Origin: Phycisphaerales bacterium
GTDB taxonomy: Bacteria; Planctomycetota; Phycisphaerae; Phycisphaerales; SM1A02
Reading direction: 5' to 3'
DNA length: 43,941 nt
Assembly (NCBI GenBank): GCA_012965315.1
Contig: DTSO01000005.1
Location: forward strand, 1,758-45,698
Shown here: positions 1 to 43,941 of the stretch, one piece after another
Position numbering within the stretch: the stretch's first letter is position 1
Layout: every line of letters begins with the position of its first letter
Translations under genes and position numbers: made by a program
The notes under the pieces: generated by a model
The model's database searches: none
The model's input: the letters and a program-made list of their open reading frames with translations, nothing else
What the model was told of the DNA's origin: nothing

Positions 1-956
1 AATGTTGGCTCATCAACTGATATACGTGCGATGGGATTCGGTTGGTCTGGACATGCAATCGTATCGCCAATTTCGAAATCACCAATGCCTTCCACAGCGC
101 ATAAATCGCCAACGGAAACAAGTTCGGCAGGTGTTCTACCTAAATCTTTAAACCTATACACTTTTTGTGCTCTTGCTGAACGATTTCCATCTTCATGGCA
201 AACTATCACCGCTTGCCCGGCAGACAGTGCGCCTGAAACAATCCTGCCGATTGCGATCCTCCCAGAATATGGGGAATAGTCCGAGCTTGCAATTAACATT
301 TGTAGTGGAACATCAGCATACCCAACTGGACTTGGTAAGTGCGTCAAGATTGCATCAAGAAGTGGCTGCATATCTCCTTCGTGCACGTCTCCTTCTTCGC
401 TTGACCAACCATCGCGACCAGAAGCGTAGATGACATGAAAATCTAATCGTTCGTCGCTTGCGCCGAGTGCCACGAGCAAGTCAAAGACTTCGTTAACTAC
501 TTCATCAACCCGAGCATTTGGGCGATCACATTTATTAACTACAACTATGATTGGATGGTCTAATTCAAGTGCTTTGCCAAGAACGAATCTTGTTTGTGGC
601 ATTGGCCCTTCAAAAGCATCAACCAATAACAAAACACCATCTGCCATTTTCAAAACTCGTTCAACTTCACCACCAAAATCTGCGTGACCTGGTGTATCAA
701 TAATATTAATCCGACAAGTTTTATTTGCGTTTTCACCTGAACTTGGCCTGTATGTAACTGCGCAGTTTTTTGAAGTAATCGTGATGCCCCGCTCTTTTTC
801 AAGTGGGTCAGAGTCAAGAATGCATTCCGCTTCGGCTCTGTTTAAAGTCATCGCACCACAAAAAGCAAGCAATGAATCAACGAGGGTTGTTTTGCCATGG
901 TCAACGTGTGCAATAATTGCAACATTTCGTAAGTTTGGATCAGCAGTATGGAGCAT
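1..956 (-). CDS. typA: BipA/TypA-type translational GTPase, N-terminal part (runs off left edge)
   Basis: The reading frame opens with ATG at 956 and has no stop before the window edge, so about 318 residues of a roughly 600-residue protein are present. The translation shows the translational GTPase series: AHVDHGKTT (P-loop, about residue 17), RGITI (switch I), DTPGHADF (switch II) and NKCD. A beta-barrel domain II begins near residue 210 (SGRIAIGRIVSGAL). AHVDHGKT followed by a domain II directly after the G domain, without EF-G insertions, fits BipA/TypA better than LepA or EF-G. BipA binds the 70S ribosome at the EF-G site and helps 50S assembly and stress or cold adaptation. The gene is divergent from the O-methyltransferase across a 122-base gap. 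Domains III-V are not visible, so the subfamily is inferred from the N-terminal half only. Confidence 0.88.
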   Translation of the reverse strand, partial: MLHTADPNLRNVAIIAHVDHGKTTLVDSLLAFCGAMTLNRAEAECILDSDPLEKERGITITSKNCAVTYRPSSGENANKTCRINIIDTPGHADFGGEVERVLKMADGVLLLVDAFEGPMPQTRFVLGKALELDHPIIVVVNKCDRPNARVDEVVNEVFDLLVALGASDERLDFHVIYASGRDGWSSEEGDVHEGDMQPLLDAILTHLPSPVGYADVPLQMLIASSDYSPYSGRIAIGRIVSGALSAGQAVIVCHEDGNRSARAQKVYRFKDLGRTPAELVSVGDLCAVEGIGDFEIGDTIACPDQPNPIARISVDEPT

Positions 957-1078
957 TTTATATTCCTACAAAAAAAGGGTAGCCCCATATTCTACCTGAA
1001 CAATGTGTACAAGGTATAGGTGTACCAGGCACAGAAACGTCTGATACACTTACACCCAACCACAACTAGGAAACTCAA

Positions 1079-1741
1079 ATGGCAAACCAATCTTTACAAC
1101 TCACAAAAGACATGCATTCCTGGCTACAGGAACATGCTTGCAGGCCCTCTCCGGCGATGTCGGCACTCTGCAAAACAACGATGGAATTAGAAAATGGCGA
1201 AATGCTCACTTCTCCAGTGCAACTCCAATTTCTCGCATTCCTAGCTCATTCCATTGGCGCAAAAAATGCCATCGAAGTTGGCGTATATACAGGGGCAAGT
1301 GCGCTTGCAATCGCTGAAGTTCTACCAAAGGATGGAATCATCGTCGCCTGTGATTTGACCAAAGATTACTGCCCTATTGCATCACCCGCTTGGAAAGACG
1401 GTGGCGTGTTCAACAAAGTTGATTTGCGAATCGGACCAGCGGTTGAAACTCTGACGTCGTTGCTCGACGAGGGCAAAGCAAATTCGTTCGACTTCATGTA
1501 CATCGATGCTGATAAAACGAACAGTAAAAATTACTATGAACTTGGCTTGCAACTCCTCTCAACTGGTGGCATTATCGCAATTGATAATATGTTCTATGGT
1601 GGCCAAGTTATTGACTTAGAAACGACCGATGCAAACACAATTGCAACCCGTGAACTTGCGTCGTTTCTTGTTTCTGACAACCGCATTGATTACTCACTTT
1701 TACCCATCGGTGATGGTTTAGCACTCGCTAGAGTACTCTAG
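1079..1741 (+). CDS. Cation-dependent class I SAM O-methyltransferase (caffeoyl-CoA/catechol OMT family)
   Basis: This 220-residue protein has the usual length of the Methyltransf_3 family. The SAM-binding motif I is IEVGVYTGASALAIA (about residues 63-77). The metal and acceptor region is DFMYIDADKTNSKNYYE (about residues 140-156), where DADK supplies the divalent-metal ligands typical of these O-methyltransferases. IAIDNMFYGGQV follows as the next conserved segment. The family methylates vicinal hydroxyls of small phenolics or similar acceptors in the cytoplasm; the bacterial substrate cannot be read from the sequence. The ATG at 1079 is preceded by TAGGAAA at suitable spacing. A TACACT hexamer at 1045-1050 could be a -10 element. 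The gene stands alone between divergent typA and the co-directional FlgI-like gene. Confidence 0.9.
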   Translation: MANQSLQLTKDMHSWLQEHACRPSPAMSALCKTTMELENGEMLTSPVQLQFLAFLAHSIGAKNAIEVGVYTGASALAIAEVLPKDGIIVACDLTKDYCPIASPAWKDGGVFNKVDLRIGPAVETLTSLLDEGKANSFDFMYIDADKTNSKNYYELGLQLLSTGGIIAIDNMFYGGQVIDLETTDANTIATRELASFLVSDNRIDYSLLPIGDGLALARVL

Positions 1742-1796
1742 TACTCGTATTCATCACAAGAAAATTAAAAACTGCCTTTCAGGGTACAATTAACCT

Positions 1797-3638
1797 ATGC
1801 GTACAGCCCTTTTTATATTGTTGATTACTGTTATTACCAGTTGTAGTTCAATCGAACGAGCTGGTGATCAAAAGCGTGCCCAGAGATCAAACTCTCGTTA
1901 CATTGGTGAAGTTCCAAACATGCTTAAAGGAACGGTGAAACACCATGTCGCATTGATGGGATATGACTCCACCTATAGTGATACCTACGAACCATCTGTA
2001 AGTTCAGGGTATGGTTTGGTCATCGGCTTAAATGGAACTGGTTCAAGTGAAATCCCGCCGCAAGTCCGTGCACATATGATTGCTGACTTAGCACGGAGGG
2101 GCGTTGGACAATCCACTCAGGGTTTCGGGAGTATGACACCTGATGAATTGATAAATTCGGATGACACCTCAGTCGTAATTGTTGAAGCGATTATCCCACA
2201 AGCGGCAACTGGTCGAAAACCAGCACGGTCGAATATGAAACCCGACCACCCTTCTCTTCGGGGTACAACATTTGATGTACATGTTTTTGCAGAACCGAGC
2301 AGTTCTACATCCAGTTTAGAGGGAGGCATGCTCCTTCCGACATACTTACGGCTTGGGCAACTCACTACAGGCAAGGGGCAAGCTAGAGAAGTTGCTGTTG
2401 CATCTGGACCACTATTTATTAACCCATTTGCAGACCCGGATTCAGTTGGCAAAGATTATGTCAGCCGCACATCAGGAAGAATTCTAGATGGTGGCGAAGT
2501 AATGGTAAACATGCCAATGCGTCTCATCCTTCTTGACCCAAGCCACGCTCGAGCGTCGATGATTCAAACAGCCATTAACCGAGTTTTCCCAGAACAACAA
2601 GGGCAAGATGGACCAACTGCTAGAGGCATTAATGATGAACAAATTGAAATCAGAGTACCTCCATCGTGGAAAAACGATGTAATTTCGTTCATGGAAATCA
2701 TGACGCACATTACTCTTCGAGTGCAAAACCCAGAAACTATTGCAGTGCAAGTTAAACGAATGATTGAACGAGACCCAAGCCCAAGAAATGCGGATGCCGC
2801 AATTTGGCGTTGGAGATCACTAGGCGATCGTGCACTTCCAATCATCAGACAACTCTACGAATACCCTGATGAAATTCCTCGACTTGCGGCCCTTCGCGCA
2901 GGAGGTGGACTCAAAGATCCGATGTGTGTACCGCATCTAATCGAGATGGCTAATGCTGATATCGGTTTGGGAAATCGGCTTGATGCGCTCGATTTATTAC
3001 AAAAAATGCCTGCAGATTTCCGCATCGAAGTTGGACTTCGCCCACTTCTTAACTCGCCCGATTTAGAAATTCGATTACATGCTGCCGAAACTCTCGTTGC
3101 ACGTAATGACCCTGCAATCGACAAATACACCATTGGAAATAAATTTGATTTAATTGTTGTTAATTCAGACCACAATACAATTTACGTTACTCAAACTGGC
3201 GTGCCAAGAATAATTTTAACTGGCAACATCAATATTACACGTCCTTTGACAATGCAAACATGGGGCTCTGACTTGCTTATCAAAGAATCAAAAACGAACG
3301 AACAAGCACTTGAAGTTAAATACAGAAACAACACCGGACACTCGTCTCGATACGATAATATTTCTCCCAGTTTACCTACCTTCACAATGTTCCTTTCTCA
3401 CTTAACTACACCCGAAGCACCCGCCCCCGGTTTAGACTTAACGTACAGCCGAACGATTGGTGCTATTCATTCTCTTTGGCGCCAGCAATACCTCAATGCT
3501 GACTTTAAAGTAGAACAAGACCGCCTTCTAGCTGCAATTCAACGCTTGACATCTGAAACAACCTACACCCCAAGACCTGAGTTTGGCACTGAAGAAACCG
3601 TAGAAGTCGAAGAATTAGATTCTCGTTTCCTAAAATAA
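1797..3638 (+). CDS. FlgI (flagellar P-ring)-like lipoprotein with HEAT-like repeats
   Basis: This 613-residue protein begins with a lipoprotein signal (hydrophobic stretch then VITSC, lipidated Cys about residue 16). Residues about 65-330 resemble the flagellar P-ring protein FlgI. They include the GYGLVIGLNGTG signature near the start, VRAHMIADLARRGV, the 'FDVHVFAEPSSSTSSLEGGMLL' region, and an INRVFP segment like the FlgI core. FlgI itself is about 350-370 residues and has a normal Sec signal rather than a lipobox. Residues about 335-450 carry HEAT-like helical repeats (LPIIRQLYEYPDEIPRLAAL, MCVPHLIEMA, RLHAAETLVARNDP), and about 160 further residues follow that I do not recognise. No other flagellar gene lies in the window, so a P-ring function is doubtful; an envelope scaffold role is inference. 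A TACAAT hexamer ends 6 bases before the ATG, and no ribosome-binding site is visible. Confidence 0.75.
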   Translation: MRTALFILLITVITSCSSIERAGDQKRAQRSNSRYIGEVPNMLKGTVKHHVALMGYDSTYSDTYEPSVSSGYGLVIGLNGTGSSEIPPQVRAHMIADLARRGVGQSTQGFGSMTPDELINSDDTSVVIVEAIIPQAATGRKPARSNMKPDHPSLRGTTFDVHVFAEPSSSTSSLEGGMLLPTYLRLGQLTTGKGQAREVAVASGPLFINPFADPDSVGKDYVSRTSGRILDGGEVMVNMPMRLILLDPSHARASMIQTAINRVFPEQQGQDGPTARGINDEQIEIRVPPSWKNDVISFMEIMTHITLRVQNPETIAVQVKRMIERDPSPRNADAAIWRWRSLGDRALPIIRQLYEYPDEIPRLAALRAGGGLKDPMCVPHLIEMANADIGLGNRLDALDLLQKMPADFRIEVGLRPLLNSPDLEIRLHAAETLVARNDPAIDKYTIGNKFDLIVVNSDHNTIYVTQTGVPRIILTGNINITRPLTMQTWGSDLLIKESKTNEQALEVKYRNNTGHSSRYDNISPSLPTFTMFLSHLTTPEAPAPGLDLTYSRTIGAIHSLWRQQYLNADFKVEQDRLLAAIQRLTSETTYTPRPEFGTEETVEVEELDSRFLK

Positions 3639-3685
3639 CACTAATGAAACATTGGCTTTTTCAGGGCGTATTCGCTGTTTTTTAC

Positions 3686-3713
3686 TTGGCAAAATCGTAA
3701 TTTTCGGTACTAT
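3686..3713 (+). promoter_or_regulatory. Candidate sigma70-type promoter for smc
   Basis: TTGGCA (3686-3691) and TACTAT (3708-3713) are separated by 16 bases. Both are close to the -35/-10 consensus. They lie downstream of the FlgI-like gene and would give a leader of about 100 bases before the smc start at 3820. The call rests on pattern only. Confidence 0.5.
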
Positions 3714-3772
3714 GTGCAATGTAAACCCGAATTGGGTACCCACAAGGGCTACGGTTGCGCTTGGTACATGGG

Positions 3773-3793
3773 ATGGCTTTAGGATGAAGCCAT
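3773..3793 (+). promoter_or_regulatory. Leader hairpin upstream of smc
   Basis: ATGGCTT (3773-3779) and AAGCCAT (3787-3793) form a perfect 7-bp inverted repeat with a 7-base loop, 10 bases before the AGGAGG Shine-Dalgarno of smc (3804-3809). A short upstream ORF, ATG GGA TGG CTT TAG, starts at 3768 and overlaps the left arm. The hairpin could modulate smc translation or be incidental; nothing in the sequence decides. Confidence 0.35.
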
Positions 3794-3819
3794 GACAAAT
3801 GACAGGAGGTCTTTTTTTC

Positions 3820-4467
3820 ATGCGGTTATCAAAAATTACAATTGCTGGTTTCAAGTCATTTGCCGATACAACGGAGTTTGTTTTTGATGCACCAATTATC
3901 GGAATTGTCGGACCAAACGGTTGTGGCAAATCTAATGTAGTTGATGCAATTAAATGGGTGCTTGGCGAACGCTCTGCAAAAAGTCTACGCGGCGAAGCAA
4001 TGCTCGATGTAATTTTTGCTGGCTCGGCAGTTCGCAAACCATTAGGCGCTGCAACTGTCACACTCACATTCGATAACCCAGTCACGAATAAAAGCGCTTC
4101 CGACCCTTCCGATCGCCGTTTCCTTTCTGTAGATACAGATGAAGTCGGAGTAACAAGACGACTTTACCGCGATGGTAGAAGTGAATATTTAATCAACGGA
4201 AACAAAGTTAGATTAAAAGACATTCGGGAACTTTTTCTCGACACTGGCATTGGAACAAATGCCTATTCAATTATTGAACAGGGTCGTGTTGCAGCGATGT
4301 TACAAGCTAACCCAAGTGAACGAAGAGGCATACTCGAAGAAGCCGCTGGAGTCGCACGATTTAAAACACGCCGCAAAGAAGCGGAACGAAAACTTGAACG
4401 TACCGAAGTTAACTTAGTTCGTGTTCGCGAACAGGATCGTCAGAGTCCAAGCAGAAAAAGCGCGTAA
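3820..4467 (+). CDS. smc: SMC chromosome-condensation ATPase, N-terminal fragment (frame broken)
   Basis: This is the N-terminal ATPase half-head of a bacterial Smc protein. The start at 3820 is chosen because AGGAGG (3804-3809) sits 10 bases upstream and the protein then begins [16 protein letters not shown], as Smc proteins do. An in-frame ATG at 3799 lies before the Shine-Dalgarno. Walker A is GPNGCGKSN (about residues 32-40). The Q-loop/head region with [15 protein letters not shown] and the [24 protein letters not shown] stretch follow. After NLVRVREQ (about residue 207) the frame stops resembling the family and ends at a TAA (4465-4467), while the next coiled-coil segment continues in the frame one base further on. 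Smc with ScpA/ScpB compacts and segregates chromosomes. This is probably one gene with the next feature, interrupted by a deletion or an assembly error. Confidence 0.85.
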
Positions 4468-7400
4468 GTTTACGGACCTCGATGCACGATTCCGTTCAAT
4501 AAGAACAGACGTTGCACTTGACCAATTCCATGAACTTTACACTCAATTACATGGGTTAACGAGCAGACTTTCTTCACTCGAAAAAGAACGACAGCACGTT
4601 GCCTCCGTCATCATTGACCAAGAAGATGCGAAACGACAAGCAGAAGTTGACCGACATACATTGCAGTCGAGCCATCAAACACTTATCCAAGAATCAACTG
4701 AGCACGAATCTACAATTCGCCATTCACAACAACGAATTGAAATGATGGACCGTTCGATTAACGAATCGAAACAACAAGTCGATGATGAACGCAGCCGACT
4801 TCGTGAAATGCAAAATAGAGAAAACTCTCTCTCAGGACAACGAGAAGGCGCTTCAGAACAAATCGCTGCATCAGGTGAGCGTTTGGCTGAAATTGACCGA
4901 ACAGTCGAAACAATTTCAAGCGAACATGCGTCCTTCCAACAGAAAGTAGTCGAACTACAAGATTTACTTTCAGCAATTCAAGATACCCTTGAAGAGGAAA
5001 CAGGAAAACAATCTCAGTTGCATGCTATTGCCCAATCTGCAAAAGAGCGATTGAACAGCCAAATTGAGCAGCAAGTACGAACAGAAAAAAATAAACTGAC
5101 TGCAGAAGCAGAGCATACAACGCTTCAGAAAAATCGCGAGTCCACCGTTGCATTAATTAACGAAGCGACAAGAACAGCGCAACAACATGAAGCAGTTTTA
5201 AAGTCACATGACAGTGCTGCGCATTCTCTTGGCGAACTCGCAGAAGAATTAACCAATGATTTGGAAATAATGCGCCACCAACGCGCAAGTTCTGGGTCGC
5301 GATTGCATCTTCTAGAAGAAATGCAACATGCTCGCGAGGGTTTAACCGATGCTGTCAAATATGTTCTGGATAATCCAAATCAATTCCCCCAAGTCAAAGG
5401 GATGCTCGGTGATGCGATAGATGCAAACCACGCGGATGCGCACTTGGTTGAAATTGCACTTGGACAAAATGTGCAACTTCTATTAGTTGATTCAAACGAA
5501 GCAGTGGCACAAGTAGAATCTGCACTTGACAATGTCAATGGTCGAATTGGGTTAATCCCAATGGATGCCACAAATGATAATGCGAGTATCGCACACTCCC
5601 CTGCTACAGCGTTGCTTACTTTGATACAAATTGCAGATTATGCAAAGCATGCCGCTGCGAAAATACTCGGCCGGACTGCTGTTGTAAAGAACATGCAAAC
5701 AGCAATTGAAATGCAAAGCAAAATGCCCGGTTGGCGATTTGTCACGCTTGACGCTGAGTTAATTGAAGCCGATGGAAGAATGTTTGTAGGCAAGTCTACG
5801 GCAGGCGACCAGAAAGGCTGGCTCACTCGAAGAATTGAGATAAATGCTCTAACCGTTGAAGTTTCAGCACTCGATCAGCAAATCGATCAGAGGCAAACGC
5901 AATTAAGTGAATTGCTTGACGAAAGCGAACAAGCAAAACAACAACAACGAGACTCGGCAGCAAGAGTGCGTGATGCACGAAATTCAGTTGTCGAACATGA
6001 GTACCAATTACAACGAATCGATGATGACACACATCGTTGTACGCGACAAGTACACGTCCTTACTGAAGAACATGACGAGCTCAGGCAACGAATTTTACAG
6101 AGTAACACGCAGCACACGAATGCTGAAAACGAAGCGACCGAGCTCACGATCAAAATAGAATTGCTCACAACCAATCGTTCTACTGAAAGGGACAATCTCG
6201 ACCAAGCTATATCGCATTCAGAAACTACAACGGAAACACTAACTGCTGCGCGAGTTGACCTTGGACAGGTAGGAGAAAAACACGAAGCAGACAGACGTGA
6301 ACTCCGCCATATCGATGCAGCACTTGAAGAATCCGTTCGTCAACGAACGTTACTTCAAGATCAAATCGCAAGACGACTGGGTCAACTTGAACAATTCGAA
6401 GCATCAAAACAAGAAAGTCAAGAAGAAATAGACCGCTGTAAGGTTGTAGCAGAACAATGCAGAGTCGAGCTTGAAGCGTTCAATGAAAAAATGCGTATGG
6501 CGGACTGTGTTGTTGAAACTGCTGGAACAATACTTCAAAACACTCGTGAGCAAGGCGAGCGACTCGTGCGTGACTTCCATGCACTTGAACTGAGCCGTCG
6601 AGAGGCAGAAATCAACAGGGAAAACCTTGAAGACCGCACCATTGAAGAACTTGAACTTGATGTCAGCAATGCGTACAACACATGGCGCACGACCAAAGGT
6701 GACTCCGATCGCCCTGCAGAGAACCGTGAAGAAATGGATGAAGAAAGCAATCTTCTTCGAATTGAAATCAAGAAACTCGGTAATGTTAATCTGGATGCTA
6801 TTGAAGAAGAAAGCAATCTTGAAGAGCGCAATGTAGAATTAGCACAACAAGTCATTGACATCGACTCTTCCGTCGAATCGCTCACTTCACTTATTAATGA
6901 ACTTGAAGAACTAAGCAAAACGAAGTTTGAAGAAACCTTTAACTTAATTCGGGAACACTTCGCGGGACCACAAGGAATGTTCAGAAAAATGTTTGGTGGC
7001 GGTAGTGCAGATATTATGATGTTGCCTGACGAAGATGGGAATGTCGACCTTCTTGAAGCAGGCATAGAAATCAAAGCAAAACCACCCGGAAAACAACCTC
7101 GAGTAATTTCGCAATTGAGTGGAGGCGAACAAGCAATGACCGCTGTTGCACTTCTACTCAGTATTTTCAAGGCAAAACCATCGCCGTTTTGCGTCCTTGA
7201 CGAAGTTGACGCGGCGCTTGATGAAGCAAACACCCACCGCTTCGTCCGTTCACTTCACCACTTCCTCGACAACAGTCACTTCATTGTCATTACGCACCAT
7301 AAGCGTACAATGATTGAATGTGACAAATTGTACGGCGTAACAATGCAAGAACGAGGTGTTTCAAAACACGTTGCAGTTACAGTAGATGACGTTGGAAATA

Positions 7401-7534
7401 AAGGCGAAATTGCAGCATCAGTGCACACGAAGCCAGCGAATGTAGAACAAGACAATCCTGAAATGTCTACAAAAATAGTCGACGAGTTACCCATCGTTGA
7501 AACAACGACTTCTGAACCTGCAAATGTAGAGTAA
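4421..7534 (+). CDS. smc: SMC chromosome-condensation ATPase, coiled coil, hinge and C-terminal head (continuation of smc)
   Basis: Family resemblance in this frame begins at [11 protein letters not shown] (about 4440), the segment that normally follows the N-terminal head. The listed GTG at 4421 has no ribosome-binding site and is not a convincing real start. A long Gln/Glu/Arg-rich coiled coil runs to about residue 320. A hinge domain spans about 320-455 ([31 protein letters not shown]), followed by the returning coiled coil. The C-terminal head has the ABC signature QLSGGEQ (about residue 897) and Walker [16 protein letters not shown] (about 923). A Thr/Glu-rich tail of about 45 residues follows, which is not part of the core family. 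Together with the N-terminal fragment the length, about 1,240 residues, is normal for bacterial Smc. It ends 6 bases from the convergent hydrolase gene. Confidence 0.88.
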
Positions 7535-7540
7535 TTACCT

Positions 7541-8344
7541 CTATAACCAATTGGCTATTGCATCCCAAACTTCTTGAAGTTGCACTGAAGGCGCATCATC
7601 AACAGGGAATGGATTTTGTGTATTAAACACATGATCGCCACCGGGAATAGGTTTCAATGTTGAAGCAGGCAAAACTGCATGTATCGCGTGCGCTGCTGCA
7701 ACTGGAACAGTTGGGTCGTCTTCACCATGAATAAGAAGAACATTGTTTTTATTTGTTTCTAAAAGTGCAAGTAGGTCATGACCCTCAGGGTCATCAAGTT
7801 GTTCTTGCAGAAAATTAGCCCCGACCCGAAGTACTTGATTAGTGCGTGAGGATGGTGACTCAATAAAACCGTCTTGCAATAGCACTTGCTGTGTTTCCGC
7901 TGTGAGTTGATTGCACTGGGATGGCGCACTAAGCGAAATAATTCCATCGACTTCGACTGCGCCTCTACCAAGTGCTAATAGCGACGCTAGTCCGCCTCTT
8001 GAATGCCCAAGGATAATCGTCGGAATGCCCTCAACTTGCAGCGCTTTCGTCAAAATTTCCAAATCTTCTACTTGCGTATTCCACGATGCCGCTTCGAATA
8101 AATCGGGGCGAACAAAGGGTCCGTCTTCAGCAAGCATGCCAGAGTGTGAGAAGTTGAATCGGTGTGCAATCCACCCCCTCTTTACAAACTGCTCAGCAAG
8201 CCATGGAAGCATGCCGTAGTCTTTGTATCCCTTGAATCCGTGGCCAATAAGCACGACTCCAACCGCAACGCTTTCAGGATCATGCGTTGTTCCATGTATA
8301 CTTTCCCCGCGACTTCCTTCTATTTTCCAATCAGTACAGCTCAT
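7541..8344 (-). CDS. Alpha/beta hydrolase (serine hydrolase of the S33/dienelactone hydrolase type)
   Basis: This 267-residue protein has a complete alpha/beta-hydrolase fold pattern. The oxyanion region is LIGHGFKGYKDYG (about residues 32-44), the nucleophile elbow is GHSRGG (Ser115), an acid candidate lies in HGEDDPTVP (Asp209/210), and the catalytic His is in PGGDHVF (His238). There is no signal peptide, so it is cytoplasmic. It resembles the YfhR/serine-aminopeptidase-like esterases, and the substrate cannot be inferred. It is the last gene of the minus-strand run below the LysM protein, 46 bases away, and converges on smc with almost no gap. ATG 8344 is the only well-placed start. Confidence 0.85.
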   Translation of the reverse strand: MSCTDWKIEGSRGESIHGTTHDPESVAVGVVLIGHGFKGYKDYGMLPWLAEQFVKRGWIAHRFNFSHSGMLAEDGPFVRPDLFEAASWNTQVEDLEILTKALQVEGIPTIILGHSRGGLASLLALGRGAVEVDGIISLSAPSQCNQLTAETQQVLLQDGFIESPSSRTNQVLRVGANFLQEQLDDPEGHDLLALLETNKNNVLLIHGEDDPTVPVAAAHAIHAVLPASTLKPIPGGDHVFNTQNPFPVDDAPSVQLQEVWDAIANWL

Positions 8345-8390
8345 TCGTGCATCGTACTCGACAAAGCTGACAACATTAGGAATCTACGCG

Positions 8391-9110
8391 TTAACGAGGT
8401 GGAATTACTAATACCATTCCAATTTGTAATCTTGCTGGGTCGATTCTTGGATTTGCCTGTGCGATTAGAAAATACTTATTCACATCGTCATAGTAATCAC
8501 CAGCAATGGAACTCATCGTTTCGCCTTCAAGCACTCTGTGTGTCTTGCCATTTGCAATTGGTGTGCTAATTGGAGTCGCTGCATTCACAGGAATACTCTT
8601 CTTTACAGTCGCTCTTGCGGGTAATCGAAGTGTCCTACCTGACGAAATCCTTGATGGATCATCGATACCGTTGAGAGTTGCAATTTCACGCCATGAACGA
8701 TAACTTCCTAACTCACGAGATGCGATTTCGCCAAGGGTTTCACCTTCTTTTACGATGTATGTTCGTATTACTGTTTCATGTAATACAACTGGTTGTGGCT
8801 TTTCTTCTTCAACTTCTTTATCTGACCTTTGGACAACCGAAGTAGATAATGCTCCATCGGAATCATCAGATTCAGCACTGATTATTGGCGCATTTAGAGG
8901 TTCATCATCCTGATCGACGATGTCCGCTGCAATAGGAGGAAAACCAAGCTCAAGTAATTTTTCTGCAGCATCCCCACCAAACATACTAGGTCTTGGAACA
9001 TCTACTACATTTGCTGTGCTTTGTTGCGGTGGTGTCATTCCATAATAAACGACTAGTGACGCGAGCAGAAGAACACAAATTGAAACAATAGTTTTGCTTG
9101 TACCTGACAT
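8391..9110 (-). CDS. Membrane-anchored protein with two LysM domains
   Basis: This 239-residue protein has a single N-terminal membrane segment (about residues 7-24), then an acidic low-complexity linker (about 60-105). Two LysM domains follow: one at about 117-164 (YIVKEGETLGEIASRELG ... LRLP) and one at about 190-238 (HRVLEGETMSSIAGDYY ... LVIPP). LysM modules bind N-acetylglucosamine-containing glycans such as peptidoglycan, so the protein probably tethers the inner membrane to the wall from the periplasm. No catalytic domain is present. A strong Shine-Dalgarno (AAGGAGGG on the minus strand, about 9121-9128) precedes the ATG at 9110. It follows secDF after 77 bases and may have its own promoter there. 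Confidence 0.88.
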   Translation of the reverse strand: MSGTSKTIVSICVLLLASLVVYYGMTPPQQSTANVVDVPRPSMFGGDAAEKLLELGFPPIAADIVDQDDEPLNAPIISAESDDSDGALSTSVVQRSDKEVEEEKPQPVVLHETVIRTYIVKEGETLGEIASRELGSYRSWREIATLNGIDDPSRISSGRTLRLPARATVKKSIPVNAATPISTPIANGKTHRVLEGETMSSIAGDYYDDVNKYFLIAQANPRIDPARLQIGMVLVIPPR

Positions 9111-9187
9111 AAGTAAGAAGCCCTCCTTGGCACCTATCTATATGTTCGGCTGTTGCCTACAATTTTCTTGAAATTAGTGTGTTTTTC

Positions 9188-12100
9188 CTAAAGTTCTAAC
9201 TCGTTCTTCTTTGCTGAATGGCCTTTGAATACAAGCGGTGCTGCAATTGCAACTGAACTGTACGTCCCGACAAAGATACCAATCAATAGTGCAAATGCAA
9301 ATGGGCGAATACCGCCACCGCCAGTCCAATAGATGATTATGACAGCAATTAATGTTGTCAGTGATGTCAGAACCGTACGGCTAATTGTTTGGTTAATTGA
9401 ATCGTTCACAATCTCTTGCGTCGGTAAAGGACGCTTACCGCGGTTTTCACGGATACGATCAAGAATAACAATCGTATCGTTCAACGAGTAACCAATAACA
9501 GTTAGCAATGCCGCGATGACGCCGAGGTCAATTTGGAATGCTTCAATTTTCAGCGATTGACTGAAAAACGTGATATTTGCAACGTACCCTGCCAGAGCGA
9601 GTGCGCCAAGGGTTACTAGAACATCGTGCAACAACGCGACAATCGCAGCGAGCGAATAGCGTAATGAACCAAATCTAAACCAAATATATGCAAGAATCCC
9701 AAGCAGCGACAAAATGACCGCGACGATTGCATTTGCCTTCATGGTTTCTGCAATTTGCGAGGAGAAACTACTTACTTGATCGAGCGATTGCGGTTGTGAT
9801 AATGCGTTTGAAACAAGTTCCCATTCGTTTGATGCTACTCGTTCATCAACAACTTCAGGATTGTTCTTGAAGTAATTCATGTCTGGGTCATATACCGCAA
9901 CTGCTATCGAAGCGTACCCGTCACCTGCACCTCGCTTCACACCAAATACTTCTACTTCGCGACCACCAGCATCACGGGCATACTCTGGTTGCTGACGCAT
10001 CCGTTCGATTCTTTTCTGAATATCTTCAAGCGAAGTCGCCGGTTCGATATTTTCGACAACGAGTAAAACGCCACCGCGATAATCTGATAAATCGCCTCGG
10101 GCATTTGTGCCGAGAATTTGACCAACGGTTGTTGCGTTTTGTGGAATCTGATTTGTGTATTTTTCAAATGAAGTTGTACCAATTCCAGCAAATGATAAAG
10201 CAGGCGGTACATCAAGGTCATTCCCAAACGCTTCCGTTATTGCTTCTACTACAGTTTTAGTTACAACAGCATCATCTTCGATGCCAGGTGGGTTAGATAC
10301 TTTAATTTGGAATGCGTTAGAAACCACTCTACCGTTTGCATCAACTTGCCCTTCACCGATGGTGAGGATTGTAGCGCCAGCGAGTTCAGCGAGAATTTGA
10401 TCCTTGTTGGAATCACCTGTTATTGCTAAACCAATTGCATGCACGCGTGATTCCACCGAGTCTTCGCCAGTATGCGCTAGGAGTAATCGTTCATCTTCAA
10501 CAACACGCGTACGCATTGTCATTGAAACACCGCCACGGAATTCCGTGTCGAGCATCGTAACTCCACGATCTAAGAGCAAGAAGATTGACATGCCACAAAC
10601 GACAAAACTTAGAGTCCAGAAAAGTTTCCTCATGCTAACCCAGTCAACTGCAGGATGCAAAATTCTTGCAACTGCAGGTATAACTGTCGGAAGCATTGGA
10701 AGTTTTCTCACGCCAAATACATCTGTGTAAATCTTAAAGATAACTCTTGTCACAAAGAGCGATGTAAAGAGTGTCGCAATAATGCCAATCGAAAGCGTAA
10801 CAGCAAAACCTTTGACTTCAGTCGTGGCAGTGCGATACAAAACGAAACAAACAATCAAGTTCGTCAAGTTCGCATCGATAATGGTGGAGTACACCTTGTT
10901 GTATCCTTCACGCACCGCTACACGTAAATCTTTTGCACCTGCGTTTATTTCTTCTCGAATACGTTCGTAAATTAAAACGTTCGCATCAACTGCCATACCC
11001 ATCGTCAAGACAACACCTGCTAAACCTGGAAGAGTGAAAGTGCCATCGATGAGTGCCATCGTTCCGAAAATCAAAAGCCCATTTGCAAGAAGTGCAAAGT
11101 CAGCGACAAGCCCTGCTGACATGTAATAGAACAACATGAACGCCATGACTGCGATAATTGACCAACCAAGCGCACCCATACCACGGTTTAAGTTATCAAT
11201 ACCGATTGAAGGGCCAATGATGTTTACAGCAATTGGGTCACTACTTAAACGTGCCTCGAGCGAACCAGCTGCAAGTGTTCGTAACAAGTATTGAATTTCG
11301 CTTTGCGAGAAACTACCTGTAATTTGTCCTTGACCATTAATTTGCGAATTGAGATTTGGAGCTGTATAGACTTGGCCGTCAAGCACAATTGCCATCGCTT
11401 CGTTGACGTGAGGGCCTGTCATACGGCCCATTTTTCCACCGCCTGCACCGTCAAGACGGAAAGCAATGGCTGGTCGACCAAACTGATCTGAAGTTTGATA
11501 TGCACTTGTCACGGACCATTTGCTGCCGTTTTTGTGCGTCATGCTACGTGAATCATCGTTGTACAGAAGCAAGTAAACGTCGCCATCGTACTCAGCAGCT
11601 TCAAGTGAACGGGATGCGAGATACGCTTGTGGGTTAGCAAGAAGCGATGCAAGTTGCACAGGAGTTTCTACCCATTGCTCAACATTGTTGATTGGAAACC
11701 AGCCCGCAATTGGAGAATCCGTATTGTCTGGCCCTACTGAAGCCAGTTGTGAACGCAAATCAAGAATATCAAGGCCTTCTGACTTCCCTATTTGAACTGC
11801 AATGCGGAAATCTAAAACACCCGCTCCACGAAGCATTCGGATTAAATCTTCTGGATCATCAAATCCAGTTCGTTTTTCTTGATACTCATTGAAGGAATCA
11901 ACCAATAACCCGAGTTCTTCTGAAAGATGTGGGTAACCACTTTCAAGTTCAGCAAAAGCAACATCGCGTGGTGCAATGCCTCGTAATACTTCATCTGTAT
12001 TTTCATCTCGTAGTACTCGACCTGCGCCATCTCGAAGAGGGTCGCCTAACGGTGAAAGTTGTAGCAACCGTGCAACTTCGTTTCTATCAAGACTCATCGA

Positions 12101-12670
12101 AAGCAATTGCTCACGAGTATCTTCAAAATCAATTTCAGCATCTGCGACTTGTTGTTCAAGTGCGCCATTTGATGGTTCTTGAGCCAACTGTGCAGATGAA
12201 GATTCCAATTCGTCGTACATCCGTTGCAAGTCACTGACGAGTATTCCACGTACGCCTTCACCACCAAAGACTTCAACCGATTTTCCCTCTGCAAGTGCAA
12301 GGTCTAGTGATCCTGGACGAATTTGTGCCCCATCAAGCAATGCATCAAGAAATCCACGATAAACACTGGCAAGTTCTTTCACTTCGGAACTTGGCATAGG
12401 CATTACCACTTCAATTCGGTCTGTGCCAAGCGGTGTCATTTGAATATCAAAAACACCGTCAGGATTGACGCGTTCTTTAAGAACTTCGATTGTTTGAGAT
12501 AGGACTGATTGCCTGTCAACACCTTCATCCATTCTGACTGAATAAATCAAACTGACACCGCCGCTTAGGTCGCGACCGAGCCGGATTTTTTTGTCAGGAG
12601 GTGTAATTGCAAATACACAACCGATGAGAAGTAGAACAATGAGGATGATCTTCCAGAGGAGATTCTGCAT
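9188..12670 (-). CDS. secDF: Fused protein translocase subunit SecD-SecF
   Basis: This 1160-residue single chain joins SecD and SecF. The SecD part has an N-terminal membrane helix (about 5-22), the conserved DLSGGVSLIY and EVLKERVNPDGV segments, a long periplasmic P1 region, and AFRLDGAGGGKMGRMT. A transmembrane block at about 490-660 contains GMAVDANVLIYERIREE (about residue 560). The SecF part starts about residue 690 with a new membrane helix and DTEFRGGVSM. It ends with a second block containing VIGYSLNDTIVILDRIRENRG (about residue 1063). SecDF uses the proton-motive force to help the SecYEG/SecA translocon release exported proteins. Fusions occur in several phyla, including Planctomycetota and Bacillota. 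An insert of several dozen residues in P1, with a helical acidic segment around 150-260, makes it longer than usual. It follows yajC after 59 bases. Confidence 0.95.
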   Translation of the reverse strand: MQNLLWKIILIVLLLIGCVFAITPPDKKIRLGRDLSGGVSLIYSVRMDEGVDRQSVLSQTIEVLKERVNPDGVFDIQMTPLGTDRIEVVMPMPSSEVKELASVYRGFLDALLDGAQIRPGSLDLALAEGKSVEVFGGEGVRGILVSDLQRMYDELESSSAQLAQEPSNGALEQQVADAEIDFEDTREQLLSMSLDRNEVARLLQLSPLGDPLRDGAGRVLRDENTDEVLRGIAPRDVAFAELESGYPHLSEELGLLVDSFNEYQEKRTGFDDPEDLIRMLRGAGVLDFRIAVQIGKSEGLDILDLRSQLASVGPDNTDSPIAGWFPINNVEQWVETPVQLASLLANPQAYLASRSLEAAEYDGDVYLLLYNDDSRSMTHKNGSKWSVTSAYQTSDQFGRPAIAFRLDGAGGGKMGRMTGPHVNEAMAIVLDGQVYTAPNLNSQINGQGQITGSFSQSEIQYLLRTLAAGSLEARLSSDPIAVNIIGPSIGIDNLNRGMGALGWSIIAVMAFMLFYYMSAGLVADFALLANGLLIFGTMALIDGTFTLPGLAGVVLTMGMAVDANVLIYERIREEINAGAKDLRVAVREGYNKVYSTIIDANLTNLIVCFVLYRTATTEVKGFAVTLSIGIIATLFTSLFVTRVIFKIYTDVFGVRKLPMLPTVIPAVARILHPAVDWVSMRKLFWTLSFVVCGMSIFLLLDRGVTMLDTEFRGGVSMTMRTRVVEDERLLLAHTGEDSVESRVHAIGLAITGDSNKDQILAELAGATILTIGEGQVDANGRVVSNAFQIKVSNPPGIEDDAVVTKTVVEAITEAFGNDLDVPPALSFAGIGTTSFEKYTNQIPQNATTVGQILGTNARGDLSDYRGGVLLVVENIEPATSLEDIQKRIERMRQQPEYARDAGGREVEVFGVKRGAGDGYASIAVAVYDPDMNYFKNNPEVVDERVASNEWELVSNALSQPQSLDQVSSFSSQIAETMKANAIVAVILSLLGILAYIWFRFGSLRYSLAAIVALLHDVLVTLGALALAGYVANITFFSQSLKIEAFQIDLGVIAALLTVIGYSLNDTIVILDRIRENRGKRPLPTQEIVNDSINQTISRTVLTSLTTLIAVIIIYWTGGGGIRPFAFALLIGIFVGTYSSVAIAAPLVFKGHSAKKNELEL

Positions 12671-12729
12671 AACTTTTAGTGATCCAAAATGAGGTCAGTG
12701 AACGGGAAAAAAATGAATAATTTCAAAAA

Positions 12730-13143
12730 TTAACTTGTAGTTTCTGCTGTTACTTGTTCGATGCTTTCGCGAAGAACGGTGATTCGTGTATTTGATGATT
12801 CATCAACCTTCAACACAACTCGGTCAGGTTTTATATCAACGATTGTTCCAAAAACTCCACCACGAGTAAGTACTTGGTCACTTTTTGCAAGTGAATCAAG
12901 CATAGATGCTCTTCGTTTCTTTTGTTTTCTACCACCAAAGAAACTAAAAACAATCATGCCCACAAGAAGCAACATCAAAATTGGAAAAAAGTTGTCGCCA
13001 AAAGGACCCGTTGCAACTTGGCCTGCACCGCCACTTGCTCCGCCATCAGCTGTTGTTCCAGCAGTACCTTGCGCGCCTTCATCGCCAAATTGTGCACTTG
13101 ACAATTGAACGATTATTTCATTTGTATTAAAGATTGAGAACAT
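12730..13143 (-). CDS. yajC: Preprotein translocase subunit YajC
   Basis: This is a small Sec-accessory membrane protein of about 137 residues. A Gly/Ala-rich segment leads to one membrane helix (NFFPILMLLLVGMIVFSFF), followed by the basic GRKQKKRR turn and the YajC cytoplasmic domain (DSLAKSDQVLTRGGVFGTIVDI, DRVVLKVDES). The start at 13143 (MFSIFNTN) is preferred over the upstream in-frame start at 13191. AGGAAA lies 9 bases upstream of it, and the upstream start would run into tgt. YajC associates with SecDF and YidC. The position between tgt and secDF is the classical cluster order and supports the assignment. Confidence 0.92.
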   Translation of the reverse strand: MFSIFNTNEIIVQLSSAQFGDEGAQGTAGTTADGGASGGAGQVATGPFGDNFFPILMLLLVGMIVFSFFGGRKQKKRRASMLDSLAKSDQVLTRGGVFGTIVDIKPDRVVLKVDESSNTRITVLRESIEQVTAETTS

Positions 13144-13166
13144 AAAATAGATTTCCTGAATTGGGT

Positions 13167-14360
13167 TTAAGACATCGTGAGAACAGGCCACCGTTTAGGT
13201 AGCGCAGACCAGGAATTATCTTCGATTGCGAGCCGTATGTCTATCATCAAGGACTGGAAGTGGTGAATGTTATGTATGCTCAAGAGGGTTCCGCCGAGCA
13301 TTTCCTTGCATTTAAAGAGGTGTGCGAGATAGGCACGGCTGTTTCCTGCTGCACAAGATGCGCAGGTGCAGCCCTCCTCTATAACACCGATATCATCCTT
13401 AAAACAGGCATTACGTAGGTTTAAATGACCATTCTTAGTAAAGGCGTGGGCATTTCGTGCGTTGCGAGTGGGCAAAACACAGTCAAACATATCCATACCA
13501 GAGGCAACTGCAGCAACCAAATCTCGCTCATATCCAACACCCATTAAATATCGTGGTTTTTCTTCTGGAAGCAGATTTGCGGTGAATTTTACGACTTCTA
13601 CGATTTTTTCAGGTGATTCACCAACTGCTACTCCCCCGATTGCATACCCAGGGAGATCCACATTACAGACCTGCTCAACGCTGCGAGCTCGTAAATCTAA
13701 ATTAACTCCACCTTGGACAATTCCGAAAAGTGCTTGTATATCTTTTTTCTGATGTGCAACATCGCACCGCTCTAACCAACGAGCTGTTCTATCTAACGAT
13801 TGTAGTAATCGTAATTCATGTTGGTTTTCTGTCAGAACACCATCGCGCGTTGTAAGCGCGTGTCGACGTCGTGCTAAATTCTGTGATTGAGGTTCCACGC
13901 TTGAAGGGCAATCATCAAATGCCATAATGATGTCAGCACCTAGATTATTTTGTATTTCAATCGAAAACTCTGGAGTCATTCGAATTGTTGCACCATCAAT
14001 ATAAGATTTAAACGTAACTCCATCTTCATCAATTGTATTTATGTCAGCCATCGACCAAGCTTGGTATCCCCCGCTGTCTGTCAATATTGGTCGATTCCAT
14101 TTCATGAACGCATGAACTCCACCAAGTTCTGCGATTCGTTTATCCGTTGGTCGCAACATTAAATGAAACGCATTGTTCAAAATAATATCTGAACCTGTCG
14201 CTCTAATTTGTTGTGGCGTCAGCCCTTTTACTGTTCCCCTCGTGCCAACTGGCATAAACGCTGGCGTGCGAAACGACCCGTGTGGTGTTGTTACAGTTCC
14301 AGTTCGCGCAGCGTTTTCCTTGCTTTTATGATGTATTTTAAATGTCAGAGGAACTGGCAA
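13167..14360 (-). CDS. tgt: tRNA-guanine transglycosylase (queuine/preQ1 tRNA-ribosyltransferase)
   Basis: This protein of about 397 residues exchanges guanine-34 for preQ1 in tRNAs with GUN anticodons, a step of queuosine synthesis. Recognisable segments are the substrate pocket TPAFMPVGTRGTVK, the catalytic Asp region LTDSGGYQ, FGIVQGG, and the nucleophile region MFDCVLPTRNARNA. The zinc site CTCASC with a later Cys/His (FKCKEMLG...HNIHHF) is also present. The start is a TTG at 14360, directly after the rhomboid stop codon, with GAGGA about 7 bases upstream. Transcription is coupled with rhomboid upstream and yajC downstream. Length and motifs are complete. No queA is present in the window. 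Confidence 0.95.
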   Translation of the reverse strand: MPVPLTFKIHHKSKENAARTGTVTTPHGSFRTPAFMPVGTRGTVKGLTPQQIRATGSDIILNNAFHLMLRPTDKRIAELGGVHAFMKWNRPILTDSGGYQAWSMADINTIDEDGVTFKSYIDGATIRMTPEFSIEIQNNLGADIIMAFDDCPSSVEPQSQNLARRRHALTTRDGVLTENQHELRLLQSLDRTARWLERCDVAHQKKDIQALFGIVQGGVNLDLRARSVEQVCNVDLPGYAIGGVAVGESPEKIVEVVKFTANLLPEEKPRYLMGVGYERDLVAAVASGMDMFDCVLPTRNARNAHAFTKNGHLNLRNACFKDDIGVIEEGCTCASCAAGNSRAYLAHLFKCKEMLGGTLLSIHNIHHFQSLMIDIRLAIEDNSWSALPKRWPVLTMS

Positions 14361-15230
14361 CTACGTATCCTCGCGACCTTTTCTTGAAGCGTCGTGCAAC
14401 AATTTCTTTTCTTTTTCACTCAGACTATGCAAACCCTTTTTGTGAATTTTGTCAAGAATTTTATCGACATCTTCTGGTTTTGCCTTTTTGCCTCGCAATG
14501 CAAAATGTTTTGATGTTGGGTCTGCCTTGCCAAGAAAATCAAAGAACCCATTTAAATGATGTGGGTTGCGAATGAAATACCAACCCGCTGCTGCGCCACC
14601 AAGATGTGCCGCTTCGCCACCAGCATTTGACTTGCCAAAGAAAACTGTAAATAATGCTAAGCCAACCAATCCATATGCCATCGTTGATAAACGCATCGGA
14701 ATAATAAAGAAAACAAGTACTTTAATATTTGGTGACAAATAAGCACCCGCTAATAAAATTCCAAACACGCCTGCAGATGCGCCAACAAGTGGAGTGGATG
14801 GGTCATTAAAAAGCAAACCAGGAATAGAGTCACCAAAAATGAGTCCGCCGAGATTTAGTAGCAAGTAAAGAACTGACCCAAAGATTCCACAAAGTAAATA
14901 GAACGCTAGGAATCGTTTTCCGCCCAGATATTGTTCAACGAGTGGACCGAAGAAATACAGACCAATCATATTAAAAAGCAAATGCTGAAAATTTGCATGC
15001 AAAAATTGAAAACCGATGAAGCGCCAGTACTGAAGCCCTAAAATAGAGTGCGTTGTGGACAGGTGAAGCCAATCTTTAAGAAAGTAATTAAAGAAAGGGT
15101 CCAGCATATATACAGCAAAACAAATCAAAATCAACCAAGTCGTTACCGAGATTGGTTTGCGGTTATATGGGTATTGCCCAATTCTACCGCCGCTACGTGG
15201 CATTGAATAATGTCTGTCATGAATTCCCAT
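14361..15230 (-). CDS. Rhomboid-family intramembrane serine protease
   Basis: This 289-residue polytopic membrane protein has the rhomboid signature set: HLLFN (His83, Asn87, oxyanion side), GASAG (nucleophile Ser152) and AAHLGG (catalytic His209). Six core membrane helices are visible between about 30 and 218. A basic, cytosolic, helical tail of about 65 residues (KKGLHSLSEKEKKLLHDAS) follows; related tails occur in many bacterial rhomboids. Rhomboids cleave membrane-anchored substrates inside the bilayer; the substrate is unknown. The stop abuts the tgt start with no gap. Upstream there is a TAAGAT hexamer 9 bases before the ATG and no clear Shine-Dalgarno. The preceding gene is cut off by a strong terminator at 15263-15299, so this gene needs its own promoter. 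Confidence 0.92.
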   Translation of the reverse strand: MGIHDRHYSMPRSGGRIGQYPYNRKPISVTTWLILICFAVYMLDPFFNYFLKDWLHLSTTHSILGLQYWRFIGFQFLHANFQHLLFNMIGLYFFGPLVEQYLGGKRFLAFYLLCGIFGSVLYLLLNLGGLIFGDSIPGLLFNDPSTPLVGASAGVFGILLAGAYLSPNIKVLVFFIIPMRLSTMAYGLVGLALFTVFFGKSNAGGEAAHLGGAAAGWYFIRNPHHLNGFFDFLGKADPTSKHFALRGKKAKPEDVDKILDKIHKKGLHSLSEKEKKLLHDASRKGREDT

Positions 15231-15262
15231 ACAAGGGGCATCTTACCAAACAGGCAAATAAA

Positions 15263-15299
15263 AAACACGGCAAACAGAGAGTATCTGCTTGCCGTGTTT
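15263..15299 (-). terminator. Rho-independent terminator of the OmpA-like lipoprotein gene
   Basis: AAACACGGCAA (15263-15273) pairs perfectly with TTGCCGTGTTT (15289-15299). Inside this 11-bp stem a further 4 bp (CAGA/TCTG) close a 5-base loop after one A:C mismatch. Read on the minus strand, the stem is followed by TTTATTT, the U tract. It ends the transcript 16 bases after the stop of the gene at 15315-15965. Confidence 0.9.
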
Positions 15300-15314
15300 A
15301 GAAAAAAATCAGAC

Positions 15315-15965
15315 TTAATCGTCTACTACAACGATATCAACGCGACGACTTGCAGCTTTAGTAGCAAGTGGTTTTGTTGGTCCCCAACTTTCGATTGCGA
15401 TTCTTTCTTTGTTAACGCCTTTGCTAACGAGAAAATCGCGAACTGACCATGCACGGTCAAATGCGAGGTGCCAGTTACTTTTGAATTTACTCTTTGTAAT
15501 TTTATCTGTATCGGTGTAACCCATGATTACGATGGATTGGTTTGGATACGTTGAATTCAACGCAGACGCTACATTGGAGAGCGTTCCTTTTGCGGAATTC
15601 TTCAACGTTGCACTACCAGAATTGAAGAGCAAGTCACTTGCAACTGTAAGTGCTAGGTTTTTATCGCGAAGCTCAACATCTACACCAGCAATGTTTTCAA
15701 AAACATTAATTGTTTCTGGGCGAGTATCAAGTGCCGTCTGAAGTGCTTCGCTCCGATCTTGTTCGTTGCGCAAATCACCTCGGGTTCTTGATAAATCATC
15801 ATCCGCTGCTTGCAGTGCAGAAGTCGCTTCTTTGTACTGTGTTCGAAGTTCTCCGTTTTCTGTTTTTAATAAGGCGTTTTCTGTTTCAATGTTGTTACTA
15901 CAACCCAGTACTGAAAAACTAACCGCCATTCCCGCTACTACCATCAATAAGTTACGTCGCATCAT
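15315..15965 (-). CDS. OmpA/Pal-like lipoprotein with coiled coil
   Basis: This 216-residue protein has a lipoprotein signal (VLGC, Cys about 22), a charged coiled coil (about 25-85) and a C-terminal OmpA-like peptidoglycan-binding domain (about 90-215). The domain shows LLFNSGSATLKNSAKGTL, IVIMGYTDTD, NWHLAFDRAWSVRDFLVSKGV, RIAIESWGPTKPLA and a terminal RRVDIVV. The Asp in GYTDTD and the Arg in DRA are the usual meso-diaminopimelate contacts. It therefore probably anchors an outer membrane to the wall, like Pal. A Shine-Dalgarno (AAAGGA) precedes two adjacent ATGs, 15965 and 15962, and the second has the better spacing (8 bases). It resembles the lipoprotein at 27286-28128, suggesting paralogues. 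Confidence 0.88.
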   Translation of the reverse strand: MMRRNLLMVVAGMAVSFSVLGCSNNIETENALLKTENGELRTQYKEATSALQAADDDLSRTRGDLRNEQDRSEALQTALDTRPETINVFENIAGVDVELRDKNLALTVASDLLFNSGSATLKNSAKGTLSNVASALNSTYPNQSIVIMGYTDTDKITKSKFKSNWHLAFDRAWSVRDFLVSKGVNKERIAIESWGPTKPLATKAASRRVDIVVVDD

Positions 15966-15982
15966 GCGTGTCCTTTCTCCAT

Positions 15983-17350
15983 TTAAGAGGACTTAAAACC
16001 ACATACGAGAGAAACATCCTGTTTCACTTTGTCGCATCCAACGACGTGTGGCATTAGTGGTATTGAACCTTGTTTTACTCTATAAGTCAAATCGACCTCA
16101 TAAAGATTAATCTGTAATTTTTCAGTTGTGGGCTGATGTACGCCCGGCATTGCGACTGACCAGACCCAATGTATGCCTGGACGAAGGAAAACAACAAGTA
16201 AAGTTGCTACTGCAAGATGAGGACCGTACGGGATTTCACTTTGCTTCTTACCTATCTTCTCAAGGATTGCAGAAAAAGCTGCCCAAAGGAGCCCGCTGAA
16301 TGGCGCAATAAAGAAAATAAGAATCGGATCCCACCAGCCGACTACTGCCCCAACACCCGCAAGAAGATGCACATCACCTAAGCCCATGGCTTCTCTGCCA
16401 AAGCCAAGCGTTCCAAATATTCGTATTCCCCAGACTAATCCACCACCGACAAGGTACCCAAGCATGCTTCCTGCAAGACCCTGCACAAGCATGGATGGAA
16501 TCCCCTTTTCATACCCAACCATCCAGCCGATTACAAAACAAATCACTATAGGAAGGATGAAAAGCATTTCTTTCATCATTTCTCTTCGGGCATGTGGATA
16601 TTCGCAAAGAGTTTCGCCCTCTTTCACATACTCTTCGTAATCTGCAAAACTATAGTTGAACACGCCTACCTTGAGCAAAATGGTACTTATAGCCACGCCG
16701 GCCATCCCACCAAACGACGCTAATGCCCATGTCCAATCTATTTCGGGATAAGGCCAAAGTTGTTGTGGTGTATGTCGCATTGTCATGAAACTCTGTACAA
16801 CCGCCGCGAGAAATGCAACGATAGTCATGAATAGTGGAATCTGAATTGGAATAGTAAATGTGCGTGCGTCTATGATTGTCATCGCAAGCAACCCCGCAAC
16901 CATAGTTACAAGTGCTAAAAACATTGGGAGTGTTCGGTAGATACCGTTCACGTGCCACCAGTCACCAAAAATTTCGCCTAAAAATGGCGTCGATGGTGAA
17001 ACCCAAAAACATAGAACATAACTAAGTAAAAAAAGACAGCCTGTCAACAATTCTATACATGGATATTCAATAGAGACCGGCGTTTTGCAATAACGACACT
17101 TACCGCGAATTGATAGCCATCCAATAATAGGCAGGTTTTCCCTAAAGAAACGCAATTGATGATTACACGATGGACAACAACTTGGTGGTGTCAACAAGCG
17201 AATATTTCTCGGCAAACGATACACAACTACATTTAAAAAACTTCCAACGCAACTTCCAAGAATAAATACGAAAATTGCAGCGGGCAAATGCTCAAGCAGT
17301 TGCGCTTTAAACATCAGTTGGTCAATTGTTTGTTGTGTTGCTATGAGCAA
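15983..17350 (-). CDS. Type IV prepilin peptidase/N-methyltransferase (PilD/GspO family)
   Basis: This polytopic membrane enzyme cleaves the leader of type IV pilin-like precursors, and many members N-methylate the new N-terminus. The N-terminal domain has GSCVGSFLNVVVYRLPR and two CxxC pairs (CPSC and CRYC) that bind zinc. The two catalytic aspartates are visible in IIDARTFTIP and GLGDVHLLAGVGAV, the GxGD-type peptidase motif. At about 455 residues it is much longer than E. coli PilD (about 225-290). Extra sequence lies between the two aspartates (about residues 200-300) and at the C-terminus (from about 400). GGAAAGGA lies 10 bases before an in-frame TTG at 17350, so I prefer that start to the GTG at 17371. 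Pilin or pseudopilin substrates are not in this window. Confidence 0.9.
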   Translation of the reverse strand: MLIATQQTIDQLMFKAQLLEHLPAAIFVFILGSCVGSFLNVVVYRLPRNIRLLTPPSCCPSCNHQLRFFRENLPIIGWLSIRGKCRYCKTPVSIEYPCIELLTGCLFLLSYVLCFWVSPSTPFLGEIFGDWWHVNGIYRTLPMFLALVTMVAGLLAMTIIDARTFTIPIQIPLFMTIVAFLAAVVQSFMTMRHTPQQLWPYPEIDWTWALASFGGMAGVAISTILLKVGVFNYSFADYEEYVKEGETLCEYPHARREMMKEMLFILPIVICFVIGWMVGYEKGIPSMLVQGLAGSMLGYLVGGGLVWGIRIFGTLGFGREAMGLGDVHLLAGVGAVVGWWDPILIFFIAPFSGLLWAAFSAILEKIGKKQSEIPYGPHLAVATLLVVFLRPGIHWVWSVAMPGVHQPTTEKLQINLYEVDLTYRVKQGSIPLMPHVVGCDKVKQDVSLVCGFKSS

Positions 17351-17380
17351 TGTCAGGGAGTCCTTTCCCACGTAAAAAAA

Positions 17381-17605
17381 TTAATCTAACTCTTGCACTT
17401 CCATCGTTTTCAATTGTTGCTCGGCCTCTGCAAGTAATGTTCGGCATCGGGTGACGAGTAATTGTCCACGTGCGTGTTCTTTCATCATTGTTTCAAGGTC
17501 TGCTTCGCCGGCATCAATTCGCTTTACAATTGCATCAAGCTCATCTGCCGCTTGTTCAAATGTCAATGTATCTGGTGTAGTGGATTGTTGTTTCTTATCA
17601 CTCAT
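17381..17605 (-). CDS. xseB: Exodeoxyribonuclease VII small subunit
   Basis: This 74-residue helical protein carries the XseB core LTFEQAADELDAIVKRIDAGEADLETMMKEH, the short hairpin conserved in all XseB proteins. Several XseB chains pack on one XseA to make ExoVII, which degrades single-stranded DNA from both ends. The start at 17605 is chosen because its ATG overlaps the xseA TGA stop (ATGA, 17602-17605), the usual coupled arrangement. An in-frame ATG 9 bases upstream (17614) is possible. Confidence 0.93.
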   Translation of the reverse strand: MSDKKQQSTTPDTLTFEQAADELDAIVKRIDAGEADLETMMKEHARGQLLVTRCRTLLAEAEQQLKTMEVQELD

Positions 17606-18933
17606 GTCGTGCACTCTACCTTGGACTCGATTGTTCCGTGAGCAAGCACCGTGCGGATTTTTTGCCCATCGGCAACATCTTTTCCGGAGCGAATAAGTTT
17701 TCCTGATGCATCTTCCGTTAGCGAGAACCCTCTTTGGAGCACTACCTTTGGATCGATTGCATCTAATTTACCTTGTAAAGTGTCAATCTTAGACGTTGAA
17801 AGAGCAATTCTTTGCTTGATATACGTCTGCAATGCGGACGAAAGGGTTAACGCAGTTTTTTGCCGTTTTTGCAAGAGTGCATGAGGTCTTCGGGCAGTTA
17901 AAGACTCTGAAAGCGAGGCAACGTTGGTGTTTTTTTGGTGCAATTTCGTTGAACAAACGGATGTAAGAGTTGCTTGTGCATGCTTAATTTTCGATTGCCC
18001 GTGCTCGATTGCACGAATTACTCCGCTTGTCAGTCGAAGATTGAAATGGTCCACCATCTGAAGAAGTTCGTCGCTATCTGGAATGAGAACCATTGCGGCC
18101 TGCGTTGGAGTTGATGCGCGAAGGTCTGCTACTAATTCAATGATTGAAGTGTCCGATTCATGACCAATTGCCGCAACGATGGGTGTTTCGCAACGGAAAG
18201 CAGCTTCGACAACACCCCTGTCATTAAATGACCAAAGTTCTTCCAAAGAACCCCCGCCCCGCGTCACAATAATTGCATCGATTTGCATCGATTTTGCATT
18301 CGCATCTACTTTTTCCAATGCTTTGATTATCGAAGCAACTGCAGCATTTCCTTGCACTGGTACATTTACCACAAGCAATTCGACACCCGTCCAACGCTGT
18401 CTTGCTGTTTCAATTACATCACGAACTGCAGCAGAAGTCGCACTTGTGATGACGGCAATTTTTCTTGGGTACGCTGGTAGTGCCTTTTTGTGCTCCTCAC
18501 TAAACCACCCTTTATCTCGTAATTCAAGCACTAATGCGTCAAACGCTTGTTGCAGAGAACCCTTTTCATCTCCTGCTGATTTCATCCGTTCGACATACAT
18601 CTGCGTTTTGCCGTACTTTGCATAGTGCCCGAGCGTACCGCGGATGATGACAAGGTCGCCCTGTTTTGGTTTCCCGCCCTCAAACTCACCACTTTCAATA
18701 GTTGTCACACGAGATGCCCACATAGCGCAGTCAATTTTCGCTTCTTCATCAGCAAGGGTGAAGTACCAGTGATTCCCTAATTTTGGCGAGTTAATTTGCC
18801 CAACAACGTCAATTCGACCAATTCTTCCCTGAAGTGCGTCGTCAATTTTTTTGCTCAACTCAGAAACCGTTAACGGTTTTGGCGGCAAGGGCTGTTCATC
18901 TCTTATTTGTTTATTTGTAAATAGGTCAGCCAC
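17602..18933 (-). CDS. xseA: Exodeoxyribonuclease VII large subunit
   Basis: This 443-residue protein has normal XseA length. An N-terminal OB-fold nucleic-acid binding domain (about 17-115) has LTVSELSKKI, VVGQINSPKLGNHWYFTLADEEAKIDCAMW and VIIRGTLGHYAKYGKTQMYV. The catalytic domain (from about 130) has AVITSATSAAVRDVIETARQR, VTRGGGSLEELWSFNDR, VEAAFRCETPIVAAIGHESD and LRASTPTQAAMVL. A coiled-coil C-terminal part ends with the VLQRGFSLT segment. The start is a GTG at 18933; no later start would keep the PLTVSEL region. It is divergent from recG with only a few bases between the starts, so promoters must overlap the coding ends. Confidence 0.95.
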   Translation of the reverse strand: MADLFTNKQIRDEQPLPPKPLTVSELSKKIDDALQGRIGRIDVVGQINSPKLGNHWYFTLADEEAKIDCAMWASRVTTIESGEFEGGKPKQGDLVIIRGTLGHYAKYGKTQMYVERMKSAGDEKGSLQQAFDALVLELRDKGWFSEEHKKALPAYPRKIAVITSATSAAVRDVIETARQRWTGVELLVVNVPVQGNAAVASIIKALEKVDANAKSMQIDAIIVTRGGGSLEELWSFNDRGVVEAAFRCETPIVAAIGHESDTSIIELVADLRASTPTQAAMVLIPDSDELLQMVDHFNLRLTSGVIRAIEHGQSKIKHAQATLTSVCSTKLHQKNTNVASLSESLTARRPHALLQKRQKTALTLSSALQTYIKQRIALSTSKIDTLQGKLDAIDPKVVLQRGFSLTEDASGKLIRSGKDVADGQKIRTVLAHGTIESKVECTT

Positions 18934-18940
18934 GAATACG

Positions 18941-21082
18941 ATGGTATCCTGCTCAAGTCAAGATATGCAGAACATCGGAGAAAAAAAACATCTTCTTACA
19001 ACTATTTCTGAATTGCCTCAAATGACGCAAGACAGAATGAGTGCGTTACATGAACTTGGAATTTACCGAGTATCTAATTTACTCAAACATCTTCCAACTC
19101 GCTACGAAACACATCATGGTGGTATGACTATCGAGGCTGCAAAAACCATTCTGGGCGATCGAGATTCTTCGCCTGAACTTGTGACTATCGAAACGACAAT
19201 CATCAAGGTCAGCCCCGGTTGGCGGCGCGGAAGAAAAAGCAAGTTGGAAGTTGCAGTAGAAGACGAAACTGGCCGGATGCATATAAATTGGTTTAATCAA
19301 CCGTGGGTTGCAAGAGCATTACATCCAGATATGCGCATACGCGTTCACGGTTCTTTAACAATGCACAAAGGGTTTCTTCAAATGAATAACCCTCGCTGGG
19401 AAGAAATCGATGATGACGAACCTACAGCAACTATTGAAGGTGATTTACGCCCCGTTTACCGAGCGAATGAGCACATTTCATCCAGCGTGATTGCGAAACT
19501 AATTTCAGATGTTCTAGATGACGCACTACCAGAAATTGACGACCACCTAACAGATGAAATGTTGCGCGAACTTGAAATGCCTAAACTTGCAGACGCGTAT
19601 GCGATGTGCCACAAGCCAGAAGAAGAAGCACAAGCCAAAGAAGGACGAAGAAGAATTGCGTACGATGAGTTACTTCTTTTACAACTTGGCGTAATGATGA
19701 AACGACATCATCGTCGAGACACGATGCGCGCACCAAAACTAGAATGGAATGACGAAATTAAAAAACGAATTGAAGCACGTATTCCTTTCACACTTACCAA
19801 ATCCCAGCAACAAGTCGTTGAAGAAATTGCAAATGACATTATGACAAGCATTCCTATGAACAGGCTCTTGCAAGGTGATGTTGGTTCTGGAAAAACAGTT
19901 GTCGCATTGCATGCCATGTTAATGGCAGTAACTTGTGGTGCCCAAGCCGCGATGATGGCACCAACCGAATTGCTTGCCGAACAACACTTTCAAACCATTT
20001 CGAATCTACTCAAAGGATCAAAAGTTAAAACTGCACTTCTTACAAGTTCTCTTTCAGGCAAAGATCGAAAAAAATTGATTTTAAAAATCAGCGAAGGCGA
20101 AATTGATATCGTTGTTGGGACCCACGCTTTGTTAACAGACGATGTAGTTTTTTCAAATATCGCAATTGCTATTACCGATGAGCAACATCGGTTTGGCGTG
20201 CAACAACGTGCGCTTCTCCGCAATAAATCAGATGACAAGCATTCCATTCCGCACACACTTGTAATGACGGCTACTCCAATTCCACGAACGCTTTCCCTTA
20301 CCATTTTTGGTGACCTTGACGTATCTACAATCAATGGGATGCCGCCGGGAAGGTCGCCAATTACAACACGCCTCGTTCAGCCAGCGCAATCAAACAAGGT
20401 ATACCAGTTCATGCTTGAACTAATACATAAAGGGCAACAAGGGTACGTTGTTGTTCCTCTTGTAGAAGAAACCGAATCTGGTTTAAAATCTGCAATCGCA
20501 CATGCAGAGTCTTTGCGAACTGGTTTTTTGCAAGGCGCTTCTGTCGGCGTTGTACACGGAAGAATGAAATCTGAGGAACGAGAAAAAACAATGCAAGAAT
20601 TTCGCGAGGGTCAATTGGATGTTCTCGTTGCAACAACTGTGATTGAGGTTGGCGTAGATATTTCAAACGCAACGATGATGATTATTGAACATGCAGACAG
20701 ATTCGGTTTAGCCCAGTTACATCAACTTCGTGGCAGAGTCGGGCGCGGAACGCTCCCTGGAGTTTGCGCCTTGATAGCAAGCCCAACTACAGAGGATGCA
20801 CTGTTACGACTCGAAACAATCGTGGAAACAACAGATGGATTTCGCATTGCAGAAAGAGATTTAGAAATTCGTGGTCCGGGCGAATTATTTGGAGCGAAGC
20901 AAAGCGGAATTGCACCGTTCAAAGTAGCTCGTTTACCACGAGATTTTGAATTGCTTCGCCTTGCTCGGAGAAACGCTGTCAAATGGATTAAACAAGACCC
21001 AACACTGCAACATTCACCGCTTCTTAAATCAAGATTAATGCACGCCCATGGTGAAGCGCTTGGGCTTGGAGATGTTGCTTAA
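18941..21082 (+). CDS. recG: ATP-dependent DNA helicase RecG
   Basis: This superfamily 2 helicase remodels stalled forks and Holliday junctions. A wedge/OB domain (LLKHLPTRYE, then VEDETGRMHINWFNQPW) precedes the helicase core. Motif I is LLQGDVGSGKTVVA, then MAPTELLAEQHF, the DEQH box ITDEQHRFGVQQR, TATPIPRTL and GDLDVSTI. Further on come VVHGRMKSEER, VATTVIEVGVDISNATMMIIEHADRFGLAQLHQLRGRVGRG, and the RecG C-terminal wedge with FRIAERDLEIRGPGELFGAKQSG. The protein is of full length (about 713 residues). The start is uncertain: ATG 18941 and ATG 18965 both lack a clear Shine-Dalgarno, and an ATG at 18851 would lie inside divergent xseA. Its TAA overlaps the polX ATG by one base. Confidence 0.95.
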   Translation: MVSCSSQDMQNIGEKKHLLTTISELPQMTQDRMSALHELGIYRVSNLLKHLPTRYETHHGGMTIEAAKTILGDRDSSPELVTIETTIIKVSPGWRRGRKSKLEVAVEDETGRMHINWFNQPWVARALHPDMRIRVHGSLTMHKGFLQMNNPRWEEIDDDEPTATIEGDLRPVYRANEHISSSVIAKLISDVLDDALPEIDDHLTDEMLRELEMPKLADAYAMCHKPEEEAQAKEGRRRIAYDELLLLQLGVMMKRHHRRDTMRAPKLEWNDEIKKRIEARIPFTLTKSQQQVVEEIANDIMTSIPMNRLLQGDVGSGKTVVALHAMLMAVTCGAQAAMMAPTELLAEQHFQTISNLLKGSKVKTALLTSSLSGKDRKKLILKISEGEIDIVVGTHALLTDDVVFSNIAIAITDEQHRFGVQQRALLRNKSDDKHSIPHTLVMTATPIPRTLSLTIFGDLDVSTINGMPPGRSPITTRLVQPAQSNKVYQFMLELIHKGQQGYVVVPLVEETESGLKSAIAHAESLRTGFLQGASVGVVHGRMKSEEREKTMQEFREGQLDVLVATTVIEVGVDISNATMMIIEHADRFGLAQLHQLRGRVGRGTLPGVCALIASPTTEDALLRLETIVETTDGFRIAERDLEIRGPGELFGAKQSGIAPFKVARLPRDFELLRLARRNAVKWIKQDPTLQHSPLLKSRLMHAHGEALGLGDVA

Positions 21083-22770
21083 TGTCAACGAATACAGATG
21101 TGGCAAAAATATTTAACGCAATGGCAACTATCCTCGAAATTAAAGGAGAGAGTGGTTTTAAAATTAACGCAACTGTAAAAGTTGCACGTGTTCTAGAAAA
21201 CTTAGTAGAAGACATTGCAACAATAGAAGATGTAACAACCATCTCGGGTATTGGAAAAAGTAGCGCCTCCAAAATTAAAGAGTTTCTTGAATCTGGCGAG
21301 ATTTCATCATACGAAGAACTTCGTCAATCAATTCCACCCGGATTACTTGAAGTAATGCGAGTGCAAGGACTCGGGCCGAAAAAAGTACGGCAACTTTGGC
21401 AAGAAGCAGATGTTGTTGACATTGCATCTTTAAGAACTGCCATCGACACGGGGAAGTTAGACAATTTGCCAAGAATGGGCAAAAAAACAATCGAAAACAT
21501 CGCCGACGCTCTTTCATTTGTCGAATCAACGAGTAATCGAGAACGGCTTGGCATTGCACTTCCAATTGCAGAATCAATTCTTGAAGAACTTCAAAAACTT
21601 CCTGGAATTACTCATAGTGCAATCGCTGGTTCCATTCGCAGAGGCAAAGAAACCATTGGCGATATCGACTTACTCGTGAGTACAACTGAGCCATCATTAC
21701 TTGCTGAAACATTTTGCGAGCTCGAAGGCATTTCAAAAGTATTTGCCCATGGCGAAACCAAATGTAGCATTCGTCTTGGTTCTGGCATGCAAGTTGATTT
21801 ACGAATTATCGATGAAGAGCAATTTGGTGCAGCACTTTTATATTTCACAGGGAGTAAAGAGCACTGCATTTTACTTCGTGAAATTGCCATCTCGCAAGAT
21901 AAAAAATTGAACGAATATCGTCTTGAACCTGCGGACATCAGTGCTACTGAAGAAGCTATTTACAAAGACTTACAACTCCCTTGGATTCCACCAGAAATAA
22001 GAGAAGACCGTGGCGAACGTGCGTGTAAAAATACTCCAAATCTACTTACTATTAACGACATAAAAGCTGACTTGCACTGCCACACAACAGCCAGTGATGG
22101 GCATATGTCAATTGAAGAGTTGGCCACCATCGCAAAAGCGCGGGGTTACCACACGATTGCAGTTACCGATCACAGCCAATCCCAAGGTCAAGCCAACGGA
22201 CTAAAGCCGGACAGACTTCTCAAACACATCGATGCAATTCACGCTGTGAATGAAACGATGGACGGCATTACAATTCTTGCTGGAAGTGAAGTTGATATTT
22301 TGCCAGATGGCACGCTCGACTACGACGACGAGTTACTTGCGAAACTTGACATTATTGTCGCTTCGCCACATGCAGCATTATCGCAATCGACTGAGGATGC
22401 AACAAAACGGCTTCTCGCTGCAATTGAACACCCCCTTGTGCATATCATCGGACACCCGACTGGGCGAATTATCAACAAGCGAAAAGGACTAGAGCCAGAC
22501 ATGACGACGCTTATTGCTGCTGCTGTTGAACACAATACTGCGCTGGAGATAAATGCAAATAGTTATAGACTCGATTTACGAGACATCCATATTCGAGCAG
22601 CAGCCGAAGCAGGTGCAATGCTTTCGATGAATACTGACTCGCACCGCCCTGAAGATTTCGAACAACTCAGATATGGAATTCTTACCGCAAGACGTGGCTG
22701 GCTAGAGGCCTCAAGATGTATTAATTGCATGGAACATGACGTGCTACAAACTTGGCTCGTCCGCAATTGA
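21082..22770 (+). CDS. polX: DNA polymerase X family protein with PHP exonuclease domain (PolX)
   Basis: This 562-residue protein has normal bacterial PolX length. Helix-hairpin-helix elements at about 45-125 include TISGIGKSSASKIKEFL and RVQGLGPKKVRQLW. The nucleotidyltransferase domain (about 165-310) has AGSIRRGKETIGDIDLLV with the catalytic Asp pair, and QVDLRII with the third Asp. The PHP domain (about 330-560) has ADLHCHTTASDGHMS, AVTDHSQSQ, GSEVDIL, IIGHPTGR, LEINA and NTDSH. PolX fills short gaps with its polymerase and trims 3' ends with the metal-dependent PHP domain in base-excision or end repair. The ATG overlaps the recG stop (TAATG), so the two are coupled, consistent with a repair operon. 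Confidence 0.95.
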   Translation: MSTNTDVAKIFNAMATILEIKGESGFKINATVKVARVLENLVEDIATIEDVTTISGIGKSSASKIKEFLESGEISSYEELRQSIPPGLLEVMRVQGLGPKKVRQLWQEADVVDIASLRTAIDTGKLDNLPRMGKKTIENIADALSFVESTSNRERLGIALPIAESILEELQKLPGITHSAIAGSIRRGKETIGDIDLLVSTTEPSLLAETFCELEGISKVFAHGETKCSIRLGSGMQVDLRIIDEEQFGAALLYFTGSKEHCILLREIAISQDKKLNEYRLEPADISATEEAIYKDLQLPWIPPEIREDRGERACKNTPNLLTINDIKADLHCHTTASDGHMSIEELATIAKARGYHTIAVTDHSQSQGQANGLKPDRLLKHIDAIHAVNETMDGITILAGSEVDILPDGTLDYDDELLAKLDIIVASPHAALSQSTEDATKRLLAAIEHPLVHIIGHPTGRIINKRKGLEPDMTTLIAAAVEHNTALEINANSYRLDLRDIHIRAAAEAGAMLSMNTDSHRPEDFEQLRYGILTARRGWLEASRCINCMEHDVLQTWLVRN

Positions 22771-22788
22771 TAGAATATACCCCAACCT

Positions 22789-24258
22789 ATGTTTGACACA
22801 CTATCTGGAAAATTAACTTCTGCTATCCGCAACCTTTCTGGGCGCGGAAGAATTAGCGAAACCAACGTTCGCGAGGCGATGGACGAAGTACGTCGAGCTT
22901 TGCTTGAGGCAGATGTCCATGTAGATGTTGTAAGCGAATTCTGCGAAGAAGTCGTCCAAGATGCTCTTGGCGCGCAAGTAACCACTTCGCTGAAACCTGG
23001 CGAAGAAATGATTGGCATCGTCAATCAGCGACTCATTGATTTTATGGGTCCTGTCGACAGCCACGTTATGTTGGTAGATCCTGGACCGACCATCATCATG
23101 ATGTGTGGTTTGCAGGGCTCTGGCAAAACGACTACTTGTGGCAAACTTGCAGCGTACCTCAAAAATCGTGGCAAAAAAGTTTCTCTCGTTGCTGCTGACC
23201 TTCAGCGCCCTGCTGCTGTCGAACAACTGCAAGTAATTGCAAATGATGTAAACACAAATGCAAAAGGTGTTGGCGAAGTAACGTGCTATGCAGAACCAGA
23301 AAAGTGTGGCGAGTACGGCACAACTACAGGCGTTGCTGTTGGCGTTTGCAAGCGAGGCGTAAAGCAAGCACGCAAAGATAAAGTTGATGTTGTCATTCTT
23401 GACACCGCTGGTAGATTACATATCGATGAAGACTTGATGAAGGAACTGCGTGGTGTTCAGAACACGACAAAACCACACCAAGTTTACTTAGTTGTTGATG
23501 CAATGATTGGCCAAGATGCGGTTAACGCAGCAGGTACTTTTCATGAACAACTTGCAACTGATGGAATTATCCTGACAAAATTCGATTCCGATACTCGCGG
23601 CGGTGCTGCACTTTCGGTCAAACGAGTCACAGGTGTCCCAATTAAATTTATTGGTACTGGTGAGAAATTTGATGCCTTCGAAGAGTTCCACCCAGAACGA
23701 ATTGCAAGCAGAATCCTCGGCATGGGTGATGTTTTGTCGTTGGTCGAAAAAGCGCAAGAAGAAATTTCAGAAGAAGACGCGATGAAACTTGCCGACAAAA
23801 TGGCAAGCGGAAAGATGACCGTTAACGACTTCATCAAACAATTAAAATCTATTCGCAAAATGGGACCAATGAAACAATTGCTAGGATTACTTCCTGGCGT
23901 TGGTGCTGCGCTTAAAAATGTCCAAATTGACGATAAGCAGTTTGACCAAATAGAAGCCATCGCAAATTCGATGACAAAAAAAGAACGAGATGACATTACC
24001 CTTTTGGGCAAAAGCCGAATCAAACGAATTGCAACCGGCTCGGGAACTAACCAACAAGAAGTCAATCGTTTTGTAAAACAATTTCAAATGATGAAGAAAA
24101 TGTCAAAACAAATGGCGGGCGGTGGCATGGCTGAAAAAATGGCAGCAATGCAAAACAGCGGTGGTGATTTCGACCCTTCCATGCTTGGAATGGGTTCGCG
24201 GGGCTCCACAAAAACTCAAAGCCACAAAAAACGCTTCAAACAACGTAAGCGTCGATAA
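22789..24258 (+). CDS. ffh: Signal recognition particle protein Ffh
   Basis: This 489-residue SRP54 GTPase binds signal sequences and the SRP RNA and delivers ribosomes to FtsY. The N domain comprises residues 1-90, including RISETNVREAMDEVRRALLEADV. The G domain has MCGLQGSGKTTTCGKLA, AADLQRPAAVEQL, DTAGRLHIDEDLM, TKFDSDTRGGAALS and the closing FIGTGEKFDAFEEF. The Met-rich M domain (about 310-460) has the RNA-binding SRIKRIATGSGT helix-loop. The basic C-terminus KKRFKQRKRR is typical. A TAGAAT hexamer ends 12 bases upstream of the ATG and no Shine-Dalgarno is visible. It follows polX after 18 bases. The SRP RNA gene was not found nearby. Confidence 0.96.
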   Translation: MFDTLSGKLTSAIRNLSGRGRISETNVREAMDEVRRALLEADVHVDVVSEFCEEVVQDALGAQVTTSLKPGEEMIGIVNQRLIDFMGPVDSHVMLVDPGPTIIMMCGLQGSGKTTTCGKLAAYLKNRGKKVSLVAADLQRPAAVEQLQVIANDVNTNAKGVGEVTCYAEPEKCGEYGTTTGVAVGVCKRGVKQARKDKVDVVILDTAGRLHIDEDLMKELRGVQNTTKPHQVYLVVDAMIGQDAVNAAGTFHEQLATDGIILTKFDSDTRGGAALSVKRVTGVPIKFIGTGEKFDAFEEFHPERIASRILGMGDVLSLVEKAQEEISEEDAMKLADKMASGKMTVNDFIKQLKSIRKMGPMKQLLGLLPGVGAALKNVQIDDKQFDQIEAIANSMTKKERDDITLLGKSRIKRIATGSGTNQQEVNRFVKQFQMMKKMSKQMAGGGMAEKMAAMQNSGGDFDPSMLGMGSRGSTKTQSHKKRFKQRKRR

Positions 24259-24283
24259 CCCCAACCATTAACTCAGATAATTT

Positions 24284-25504
24284 TTAGTCGTCGAATGGAA
24301 GCGGATCATCCGCTTCGCCAGAAGCCCATGCTTGGATTTTCGGCAGAAGCCGATCTTGAATAAGAATTTTGATGCATGCTGCAACTGGAATCGCAAGCAA
24401 CATGCCATACGCACCTAGTACGCTGCCGCCAGCAATCACTGCCACAAAAATAGTTACTGGGTCAAGGTTTGTCGCCTTGCCTGCGATGAATGGTGTCAAT
24501 ACCCAGCCATCAAGTGCTTGAACAAAAGCGAAGACAAGTGATGGCCAAATCAAAATGCCCCACCAAGCCATCCGTTCAGCTTCTGGAACGCCGAGTTGAT
24601 CCAAGAACAACAACCCAATTGAAATTGGAATTCCAACCAATCCCAAAAATGGAACAGCACAAAGAACGCCAACACCAATACCAAGCAAAATTGCATATGG
24701 AACACCTACAATTAACCAGCCAACCGCTAATACCGTCGCCATGATGAAAGCAATAACTATTCGACCACGGACGAAGCCAGCAACGGCACTATCCATTTTT
24801 GTAAACAATTCAATTGTGTCACTTTTTCCAGAGTCAGGAATAACACCCTGGGCAAACGCAACAACTTTTGGAAACCAAAGACTGAAAAAGAAAAAGTAAA
24901 AAGGGATAAGTACAATTAAAATCACAAACCGAATTAGTTTGCCTGCAATTCCAAGTGCTACTCCTCCCGTTGTTTTTGCAAACGTTAACAAGTTCGCATT
25001 TTCATTTTCGGTTGTACTTGAATCTGATTTCGCTACAGAGACCTCGCCTTCGGAAGGCAAATACGTCAGTGAGTTATTCACTTCTTCGCGGATGTCTTCA
25101 GGAACATATTGTTCTGTTAGTTGTTCAAGTTTTGTTCTAAGATGACCATCCTGTATTTCATGCACGAGAGATGAAGTTTGCGAAATTACCAGTGGAATCG
25201 TGACTGCAAGTACAATCAAAATGCCAGCGGTAAGCGCTAACAGAATGCCGGAGATAACTGGAATTCTACCCAGTGGAAACTTTGAATGATTAGCCAAATA
25301 AGAAATCAATGGCTCAAACAAATAAGCGAGCAATAAAGCTACTAACAATGGGATTGTAATATCTCGCATTGCATACCCGAGCCAAATTGCACACACACCA
25401 ATTAAAAGTAGAAATAAATCGCGAACCCATTGAATCTGCCAAAGATGTAACTTTGTCATATCAAGTTGTTGCTTAGTAGAATCGTCACCCATCGTTGGAG
25501 ACAC
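24284..25504 (-). CDS. AI-2E family (PerM/YdiK-like) membrane permease
   Basis: This 406-residue polytopic protein has the AI-2E/PF01594 pattern. Two or three N-terminal helices (LFLLLIGVCAIWLGYAM, LLVALLLAYLFEPLISYL) are followed by an extracytoplasmic helical segment (about 125-185). The conserved C-terminal block then has VRGRIVIAFIMATVLAVGWLIVGVPYAILLGIGVGVLCAVPFLG and LTPFIAGKATNLDPVTIFVAVIAGGSVLGAYGMLLAIPVAACIKI. Members export small molecules or act as Na+/H+ antiporters; the substrate here is unknown. GTG 25504 lies next to the stop of the upstream gene; ATG 25492 is an alternative start. It is the last gene of an apparent three-gene minus-strand unit (amidohydrolase, Minf_1886-like, permease). 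Confidence 0.9.
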   Translation of the reverse strand: MSPTMGDDSTKQQLDMTKLHLWQIQWVRDLFLLLIGVCAIWLGYAMRDITIPLLVALLLAYLFEPLISYLANHSKFPLGRIPVISGILLALTAGILIVLAVTIPLVISQTSSLVHEIQDGHLRTKLEQLTEQYVPEDIREEVNNSLTYLPSEGEVSVAKSDSSTTENENANLLTFAKTTGGVALGIAGKLIRFVILIVLIPFYFFFFSLWFPKVVAFAQGVIPDSGKSDTIELFTKMDSAVAGFVRGRIVIAFIMATVLAVGWLIVGVPYAILLGIGVGVLCAVPFLGLVGIPISIGLLFLDQLGVPEAERMAWWGILIWPSLVFAFVQALDGWVLTPFIAGKATNLDPVTIFVAVIAGGSVLGAYGMLLAIPVAACIKILIQDRLLPKIQAWASGEADDPLPFDD

Positions 25505-25936
25505 TTACTGGTTTGCGCCAATACACTCGGCTAACTCGCATGCATGAAATGCTTCATCGAATTGAAAAACCGAACGGAAATCGCTTTCTGAATCTTGCGG
25601 GCATGTTCTGAGAAGTTCGAGTTCGACCATTCTAAAAACAATTGCTCCAAAATCTTCAGTCCTGTTAATTCCCCAATGCTGAAGTACAACTTGTGCAAGT
25701 AAACCAAAACGAGAAATTGCAAAATCACGTAGACCAATACAAAGTTGCTGACCTGTCACATGATGATCTAATTCATCAAGTTCATTTAATTCAAATTGAG
25801 TCGGCGTTCGATCTGAAAAAATGTCAGTTGTGAAACCAAGACCCTCTTGCACAAAAGCAAAAGCTGCTGGTGAATATCGTGTGCCACTTGCAATGTGGGG
25901 CCAATTAAACGGGATTGGTATGGTAATTTGACTCAT
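25505..25936 (-). CDS. Minf_1886-like conserved protein of unknown function
   Basis: This cytoplasmic protein of about 143 residues shows the pattern of the uncharacterised Minf_1886 family found in Planctomycetota, Verrucomicrobiota and related phyla. It has YSPAAFAFVQEGLGFTTD, HHVTGQQLCIGLRDFAISRFG, VLQHWGINRTEDFGAIVFRMVE and a closing FDEAF segment. The HVTGQ(x)LCxGLRxxA and WGIxxTxDFGxIVF segments are what I recognise from memory; the molecular role is not known. ATG 25936 is preferred to the in-frame TTG at 25981, which would add 15 unconserved residues. It abuts the AI-2E gene and follows the amidohydrolase after about 97 bases. Confidence 0.7.
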   Translation of the reverse strand: MSQITIPIPFNWPHIASGTRYSPAAFAFVQEGLGFTTDIFSDRTPTQFELNELDELDHHVTGQQLCIGLRDFAISRFGLLAQVVLQHWGINRTEDFGAIVFRMVELELLRTCPQDSESDFRSVFQFDEAFHACELAECIGANQ

Positions 25937-26033
25937 AACTCGAACGCCATCATATCGGCGAAATTGGCTATTGCACCGCAATATGCTCTTTTATTAGGCT
26001 CTCAAGAGACTTTTTTTGCCCTTTTGTGCCTCA

Positions 26034-27182
26034 TTACATACAAACCCACTCCGGCAACACTTCTACCTGAAGAATCGACTCCAACGAGTGGCAATTCGCA
26101 AAAGCCAAAATACCCGCAGTTTCACCCGGCTGCAGAACTACAAGAGAAGCATCAACGCCAAGTGCTTTTGCGCCGTTGATGGTTGCCATGCCAAACAAAA
26201 GTGCTGGGTCAGCATTATCTCTTTTATACAACAAACGCATTTCGTCTAAGACACTAATTCTGTCAGGCGTATCGAGACACAATAAAGAATCTGTTCCAAG
26301 TGCAACATTCACTCCTGCATCCACCATTTCCTTCCAGCGATGGTTTGTATGCCCGAAATACACGCTCGCTCGTGGGCAATACGCCACGGACATATTCGAC
26401 TGAGCCAACATTGGCAAATGCCTATCTTCTATGTAATTCAAATGTGCTGAAACAAAATGTGCTCCGTCTGCAATTTTAAGCACCGCATCAATAGGATGTT
26501 CGCTCCATGCTTTCATTGAAGTATCCCAAACGCCAAGACGTTGAACATATTCCAAGAACGCACCAGTTCCTAGTTCTGCATATTCAAGTTCTTCAATTGT
26601 TTCAGCAAGATGCGTTGCAACTTTTCTTCCACTTTCAAATGATGCTTTATACACTTCCAATCCACAAGAATATGGAGCATGCGGTTGTACCGCAAATGCA
26701 TGTTCTACATGGCCCAGTTGCTCAGCGACTAATTGCCCCCGTGTGCCGGAACCGAACAATTCAACGAATGGAACACACCGAGGCAATAATTTTTTCGCAC
26801 ACTCCGCTGCAAGAACAGAACTTGCAATATCGCCAACAATAACTGACCCGCCTTCTTTTGACATGCGTACGCCTTGCTCGATTGCATGTGTAACTTCACC
26901 TTTTGCGCGAATCGGATAGACAATTTCTTCAACCCAGTTGATAAACGAATCTGGCGGCGGAGCAATTCCATCACCACTCAGGTCTAGATGAGCGTGCACG
27001 TTCACAAAACTTGGTGTAAGTAAACCGTTAATTTGGGTAATTTCAACATCAGCGGGAGTGCCTACTTCTTCTGGTGTGCCAACTGCTTCGATACAATTTC
27101 CATTCATCAGAACCGCGCCAGGCGAAGCGATAACGCCTCGATAATCAGCAATTGCGTCAGAATGTATGAGATTTCTAGGCAT
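26034..27182 (-). CDS. Metal-dependent amidohydrolase (cytosine deaminase/chlorohydrolase type)
   Basis: This 382-residue protein belongs to the amidohydrolase superfamily with a mixed beta-sandwich and TIM barrel. It has the metal-binding VNVHAHLDLSG (HxH), QPHAPYSC (third-strand His), THLAET (His of strand 5), FVSAHLNY and the catalytic Asp in ALGTDSLLCLD. The C-terminal LQPGETAGILAFA closes the sandwich. The set with AHLNY and GTDSL is typical of deaminases acting on nucleoside-like substrates, such as aminofutalosine deaminase or S-adenosylhomocysteine deaminase, but I cannot choose between them. A role in futalosine-type menaquinone synthesis is only a possibility. It is the first gene of a minus-strand unit and diverges from the OmpA-like lipoprotein. 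Confidence 0.82.
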   Translation of the reverse strand: MPRNLIHSDAIADYRGVIASPGAVLMNGNCIEAVGTPEEVGTPADVEITQINGLLTPSFVNVHAHLDLSGDGIAPPPDSFINWVEEIVYPIRAKGEVTHAIEQGVRMSKEGGSVIVGDIASSVLAAECAKKLLPRCVPFVELFGSGTRGQLVAEQLGHVEHAFAVQPHAPYSCGLEVYKASFESGRKVATHLAETIEELEYAELGTGAFLEYVQRLGVWDTSMKAWSEHPIDAVLKIADGAHFVSAHLNYIEDRHLPMLAQSNMSVAYCPRASVYFGHTNHRWKEMVDAGVNVALGTDSLLCLDTPDRISVLDEMRLLYKRDNADPALLFGMATINGAKALGVDASLVVLQPGETAGILAFANCHSLESILQVEVLPEWVCM

Positions 27183-27285
27183 TCAGTGTCTTAATTCTAA
27201 AACGAGTAGTACGATGATTGCTACACTGTACCCGAAGTTGGGACGGATCCCGACAAATTTAGCGCCAACAGAGGAGGATCCTACC

Positions 27286-28128
27286 ATGCGCAAAGCACTA
27301 CTATTTACAACGGGCATCATGACACTTGTCAGTATTTCTGCAACAGGCTGTGTAAAGCACGACCGATACGATACTGCAAGGACTACGACCCACTCACTTC
27401 AAGAACAACTTGTATCAGCGCAAACAGATTGCAACACTGCAACGAATGCACTTGCGGCTCGCGAGCGACAACTTGCACAAGCAGAAGCAAACTTAAATGC
27501 TTTGCAAGGTCAATACGATTTGCTAGCAAATGAATTAGACTCAATAGATGCAGAGAACAACCAACTTCTTACAACAGTTACTGACATTAAGTTCGGCCCA
27601 CTTCCTATTGCAACGCAGCAAAAACTTGCAGCACTCGCAGCAACATATCCAGACGATATGTGGTTCAATGCTGAAACTGGAATGATTCGTTTTGGAAGTG
27701 ATTTTACATTTTCAAGCGGTCGAGCAATTCTTAAAAAAGGCGCAACAGACTTAATCAGCCGAGTTGCAACAATCCTTAACTCACAAGAAGCAAACAACTT
27801 TGAAATCCTTGTTGTTGGCCACACTGATAACATTCAACCAAAATCATCTGCTCAACGATATCCAACAAATTGGGAACTTTCAACTGCTCGAGCAACGAGC
27901 GTTGCAAAAACACTGACAGCAAATGGCATCGACCCCTCACGATTTGAAATAGCTGGATATGGCGAATTCAGACCACTTGTTGAAAATCGCCCAGATGGCA
28001 CAAAAGAAAATCGTCGAGTAGAAATCTACTTACGCCCAATGGCTGATTCAAATGCATGGGATACTCCATCGACTACAACAACTACTGAAACAGTAACTGT
28101 CGATACGATGGAAGAACCAATGAAATAA
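27286..28128 (+). CDS. OmpA/Pal-like lipoprotein with coiled coil (second copy)
   Basis: This 280-residue lipoprotein has its lipobox at SATGC (Cys22), a long Ala/Gln-rich coiled coil (about 30-95) and an OmpA-like domain (about 130-265). The domain shows MIRFGSDFTFSSGRAIL, ILVVGHTDNIQP, PTNWELSTARATSVAKTL, FEIAGYGEFRPLVEN and ENRRVEIYLRP. It should bind peptidoglycan and link it to an outer membrane. The start at 27286 has a strong GAGGAGG Shine-Dalgarno (27271-27277). The in-frame start at 27166 would overlap the divergent gene and spoil the lipoprotein signal. The leader contains a 6-bp hairpin (27237-27254) and a TACACT hexamer at 27222-27227. A terminator hairpin follows at 28174-28205. 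It resembles the gene at 15315-15965. Confidence 0.88.
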   Translation: MRKALLFTTGIMTLVSISATGCVKHDRYDTARTTTHSLQEQLVSAQTDCNTATNALAARERQLAQAEANLNALQGQYDLLANELDSIDAENNQLLTTVTDIKFGPLPIATQQKLAALAATYPDDMWFNAETGMIRFGSDFTFSSGRAILKKGATDLISRVATILNSQEANNFEILVVGHTDNIQPKSSAQRYPTNWELSTARATSVAKTLTANGIDPSRFEIAGYGEFRPLVENRPDGTKENRRVEIYLRPMADSNAWDTPSTTTTTETVTVDTMEEPMK

Positions 28129-28137
28129 CTGAAACGA

Positions 28138-29196
28138 ATGTTTCACATTTCAAAACAAAAGCAATTACCAATTACACACCGATCCCAACCAAGGGGTCGG
28201 TGTGTTTCGTTTAGGATTTGCATCTTAATACTCTGCGTACCCTGTTTACTTGGAATTGCATTTCCAGTTGATGGAGACCCAGAACCTCCGCTAACTCGAA
28301 ACACGCCTCGGATTTACAACATCACTATTCGAGTTGAACCTAAAAGCAAAACGAGTTTGGGATGGCCATACGTACAAAAGACTAATTGGATTACCCTCGA
28401 TGCAAACTCTTTTCGAGTAACTAATCAAGTCAATACCGAATTGCCCTATACCTATGAGCAATTAAAAAATCGACCTAAACAATGGCACGTATATATCGAC
28501 TCGGACAATTATCAAATTCATTTTACAGAAACAGCGTACGCAAGTACGCTTGATGATGCTGCAGCTTCGTTGATTGCTTGGAATGATACTTGGTCAGAGG
28601 AAGTTGATTTTTACTTACAACCTTCTTTGTATTTGAGGTCGAACGATGCAATTTTTAATGAAATCGTAACCAAACTCATCGACAAAGAAGAAATTACACC
28701 TCATATCGCAGCCAAAAAAATCATACGTTATTGTTTGCGAAACACAAACAGCAACGGCTTGTTTGCGAATAATAAAAATCGAATTACAACCGGCTTGCTT
28801 ATCAGGGGTGCAAAATATGCTTTTACTGCAGACAAACAAGTCAGTGCATGCGACGAACTCTGTGCTTGTATCGCAACACTTCGTGCTGCTGGAATTCCTG
28901 CTCGTCCAATGATTGGAATTACCACTGTAAACGCAGACGGGCATCGACTTGACCAACCGTCATATGTTGTCTGGGGCGAATATGCTCTTGCGGGTTCTGG
29001 TTGGGTCCCATTTAACGCAAAAAGATTACGAGGAACTGTAAACAACCTCAAACTGTGTGACCCTTGGGATGGGCTTGGCACTTGGCCAACACTTAACAAG
29101 TATATACCGCTAGCAATTAATTTCGAATTATACGATGCAAGAAATTCCGTCCAGGAATTACAAATGCAATTCCGAAGTAGCCCCAGCGAGGAATAA
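28138..29196 (+). CDS. Exported transglutaminase-like (papain-fold) protein, catalytic residues incomplete
   Basis: This 352-residue protein has an N-terminal basic stretch and a hydrophobic signal segment (about 25-42). A poorly recognised domain precedes a transglutaminase-core-like region (about 215-300). The core shows CDELCACIATLRAAGIPARPMIG, where Cys238 sits where the nucleophile belongs, then SYVVWGEYALAGSGWVPFNAKR. In canonical members the HxW and later Asp residues complete the triad; here Val277 and Asn293 occupy those places. It may be an inactive or divergent binding protein, or the alignment may be shifted; I could not test this. The ATG at 28138 is 9 bases after the lipoprotein stop and has no good Shine-Dalgarno. 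The hairpin at 28174-28205 lies inside its first codons. No later in-frame start precedes the signal segment. Confidence 0.65.
   Translation: MFHISKQKQLPITHRSQPRGRCVSFRICILILCVPCLLGIAFPVDGDPEPPLTRNTPRIYNITIRVEPKSKTSLGWPYVQKTNWITLDANSFRVTNQVNTELPYTYEQLKNRPKQWHVYIDSDNYQIHFTETAYASTLDDAAASLIAWNDTWSEEVDFYLQPSLYLRSNDAIFNEIVTKLIDKEEITPHIAAKKIIRYCLRNTNSNGLFANNKNRITTGLLIRGAKYAFTADKQVSACDELCACIATLRAAGIPARPMIGITTVNADGHRLDQPSYVVWGEYALAGSGWVPFNAKRLRGTVNNLKLCDPWDGLGTWPTLNKYIPLAINFELYDARNSVQELQMQFRSSPSEE
28174..28205 (+). terminator. Terminator-like hairpin after the OmpA-like lipoprotein gene
   Basis: ACACACCGATCCC (28174-28186) pairs with GGGGTCGGTGTGT (28193-28205): 13 bp with a single G:U pair and a 6-base AACCAA loop, followed by TTTCGTTT. 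It lies 46 bases past the lipoprotein stop, as an intrinsic terminator would, but also inside codons 13-23 of the next gene, so it may act as an attenuator. Confidence 0.7.
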
Positions 29197-29202
29197 CGAT
29201 TC

Positions 29203-29448
29203 ATGTATGACGAAGGACCAAGCCAAGAAGATGTCGAACGTTTTTCCGAAAAAGAAACCGGGTATTGCCCAAAGTGCGGCGATGAAATCTGGGACGATGT
29301 TAGCAAATGCCCTTCTTGCGGTGTTTGGATACAAGGCAACACTTCACATCGTGACCCTGATTTTAGCGAAATTCGCAAAAAAATGATGGTATTAATAATC
29401 GCAATTATATTTGTTGCATTCGTTCTGGGTGCCTTTAGGTACTTCTAA
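29203..29448 (+). CDS. Small zinc-ribbon protein with C-terminal membrane anchor
   Basis: This 81-residue protein has two CxxC knuckles, CPKCGDE and CPSCGVW (about residues 22-40), separated by 11 residues, which is a rubredoxin/zinc-ribbon arrangement. A hydrophobic C-terminal helix (about 60-77) makes it a tail-anchored membrane protein with the zinc ribbon in the cytoplasm. Such small proteins are common next to membrane or secretion genes in Planctomycetota, but no function is established here. It starts 6 bases after the transglutaminase-like gene and is probably cotranscribed. Confidence 0.75.
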   Translation: MYDEGPSQEDVERFSEKETGYCPKCGDEIWDDVSKCPSCGVWIQGNTSHRDPDFSEIRKKMMVLIIAIIFVAFVLGAFRYF

Positions 29449-29541
29449 AACTGCCATACCGCATAACCCGCATAGAACGTCCGAGAGTATCGTTCATTTC
29501 AGTATGTATGCCGAGAAATTGTCCCCTTTAGTGGACGTTTC

Positions 29542-29596
29542 CTTAAGTTGGTGCATCTTGTCAATGTAGCACGTGTGTTGCTGCAAACAACTTAAG
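29542..29596 (+). promoter_or_regulatory. Structured leader upstream of the coiled-coil gene
   Basis: CTTAAGTTG (29542-29550) and CAACTTAAG (29588-29596) form a perfect 9-bp inverted repeat. Between them GTAGCA and TGCTGC can close a 7-base loop (with one G:U pair), giving a two-stem structure 20 bases before the start at 29617. It could be a 5' UTR regulatory element or a small RNA. Only the pairing is seen. Confidence 0.35.
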
Positions 29597-29616
29597 AAAC
29601 GAATGAGAGAACAGAG

Positions 29617-29937
29617 ATGAACGAGAGAAATATTGAAGAGAGAATGTGCAGATTAATTGAGAAACTGCAAACACTTCCAAAAGTGCATCGAGATAAACTT
29701 GAGAAGTTATGTCAACATGACGGTGCTCAACGATCGCAAATTGAAGAGTCAGTTTCTAAATTACAAGATTCACTTGACTACCTTCGACTAAGCGTGAAGT
29801 ACATGGTGTTCGATCTTGAGGCAACTAGGCGTGAAAATGTTTACCTAAGAAAACTTGTTGAACAAATTCGTAGAGATAGCACCCGCCAAGATGACAACGA
29901 TGACAATCAATTCTTCGGTAATGACGGCGCGGATTAA
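29617..29937 (+). CDS. Small coiled-coil protein of unknown function
   Basis: This charged, soluble 106-residue protein is almost entirely helical. Heptad-like patterns run through IEESVSKLQDSLDYLRLSVKYMVFDLEATRRENVYLRKLVEQ, and the tail is acidic and Asn/Asp-rich. I do not recognise a named family. The central segment LDYLRLSVKY(x)VFDLEATRREN looks strongly constrained and probably marks a lineage-specific conserved family. GAGAGAACAGAG before the ATG may serve as the ribosome-binding site. The gene has a 168-base structured upstream region and converges with the DUF3553-like gene, with a single base between the stop codons. Confidence 0.6.
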   Translation: MNERNIEERMCRLIEKLQTLPKVHRDKLEKLCQHDGAQRSQIEESVSKLQDSLDYLRLSVKYMVFDLEATRRENVYLRKLVEQIRRDSTRQDDNDDNQFFGNDGAD

Positions 29938-29938
29938 A

Positions 29939-30574
29939 TTAAGAGAGTTCTGAAACAACCCGGCGAGCACCAGAAGGTGCTTCGTCGATAATTTGCTTCA
30001 ATGTGGATTTGTCGTCTTGGAATTCTCGAAGTAACTTCGAGAGATGCTTCTTCAACAAAAATGAATATTGCTTGAAATACACCTCAAGCTCGGTACGGTT
30101 AAAACGAGTTAATGGATCATCCATTCCCGTTTGAGCCATCGCCCAATGCATTAAACCTTTGCCACTCGTATCATATTTATATAAATCAAGCGTCCTGCGC
30201 ATTCGGTGTTCAAGTGTATTAAACGGATCACGGCATGCCATTGGTATTGCAAACATGATCTCTTCAAGTTTTTGCTCGACCGCCTGATTCAAACCTGAAC
30301 GTTCAAGATCTTCAACTTCTGCAATCGCTGGACGCTTACCGATTGTATCGCCAGGCATTGCATGATCGTTTTCCATCACGACAAGTGGAAAACTTGTACC
30401 AACAAATGATTTCAAACCTGCGTGCGTGAAACGAACAGTTACTCGCTTCACTGGCTCTCCATTTGCATGCGTATTCTCAACTTTAATTACAGCACCACTT
30501 CCCCATTCAGGAAATTTAGGATGCGTAACTCGGTCACCAAATTCGATAGAAATCATAGTAGTCAATGTAATCAT
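29939..30574 (-). CDS. DUF3553-like N-terminal domain protein, function unknown
   Basis: This 211-residue cytoplasmic protein begins with a small beta-barrel-like domain, IEFGDRVTHPKFPEWGSGAVIKVE ... KRVTVRFTHAGLKSF. That matches the GDxVxHPxxxxWGxGxV pattern of DUF3553, a domain also found at the C-termini of some UvrD-like helicases. The rest (about 85-211) is helical and unrecognised. The start is ambiguous: AAGGAG (minus strand, 30577-30582) is only 2 bases from ATG 30574, 11 bases from an in-frame TTG at 30565, and 20 bases from ATG 30556. It has a strong promoter and a leader of about 125 bases with dyad repeats, which suggests regulation. Confidence 0.6.
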   Translation of the reverse strand: MITLTTMISIEFGDRVTHPKFPEWGSGAVIKVENTHANGEPVKRVTVRFTHAGLKSFVGTSFPLVVMENDHAMPGDTIGKRPAIAEVEDLERSGLNQAVEQKLEEIMFAIPMACRDPFNTLEHRMRRTLDLYKYDTSGKGLMHWAMAQTGMDDPLTRFNRTELEVYFKQYSFLLKKHLSKLLREFQDDKSTLKQIIDEAPSGARRVVSELS

Positions 30575-30583
30575 TGCTCCTTA

Positions 30584-30601
30584 GCACGACAATTATCGTG
30601 C
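30584..30601 (-). promoter_or_regulatory. Dyad (operator- or hairpin-like) next to the ribosome-binding site
   Basis: GCACGA and TCGTGC flank a 6-base AT core (30584-30601), an 18-base dyad lying one base upstream of the AAGGAG Shine-Dalgarno of the DUF3553-like gene. As DNA it fits a repressor site; as RNA it could form a 6-bp hairpin beside the ribosome-binding site. Confidence 0.4.
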
Positions 30602-30705
30602 ATGACAATAAGCACAGCGCTCGTTACAAAGAACGCCGATTCAAAAATACTTTTTCAAGACATTGCATCAATTCCTTGTTGCATGCAATTTCCCCAACTG
30701 TGTGA

Positions 30706-30734
30706 ATTATAGCACAGAATAAACAAATTCAATA
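30706..30734 (-). promoter_or_regulatory. Extended -10 promoter for the DUF3553-like gene
   Basis: On the minus strand TGCTATAAT gives a perfect TATAAT (30706-30711) with the extended TGn element. TATTGA at 30729-30734 lies 17 bases upstream as the -35. This is the closest match to the sigma70 consensus I saw in the window. Transcription would start about 30699. Confidence 0.65.
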
Positions 30735-30759
30735 AGAAAACATAGAAAAAGTTCCAGTA

Positions 30760-32154
30760 TTACACGATGCCTTGGGCCATCATTGCATCCGCAACTTTTA
30801 CGAAGCCCGCAATGTTTGCGCCGTCAACGTAATTACCTTCAATTCCAAATTCATTAGAAGCATCAACACATTGCTGATGTATTCGAGACATAATTTGACG
30901 CAACTTATCATCCACTTCTTCCCGAGCCCAATATAATCGTTGGCTTGCTTGTGCCATTTCGAAACCAGAAACAGCAACACCACCCGCGTTCGCTGCCTTT
31001 GCTGGACCGTACAAAATGCCTGCATCTACAAATACATTTTGTGCCTCCGCAGTACTTGGCATGTTTGCGCCTTCGCTCACAACACATACATTATTTCGAA
31101 GTAAGTTATCGGCATCTGTTGCATTGATTTCATTCTGTGTTGCAGATGGGAATGCGCAATCCGCATCCACTGCCCACATTGGATTATGATCAAGCGAATC
31201 ATTACGTTCGTGAAATTCCGCGTTTGGAAATTGAGTTAGATATTCACTAATTCGTCCACGTCGGTTATTTTTAAGATCCATTACCCATGCTAATTTTTCA
31301 GGGGTGATTCCATCGCCGTCAAAAATCCAACCACTGCTGTCTGAGAGCGTGACCACTTTACCACCGAGGTCATTTATTTTTTCGCAAGTGAACTGCGCAA
31401 CATTACCAGACCCCGAAACTAAACAAGTCTTCCCTTCAAAAGTTTCACCACGTGTAGCAAGCATTTCAGCTGCAAAGTACACACATCCATAGCCAGTTGC
31501 TTCAGGACGAATCAAACTTCCACCCCATTCTAGTCCCCTACCCGTAAGCACACCAACAAATGTATTTGTTAACTTTTTATACTCGCCAAACATGTATCCA
31601 ATTTCTCGAGCACCTACGCCAATGTCGCCTGCTGGAATGTCTGTGTCTGGTCCAATATGCCTAAAAAGTTCTGACATAAAAGATTGACAAAATCGCATAA
31701 CTTCGCCGTCACTCTTGCCTTTAGGGTTAAAATCTGCGCCACCTTTGCCGCCACCCATCGGAAGTGTGGTCAAACTATTCTTAAATACTTGCTCAAATCC
31801 TAGAAACTTCAGAATTGACAAATTCACAGATGGGTGAAAACGTAGCCCGCCTTTGTACGGCCCGATTGCACTGTTAAACTCAATTCGATACCCACGATTC
31901 ACTTTCACTTCACCAGCATCGTTTACCCACGGTACCCGAAAATGAATTACGCGTTCTGGCTCTACAATTCGTTGCAAAATGTTGCCGGAGAGATACTGCG
32001 GCTTGCTATTCATTACACCTTCTAGAGAACAAACAACTTCTTGCACTGCTTGTAAAAATTCTGGTTCATATGGATTACGTTCGGTAACGCCACCCATAAA
32101 GTCTTGAATGAATTGGCTATAAGGTGAAGTTGAGCGACAGCATGTAGTAGTCAT
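30760..32154 (-). CDS. gdhA: NADP-type glutamate dehydrogenase
   Basis: This 464-residue hexameric-type enzyme aminates 2-oxoglutarate to glutamate. It is strongly similar in memory to enterobacterial GdhA along its whole length. It has EPERVIHFRVPWVND, the substrate-binding SAIGPYKGGLRFHPSVNLSI, the catalytic-Lys segment PMGGGKGGADFNPKGKS, DIPAGDIGVGAREIGYMFG, LIRPEATGYG and the dinucleotide-binding GSGNVAQF. It ends with NYVDGANIAGFVKVADAMMAQG. The start at 32154 leaves a short N-terminal extension. It diverges from tyrA across 76 bases. No obvious terminator follows the stop; the next 185 bases hold the promoter of the downstream gene. Confidence 0.96.
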   Translation of the reverse strand: MTTTCCRSTSPYSQFIQDFMGGVTERNPYEPEFLQAVQEVVCSLEGVMNSKPQYLSGNILQRIVEPERVIHFRVPWVNDAGEVKVNRGYRIEFNSAIGPYKGGLRFHPSVNLSILKFLGFEQVFKNSLTTLPMGGGKGGADFNPKGKSDGEVMRFCQSFMSELFRHIGPDTDIPAGDIGVGAREIGYMFGEYKKLTNTFVGVLTGRGLEWGGSLIRPEATGYGCVYFAAEMLATRGETFEGKTCLVSGSGNVAQFTCEKINDLGGKVVTLSDSSGWIFDGDGITPEKLAWVMDLKNNRRGRISEYLTQFPNAEFHERNDSLDHNPMWAVDADCAFPSATQNEINATDADNLLRNNVCVVSEGANMPSTAEAQNVFVDAGILYGPAKAANAGGVAVSGFEMAQASQRLYWAREEVDDKLRQIMSRIHQQCVDASNEFGIEGNYVDGANIAGFVKVADAMMAQGIV

Positions 32155-32230
32155 TTTGAGTATTCCGAGAATCTGGTTGAGGTATCGTAACTAACGTTGA
32201 AACAAAGATGGTACCCTGTCTAGGGTCAAA

Positions 32231-33385
32231 ATGGAACAACAAAATCAATCTAATTTAGTGCCTGATGCACTACTTCCACTACGGGCAGAAATCGATACTA
32301 TTGACCATAAAATAGTCGATTTATTGCAACAAAGAAATACAATTGTCGAGAGAGTTGCTGCCGTTAAAAAAATTACTGGCTTTGGCATACGTGACTTCAA
32401 AAGAGAAAAAGAATTACTTGCTGACAGAGGAGAACTCGCTAAGTCAGTAGGACTACGATCAGAAGTTATAGAGAGTTTATTTCGCGTGATTCTTTGGGCA
32501 AGCCGAGACCGACAAGCAGCCCTCGGTGTTGATATTCCTAAAGAAATTGAACTAAAAACAATTGCAATCATCGGCGGAAATGGAGAAATGGGACAATTGT
32601 TTGCAAAACTCTTTGAGGGCTTTGGACATACCATTGTTATCGCAGATATCCATACAAGTTGCTCAAATATCGAAGCTGTAAAAGAAGCAGAAGTGGTTCT
32701 AATTGCCGTCCCCATCGCCAACACAATTGAAGTGATTCAAGAAGTTGGACCTCATTGCCGAGAAGATGCCCTACTTGTTGATATCACATCAACAAAACAG
32801 GCACCCGTCCAAGCAATGCTTGATACGTTCAAAGGAAGTGTAATCGGCACGCATCCACTGTTTGGACCGAACGTTCACTCATTGCAAGGGCAACGCATTG
32901 CCGTCATTTGTGCACGTGACACCGCGAATTGGCACGATTGGCTAAACACGATATTACTTGCTCGTGGTCTTTCTGTGCTTGATACAACTGCAGAGGAACA
33001 TGATCATGCAATGAGTATTGTCCAAGTTCTAACGCATCAAACAACCGAAGTCCTTGGAAGAACAATTCAAAAACTCAATGTCGATGTTCGAAAAACTCTC
33101 GAGTTTACATCGCCAATATATTTAATGGAGTTGTTAATGGCTGCGAGGCATTTCGCACAGTCAGCCAACTTGTACGCTTCTATTCAAATGAATAACCCCG
33201 AAACAGAAACTGTTCTTTCTGCATTAAAAGTTGCGGGTGACGAACTCCGAGAAATCGTCTTGAATAAAGATACAGAAGCATTCAGAGAAATGTTTTCAGA
33301 AGTACACGAACACTTTGGAGATTTCTCAGAGCAAGCACTCGAGCAATCTAGTTTCTTAATTGATCGCCTCGTAGAACGAGTATAG
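32231..33385 (+). CDS. tyrA: Bifunctional chorismate mutase / prephenate dehydrogenase (T-protein type)
   Basis: This 384-residue protein makes 4-hydroxyphenylpyruvate for tyrosine. An AroQ chorismate mutase domain (about 16-95) has LRAEIDTIDHKIVDLLQQRNTIVERVAAVKK. The prephenate dehydrogenase domain (about 110-384) has the nucleotide-binding IIGGNGEMGQLFAKLF and the substrate loop GTHPLFGPN, with the catalytic His in THPLFGP. It also has EEHDHAMSIVQVLTHQTTEVL, SPIYLMELLMAARHFAQSANLYA and a closing EHFGDF. The whole chain lines up with enterobacterial TyrA without gaps that I can see by eye. Fused TyrA is mainly known from gammaproteobacteria, so horizontal transfer is possible. No Shine-Dalgarno is evident before ATG 32231. 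Confidence 0.94.
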   Translation: MEQQNQSNLVPDALLPLRAEIDTIDHKIVDLLQQRNTIVERVAAVKKITGFGIRDFKREKELLADRGELAKSVGLRSEVIESLFRVILWASRDRQAALGVDIPKEIELKTIAIIGGNGEMGQLFAKLFEGFGHTIVIADIHTSCSNIEAVKEAEVVLIAVPIANTIEVIQEVGPHCREDALLVDITSTKQAPVQAMLDTFKGSVIGTHPLFGPNVHSLQGQRIAVICARDTANWHDWLNTILLARGLSVLDTTAEEHDHAMSIVQVLTHQTTEVLGRTIQKLNVDVRKTLEFTSPIYLMELLMAARHFAQSANLYASIQMNNPETETVLSALKVAGDELREIVLNKDTEAFREMFSEVHEHFGDFSEQALEQSSFLIDRLVERV

Positions 33386-33388
33386 CAG

Positions 33389-33628
33389 TTACTTTTCGCT
33401 CAGCACAACGCCATTGTCGGTTGAGCTCGTAACAACATCTTTTCCAACTAAGTAATCAGCATCCCATCCGACTAGAACTTCGATGCGATGTGTTACACCT
33501 GCACTGTCTTCAATTTCAGCGGTCGCTTCTAACAACTTCGTTGTATCAACTGCCATTGTGGCTTCCGTCGCATTGCGAGGCCAATGTAATGCGACTAAGC
33601 GCCCATCTACTTTTGCTGTTTCTGTCAT
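33389..33628 (-). CDS. Small hypothetical protein
   Basis: This 79-residue protein is soluble and mostly beta-strand in pattern. It has GRLVALHWPRN near the start, an alternating stretch IEDSAGVTHRIEVLVGW, and a Ser/Thr-rich end. No family is recognised. It is convergent with tyrA, with 3 bases between the stop codons, and diverges from moxR. Tight packing and a complete ATG-to-stop frame support it as a gene, but it is short. Confidence 0.5.
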   Translation of the reverse strand: MTETAKVDGRLVALHWPRNATEATMAVDTTKLLEATAEIEDSAGVTHRIEVLVGWDADYLVGKDVVTSSTDNGVVLSEK

Positions 33629-33706
33629 AATGGCATTGTACTACTTTACGAAAAAACTTCTGCAATTCATCACGAACCATCCTAAAATATACGCGTACAG
33701 GTCAAT

Positions 33707-34726
33707 ATGACCACAATAAATCAAATGACTAATCCTACACATACAGACATACAAGCACTTGGCGAACAAGTTTCAAAGGCAAGTGAACCATTCACACGTT
33801 TAAAAGATTCAATGCACGGCGTCATCGTCGGACAAGATAATCTATTACACAGAATGTTTATTGGTTTACTTGCAAATGGACACCTTCTTATCGAGGGCGT
33901 TCCTGGGCTTGCAAAAACACTCGCCGTTTCTAGTTTAGCAAAGGGAATCAACACATCATTCCAACGCTTGCAATTTACGCCAGACCTTCTTCCTGCTGAC
34001 TTAACTGGAACGTTAATGTACAGGCAGGATAAAGGCGAATTTATTGTGAATAAGGGACCAATCTTTGCAAGCATAATCCTCGCAGATGAAATAAACAGAG
34101 CACCTGCAAAAGTGCAATCCGCACTACTTGAAGCTATGCAAGAACGTCAAGTCACCATTGGCTCAGACACTTTCAAATTGCCGGATCCGTTTCTTGTTCT
34201 TGCAACTATGAACCCAATCGAGCAAGAAGGCACCTACCCACTTCCTGAAGCGCAAGTTGATCGATTCATGATGAAAGTTATTGTCTCTTACCCAACACGA
34301 GATGAAGAACTTGAAATCCTTAAACGGATGGCTACGACAACGCAAACAACTGAAGTTGTATGTGTCATGAATCCAGAATCGATTACAAATGCACGTGAAC
34401 TTATCGACAAAATTTATGTCGATGATCAAATTGCGAATTACATTGTTGAACTTGTACAAACAACTCGCACGCCTGAAAAAGTTTCTGCCGAACTTGCTGA
34501 ATTTGTAGAATACGGCGCATCACCTCGCGCCACTCTTGCGCTCACACTTTGCTCAAAAGCAAACGCGTTTCTAGATGGTCGCGGGTATGTAACTCCTCAA
34601 GATGTCAAAGACCTCGCACATGATGTTTTACGGCATCGAATTGCCACAACCTATGAAGCAGAAGCTGAAGGCAAAACTTCAGATGATATAGTTGCAGCAA
34701 TTTTGGACTTTGTACCAGTACCGTAA
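33707..34726 (+). CDS. MoxR-type AAA+ ATPase
   Basis: This 339-residue AAA+ protein has Walker A GVPGLAKT (about 63-70), the MoxR motif FQRLQFTPDLLPADLTGTLMYRQ, and Walker B region ILADEINRAPAKVQSALLEAMQERQVTIG. It also has sensor 1 LATMNPIEQEGTYPLPEAQVDRF and the C-terminal lid helix region. MoxR ATPases work as chaperones that mature or insert metal cofactors in partner complexes, usually with VWA-domain proteins encoded nearby, as here. It is the first gene of the eight-gene unit ending at 42155. A TAAAAT hexamer (33683-33688) lies 18 bases before the ATG; no Shine-Dalgarno is obvious. The next gene starts 12 bases after its stop. Confidence 0.95.
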   Translation: MTTINQMTNPTHTDIQALGEQVSKASEPFTRLKDSMHGVIVGQDNLLHRMFIGLLANGHLLIEGVPGLAKTLAVSSLAKGINTSFQRLQFTPDLLPADLTGTLMYRQDKGEFIVNKGPIFASIILADEINRAPAKVQSALLEAMQERQVTIGSDTFKLPDPFLVLATMNPIEQEGTYPLPEAQVDRFMMKVIVSYPTRDEELEILKRMATTTQTTEVVCVMNPESITNARELIDKIYVDDQIANYIVELVQTTRTPEKVSAELAEFVEYGASPRATLALTLCSKANAFLDGRGYVTPQDVKDLAHDVLRHRIATTYEAEAEGKTSDDIVAAILDFVPVP

Positions 34727-34738
34727 GGAGTAGCAAAC

Positions 34739-35617
34739 ATGATTCCCCAAGATCTCCTGAAAAAGGTTAGGCGAATCGAACTTCGAACAGCACGTCTCGT
34801 TGACGATGTTCTTGCAGGCGGATACCACTCTGCTTTCAAGGGTCGAGGCATGGAATTCGAAGAAGTTCGACAGTACCAAGTTGGCGATGATGTACGTACT
34901 ATTGACTGGAATGTTTCAGCTCGATATGGCGAACCATTCGTAAAACTCTATCGCGAAGAACGAGAATTAACGGTCATCCTGCTCGTTGATGTCAGCGGTT
35001 CACAGCATTTTGGTACGCATGAACAATTCAAAGATGAACTTGTCGCAGAAATCTGCGCAACGCTTTCCATCTCTGCTATTCGCAACAATGACAAAGTCGG
35101 ATTAATTTGCTTTAGCGATCGCATTGAAACGTACATCCCGCCCCGAAAAGGTTCCAAACATGTCCTTCGAGTAATTCGCGAATTGCTTGCAATTAAACCC
35201 GAAGGAAAAGGAACAGACATCGGCAGTGCTATTGAATTTTTGAACAAAGTTCAGAAAAAACGCTCCATCGTATTTCTTGTATCAGACATGCAAAATCGCA
35301 ACTGGCAAAAACAATTACAAATTGCAAATCGAAGGCATGATGTAGTTGCAGTTAGTACAAATGACATTTCTGAAACTCAACTTCCAATCGTTGGTTTAAT
35401 GCGAATCGAAAATCCTGAAACAGGCGAGTTACACTTGCTAGACACCTCTTCAAAACGTGTCCGGCGCGCATGGGTGCAACTTGCAAATGAACGCGAAATC
35501 GCAATCGAGCAAACCCTTCGAAGAAGTAAAGTCGATCAAATTAAAGTAAAAACCGGCGAACCTTTTACAGGTGCGTTGCGTCAATTCTTCCAACGAAGAG
35601 AAGCAAGGCGCGCATAA
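34739..35617 (+). CDS. DUF58 domain protein (VWA-like)
   Basis: This 292-residue cytoplasmic protein has the DUF58 signature: YHSAFKGRGMEFEEVRQYQVGDDVRTIDWNVSAR near the N-terminus. A von Willebrand A-like metal site follows in LLVDVSGSQHFG (DxSxS), with GKGTDIGSAIEF and FLVSDMQ further on. DUF58 proteins are the constant partner of MoxR ATPases and may be their substrate or adaptor. AAGGAG overlapping the moxR stop provides a clear ribosome-binding site. Its TAA shares one base with the ATG of the next gene. Confidence 0.93.
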   Translation: MIPQDLLKKVRRIELRTARLVDDVLAGGYHSAFKGRGMEFEEVRQYQVGDDVRTIDWNVSARYGEPFVKLYREERELTVILLVDVSGSQHFGTHEQFKDELVAEICATLSISAIRNNDKVGLICFSDRIETYIPPRKGSKHVLRVIRELLAIKPEGKGTDIGSAIEFLNKVQKKRSIVFLVSDMQNRNWQKQLQIANRRHDVVAVSTNDISETQLPIVGLMRIENPETGELHLLDTSSKRVRRAWVQLANEREIAIEQTLRRSKVDQIKVKTGEPFTGALRQFFQRREARRA

Positions 35618-36513
35618 TGTTATTTGCACTACCATTTTTGTTTCCTGCACTTCTAGCTTTGCCGACAGATACTTCGATTGTGAATCTCCAGCAAGACGGC
35701 ATTGAAGTTGAAGTATCATTGGAGCCAATTGATTTTCTTGTGGGCGACACTTTATTTCTTCAGATAAAAGCGATTGCTCCAGACGGAATACAACTTGCGC
35801 TACATAACGATGAAACTTTTGGGTCATTCACAATAGTTGACACAACAACATTATTAGATATCCCCTCCGAAGAAGGACGGATTTGGAATTGGTCGATTCA
35901 CCTTGACACTTTTGATGCTTCTACAACTGCGCTTGATGGCATCGCGCTTGAATGGACACAAGGTACTGGAGAAAAAGGAACCCTACTGATTGATTCTATC
36001 CCAGTGACGGTTAATACCATCCTAGGCGAGATAACTAAAGAAACATCCATTCGCTCAATTAAAGAGCACGTCCCACTCTTTTCAAGAAATTCAACACCCT
36101 CAATTATTGTCAGCAGCATTGCTTTTTGTTCTCTTTGCTTGCTCTTGTTTCGCTTTTCAAAAGGCAAGAAGCAACTTCCTTCACCACACGTGAGAGCTAT
36201 GGCAGATATTGCAAATCTTAAAAACACAAATTTTGAAGTTCATTCGTTTTATACTTCTCTTAGTGATATTGTCCGACACTATCTTGAAGGACAATTTAAA
36301 ATCGCAGCAACTGGCCAAACAACTCGTGAATTTTTGAATGCAGCGAAACAAAATAATCGCTTAGAGCACTTCGACCGCGAGTCGCTTGGCTCATTCCTTG
36401 TTGCAGCTGACCTTGTCAAATTTGCAAAACACGAACCAGGCGATACATGCAGTAATGATGCATTGAAAAAAGCTGAATTGTTCATCGAAGAAACATCAAA
36501 GGTGACAGCATGA
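35617..36513 (+). CDS. DUF4381-like membrane protein of the Bat operon
   Basis: This 298-residue protein has a short hydrophobic signal (about 1-15), an extracytoplasmic beta-rich domain (about 20-140) and one membrane helix (about 163-180). A cytoplasmic helical domain follows, with FYTSLSDIVRHYLEGQFKIAATGQTTREFL. This last part fits the DUF4381-like gene that usually lies between DUF58 and the first VWA gene in MoxR/Bat operons. The N-terminal half resembles the periplasmic domains of BatD only loosely. It is coupled at both ends (TAATG upstream, ATGA downstream). The role is probably structural in the MoxR-VWA membrane complex; this is inferred from context. Confidence 0.72.
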   Translation: MLFALPFLFPALLALPTDTSIVNLQQDGIEVEVSLEPIDFLVGDTLFLQIKAIAPDGIQLALHNDETFGSFTIVDTTTLLDIPSEEGRIWNWSIHLDTFDASTTALDGIALEWTQGTGEKGTLLIDSIPVTVNTILGEITKETSIRSIKEHVPLFSRNSTPSIIVSSIAFCSLCLLLFRFSKGKKQLPSPHVRAMADIANLKNTNFEVHSFYTSLSDIVRHYLEGQFKIAATGQTTREFLNAAKQNNRLEHFDRESLGSFLVAADLVKFAKHEPGDTCSNDALKKAELFIEETSKVTA

Positions 36514-37598
36514 TATTTCAAAACGCATGGCTACTACTTCTATTGCTCATCGTGCCAGTACTCTGGTGGCACTGGCATCGCTACACATTTAAAACAGGCA
36601 TTTCATACAGCACGTCTGTGGACCTTTCACTCCTTCCTGCTTCATTACGAAGTAAAACGAGTTGGCTTCCTTCGGTTTTACGAACGATTGCAATCATACT
36701 TTTGATTGTTTGCATTGCTAGACCGCAAAAACGCTTCGAAAATACAAAACAAGCCGCAGACGGCGTTGCGATTGAAATGGTAATTGACCGTTCTTCAAGC
36801 ATGAATGCACATGACTTTACGATTGACGGCAAAGCTGTTGATAGACTTACTGCTGTTCGACGAGTCGCTGGCGATTTCATTGGTGGCATGGGTTCACTTG
36901 ATGGTCGAAGTGGTGATCTTATTGGCCTTGTTACCTTTGCTGGGTACGCCGACAGCAACTGTCCAATGACTTTTGACCATGAATACCTCGTTACTGATGT
37001 ATTAAATAGTATTGAGATTGTGACTGAACAATCTGAAAATGGCACCGCAATCGGTGATGCGATAGCACTCGCTGTCGAGCGTCTTTCTTCGTTAAATGAA
37101 CGTGTAAAGTCAGAATCTGGCTCGACTATAAAATCAAAAGTAATTATTTTATTAACTGATGGAGAAAATACTGCAGGCGATATTGAGCCTCAAACTGCAG
37201 CGGATATGGCAGCGGCAATGAACATTAAGGTGTACACAATTGGCGCAGGAACAAATGGATGGGCACCAACACCCGTGCATGATGTTTTTTCAGGCAGGAC
37301 TGTCATGCGAAATCAAGAAGTTCGTATCGACGAGGAAATGCTAAAAGAAATAGCAAGCATTACAGATGGCAAATATTTCCGCGCTACGGACACCGCTTCC
37401 CTTGAAGCAATCTATGCAGTTATCGACGAAATGGAACGCACTGAAATTACACAGAGAACATATGTCAATCATGTTGACATGGCAGTCAAGAGTGTTGTGT
37501 ATGCAGGATTTACTATTCCTCCAATTTTATTCGTTGTATTTATGTTCTTAATTGCAGATGTACTACTTCGCTCTACTTACTATAGGATTTTAGATTAA
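36510..37598 (+). CDS. batA: BatA-type VWA-domain membrane protein
   Basis: This 362-residue protein has two N-terminal membrane segments (about 5-18 and 55-70) and a von Willebrand A domain (about 88-310). A C-terminal membrane helix follows (about 328-350). The metal-ion-dependent adhesion site is complete: DRSSSMNAHD (DxSxS), NGTAIGDAI (Thr) and ILLTDGENTAGD (Asp). BatA and BatB form a membrane complex; Bat proteins were first linked to aerotolerance in Bacteroides. The ATG overlaps the previous stop by 4 bases (ATGA), and its own stop shares a base with the batB start. Confidence 0.92.
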   Translation: MIFQNAWLLLLLLIVPVLWWHWHRYTFKTGISYSTSVDLSLLPASLRSKTSWLPSVLRTIAIILLIVCIARPQKRFENTKQAADGVAIEMVIDRSSSMNAHDFTIDGKAVDRLTAVRRVAGDFIGGMGSLDGRSGDLIGLVTFAGYADSNCPMTFDHEYLVTDVLNSIEIVTEQSENGTAIGDAIALAVERLSSLNERVKSESGSTIKSKVIILLTDGENTAGDIEPQTAADMAAAMNIKVYTIGAGTNGWAPTPVHDVFSGRTVMRNQEVRIDEEMLKEIASITDGKYFRATDTASLEAIYAVIDEMERTEITQRTYVNHVDMAVKSVVYAGFTIPPILFVVFMFLIADVLLRSTYYRILD

Positions 37599-38635
37599 TG
37601 GATATTCAATTCAATACTCCAACAAACGTAATCTATTTCTGGGCAGTCGTTGCACTTTCAGTAATTCTAGTTGTCGGTTACTTACGACGTTCTTTATTGC
37701 TCAATCGAATTGCTCCTATCCGGATGATTCCACGTCTTACTGGTACAAGTTCTAATGGTCGAAGACGATTTAGAATAGGTCTTCTCATTGCAGTGGCAAT
37801 GTTGCTTTGCCTTTCAATACTTGACCCGCGCTGGGGAACAAAATACAAAGAAGTTGAACAAAAAGGCATAGATACATTTTTTGTACTCGATGTATCGCGA
37901 TCAATGCTCGCTGAAGATGTAAAACCTAATCGTCTCGACCGTGCAACGACTGCTATTCAAGACGTTCTGGATGTCATGGGAAGTGACAGAGCAGGCCTAG
38001 TCACCGTCGCGGGCGATGCGGCGCTCACCGTCCCGCTTACACTTGACTATGCATCTTTGCGTTTAGCTCTAGATGACGTTTCGCCTCGGAGTGTTTTACG
38101 TGGTGGTACAAAAATCGGGAACGGCATCCGATTAGCACAAAAAAGCTTTACTGATGAAGTCCAAGATTACAAAACAATTATTGTTTTAACAGATGGCGAA
38201 GACATGGGAAGTTTTCCAATTGAAGCTGCAACTGATGCAGCGGCTTCTGGCATTACTGTATATACCGTAGGCATTGGTGATTCGAATACTGGTGCGAGAA
38301 TCCCAACAACATCGTATGGTCAACCCTCTTATATTTCGTATGAAGGCAAAGAAGTATGGTCGGTCATGAATCCAACAGAACTAGAAAATGTTGCAAATGC
38401 TGGCGGAGGAGCGTTTGTGCCAGCTGGAACTGCAAATCTAGATTTAGGTTCAATTTATGCACTACGAATTGCAACAGATGCAGGCAAAAGCTTTGACAGT
38501 GTCAAACTAGAACAATTCATCCCGAGATTTCAGTGGTTCGCAATCCCTGCCCTTCTTCTTTTACTGGGCGATTCATGGCTCAGTCTTAGACCGCGAAACA
38601 AAAGCGCAATACACACGTATGAGGTATCGACATGA
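37598..38635 (+). CDS. batB: BatB-type VWA-domain membrane protein
   Basis: This 345-residue protein has an N-terminal helix (about 10-28), a second helix (about 58-75) and a VWA domain (about 90-290). The adhesion site is intact: DVSRSMLAEDVKPNRLDRA, RGGTKIGNGI and VLTDGEDMGSFP. A C-terminal membrane helix follows at about 310-325. The DVSxSMxAxDxxPxRLxxA segment is characteristic of BatB/BatA. It is probably the partner of the preceding VWA protein. It overlaps batC by 4 bases (ATGA). Confidence 0.92.
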   Translation: MDIQFNTPTNVIYFWAVVALSVILVVGYLRRSLLLNRIAPIRMIPRLTGTSSNGRRRFRIGLLIAVAMLLCLSILDPRWGTKYKEVEQKGIDTFFVLDVSRSMLAEDVKPNRLDRATTAIQDVLDVMGSDRAGLVTVAGDAALTVPLTLDYASLRLALDDVSPRSVLRGGTKIGNGIRLAQKSFTDEVQDYKTIIVLTDGEDMGSFPIEAATDAAASGITVYTVGIGDSNTGARIPTTSYGQPSYISYEGKEVWSVMNPTELENVANAGGGAFVPAGTANLDLGSIYALRIATDAGKSFDSVKLEQFIPRFQWFAIPALLLLLGDSWLSLRPRNKSAIHTYEVST

Positions 38636-39609
38636 TTTTGCCTACTATTTTATTTTCGCTATTGCTCGTTGCTTCTTCTACTGAAGAATTGCTTTCTCGT
38701 GCTCAAGAAAATATGAACCAACAAAAGTGGCAGCTTGCAGCAGATGCTTTGGATGAACTAGCAATTACATCAAGCCCACGCGCTGAAATATTTTACGACA
38801 GAGGCATTGCGCATTACGAATTAGGTTCGTTCGAAACAGCCGCAAATTCCTTTGAACGAGCAATGGTTTTAAGCCAAGATGACATGCTAAGCACATATAG
38901 CGCTTTCAACTTTGGCAATGCGATTTTTGAAAAAACTATGAGCGAGCTCGAAGGGACAGGCACTGCAACTTCTAGCGAAGAAGCAATCCAATCAATTGAA
39001 AAGGCAAAAAGCCAAATCAAAAAGTCATTGCGAAGCTATCGCTCTGCTATTTCCATAGATCGCAACGACATGGATGCACGTGCAAATGGCGAATTCGCTT
39101 GGAACGTACTGAAAAATCTTGACCAAATGCAAGATCAGATAGAAGAACAACAAAAAGAACAGCAGCAACAACAGCAAGACGAACAAGAACAAACGCAAGA
39201 CGAACAATCTGCTGATGAACAAGAGAAAAATCAACAAAATAGAGACGAAGGCGAATCTGAAGAAGAGCAACAGAAACAACAAGACGGTGAGCAATCCGAA
39301 GAGCAACAGAAACAACAAGACGGCGAGCAGTCCGAAGAGCAACAGAAACAACAAGACGGCGAGCAGTCCGAAGAGGATTCATCCGAGCAAGACATCAGCG
39401 AAGGCGAATTAGAAACAACCGACGCTGAACAAGAAGATGATAATGCAAAAGAACTAAAACAACAAAGCGTAAAGGAAGATGGAAAACGTCTTTCAAAAGA
39501 AGAGGCGAACCGATTACTCCAACTCATTCGTGATAAGGAACAACAGCGAAGAAAAGTACTTGCTGCAAGAAGAGCGGCAAAACGTGTTCCGGTTGAGAAG
39601 GATTGGTAA
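38632..39609 (+). CDS. batC: BatC-like TPR protein with acidic Gln/Glu repeats
   Basis: This 325-residue protein has a short N-terminal signal (about 1-14) and TPR helices (about 15-100; AADALDELAI, FYDRGIAHYELGSFETAANSFERAM). A further TPR-like helix runs to about 160. Residues about 165-275 are a low-complexity Gln/Glu/Asp tract. Inside it a 12-residue unit (EEQQKQQDGEQS) is repeated three times. The tail returns to a charged helix (LLQLIRDKEQQRRKVLAARRAAKRVPVEKDW) that matches the usual BatC C-terminus. BatC is expected in the periplasm with the VWA pair. The stop directly precedes the batD ATG. Confidence 0.88.
   Translation: MILPTILFSLLLVASSTEELLSRAQENMNQQKWQLAADALDELAITSSPRAEIFYDRGIAHYELGSFETAANSFERAMVLSQDDMLSTYSAFNFGNAIFEKTMSELEGTGTATSSEEAIQSIEKAKSQIKKSLRSYRSAISIDRNDMDARANGEFAWNVLKNLDQMQDQIEEQQKEQQQQQQDEQEQTQDEQSADEQEKNQQNRDEGESEEEQQKQQDGEQSEEQQKQQDGEQSEEQQKQQDGEQSEEDSSEQDISEGELETTDAEQEDDNAKELKQQSVKEDGKRLSKEEANRLLQLIRDKEQQRRKVLAARRAAKRVPVEKDW
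39262..39369 (+). repeat. Three tandem 36-bp repeats inside batC
   Basis: The units are 39262-39297, 39298-39333 and 39334-39369, each starting GAAGAGCAACAGAAACAACA. Units two and three are identical, and the first differs at three third-codon positions or fewer. The period is a multiple of three, so repeat gain or loss keeps the frame and changes only the linker length. Confidence 0.95.
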
Positions 39610-41334
39610 ATGAAAAAAACTACATTATTCTCTTTTGTTCTTCTATGCGTCTTTTCATTTTCACAACAATTGTTCTCGCAACAAGTCTCTATCCAATTTC
39701 AGCATAAAACTGGCTACGTTGGCGTTCCGATTCCACTGTATGTAGTGTTCGAAAATATTTCTCAAAAAGTTGAACCCCAACTTCCAGCCATAGATGGATT
39801 TACTATTTACAAACAACTTAGTAATCGCACTTCAGAACAAACGACATTTATTCAAGGAAAAGTAACAACAACAAGGCGTACTATTTTCACATTTATCCTA
39901 ACACCGACGACTGCAGGAACTTTCACGATACCATCATTAAAGTTCAAAGCAAATGGCAAAACATTTCAATCAACACCCCGCATCATTACGATAGAAGAAC
40001 CACCAACATCCGGTGTGCTTGAAGCTGAAATCACTGGGACACAAGGCGAAATATTCCTTGGACGACCCGTTGATTTAACTTTGAGAATCTTTATGGAGGC
40101 ATTCACAGATCCAAACAGTGGCATTACTCCAGATGCGCAATTCATGTTTCGTCGGCTTAGAAATGACAGCAACTTTGGCATTTTTACAGAAGCACTTGAA
40201 AATGGGAATGCAAAAGTTCAACGCGTACAGGGCACTTCCGAAAATGGTATACCAACTACATTTTTCGTTTTTTCCGTACAAGCAACTACTTGGCCTGAGA
40301 CAACCGGCACTTTAGAATTAGAACCCATCGTAATTAAAGCAGATTATCCCCTTGCGGTTTCTAAGCCAAGGCGCGTAGGTTTTTTCGGCAGTAACCAACC
40401 TGTTGTAGAACAATCGACATTACTATCTGCCACGGCTGAACTTCCTACTATTGACGTTTTGTCTCCCCCTTCCAATGGGCAACCCGCATGGTTTAGTGGT
40501 GCTGTTGGGCACTTCGACTTCAGAATTGTCGCCGAACCAACTAGAATTAAAGTCGGCGAGCCAATCACTTTAACGATGCGTGTGACAGACTTGACTTCTG
40601 GTCCTGTGAACCTTGATTACCTTTCAGCCCCGCTTCTTGACCGAGTTTCGGCTTTGACAGATTCTTTTAAAGTTCCTGACAAATCATTAGGCGGAACTGT
40701 TAACGGGCGAACTAAAATATTTACACAAACTATTCGTCCCCGCGACGATTCGCCTAGCGAAATACCACCACTACCATTCACAAGTTTTAATCCAGAAAAC
40801 GGAGAGTATATAACTGCTTGGAGTAAACCAATCCCAATTCAAGTTGAAGCAGTTGCTACCGTTTCAGCTGGCGATTTAATTGGCGCTTCAAACAATCATA
40901 CAATACCGACTTCCCCAATCGAATTAGATGGTGGCATTCTTGCTAACTACGCTGGCGATGATTTATTGCTTTCACAACGCGTTGATATAAATTCAACTAT
41001 TCGTACGGCAATTGTGCTTCCTCCAATAATCTTCTTTTCAATACTGTTAATTTTTGGCATTCGTAAACATGCTGCACTTCCATCTTCAAAACAAAAAGGG
41101 ACACGGAAAGTTGCAACGAAAACTTTACAAAACGCGATGCAATTATCTTCGGCTGAACAAGCTGTGCAAATTTCAAAAGCAATACGCGTACTGCAAAGCA
41201 ACGCCACTATTGACGATGGAATTGCAGAAAAAATGAACGAGTTAATAGAACGTTGTAATGCAACGCAATTTGGCGGGCTTTCTGATGCAGAACTAGGAAA
41301 AGATGCCGTTGCGCTCGTGGAGCAAATTCGATGA
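39610..41334 (+). CDS. batD: BatD-like protein (oxygen tolerance family)
   Basis: This 574-residue exported protein has a cleavable signal peptide (about 1-23) followed by repeated beta-sandwich domains. The BatD hallmarks are VGVPIPLYVVFENIS, GFTIYKQLSNRTSEQTTFIQGKVTTTRRTIFTFILTPTTAGTFTIPSL and IRPRDDSPSEIPPLPFTSFNPENGEYITAWS. One membrane helix (about 460-480) leads to a short helical cytoplasmic tail of about 90 residues. BatD is the large periplasmic component of the Bat complex. It overlaps batE by 4 bases. Confidence 0.9.
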   Translation: MKKTTLFSFVLLCVFSFSQQLFSQQVSIQFQHKTGYVGVPIPLYVVFENISQKVEPQLPAIDGFTIYKQLSNRTSEQTTFIQGKVTTTRRTIFTFILTPTTAGTFTIPSLKFKANGKTFQSTPRIITIEEPPTSGVLEAEITGTQGEIFLGRPVDLTLRIFMEAFTDPNSGITPDAQFMFRRLRNDSNFGIFTEALENGNAKVQRVQGTSENGIPTTFFVFSVQATTWPETTGTLELEPIVIKADYPLAVSKPRRVGFFGSNQPVVEQSTLLSATAELPTIDVLSPPSNGQPAWFSGAVGHFDFRIVAEPTRIKVGEPITLTMRVTDLTSGPVNLDYLSAPLLDRVSALTDSFKVPDKSLGGTVNGRTKIFTQTIRPRDDSPSEIPPLPFTSFNPENGEYITAWSKPIPIQVEAVATVSAGDLIGASNNHTIPTSPIELDGGILANYAGDDLLLSQRVDINSTIRTAIVLPPIIFFSILLIFGIRKHAALPSSKQKGTRKVATKTLQNAMQLSSAEQAVQISKAIRVLQSNATIDDGIAEKMNELIERCNATQFGGLSDAELGKDAVALVEQIR

Positions 41335-42155
41335 CTTTACTCACAACACTTGCCTATCTACTTCTTACTGTTAGTACTGCGCAAATGCACCTTTCTGATG
41401 ACCAGAAACTCGCTGTCCTGCATGAAGCACAAGTAGCTTACGAGAATGGGATTGAATTACAAACCGCAGACCCAGTCGCCTCAAAAGACTCTTTCAGACG
41501 TGCTGCAAATCGGTATCAAGTTCTCGTAGATGACGGAGTTGAAAACGGGATGCTCTGGTACAACCTTGGAAATTCCCAACTCCTATCTGGAAATATTGGC
41601 GAGGCGATTGTTGCCTACCGAATTGGGCAACGATACATACCATCTGACGGTAGATTAACTGCCAATCTTCAATTTGCAAGAAGCCTTGTTGCAAACCCAG
41701 TGAAGAAAGAAAACACTATTTCAATTCTCAGACGATTAGCGTTTTGGCACGACGCTCTTCCAACAAAAGTTCGACTTACGATTGGATTATTGCTTTGGTT
41801 TAGTTGTTGGACTTTACTTTCAGTCCGATTATTCAGAACTATTGCAGGTTTCAAAACCACATCCATCTTTTTAGGAATTGCAGTTGTTGCATTGAGTTTT
41901 AGCGTTGTACATGACATCCTTGACCAGCACCGTAGCAATGGCGTTTTAATTGAGAGTGAAGTTACAGTACGAAAAGGCAATGGTGAACACTTTGCGCCTC
42001 TATTTACTGAGCCCATCCATGAAGGCATTGAGTTCGAAATTCTAGAACAGCGACCCGATTGGCTGCACATCAAATTGCCAAATGGCTCAACTGGTTGGAT
42101 TCAAGAAAAAGATGCCACCATCGTTTCCCGTAAAAATAAATTAACCCTCGGTTAA
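41331..42155 (+). CDS. batE: BatE-like protein: TPR plus SH3-like domain
   Basis: This 274-residue membrane protein is the last gene of the operon. It has an N-terminal signal (about 1-16) and a TPR unit (about 45-115) with MLWYNLGNSQLLSGNIGEAIVAYRIGQRYIP. Two membrane helices lie at about 145-160 and 170-190. A bacterial SH3-like domain follows (about 205-265) with VTVRKGNGEHFAPLFTEPIHEGIEFEILEQRPDWLHIKL and GSTGWI. TPR plus SH3b is the usual BatE layout. ATGA links it to batD. No plus-strand terminator is evident after its stop; the hairpin at 42174-42196 has its U tract on the other strand. Confidence 0.88.
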   Translation: MTLLTTLAYLLLTVSTAQMHLSDDQKLAVLHEAQVAYENGIELQTADPVASKDSFRRAANRYQVLVDDGVENGMLWYNLGNSQLLSGNIGEAIVAYRIGQRYIPSDGRLTANLQFARSLVANPVKKENTISILRRLAFWHDALPTKVRLTIGLLLWFSCWTLLSVRLFRTIAGFKTTSIFLGIAVVALSFSVVHDILDQHRSNGVLIESEVTVRKGNGEHFAPLFTEPIHEGIEFEILEQRPDWLHIKLPNGSTGWIQEKDATIVSRKNKLTLG

Positions 42156-42173
42156 TAAAATTAGAGAAAAAAA

Positions 42174-42196
42174 CGACCCGCCATTATGACGGGTCG
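42174..42196 (-). terminator. Rho-independent terminator of the secreted mosaic protein gene
   Basis: CGACCCG (42174-42180) and CGGGTCG (42190-42196) form a perfect 7-bp stem with a 9-base loop. Read on the minus strand it is followed by TTTTTTT (from 42173). It lies about 53 bases beyond the stop at 42249. There is no U tract for plus-strand transcripts. Confidence 0.85.
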
Positions 42197-42248
42197 CTTA
42201 GTTGCGTGAGGCTCTCCTCTCTCTAGGTTTCCCCAGTGAACCCTGCTA

Positions 42249-43941
42249 TTAACAAGGACCCCACGCAGCAATAATAATTAATAAATCGCTAACGCCAACT
42301 GTACCATCTCCATCTAGGTCTTGCGTTGGGTCGTTGCCGCCCCAGCCAGCAATCAACGATAGGATGTCGGAAACGCCGACAATTCCATCGCCATCTATAT
42401 CTGATGGACATGGGTTTGGACATGCTGGATTTTCAGTTCCAGGAGTATCTGTGGCATTTACATCGTTTGGATCGTACGTACCCATTGCGAAGTTTCCACA
42501 AGCAGCCGTGTACCGATACAAATGCGCTGGAACGAATCCATCAACAGTTGGGCCAATCATGTCATCTACTAACGGATACGTAAAGTCACCCGTGCCAACT
42601 GTCTCTATGATTTGCACACCATCAACAACACTTGTCCAAGGGACAATATCTAACACACCATCGTCATTGGTATCGAGATCTTGTTGGTTGTAACCATAGA
42701 AATTCATAACAAGGGCGTGGGTAACATTGTCGCTGTTTTCAAAACTAAAACTCACGATTGCGTCAGTTGCCACTCCTAATGTAACTGCATCTTTTGCTAA
42801 CAATAATGTTCCGTTGATTAACGAAAGACCAGAAAGATCAGTAATACTTTCAATAACACCTGACCCAGCAGATCCGTCGCCAATAACGATATATGTCAAA
42901 CCATTTAAGGAAAGGTTGCCCTCTCCTCTAAGTTCTATATATTCATCAACATCAGCACCTGGTTGATCAATTCGCAATTCTTGCAATTGAACATTAACTG
43001 TTGGTAATTCACATTCATCTGGGTACCCATTTCCGTTTGCATCGGTAAGAGTTCCATCTGCAAGATCGCAAACATCTGGAATACCATTTACGTTGCAATC
43101 AGCAAACGTATCACACGCGTCTGGGATACCATTGTTATTACAGTCGACTGTATCTGGATCACAAACGTCACCAATACCATCGCCATCGCAATCTTCTTGA
43201 CCTGGGTTTGGAATATTTACGCAGTTGTCAACATTATCTGCCCAGCCATCGCCGTCTGCATCTGGTTCAACACCATCTAAAACATTGATAACTCCAAGCA
43301 TCCCAAAATTACAATGTGGCATACAGAAATATTTCACGAGTGTTGGAATGTTAGCGGGGACATCCCAAATAAATTTAGGATTTGCTATATCTAAAGTTGC
43401 GTCAAATGCTCCTTCAGATGCACAGTCTGAGCCTTGAGTTACAGTATGTGCTCCACTAGTCCATATCCAAATCACCTTATCTCCAATATGAACATCCAGC
43501 TTTGGGGGCGAGAATGCAAATCCTTTTTGGTAAACATAATGTACGACTGGGCCAGTGTCTGCAACAATTGTTTGCATATAATTAATTTGCCCTGCGGAAC
43601 CTACTGGAAAAGTAGTCCAAGTAAAGTCACTATACGATGAGCCAGTACCTTCTAATCCAAGGGAGTGAAGTAACCCACTTGTATTAGTTTCCCAAACACC
43701 TATGTCCGTCGACATCATTCCCATGGCTGGGCCATCAACAGCAACAAACGCTCCTTCATAACTTAAGAATTGGACAACAGTCCCTGCAATATCAATTGCA
43801 ATGCCATCTGGTGCTCCATTTTGCAAACTGTTTGGTGCTAAAATTAACCACCACAAGGTCATTCCACCCTGGGTCTGCCCCATAGTTAATGCAGTTGCAT
43901 TTAAGTCGGCGTATCTTGATCCACCATTTCCGTTGTACATC
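42249..43941 (-). CDS. Secreted mosaic protein: cupredoxin, Ca-binding repeats, lamin-tail-like domain, dockerin-like C-terminus (runs off right edge)
   Basis: The frame is open to the window edge; the ATG at 43940 is probably internal because no signal peptide precedes it, so 563 residues or more are C-terminal only. The order of domains is as follows. An unrecognised beta-rich part comes first (1-115). A cupredoxin (about 118-215) has all type-1 copper ligands: His in SGAHTVTQG, then Cys, His and Met in YFCMPHCNFGMLG. Thrombospondin type-3-like calcium repeats (about 218-310) read DADGDGWADNVDNC, DCDGDGIGDVCD and related NNNGIPDACD units. A lamin-tail-like domain (about 315-500) has QLQELRIDQPGADVDEYIELRG. 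A dockerin-like end has two DxDGDG loops (SDIDGDGIVGVSDILSLIAGWGG and DLDGDGTVGVSDLLIIIAAWGPC). That end is typical of secreted Phycisphaerae proteins. The cargo role is unknown; extracellular electron transfer or copper binding is inference. Confidence 0.82.
   Translation of the reverse strand, partial: MYNGNGGSRYADLNATALTMGQTQGGMTLWWLILAPNSLQNGAPDGIAIDIAGTVVQFLSYEGAFVAVDGPAMGMMSTDIGVWETNTSGLLHSLGLEGTGSSYSDFTWTTFPVGSAGQINYMQTIVADTGPVVHYVYQKGFAFSPPKLDVHIGDKVIWIWTSGAHTVTQGSDCASEGAFDATLDIANPKFIWDVPANIPTLVKYFCMPHCNFGMLGVINVLDGVEPDADGDGWADNVDNCVNIPNPGQEDCDGDGIGDVCDPDTVDCNNNGIPDACDTFADCNVNGIPDVCDLADGTLTDANGNGYPDECELPTVNVQLQELRIDQPGADVDEYIELRGEGNLSLNGLTYIVIGDGSAGSGVIESITDLSGLSLINGTLLLAKDAVTLGVATDAIVSFSFENSDNVTHALVMNFYGYNQQDLDTNDDGVLDIVPWTSVVDGVQIIETVGTGDFTYPLVDDMIGPTVDGFVPAHLYRYTAACGNFAMGTYDPNDVNATDTPGTENPACPNPCPSDIDGDGIVGVSDILSLIAGWGGNDPTQDLDGDGTVGVSDLLIIIAAWGPC

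Follow-up and report, generated by a model that had tools for sequence, protein, structure and literature searches.

The flagellar P ring, a 26-fold ring around the rod, is formed by FlgI (PF02119), a periplasmic protein that has a cleaved signal peptide and is not a lipoprotein. FlgI is known as a part of the flagellum, where it occurs together with FlgH and the other flagellar genes, and an annotation as FlgI is naturally taken as a sign of flagella. In the Salmonella structure (7CLR), as set out in passages of PMC8298488, FlgI consists of an upper inner-ring domain (residues 12-159), an outer-ring domain (residues 1-11 and 160-230) and a lower inner-ring domain (residues 231-346). The same passages liken the outer-ring domain to peptidoglycan-binding domains and place the P ring in the wall; Lys-63 and Lys-95, which lie near the rod, are described there as important for forming the P ring. 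The L-ring protein FlgH is a lipoprotein component of the LP ring in that description (PMC8298488).

We analyzed a window of 43,941 nucleotides (the whole stretch of DNA under study) from a Phycisphaerales genome, which contains a gene for a FlgI-like protein with a predicted lipid anchor. This protein and its homologues are called the long form below. Compared with the Salmonella protein (PF02119; 7CLR, passages of PMC8298488), the window protein shares the FlgI core over residues 71-318 and, less surely, the C-terminal domain; the long form differs from FlgI in its predicted lipobox, in an insertion of HEAT repeats, in its separate branch in the phylogenetic tree and in its frequent location beside smc. 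The predicted anchor is a likeness to FlgH, although FlgH belongs to a different family, has no sequence match to the long form and is absent from the host. The features of the locus are as follows.

1797 to 3638, plus strand: FlgI-like lipoprotein gene, 613 residues from ATG, a single open frame (ORF reading).
1797 to 1844, plus strand: predicted signal peptide and lipobox, residues 1-16, ending in ITSC at Cys16 (sequence prediction).
2007 to 2750, plus strand: N-terminal two thirds of FlgI (upper inner-ring and outer-ring part), residues 71-318 (PF02119, hhalign).
2751 to 3116, plus strand: HEAT-repeat insertion, about residues 319-440 (PF13646 on residues 323-388; no alignment with FlgI).
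3207 to 3512, plus strand: likely C-terminal FlgI-like (lower inner-ring) part, about residues 471-572 (hhalign).
3799 to 7534, plus strand: smc, the next gene, with the frame broken near 4434 in the assembly (ORF reading).

The FlgI-type core that a previous reading of the sequence alone (the sequence-only reading) had placed in a protein of about 613 residues was confirmed by the match to PF02119 (profile positions 18-236 of 343, E = 4.3e-18, 65.8 bits against a cut-off of 25.3). The two NCBIfam FlgI models scored far under their cut-offs on the same protein (51.5 against 300 bits and 15.2 against 557 bits), and a PDB sequence search with it as the query gave no match up to E = 1. A structure prediction of the whole protein, made from an alignment of eight homologues (the window protein and those of loci L002-L008), had a mean pLDDT of 39.6 with moderate confidence only at about residues 375-440; the mean for residues 441-600, predicted separately from the same loci, was 39.4. 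The smc gene of the window is read as two overlapping frames with 26 bases fewer than in L002 near position 4434, which could reflect a fault in the assembly or a genuine interruption of the gene.

The helical repeats noticed in the sequence-only reading are indeed present, but they most likely lie within the FlgI part and are not fused behind it. HEAT_2 (PF13646) matched residues 323-388 with 29.0 bits (cut-off 27.7) and was above the cut-off in four of five further long forms scanned, L043 being below it. In profile-profile comparisons (hhalign) with classical FlgI, the N-terminal part of the long form aligned with a probability of 99.9 (E = 4e-34), the HEAT block gave no alignment (score 13.3), and the C-terminal part aligned with columns 310-414 of 415 (score 36.8, probability 58). 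For this last comparison, 200 permutations of the target columns and 200 of the query columns reached at most 19.7 and 21.7, respectively, and the reversed target and query scored 12.3 and 15.9. An HMM of the classical C-terminus also matched residues 497-536 of the 539 in the long form of L096 (E = 4.8e-6), close to the end of the protein; in the other long forms its matches were weak (best E = 0.035, with several at the equivalent position) or lacking. The roughly 160 residues previously regarded as of unknown nature thus most likely include the C-terminal domain of FlgI, for which the alignment and its controls are good, not conclusive, evidence. Because the C-terminal part aligns with the classical C-terminus, the HEAT block appears to be inserted into a complete FlgI fold; by eye, the insertion point corresponds to the junction of the outer-ring and lower inner-ring domains. 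The protein is likely to be built as a whole FlgI body interrupted by about 120 residues of HEAT repeats, and on the comparison with the controls we rejected an arrangement in which HEAT repeats and a tail of another nature are appended behind FlgI.

From its signal peptide and the lipobox ahead of the core, which the sequence-only reading had also recognized, the window protein is predicted to be a lipidated bacterial lipoprotein. The lipobox position was Cys in all 43 aligned long forms and in every row of a 13-row long-form alignment (A2). The following residue was Asp in only one of the 43. By the sorting rule of Escherichia coli, a residue other than Asp after the Cys would favour the outer membrane for the long form, if the rule holds in planctomycetes.

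The distribution of the long form was surveyed in 120 genomes drawn from the class of the host. PF02119 was present in all of them. By the count of listed rows, classical FlgI (153 to 424 bits, in most cases along the full profile) was found in 84 genomes, which are exactly the 84 that carry FlgH. In most of the genomes with flgI and flgH, the two genes are neighbours. FlhA was found in 93. The long form, searched with the 13-row model A2, was found in 117 of the 120, some rows being split in two or truncated at contig ends; an in-frame stop was reported in seven of the 117 rows, one of which (G105, locus L049) is the gene's own end. The three genomes lacking it (G016, G058 and G098) all carry classical FlgI. 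Thus, whereas classical FlgI accompanies FlgH and the flagellar genes, the long form is tied to neither FlgH nor FlhA: it was present in 36/36 genomes without FlgH (and without classical FlgI) and in 27/27 without FlhA, and genomes of 1.5 to 1.9 Mb (G114, G025 and the host, G000) kept it without a reported in-frame stop. The long form therefore occurs in genomes of the sampled class with and without flagellar genes, and the earlier suggestion that the P-ring fold is reused outside the flagellum is well supported by this distribution. In a wider draw of 159 genomes from the phylum, 149 of them outside the class, full-length long forms were found outside the class in nine genomes (seven of family f46, together with G234 and G172), and fragments in three genomes of family f53; matches to the HEAT repeats only were excluded from these counts. 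The genome searches with the long-form model covered Planctomycetota, and the named loci are from uncultured metagenome-assembled genomes.

A quick tree without bootstrap was reconstructed from 87 core domains (43 long, 39 classical and five divergent rows; two more divergent ones, L199 and L201, were lost before this step, and L098 and L106 were left out). Classical FlgI formed one group (SH-aLRT 94) and the long forms branched apart. With the divergent rows included, the tree needed three changes of form label against a mean of 32.5 for shuffled labels, which fits, and does not prove, one origin of the long form. We also compared the positions of the rod-facing residues Lys-63 and Lys-95. 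Both positions are basic in Salmonella FlgI, in 13 of the 39 classical sequences and in none of the 43 long forms; singly, they are basic in 25/39 and 21/39 of the classical and in 15/43 and 1/43 of the long forms, respectively, and the window protein has Asp and Ser there. This comparison is a weak and merely supporting test because classical planctomycete FlgI also varies at these positions.

Taken together, we consider, with a probability of roughly 0.55, that the long form is an ancient paralogue of FlgI, no longer part of the flagellum, which became a lipid-anchored, probably wall-associated scaffold or ring of the cell envelope. Its near-universal presence in the sampled class, in genomes with and without flagella, and its frequent location right before smc suggest a hitherto unrecognized envelope role, which is probably unrelated to swimming. 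In the simplest model that we infer, the protein forms a lipid-anchored oligomer associated with the wall, perhaps in the shape of a ring, and uses the HEAT block for docking. The long form would be exported by Sec, receive its lipid at Cys16 and stay in the outer membrane. The FlgI body would contact peptidoglycan and sit between the outer membrane and the wall, where it may oligomerize into a ring or collar without a rod, and the HEAT block would offer a docking surface for a partner. Such a protein could work as a static scaffold from the outer membrane to the wall or as a periplasmic collar of some apparatus, possibly co-expressed with smc. We found no description of such a protein in the open-access literature searched, and the main text of a study of essential genes in Planctopirus limnophila (PMC10632474) mentions neither P-ring, FlgI, "flagell" nor smc. 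Annotation by PF02119 only would mislabel non-flagellated planctomycetes as flagellated. A lipoprotein of the FlgI fold that is close to a core gene of the class points to an envelope structure that has escaped recognition.

Instead of a free-standing scaffold, the long form might be the periplasmic collar of another trans-envelope machine, such as a pilus, a secretion system or the host's rodless export gate. Flagellar FlgI itself rings an axial structure (passages of PMC8298488), and the host retains genes for an export gate. The host assembly (1.91 Mb, 91.7% complete, 134 contigs) has the long form as its sole FlgI-family gene, and one of its contigs (C11; L039 14323-19504 and L040 1-2032) carries fliP-, fliR-, flhB-, flhA-, flhF- and fliA-like genes. 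The FliP, FliR-type, FlhB-type and sigma-70 domains were confirmed, flhF being identified by reading alone, and a FliF-like gene is located on another contig. The absence of flagellar genes noted in the sequence-only reading therefore holds for the neighbours of the gene, an O-methyltransferase (PF01596, 183.7 bits) and smc, and not for the genome. Profile searches of the host genome gave no match to FlgH, FlgA, flagellin, rod or hook proteins or classical FlgI, and the outcome was the same in its relatives G102 (97% complete) and G005 (95%); the searches for flagellin, FliF, rod proteins and FlgA covered 16 to 25 chosen genomes. As far as the models detect, the host thus lacks a rod that a P ring could encircle, and it may have a flagellar export apparatus without rod and filament. 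The long form is not tied to this gate, however, because all 27 genomes without FlhA keep it, and in a comparison of shared neighbours among the loci no pilus or secretion gene recurred beside it. We regard such a collar as rather unlikely and prefer the scaffold. As a separate observation, the FlhB-like protein of the host (L039 16120-17148), read by eye, seemingly has no NPTH, the usual cleavage motif of FlhB.

The location beside smc was examined in 126 long-form loci (117 from the class and nine from outside). The sequence-only reading had named smc as a neighbour in the window, which was confirmed; its conservation is a new finding. The N-terminus of Smc was encoded downstream on the same strand in 78 of the 126 loci (69/117 in the class and 9/9 outside), and the adjacency was seen in 15 of 23 class families, the exceptions being f5, f7, f8, f13, f16, f18, f21 and f23. 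Six of the 48 loci without smc downstream have about 1.1 kb or less of downstream sequence. Among the 31 smc-positive loci compared over about 1.5 kb upstream, the largest cluster with shared sequence had four members, all of one genus, which rules out that the pair merely reflects regional synteny. The largest group of smc-negative loci sharing downstream sequence had six members, all of family f21; in the f21 loci L137, L143, L149, L153, L155 and L179, a gene that by eye is pseudouridine synthase-like replaces smc.

Other FlgI-like sequences also precede smc. Fragments of the long form do so in the f53 loci L193-L195, and divergent FlgI-like genes in L196, L197, L198, L200 and L201 (families f24, f44 and f55); in L199, no smc was present in the stretch examined. 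The divergent genes before smc share with the long form the FlgI-like region, a lipobox-like motif (by eye) and smc as the next gene, but they are very divergent and, by eye, have no HEAT insertion. In the tree, those of L196, L197, L198 and L200 were placed loosely with classical FlgI on long branches, which leaves a common origin with the long form unsettled. In L196, L197 and L199, the frame upstream of the divergent gene reads by eye as an anaerobic ribonucleotide reductase or ATP-cone protein, and several loci of other planctomycetes have similar frames, or genes resembling nrdR, ahead of smc. The pairing was also examined in 30 chosen genomes of the phylum (19 without a FlgI match and 11 with one classical match). 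An smc locus was obtained from 27 of them, and in none of these did any of three HMMs detect a FlgI-like sequence upstream of smc; the mixed HMM recovered its ten positive controls, five of which were its own training rows. A FlgI-like gene before smc is therefore ruled out as a trait of the whole phylum.

These results suggest shared expression of the long form and smc and do not imply contact between their products. The long form could nevertheless be a wall-side partner of Smc in chromosome segregation or division, for which speak the adjacency in the class and outside it, the lack of conserved upstream neighbours and the divergent genes without HEAT repeats that also precede smc. However, Smc is cytoplasmic whereas the long form is predicted to be exported, eight of the 23 class families lack the adjacency, and the 27 loci of other planctomycetes have no FlgI-like gene before smc; we consider a partnership improbable. 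The phylum has been described as dividing without FtsZ (abstract of PMC12283558). As a speculation to which we give equally little weight, a lipid-anchored ring of the FlgI type without a rod, expressed with smc, might mark or brace the wall site where segregation and division meet. The recurrent pairing with smc offers a tangible starting point in a phylum whose envelopes and division are unusual.

The long form might also be the host's own P-ring protein, that is, an extended FlgI. Its PF02119 score is above the cut-off, and it was the sole FlgI found in nine class genomes with FlhA and without FlgH (the host, G102, G005, G015, G025, G051, G057, G082 and G111). All nine had a FliF match. Seven gave no match to flagellin or to rod and hook proteins, namely the host and G102, G005, G015, G025, G057 and G111, and FlgA (PF13144) matched weakly in G025 and G111, as well as in G116, which has no FlhA, with no match in the remaining seven of the nine. 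The sequence-only reading had named as counter-evidence a genome with a full flagellar set in which this gene is the only flgI. No such case appeared among the 84 genomes with FlgH, all of which carry a separate classical FlgI; G051 (75% complete) and G082 (90%) come near, with FlhA, FliF, flagellin and rod/hook matches, no match to FlgH, FlgA or classical FlgI, and no FlgI other than the long form. As flgI and flgH adjoin in most genomes carrying them, one missing stretch could explain the gaps in these two. A P-ring role is further opposed by the retention of the long form where no flagellar export gene was found and by the low scores of the NCBIfam FlgI models. Such a role has small odds, and we rejected it for the host on the missing matches to FlgH, FlgA, flagellin and rod/hook proteins.

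That the long form is a relic without function, as the reduced flagellar set of the host lineage and the lack of a known function might suggest, is hardly credible given that 117 of the 120 genomes retain it, also at sizes of 1.5 to 1.9 Mb and there free of reported in-frame stops, and that the lipobox Cys and the core motifs are conserved.

A second FlgI-family protein of 605 residues was observed in G165 (L047 4142-5956), with the FlgI match at residues 287-559 (91.3 bits) and no smc beside the gene. This divergent sequence fell on the long-form side of the tree beside L096, a long-branch join that may be false. A FlgA-type match precedes the FlgI region with a score of 16.8, under the cut-off of 23.8, and the protein is perhaps a fusion of FlgA and FlgI.
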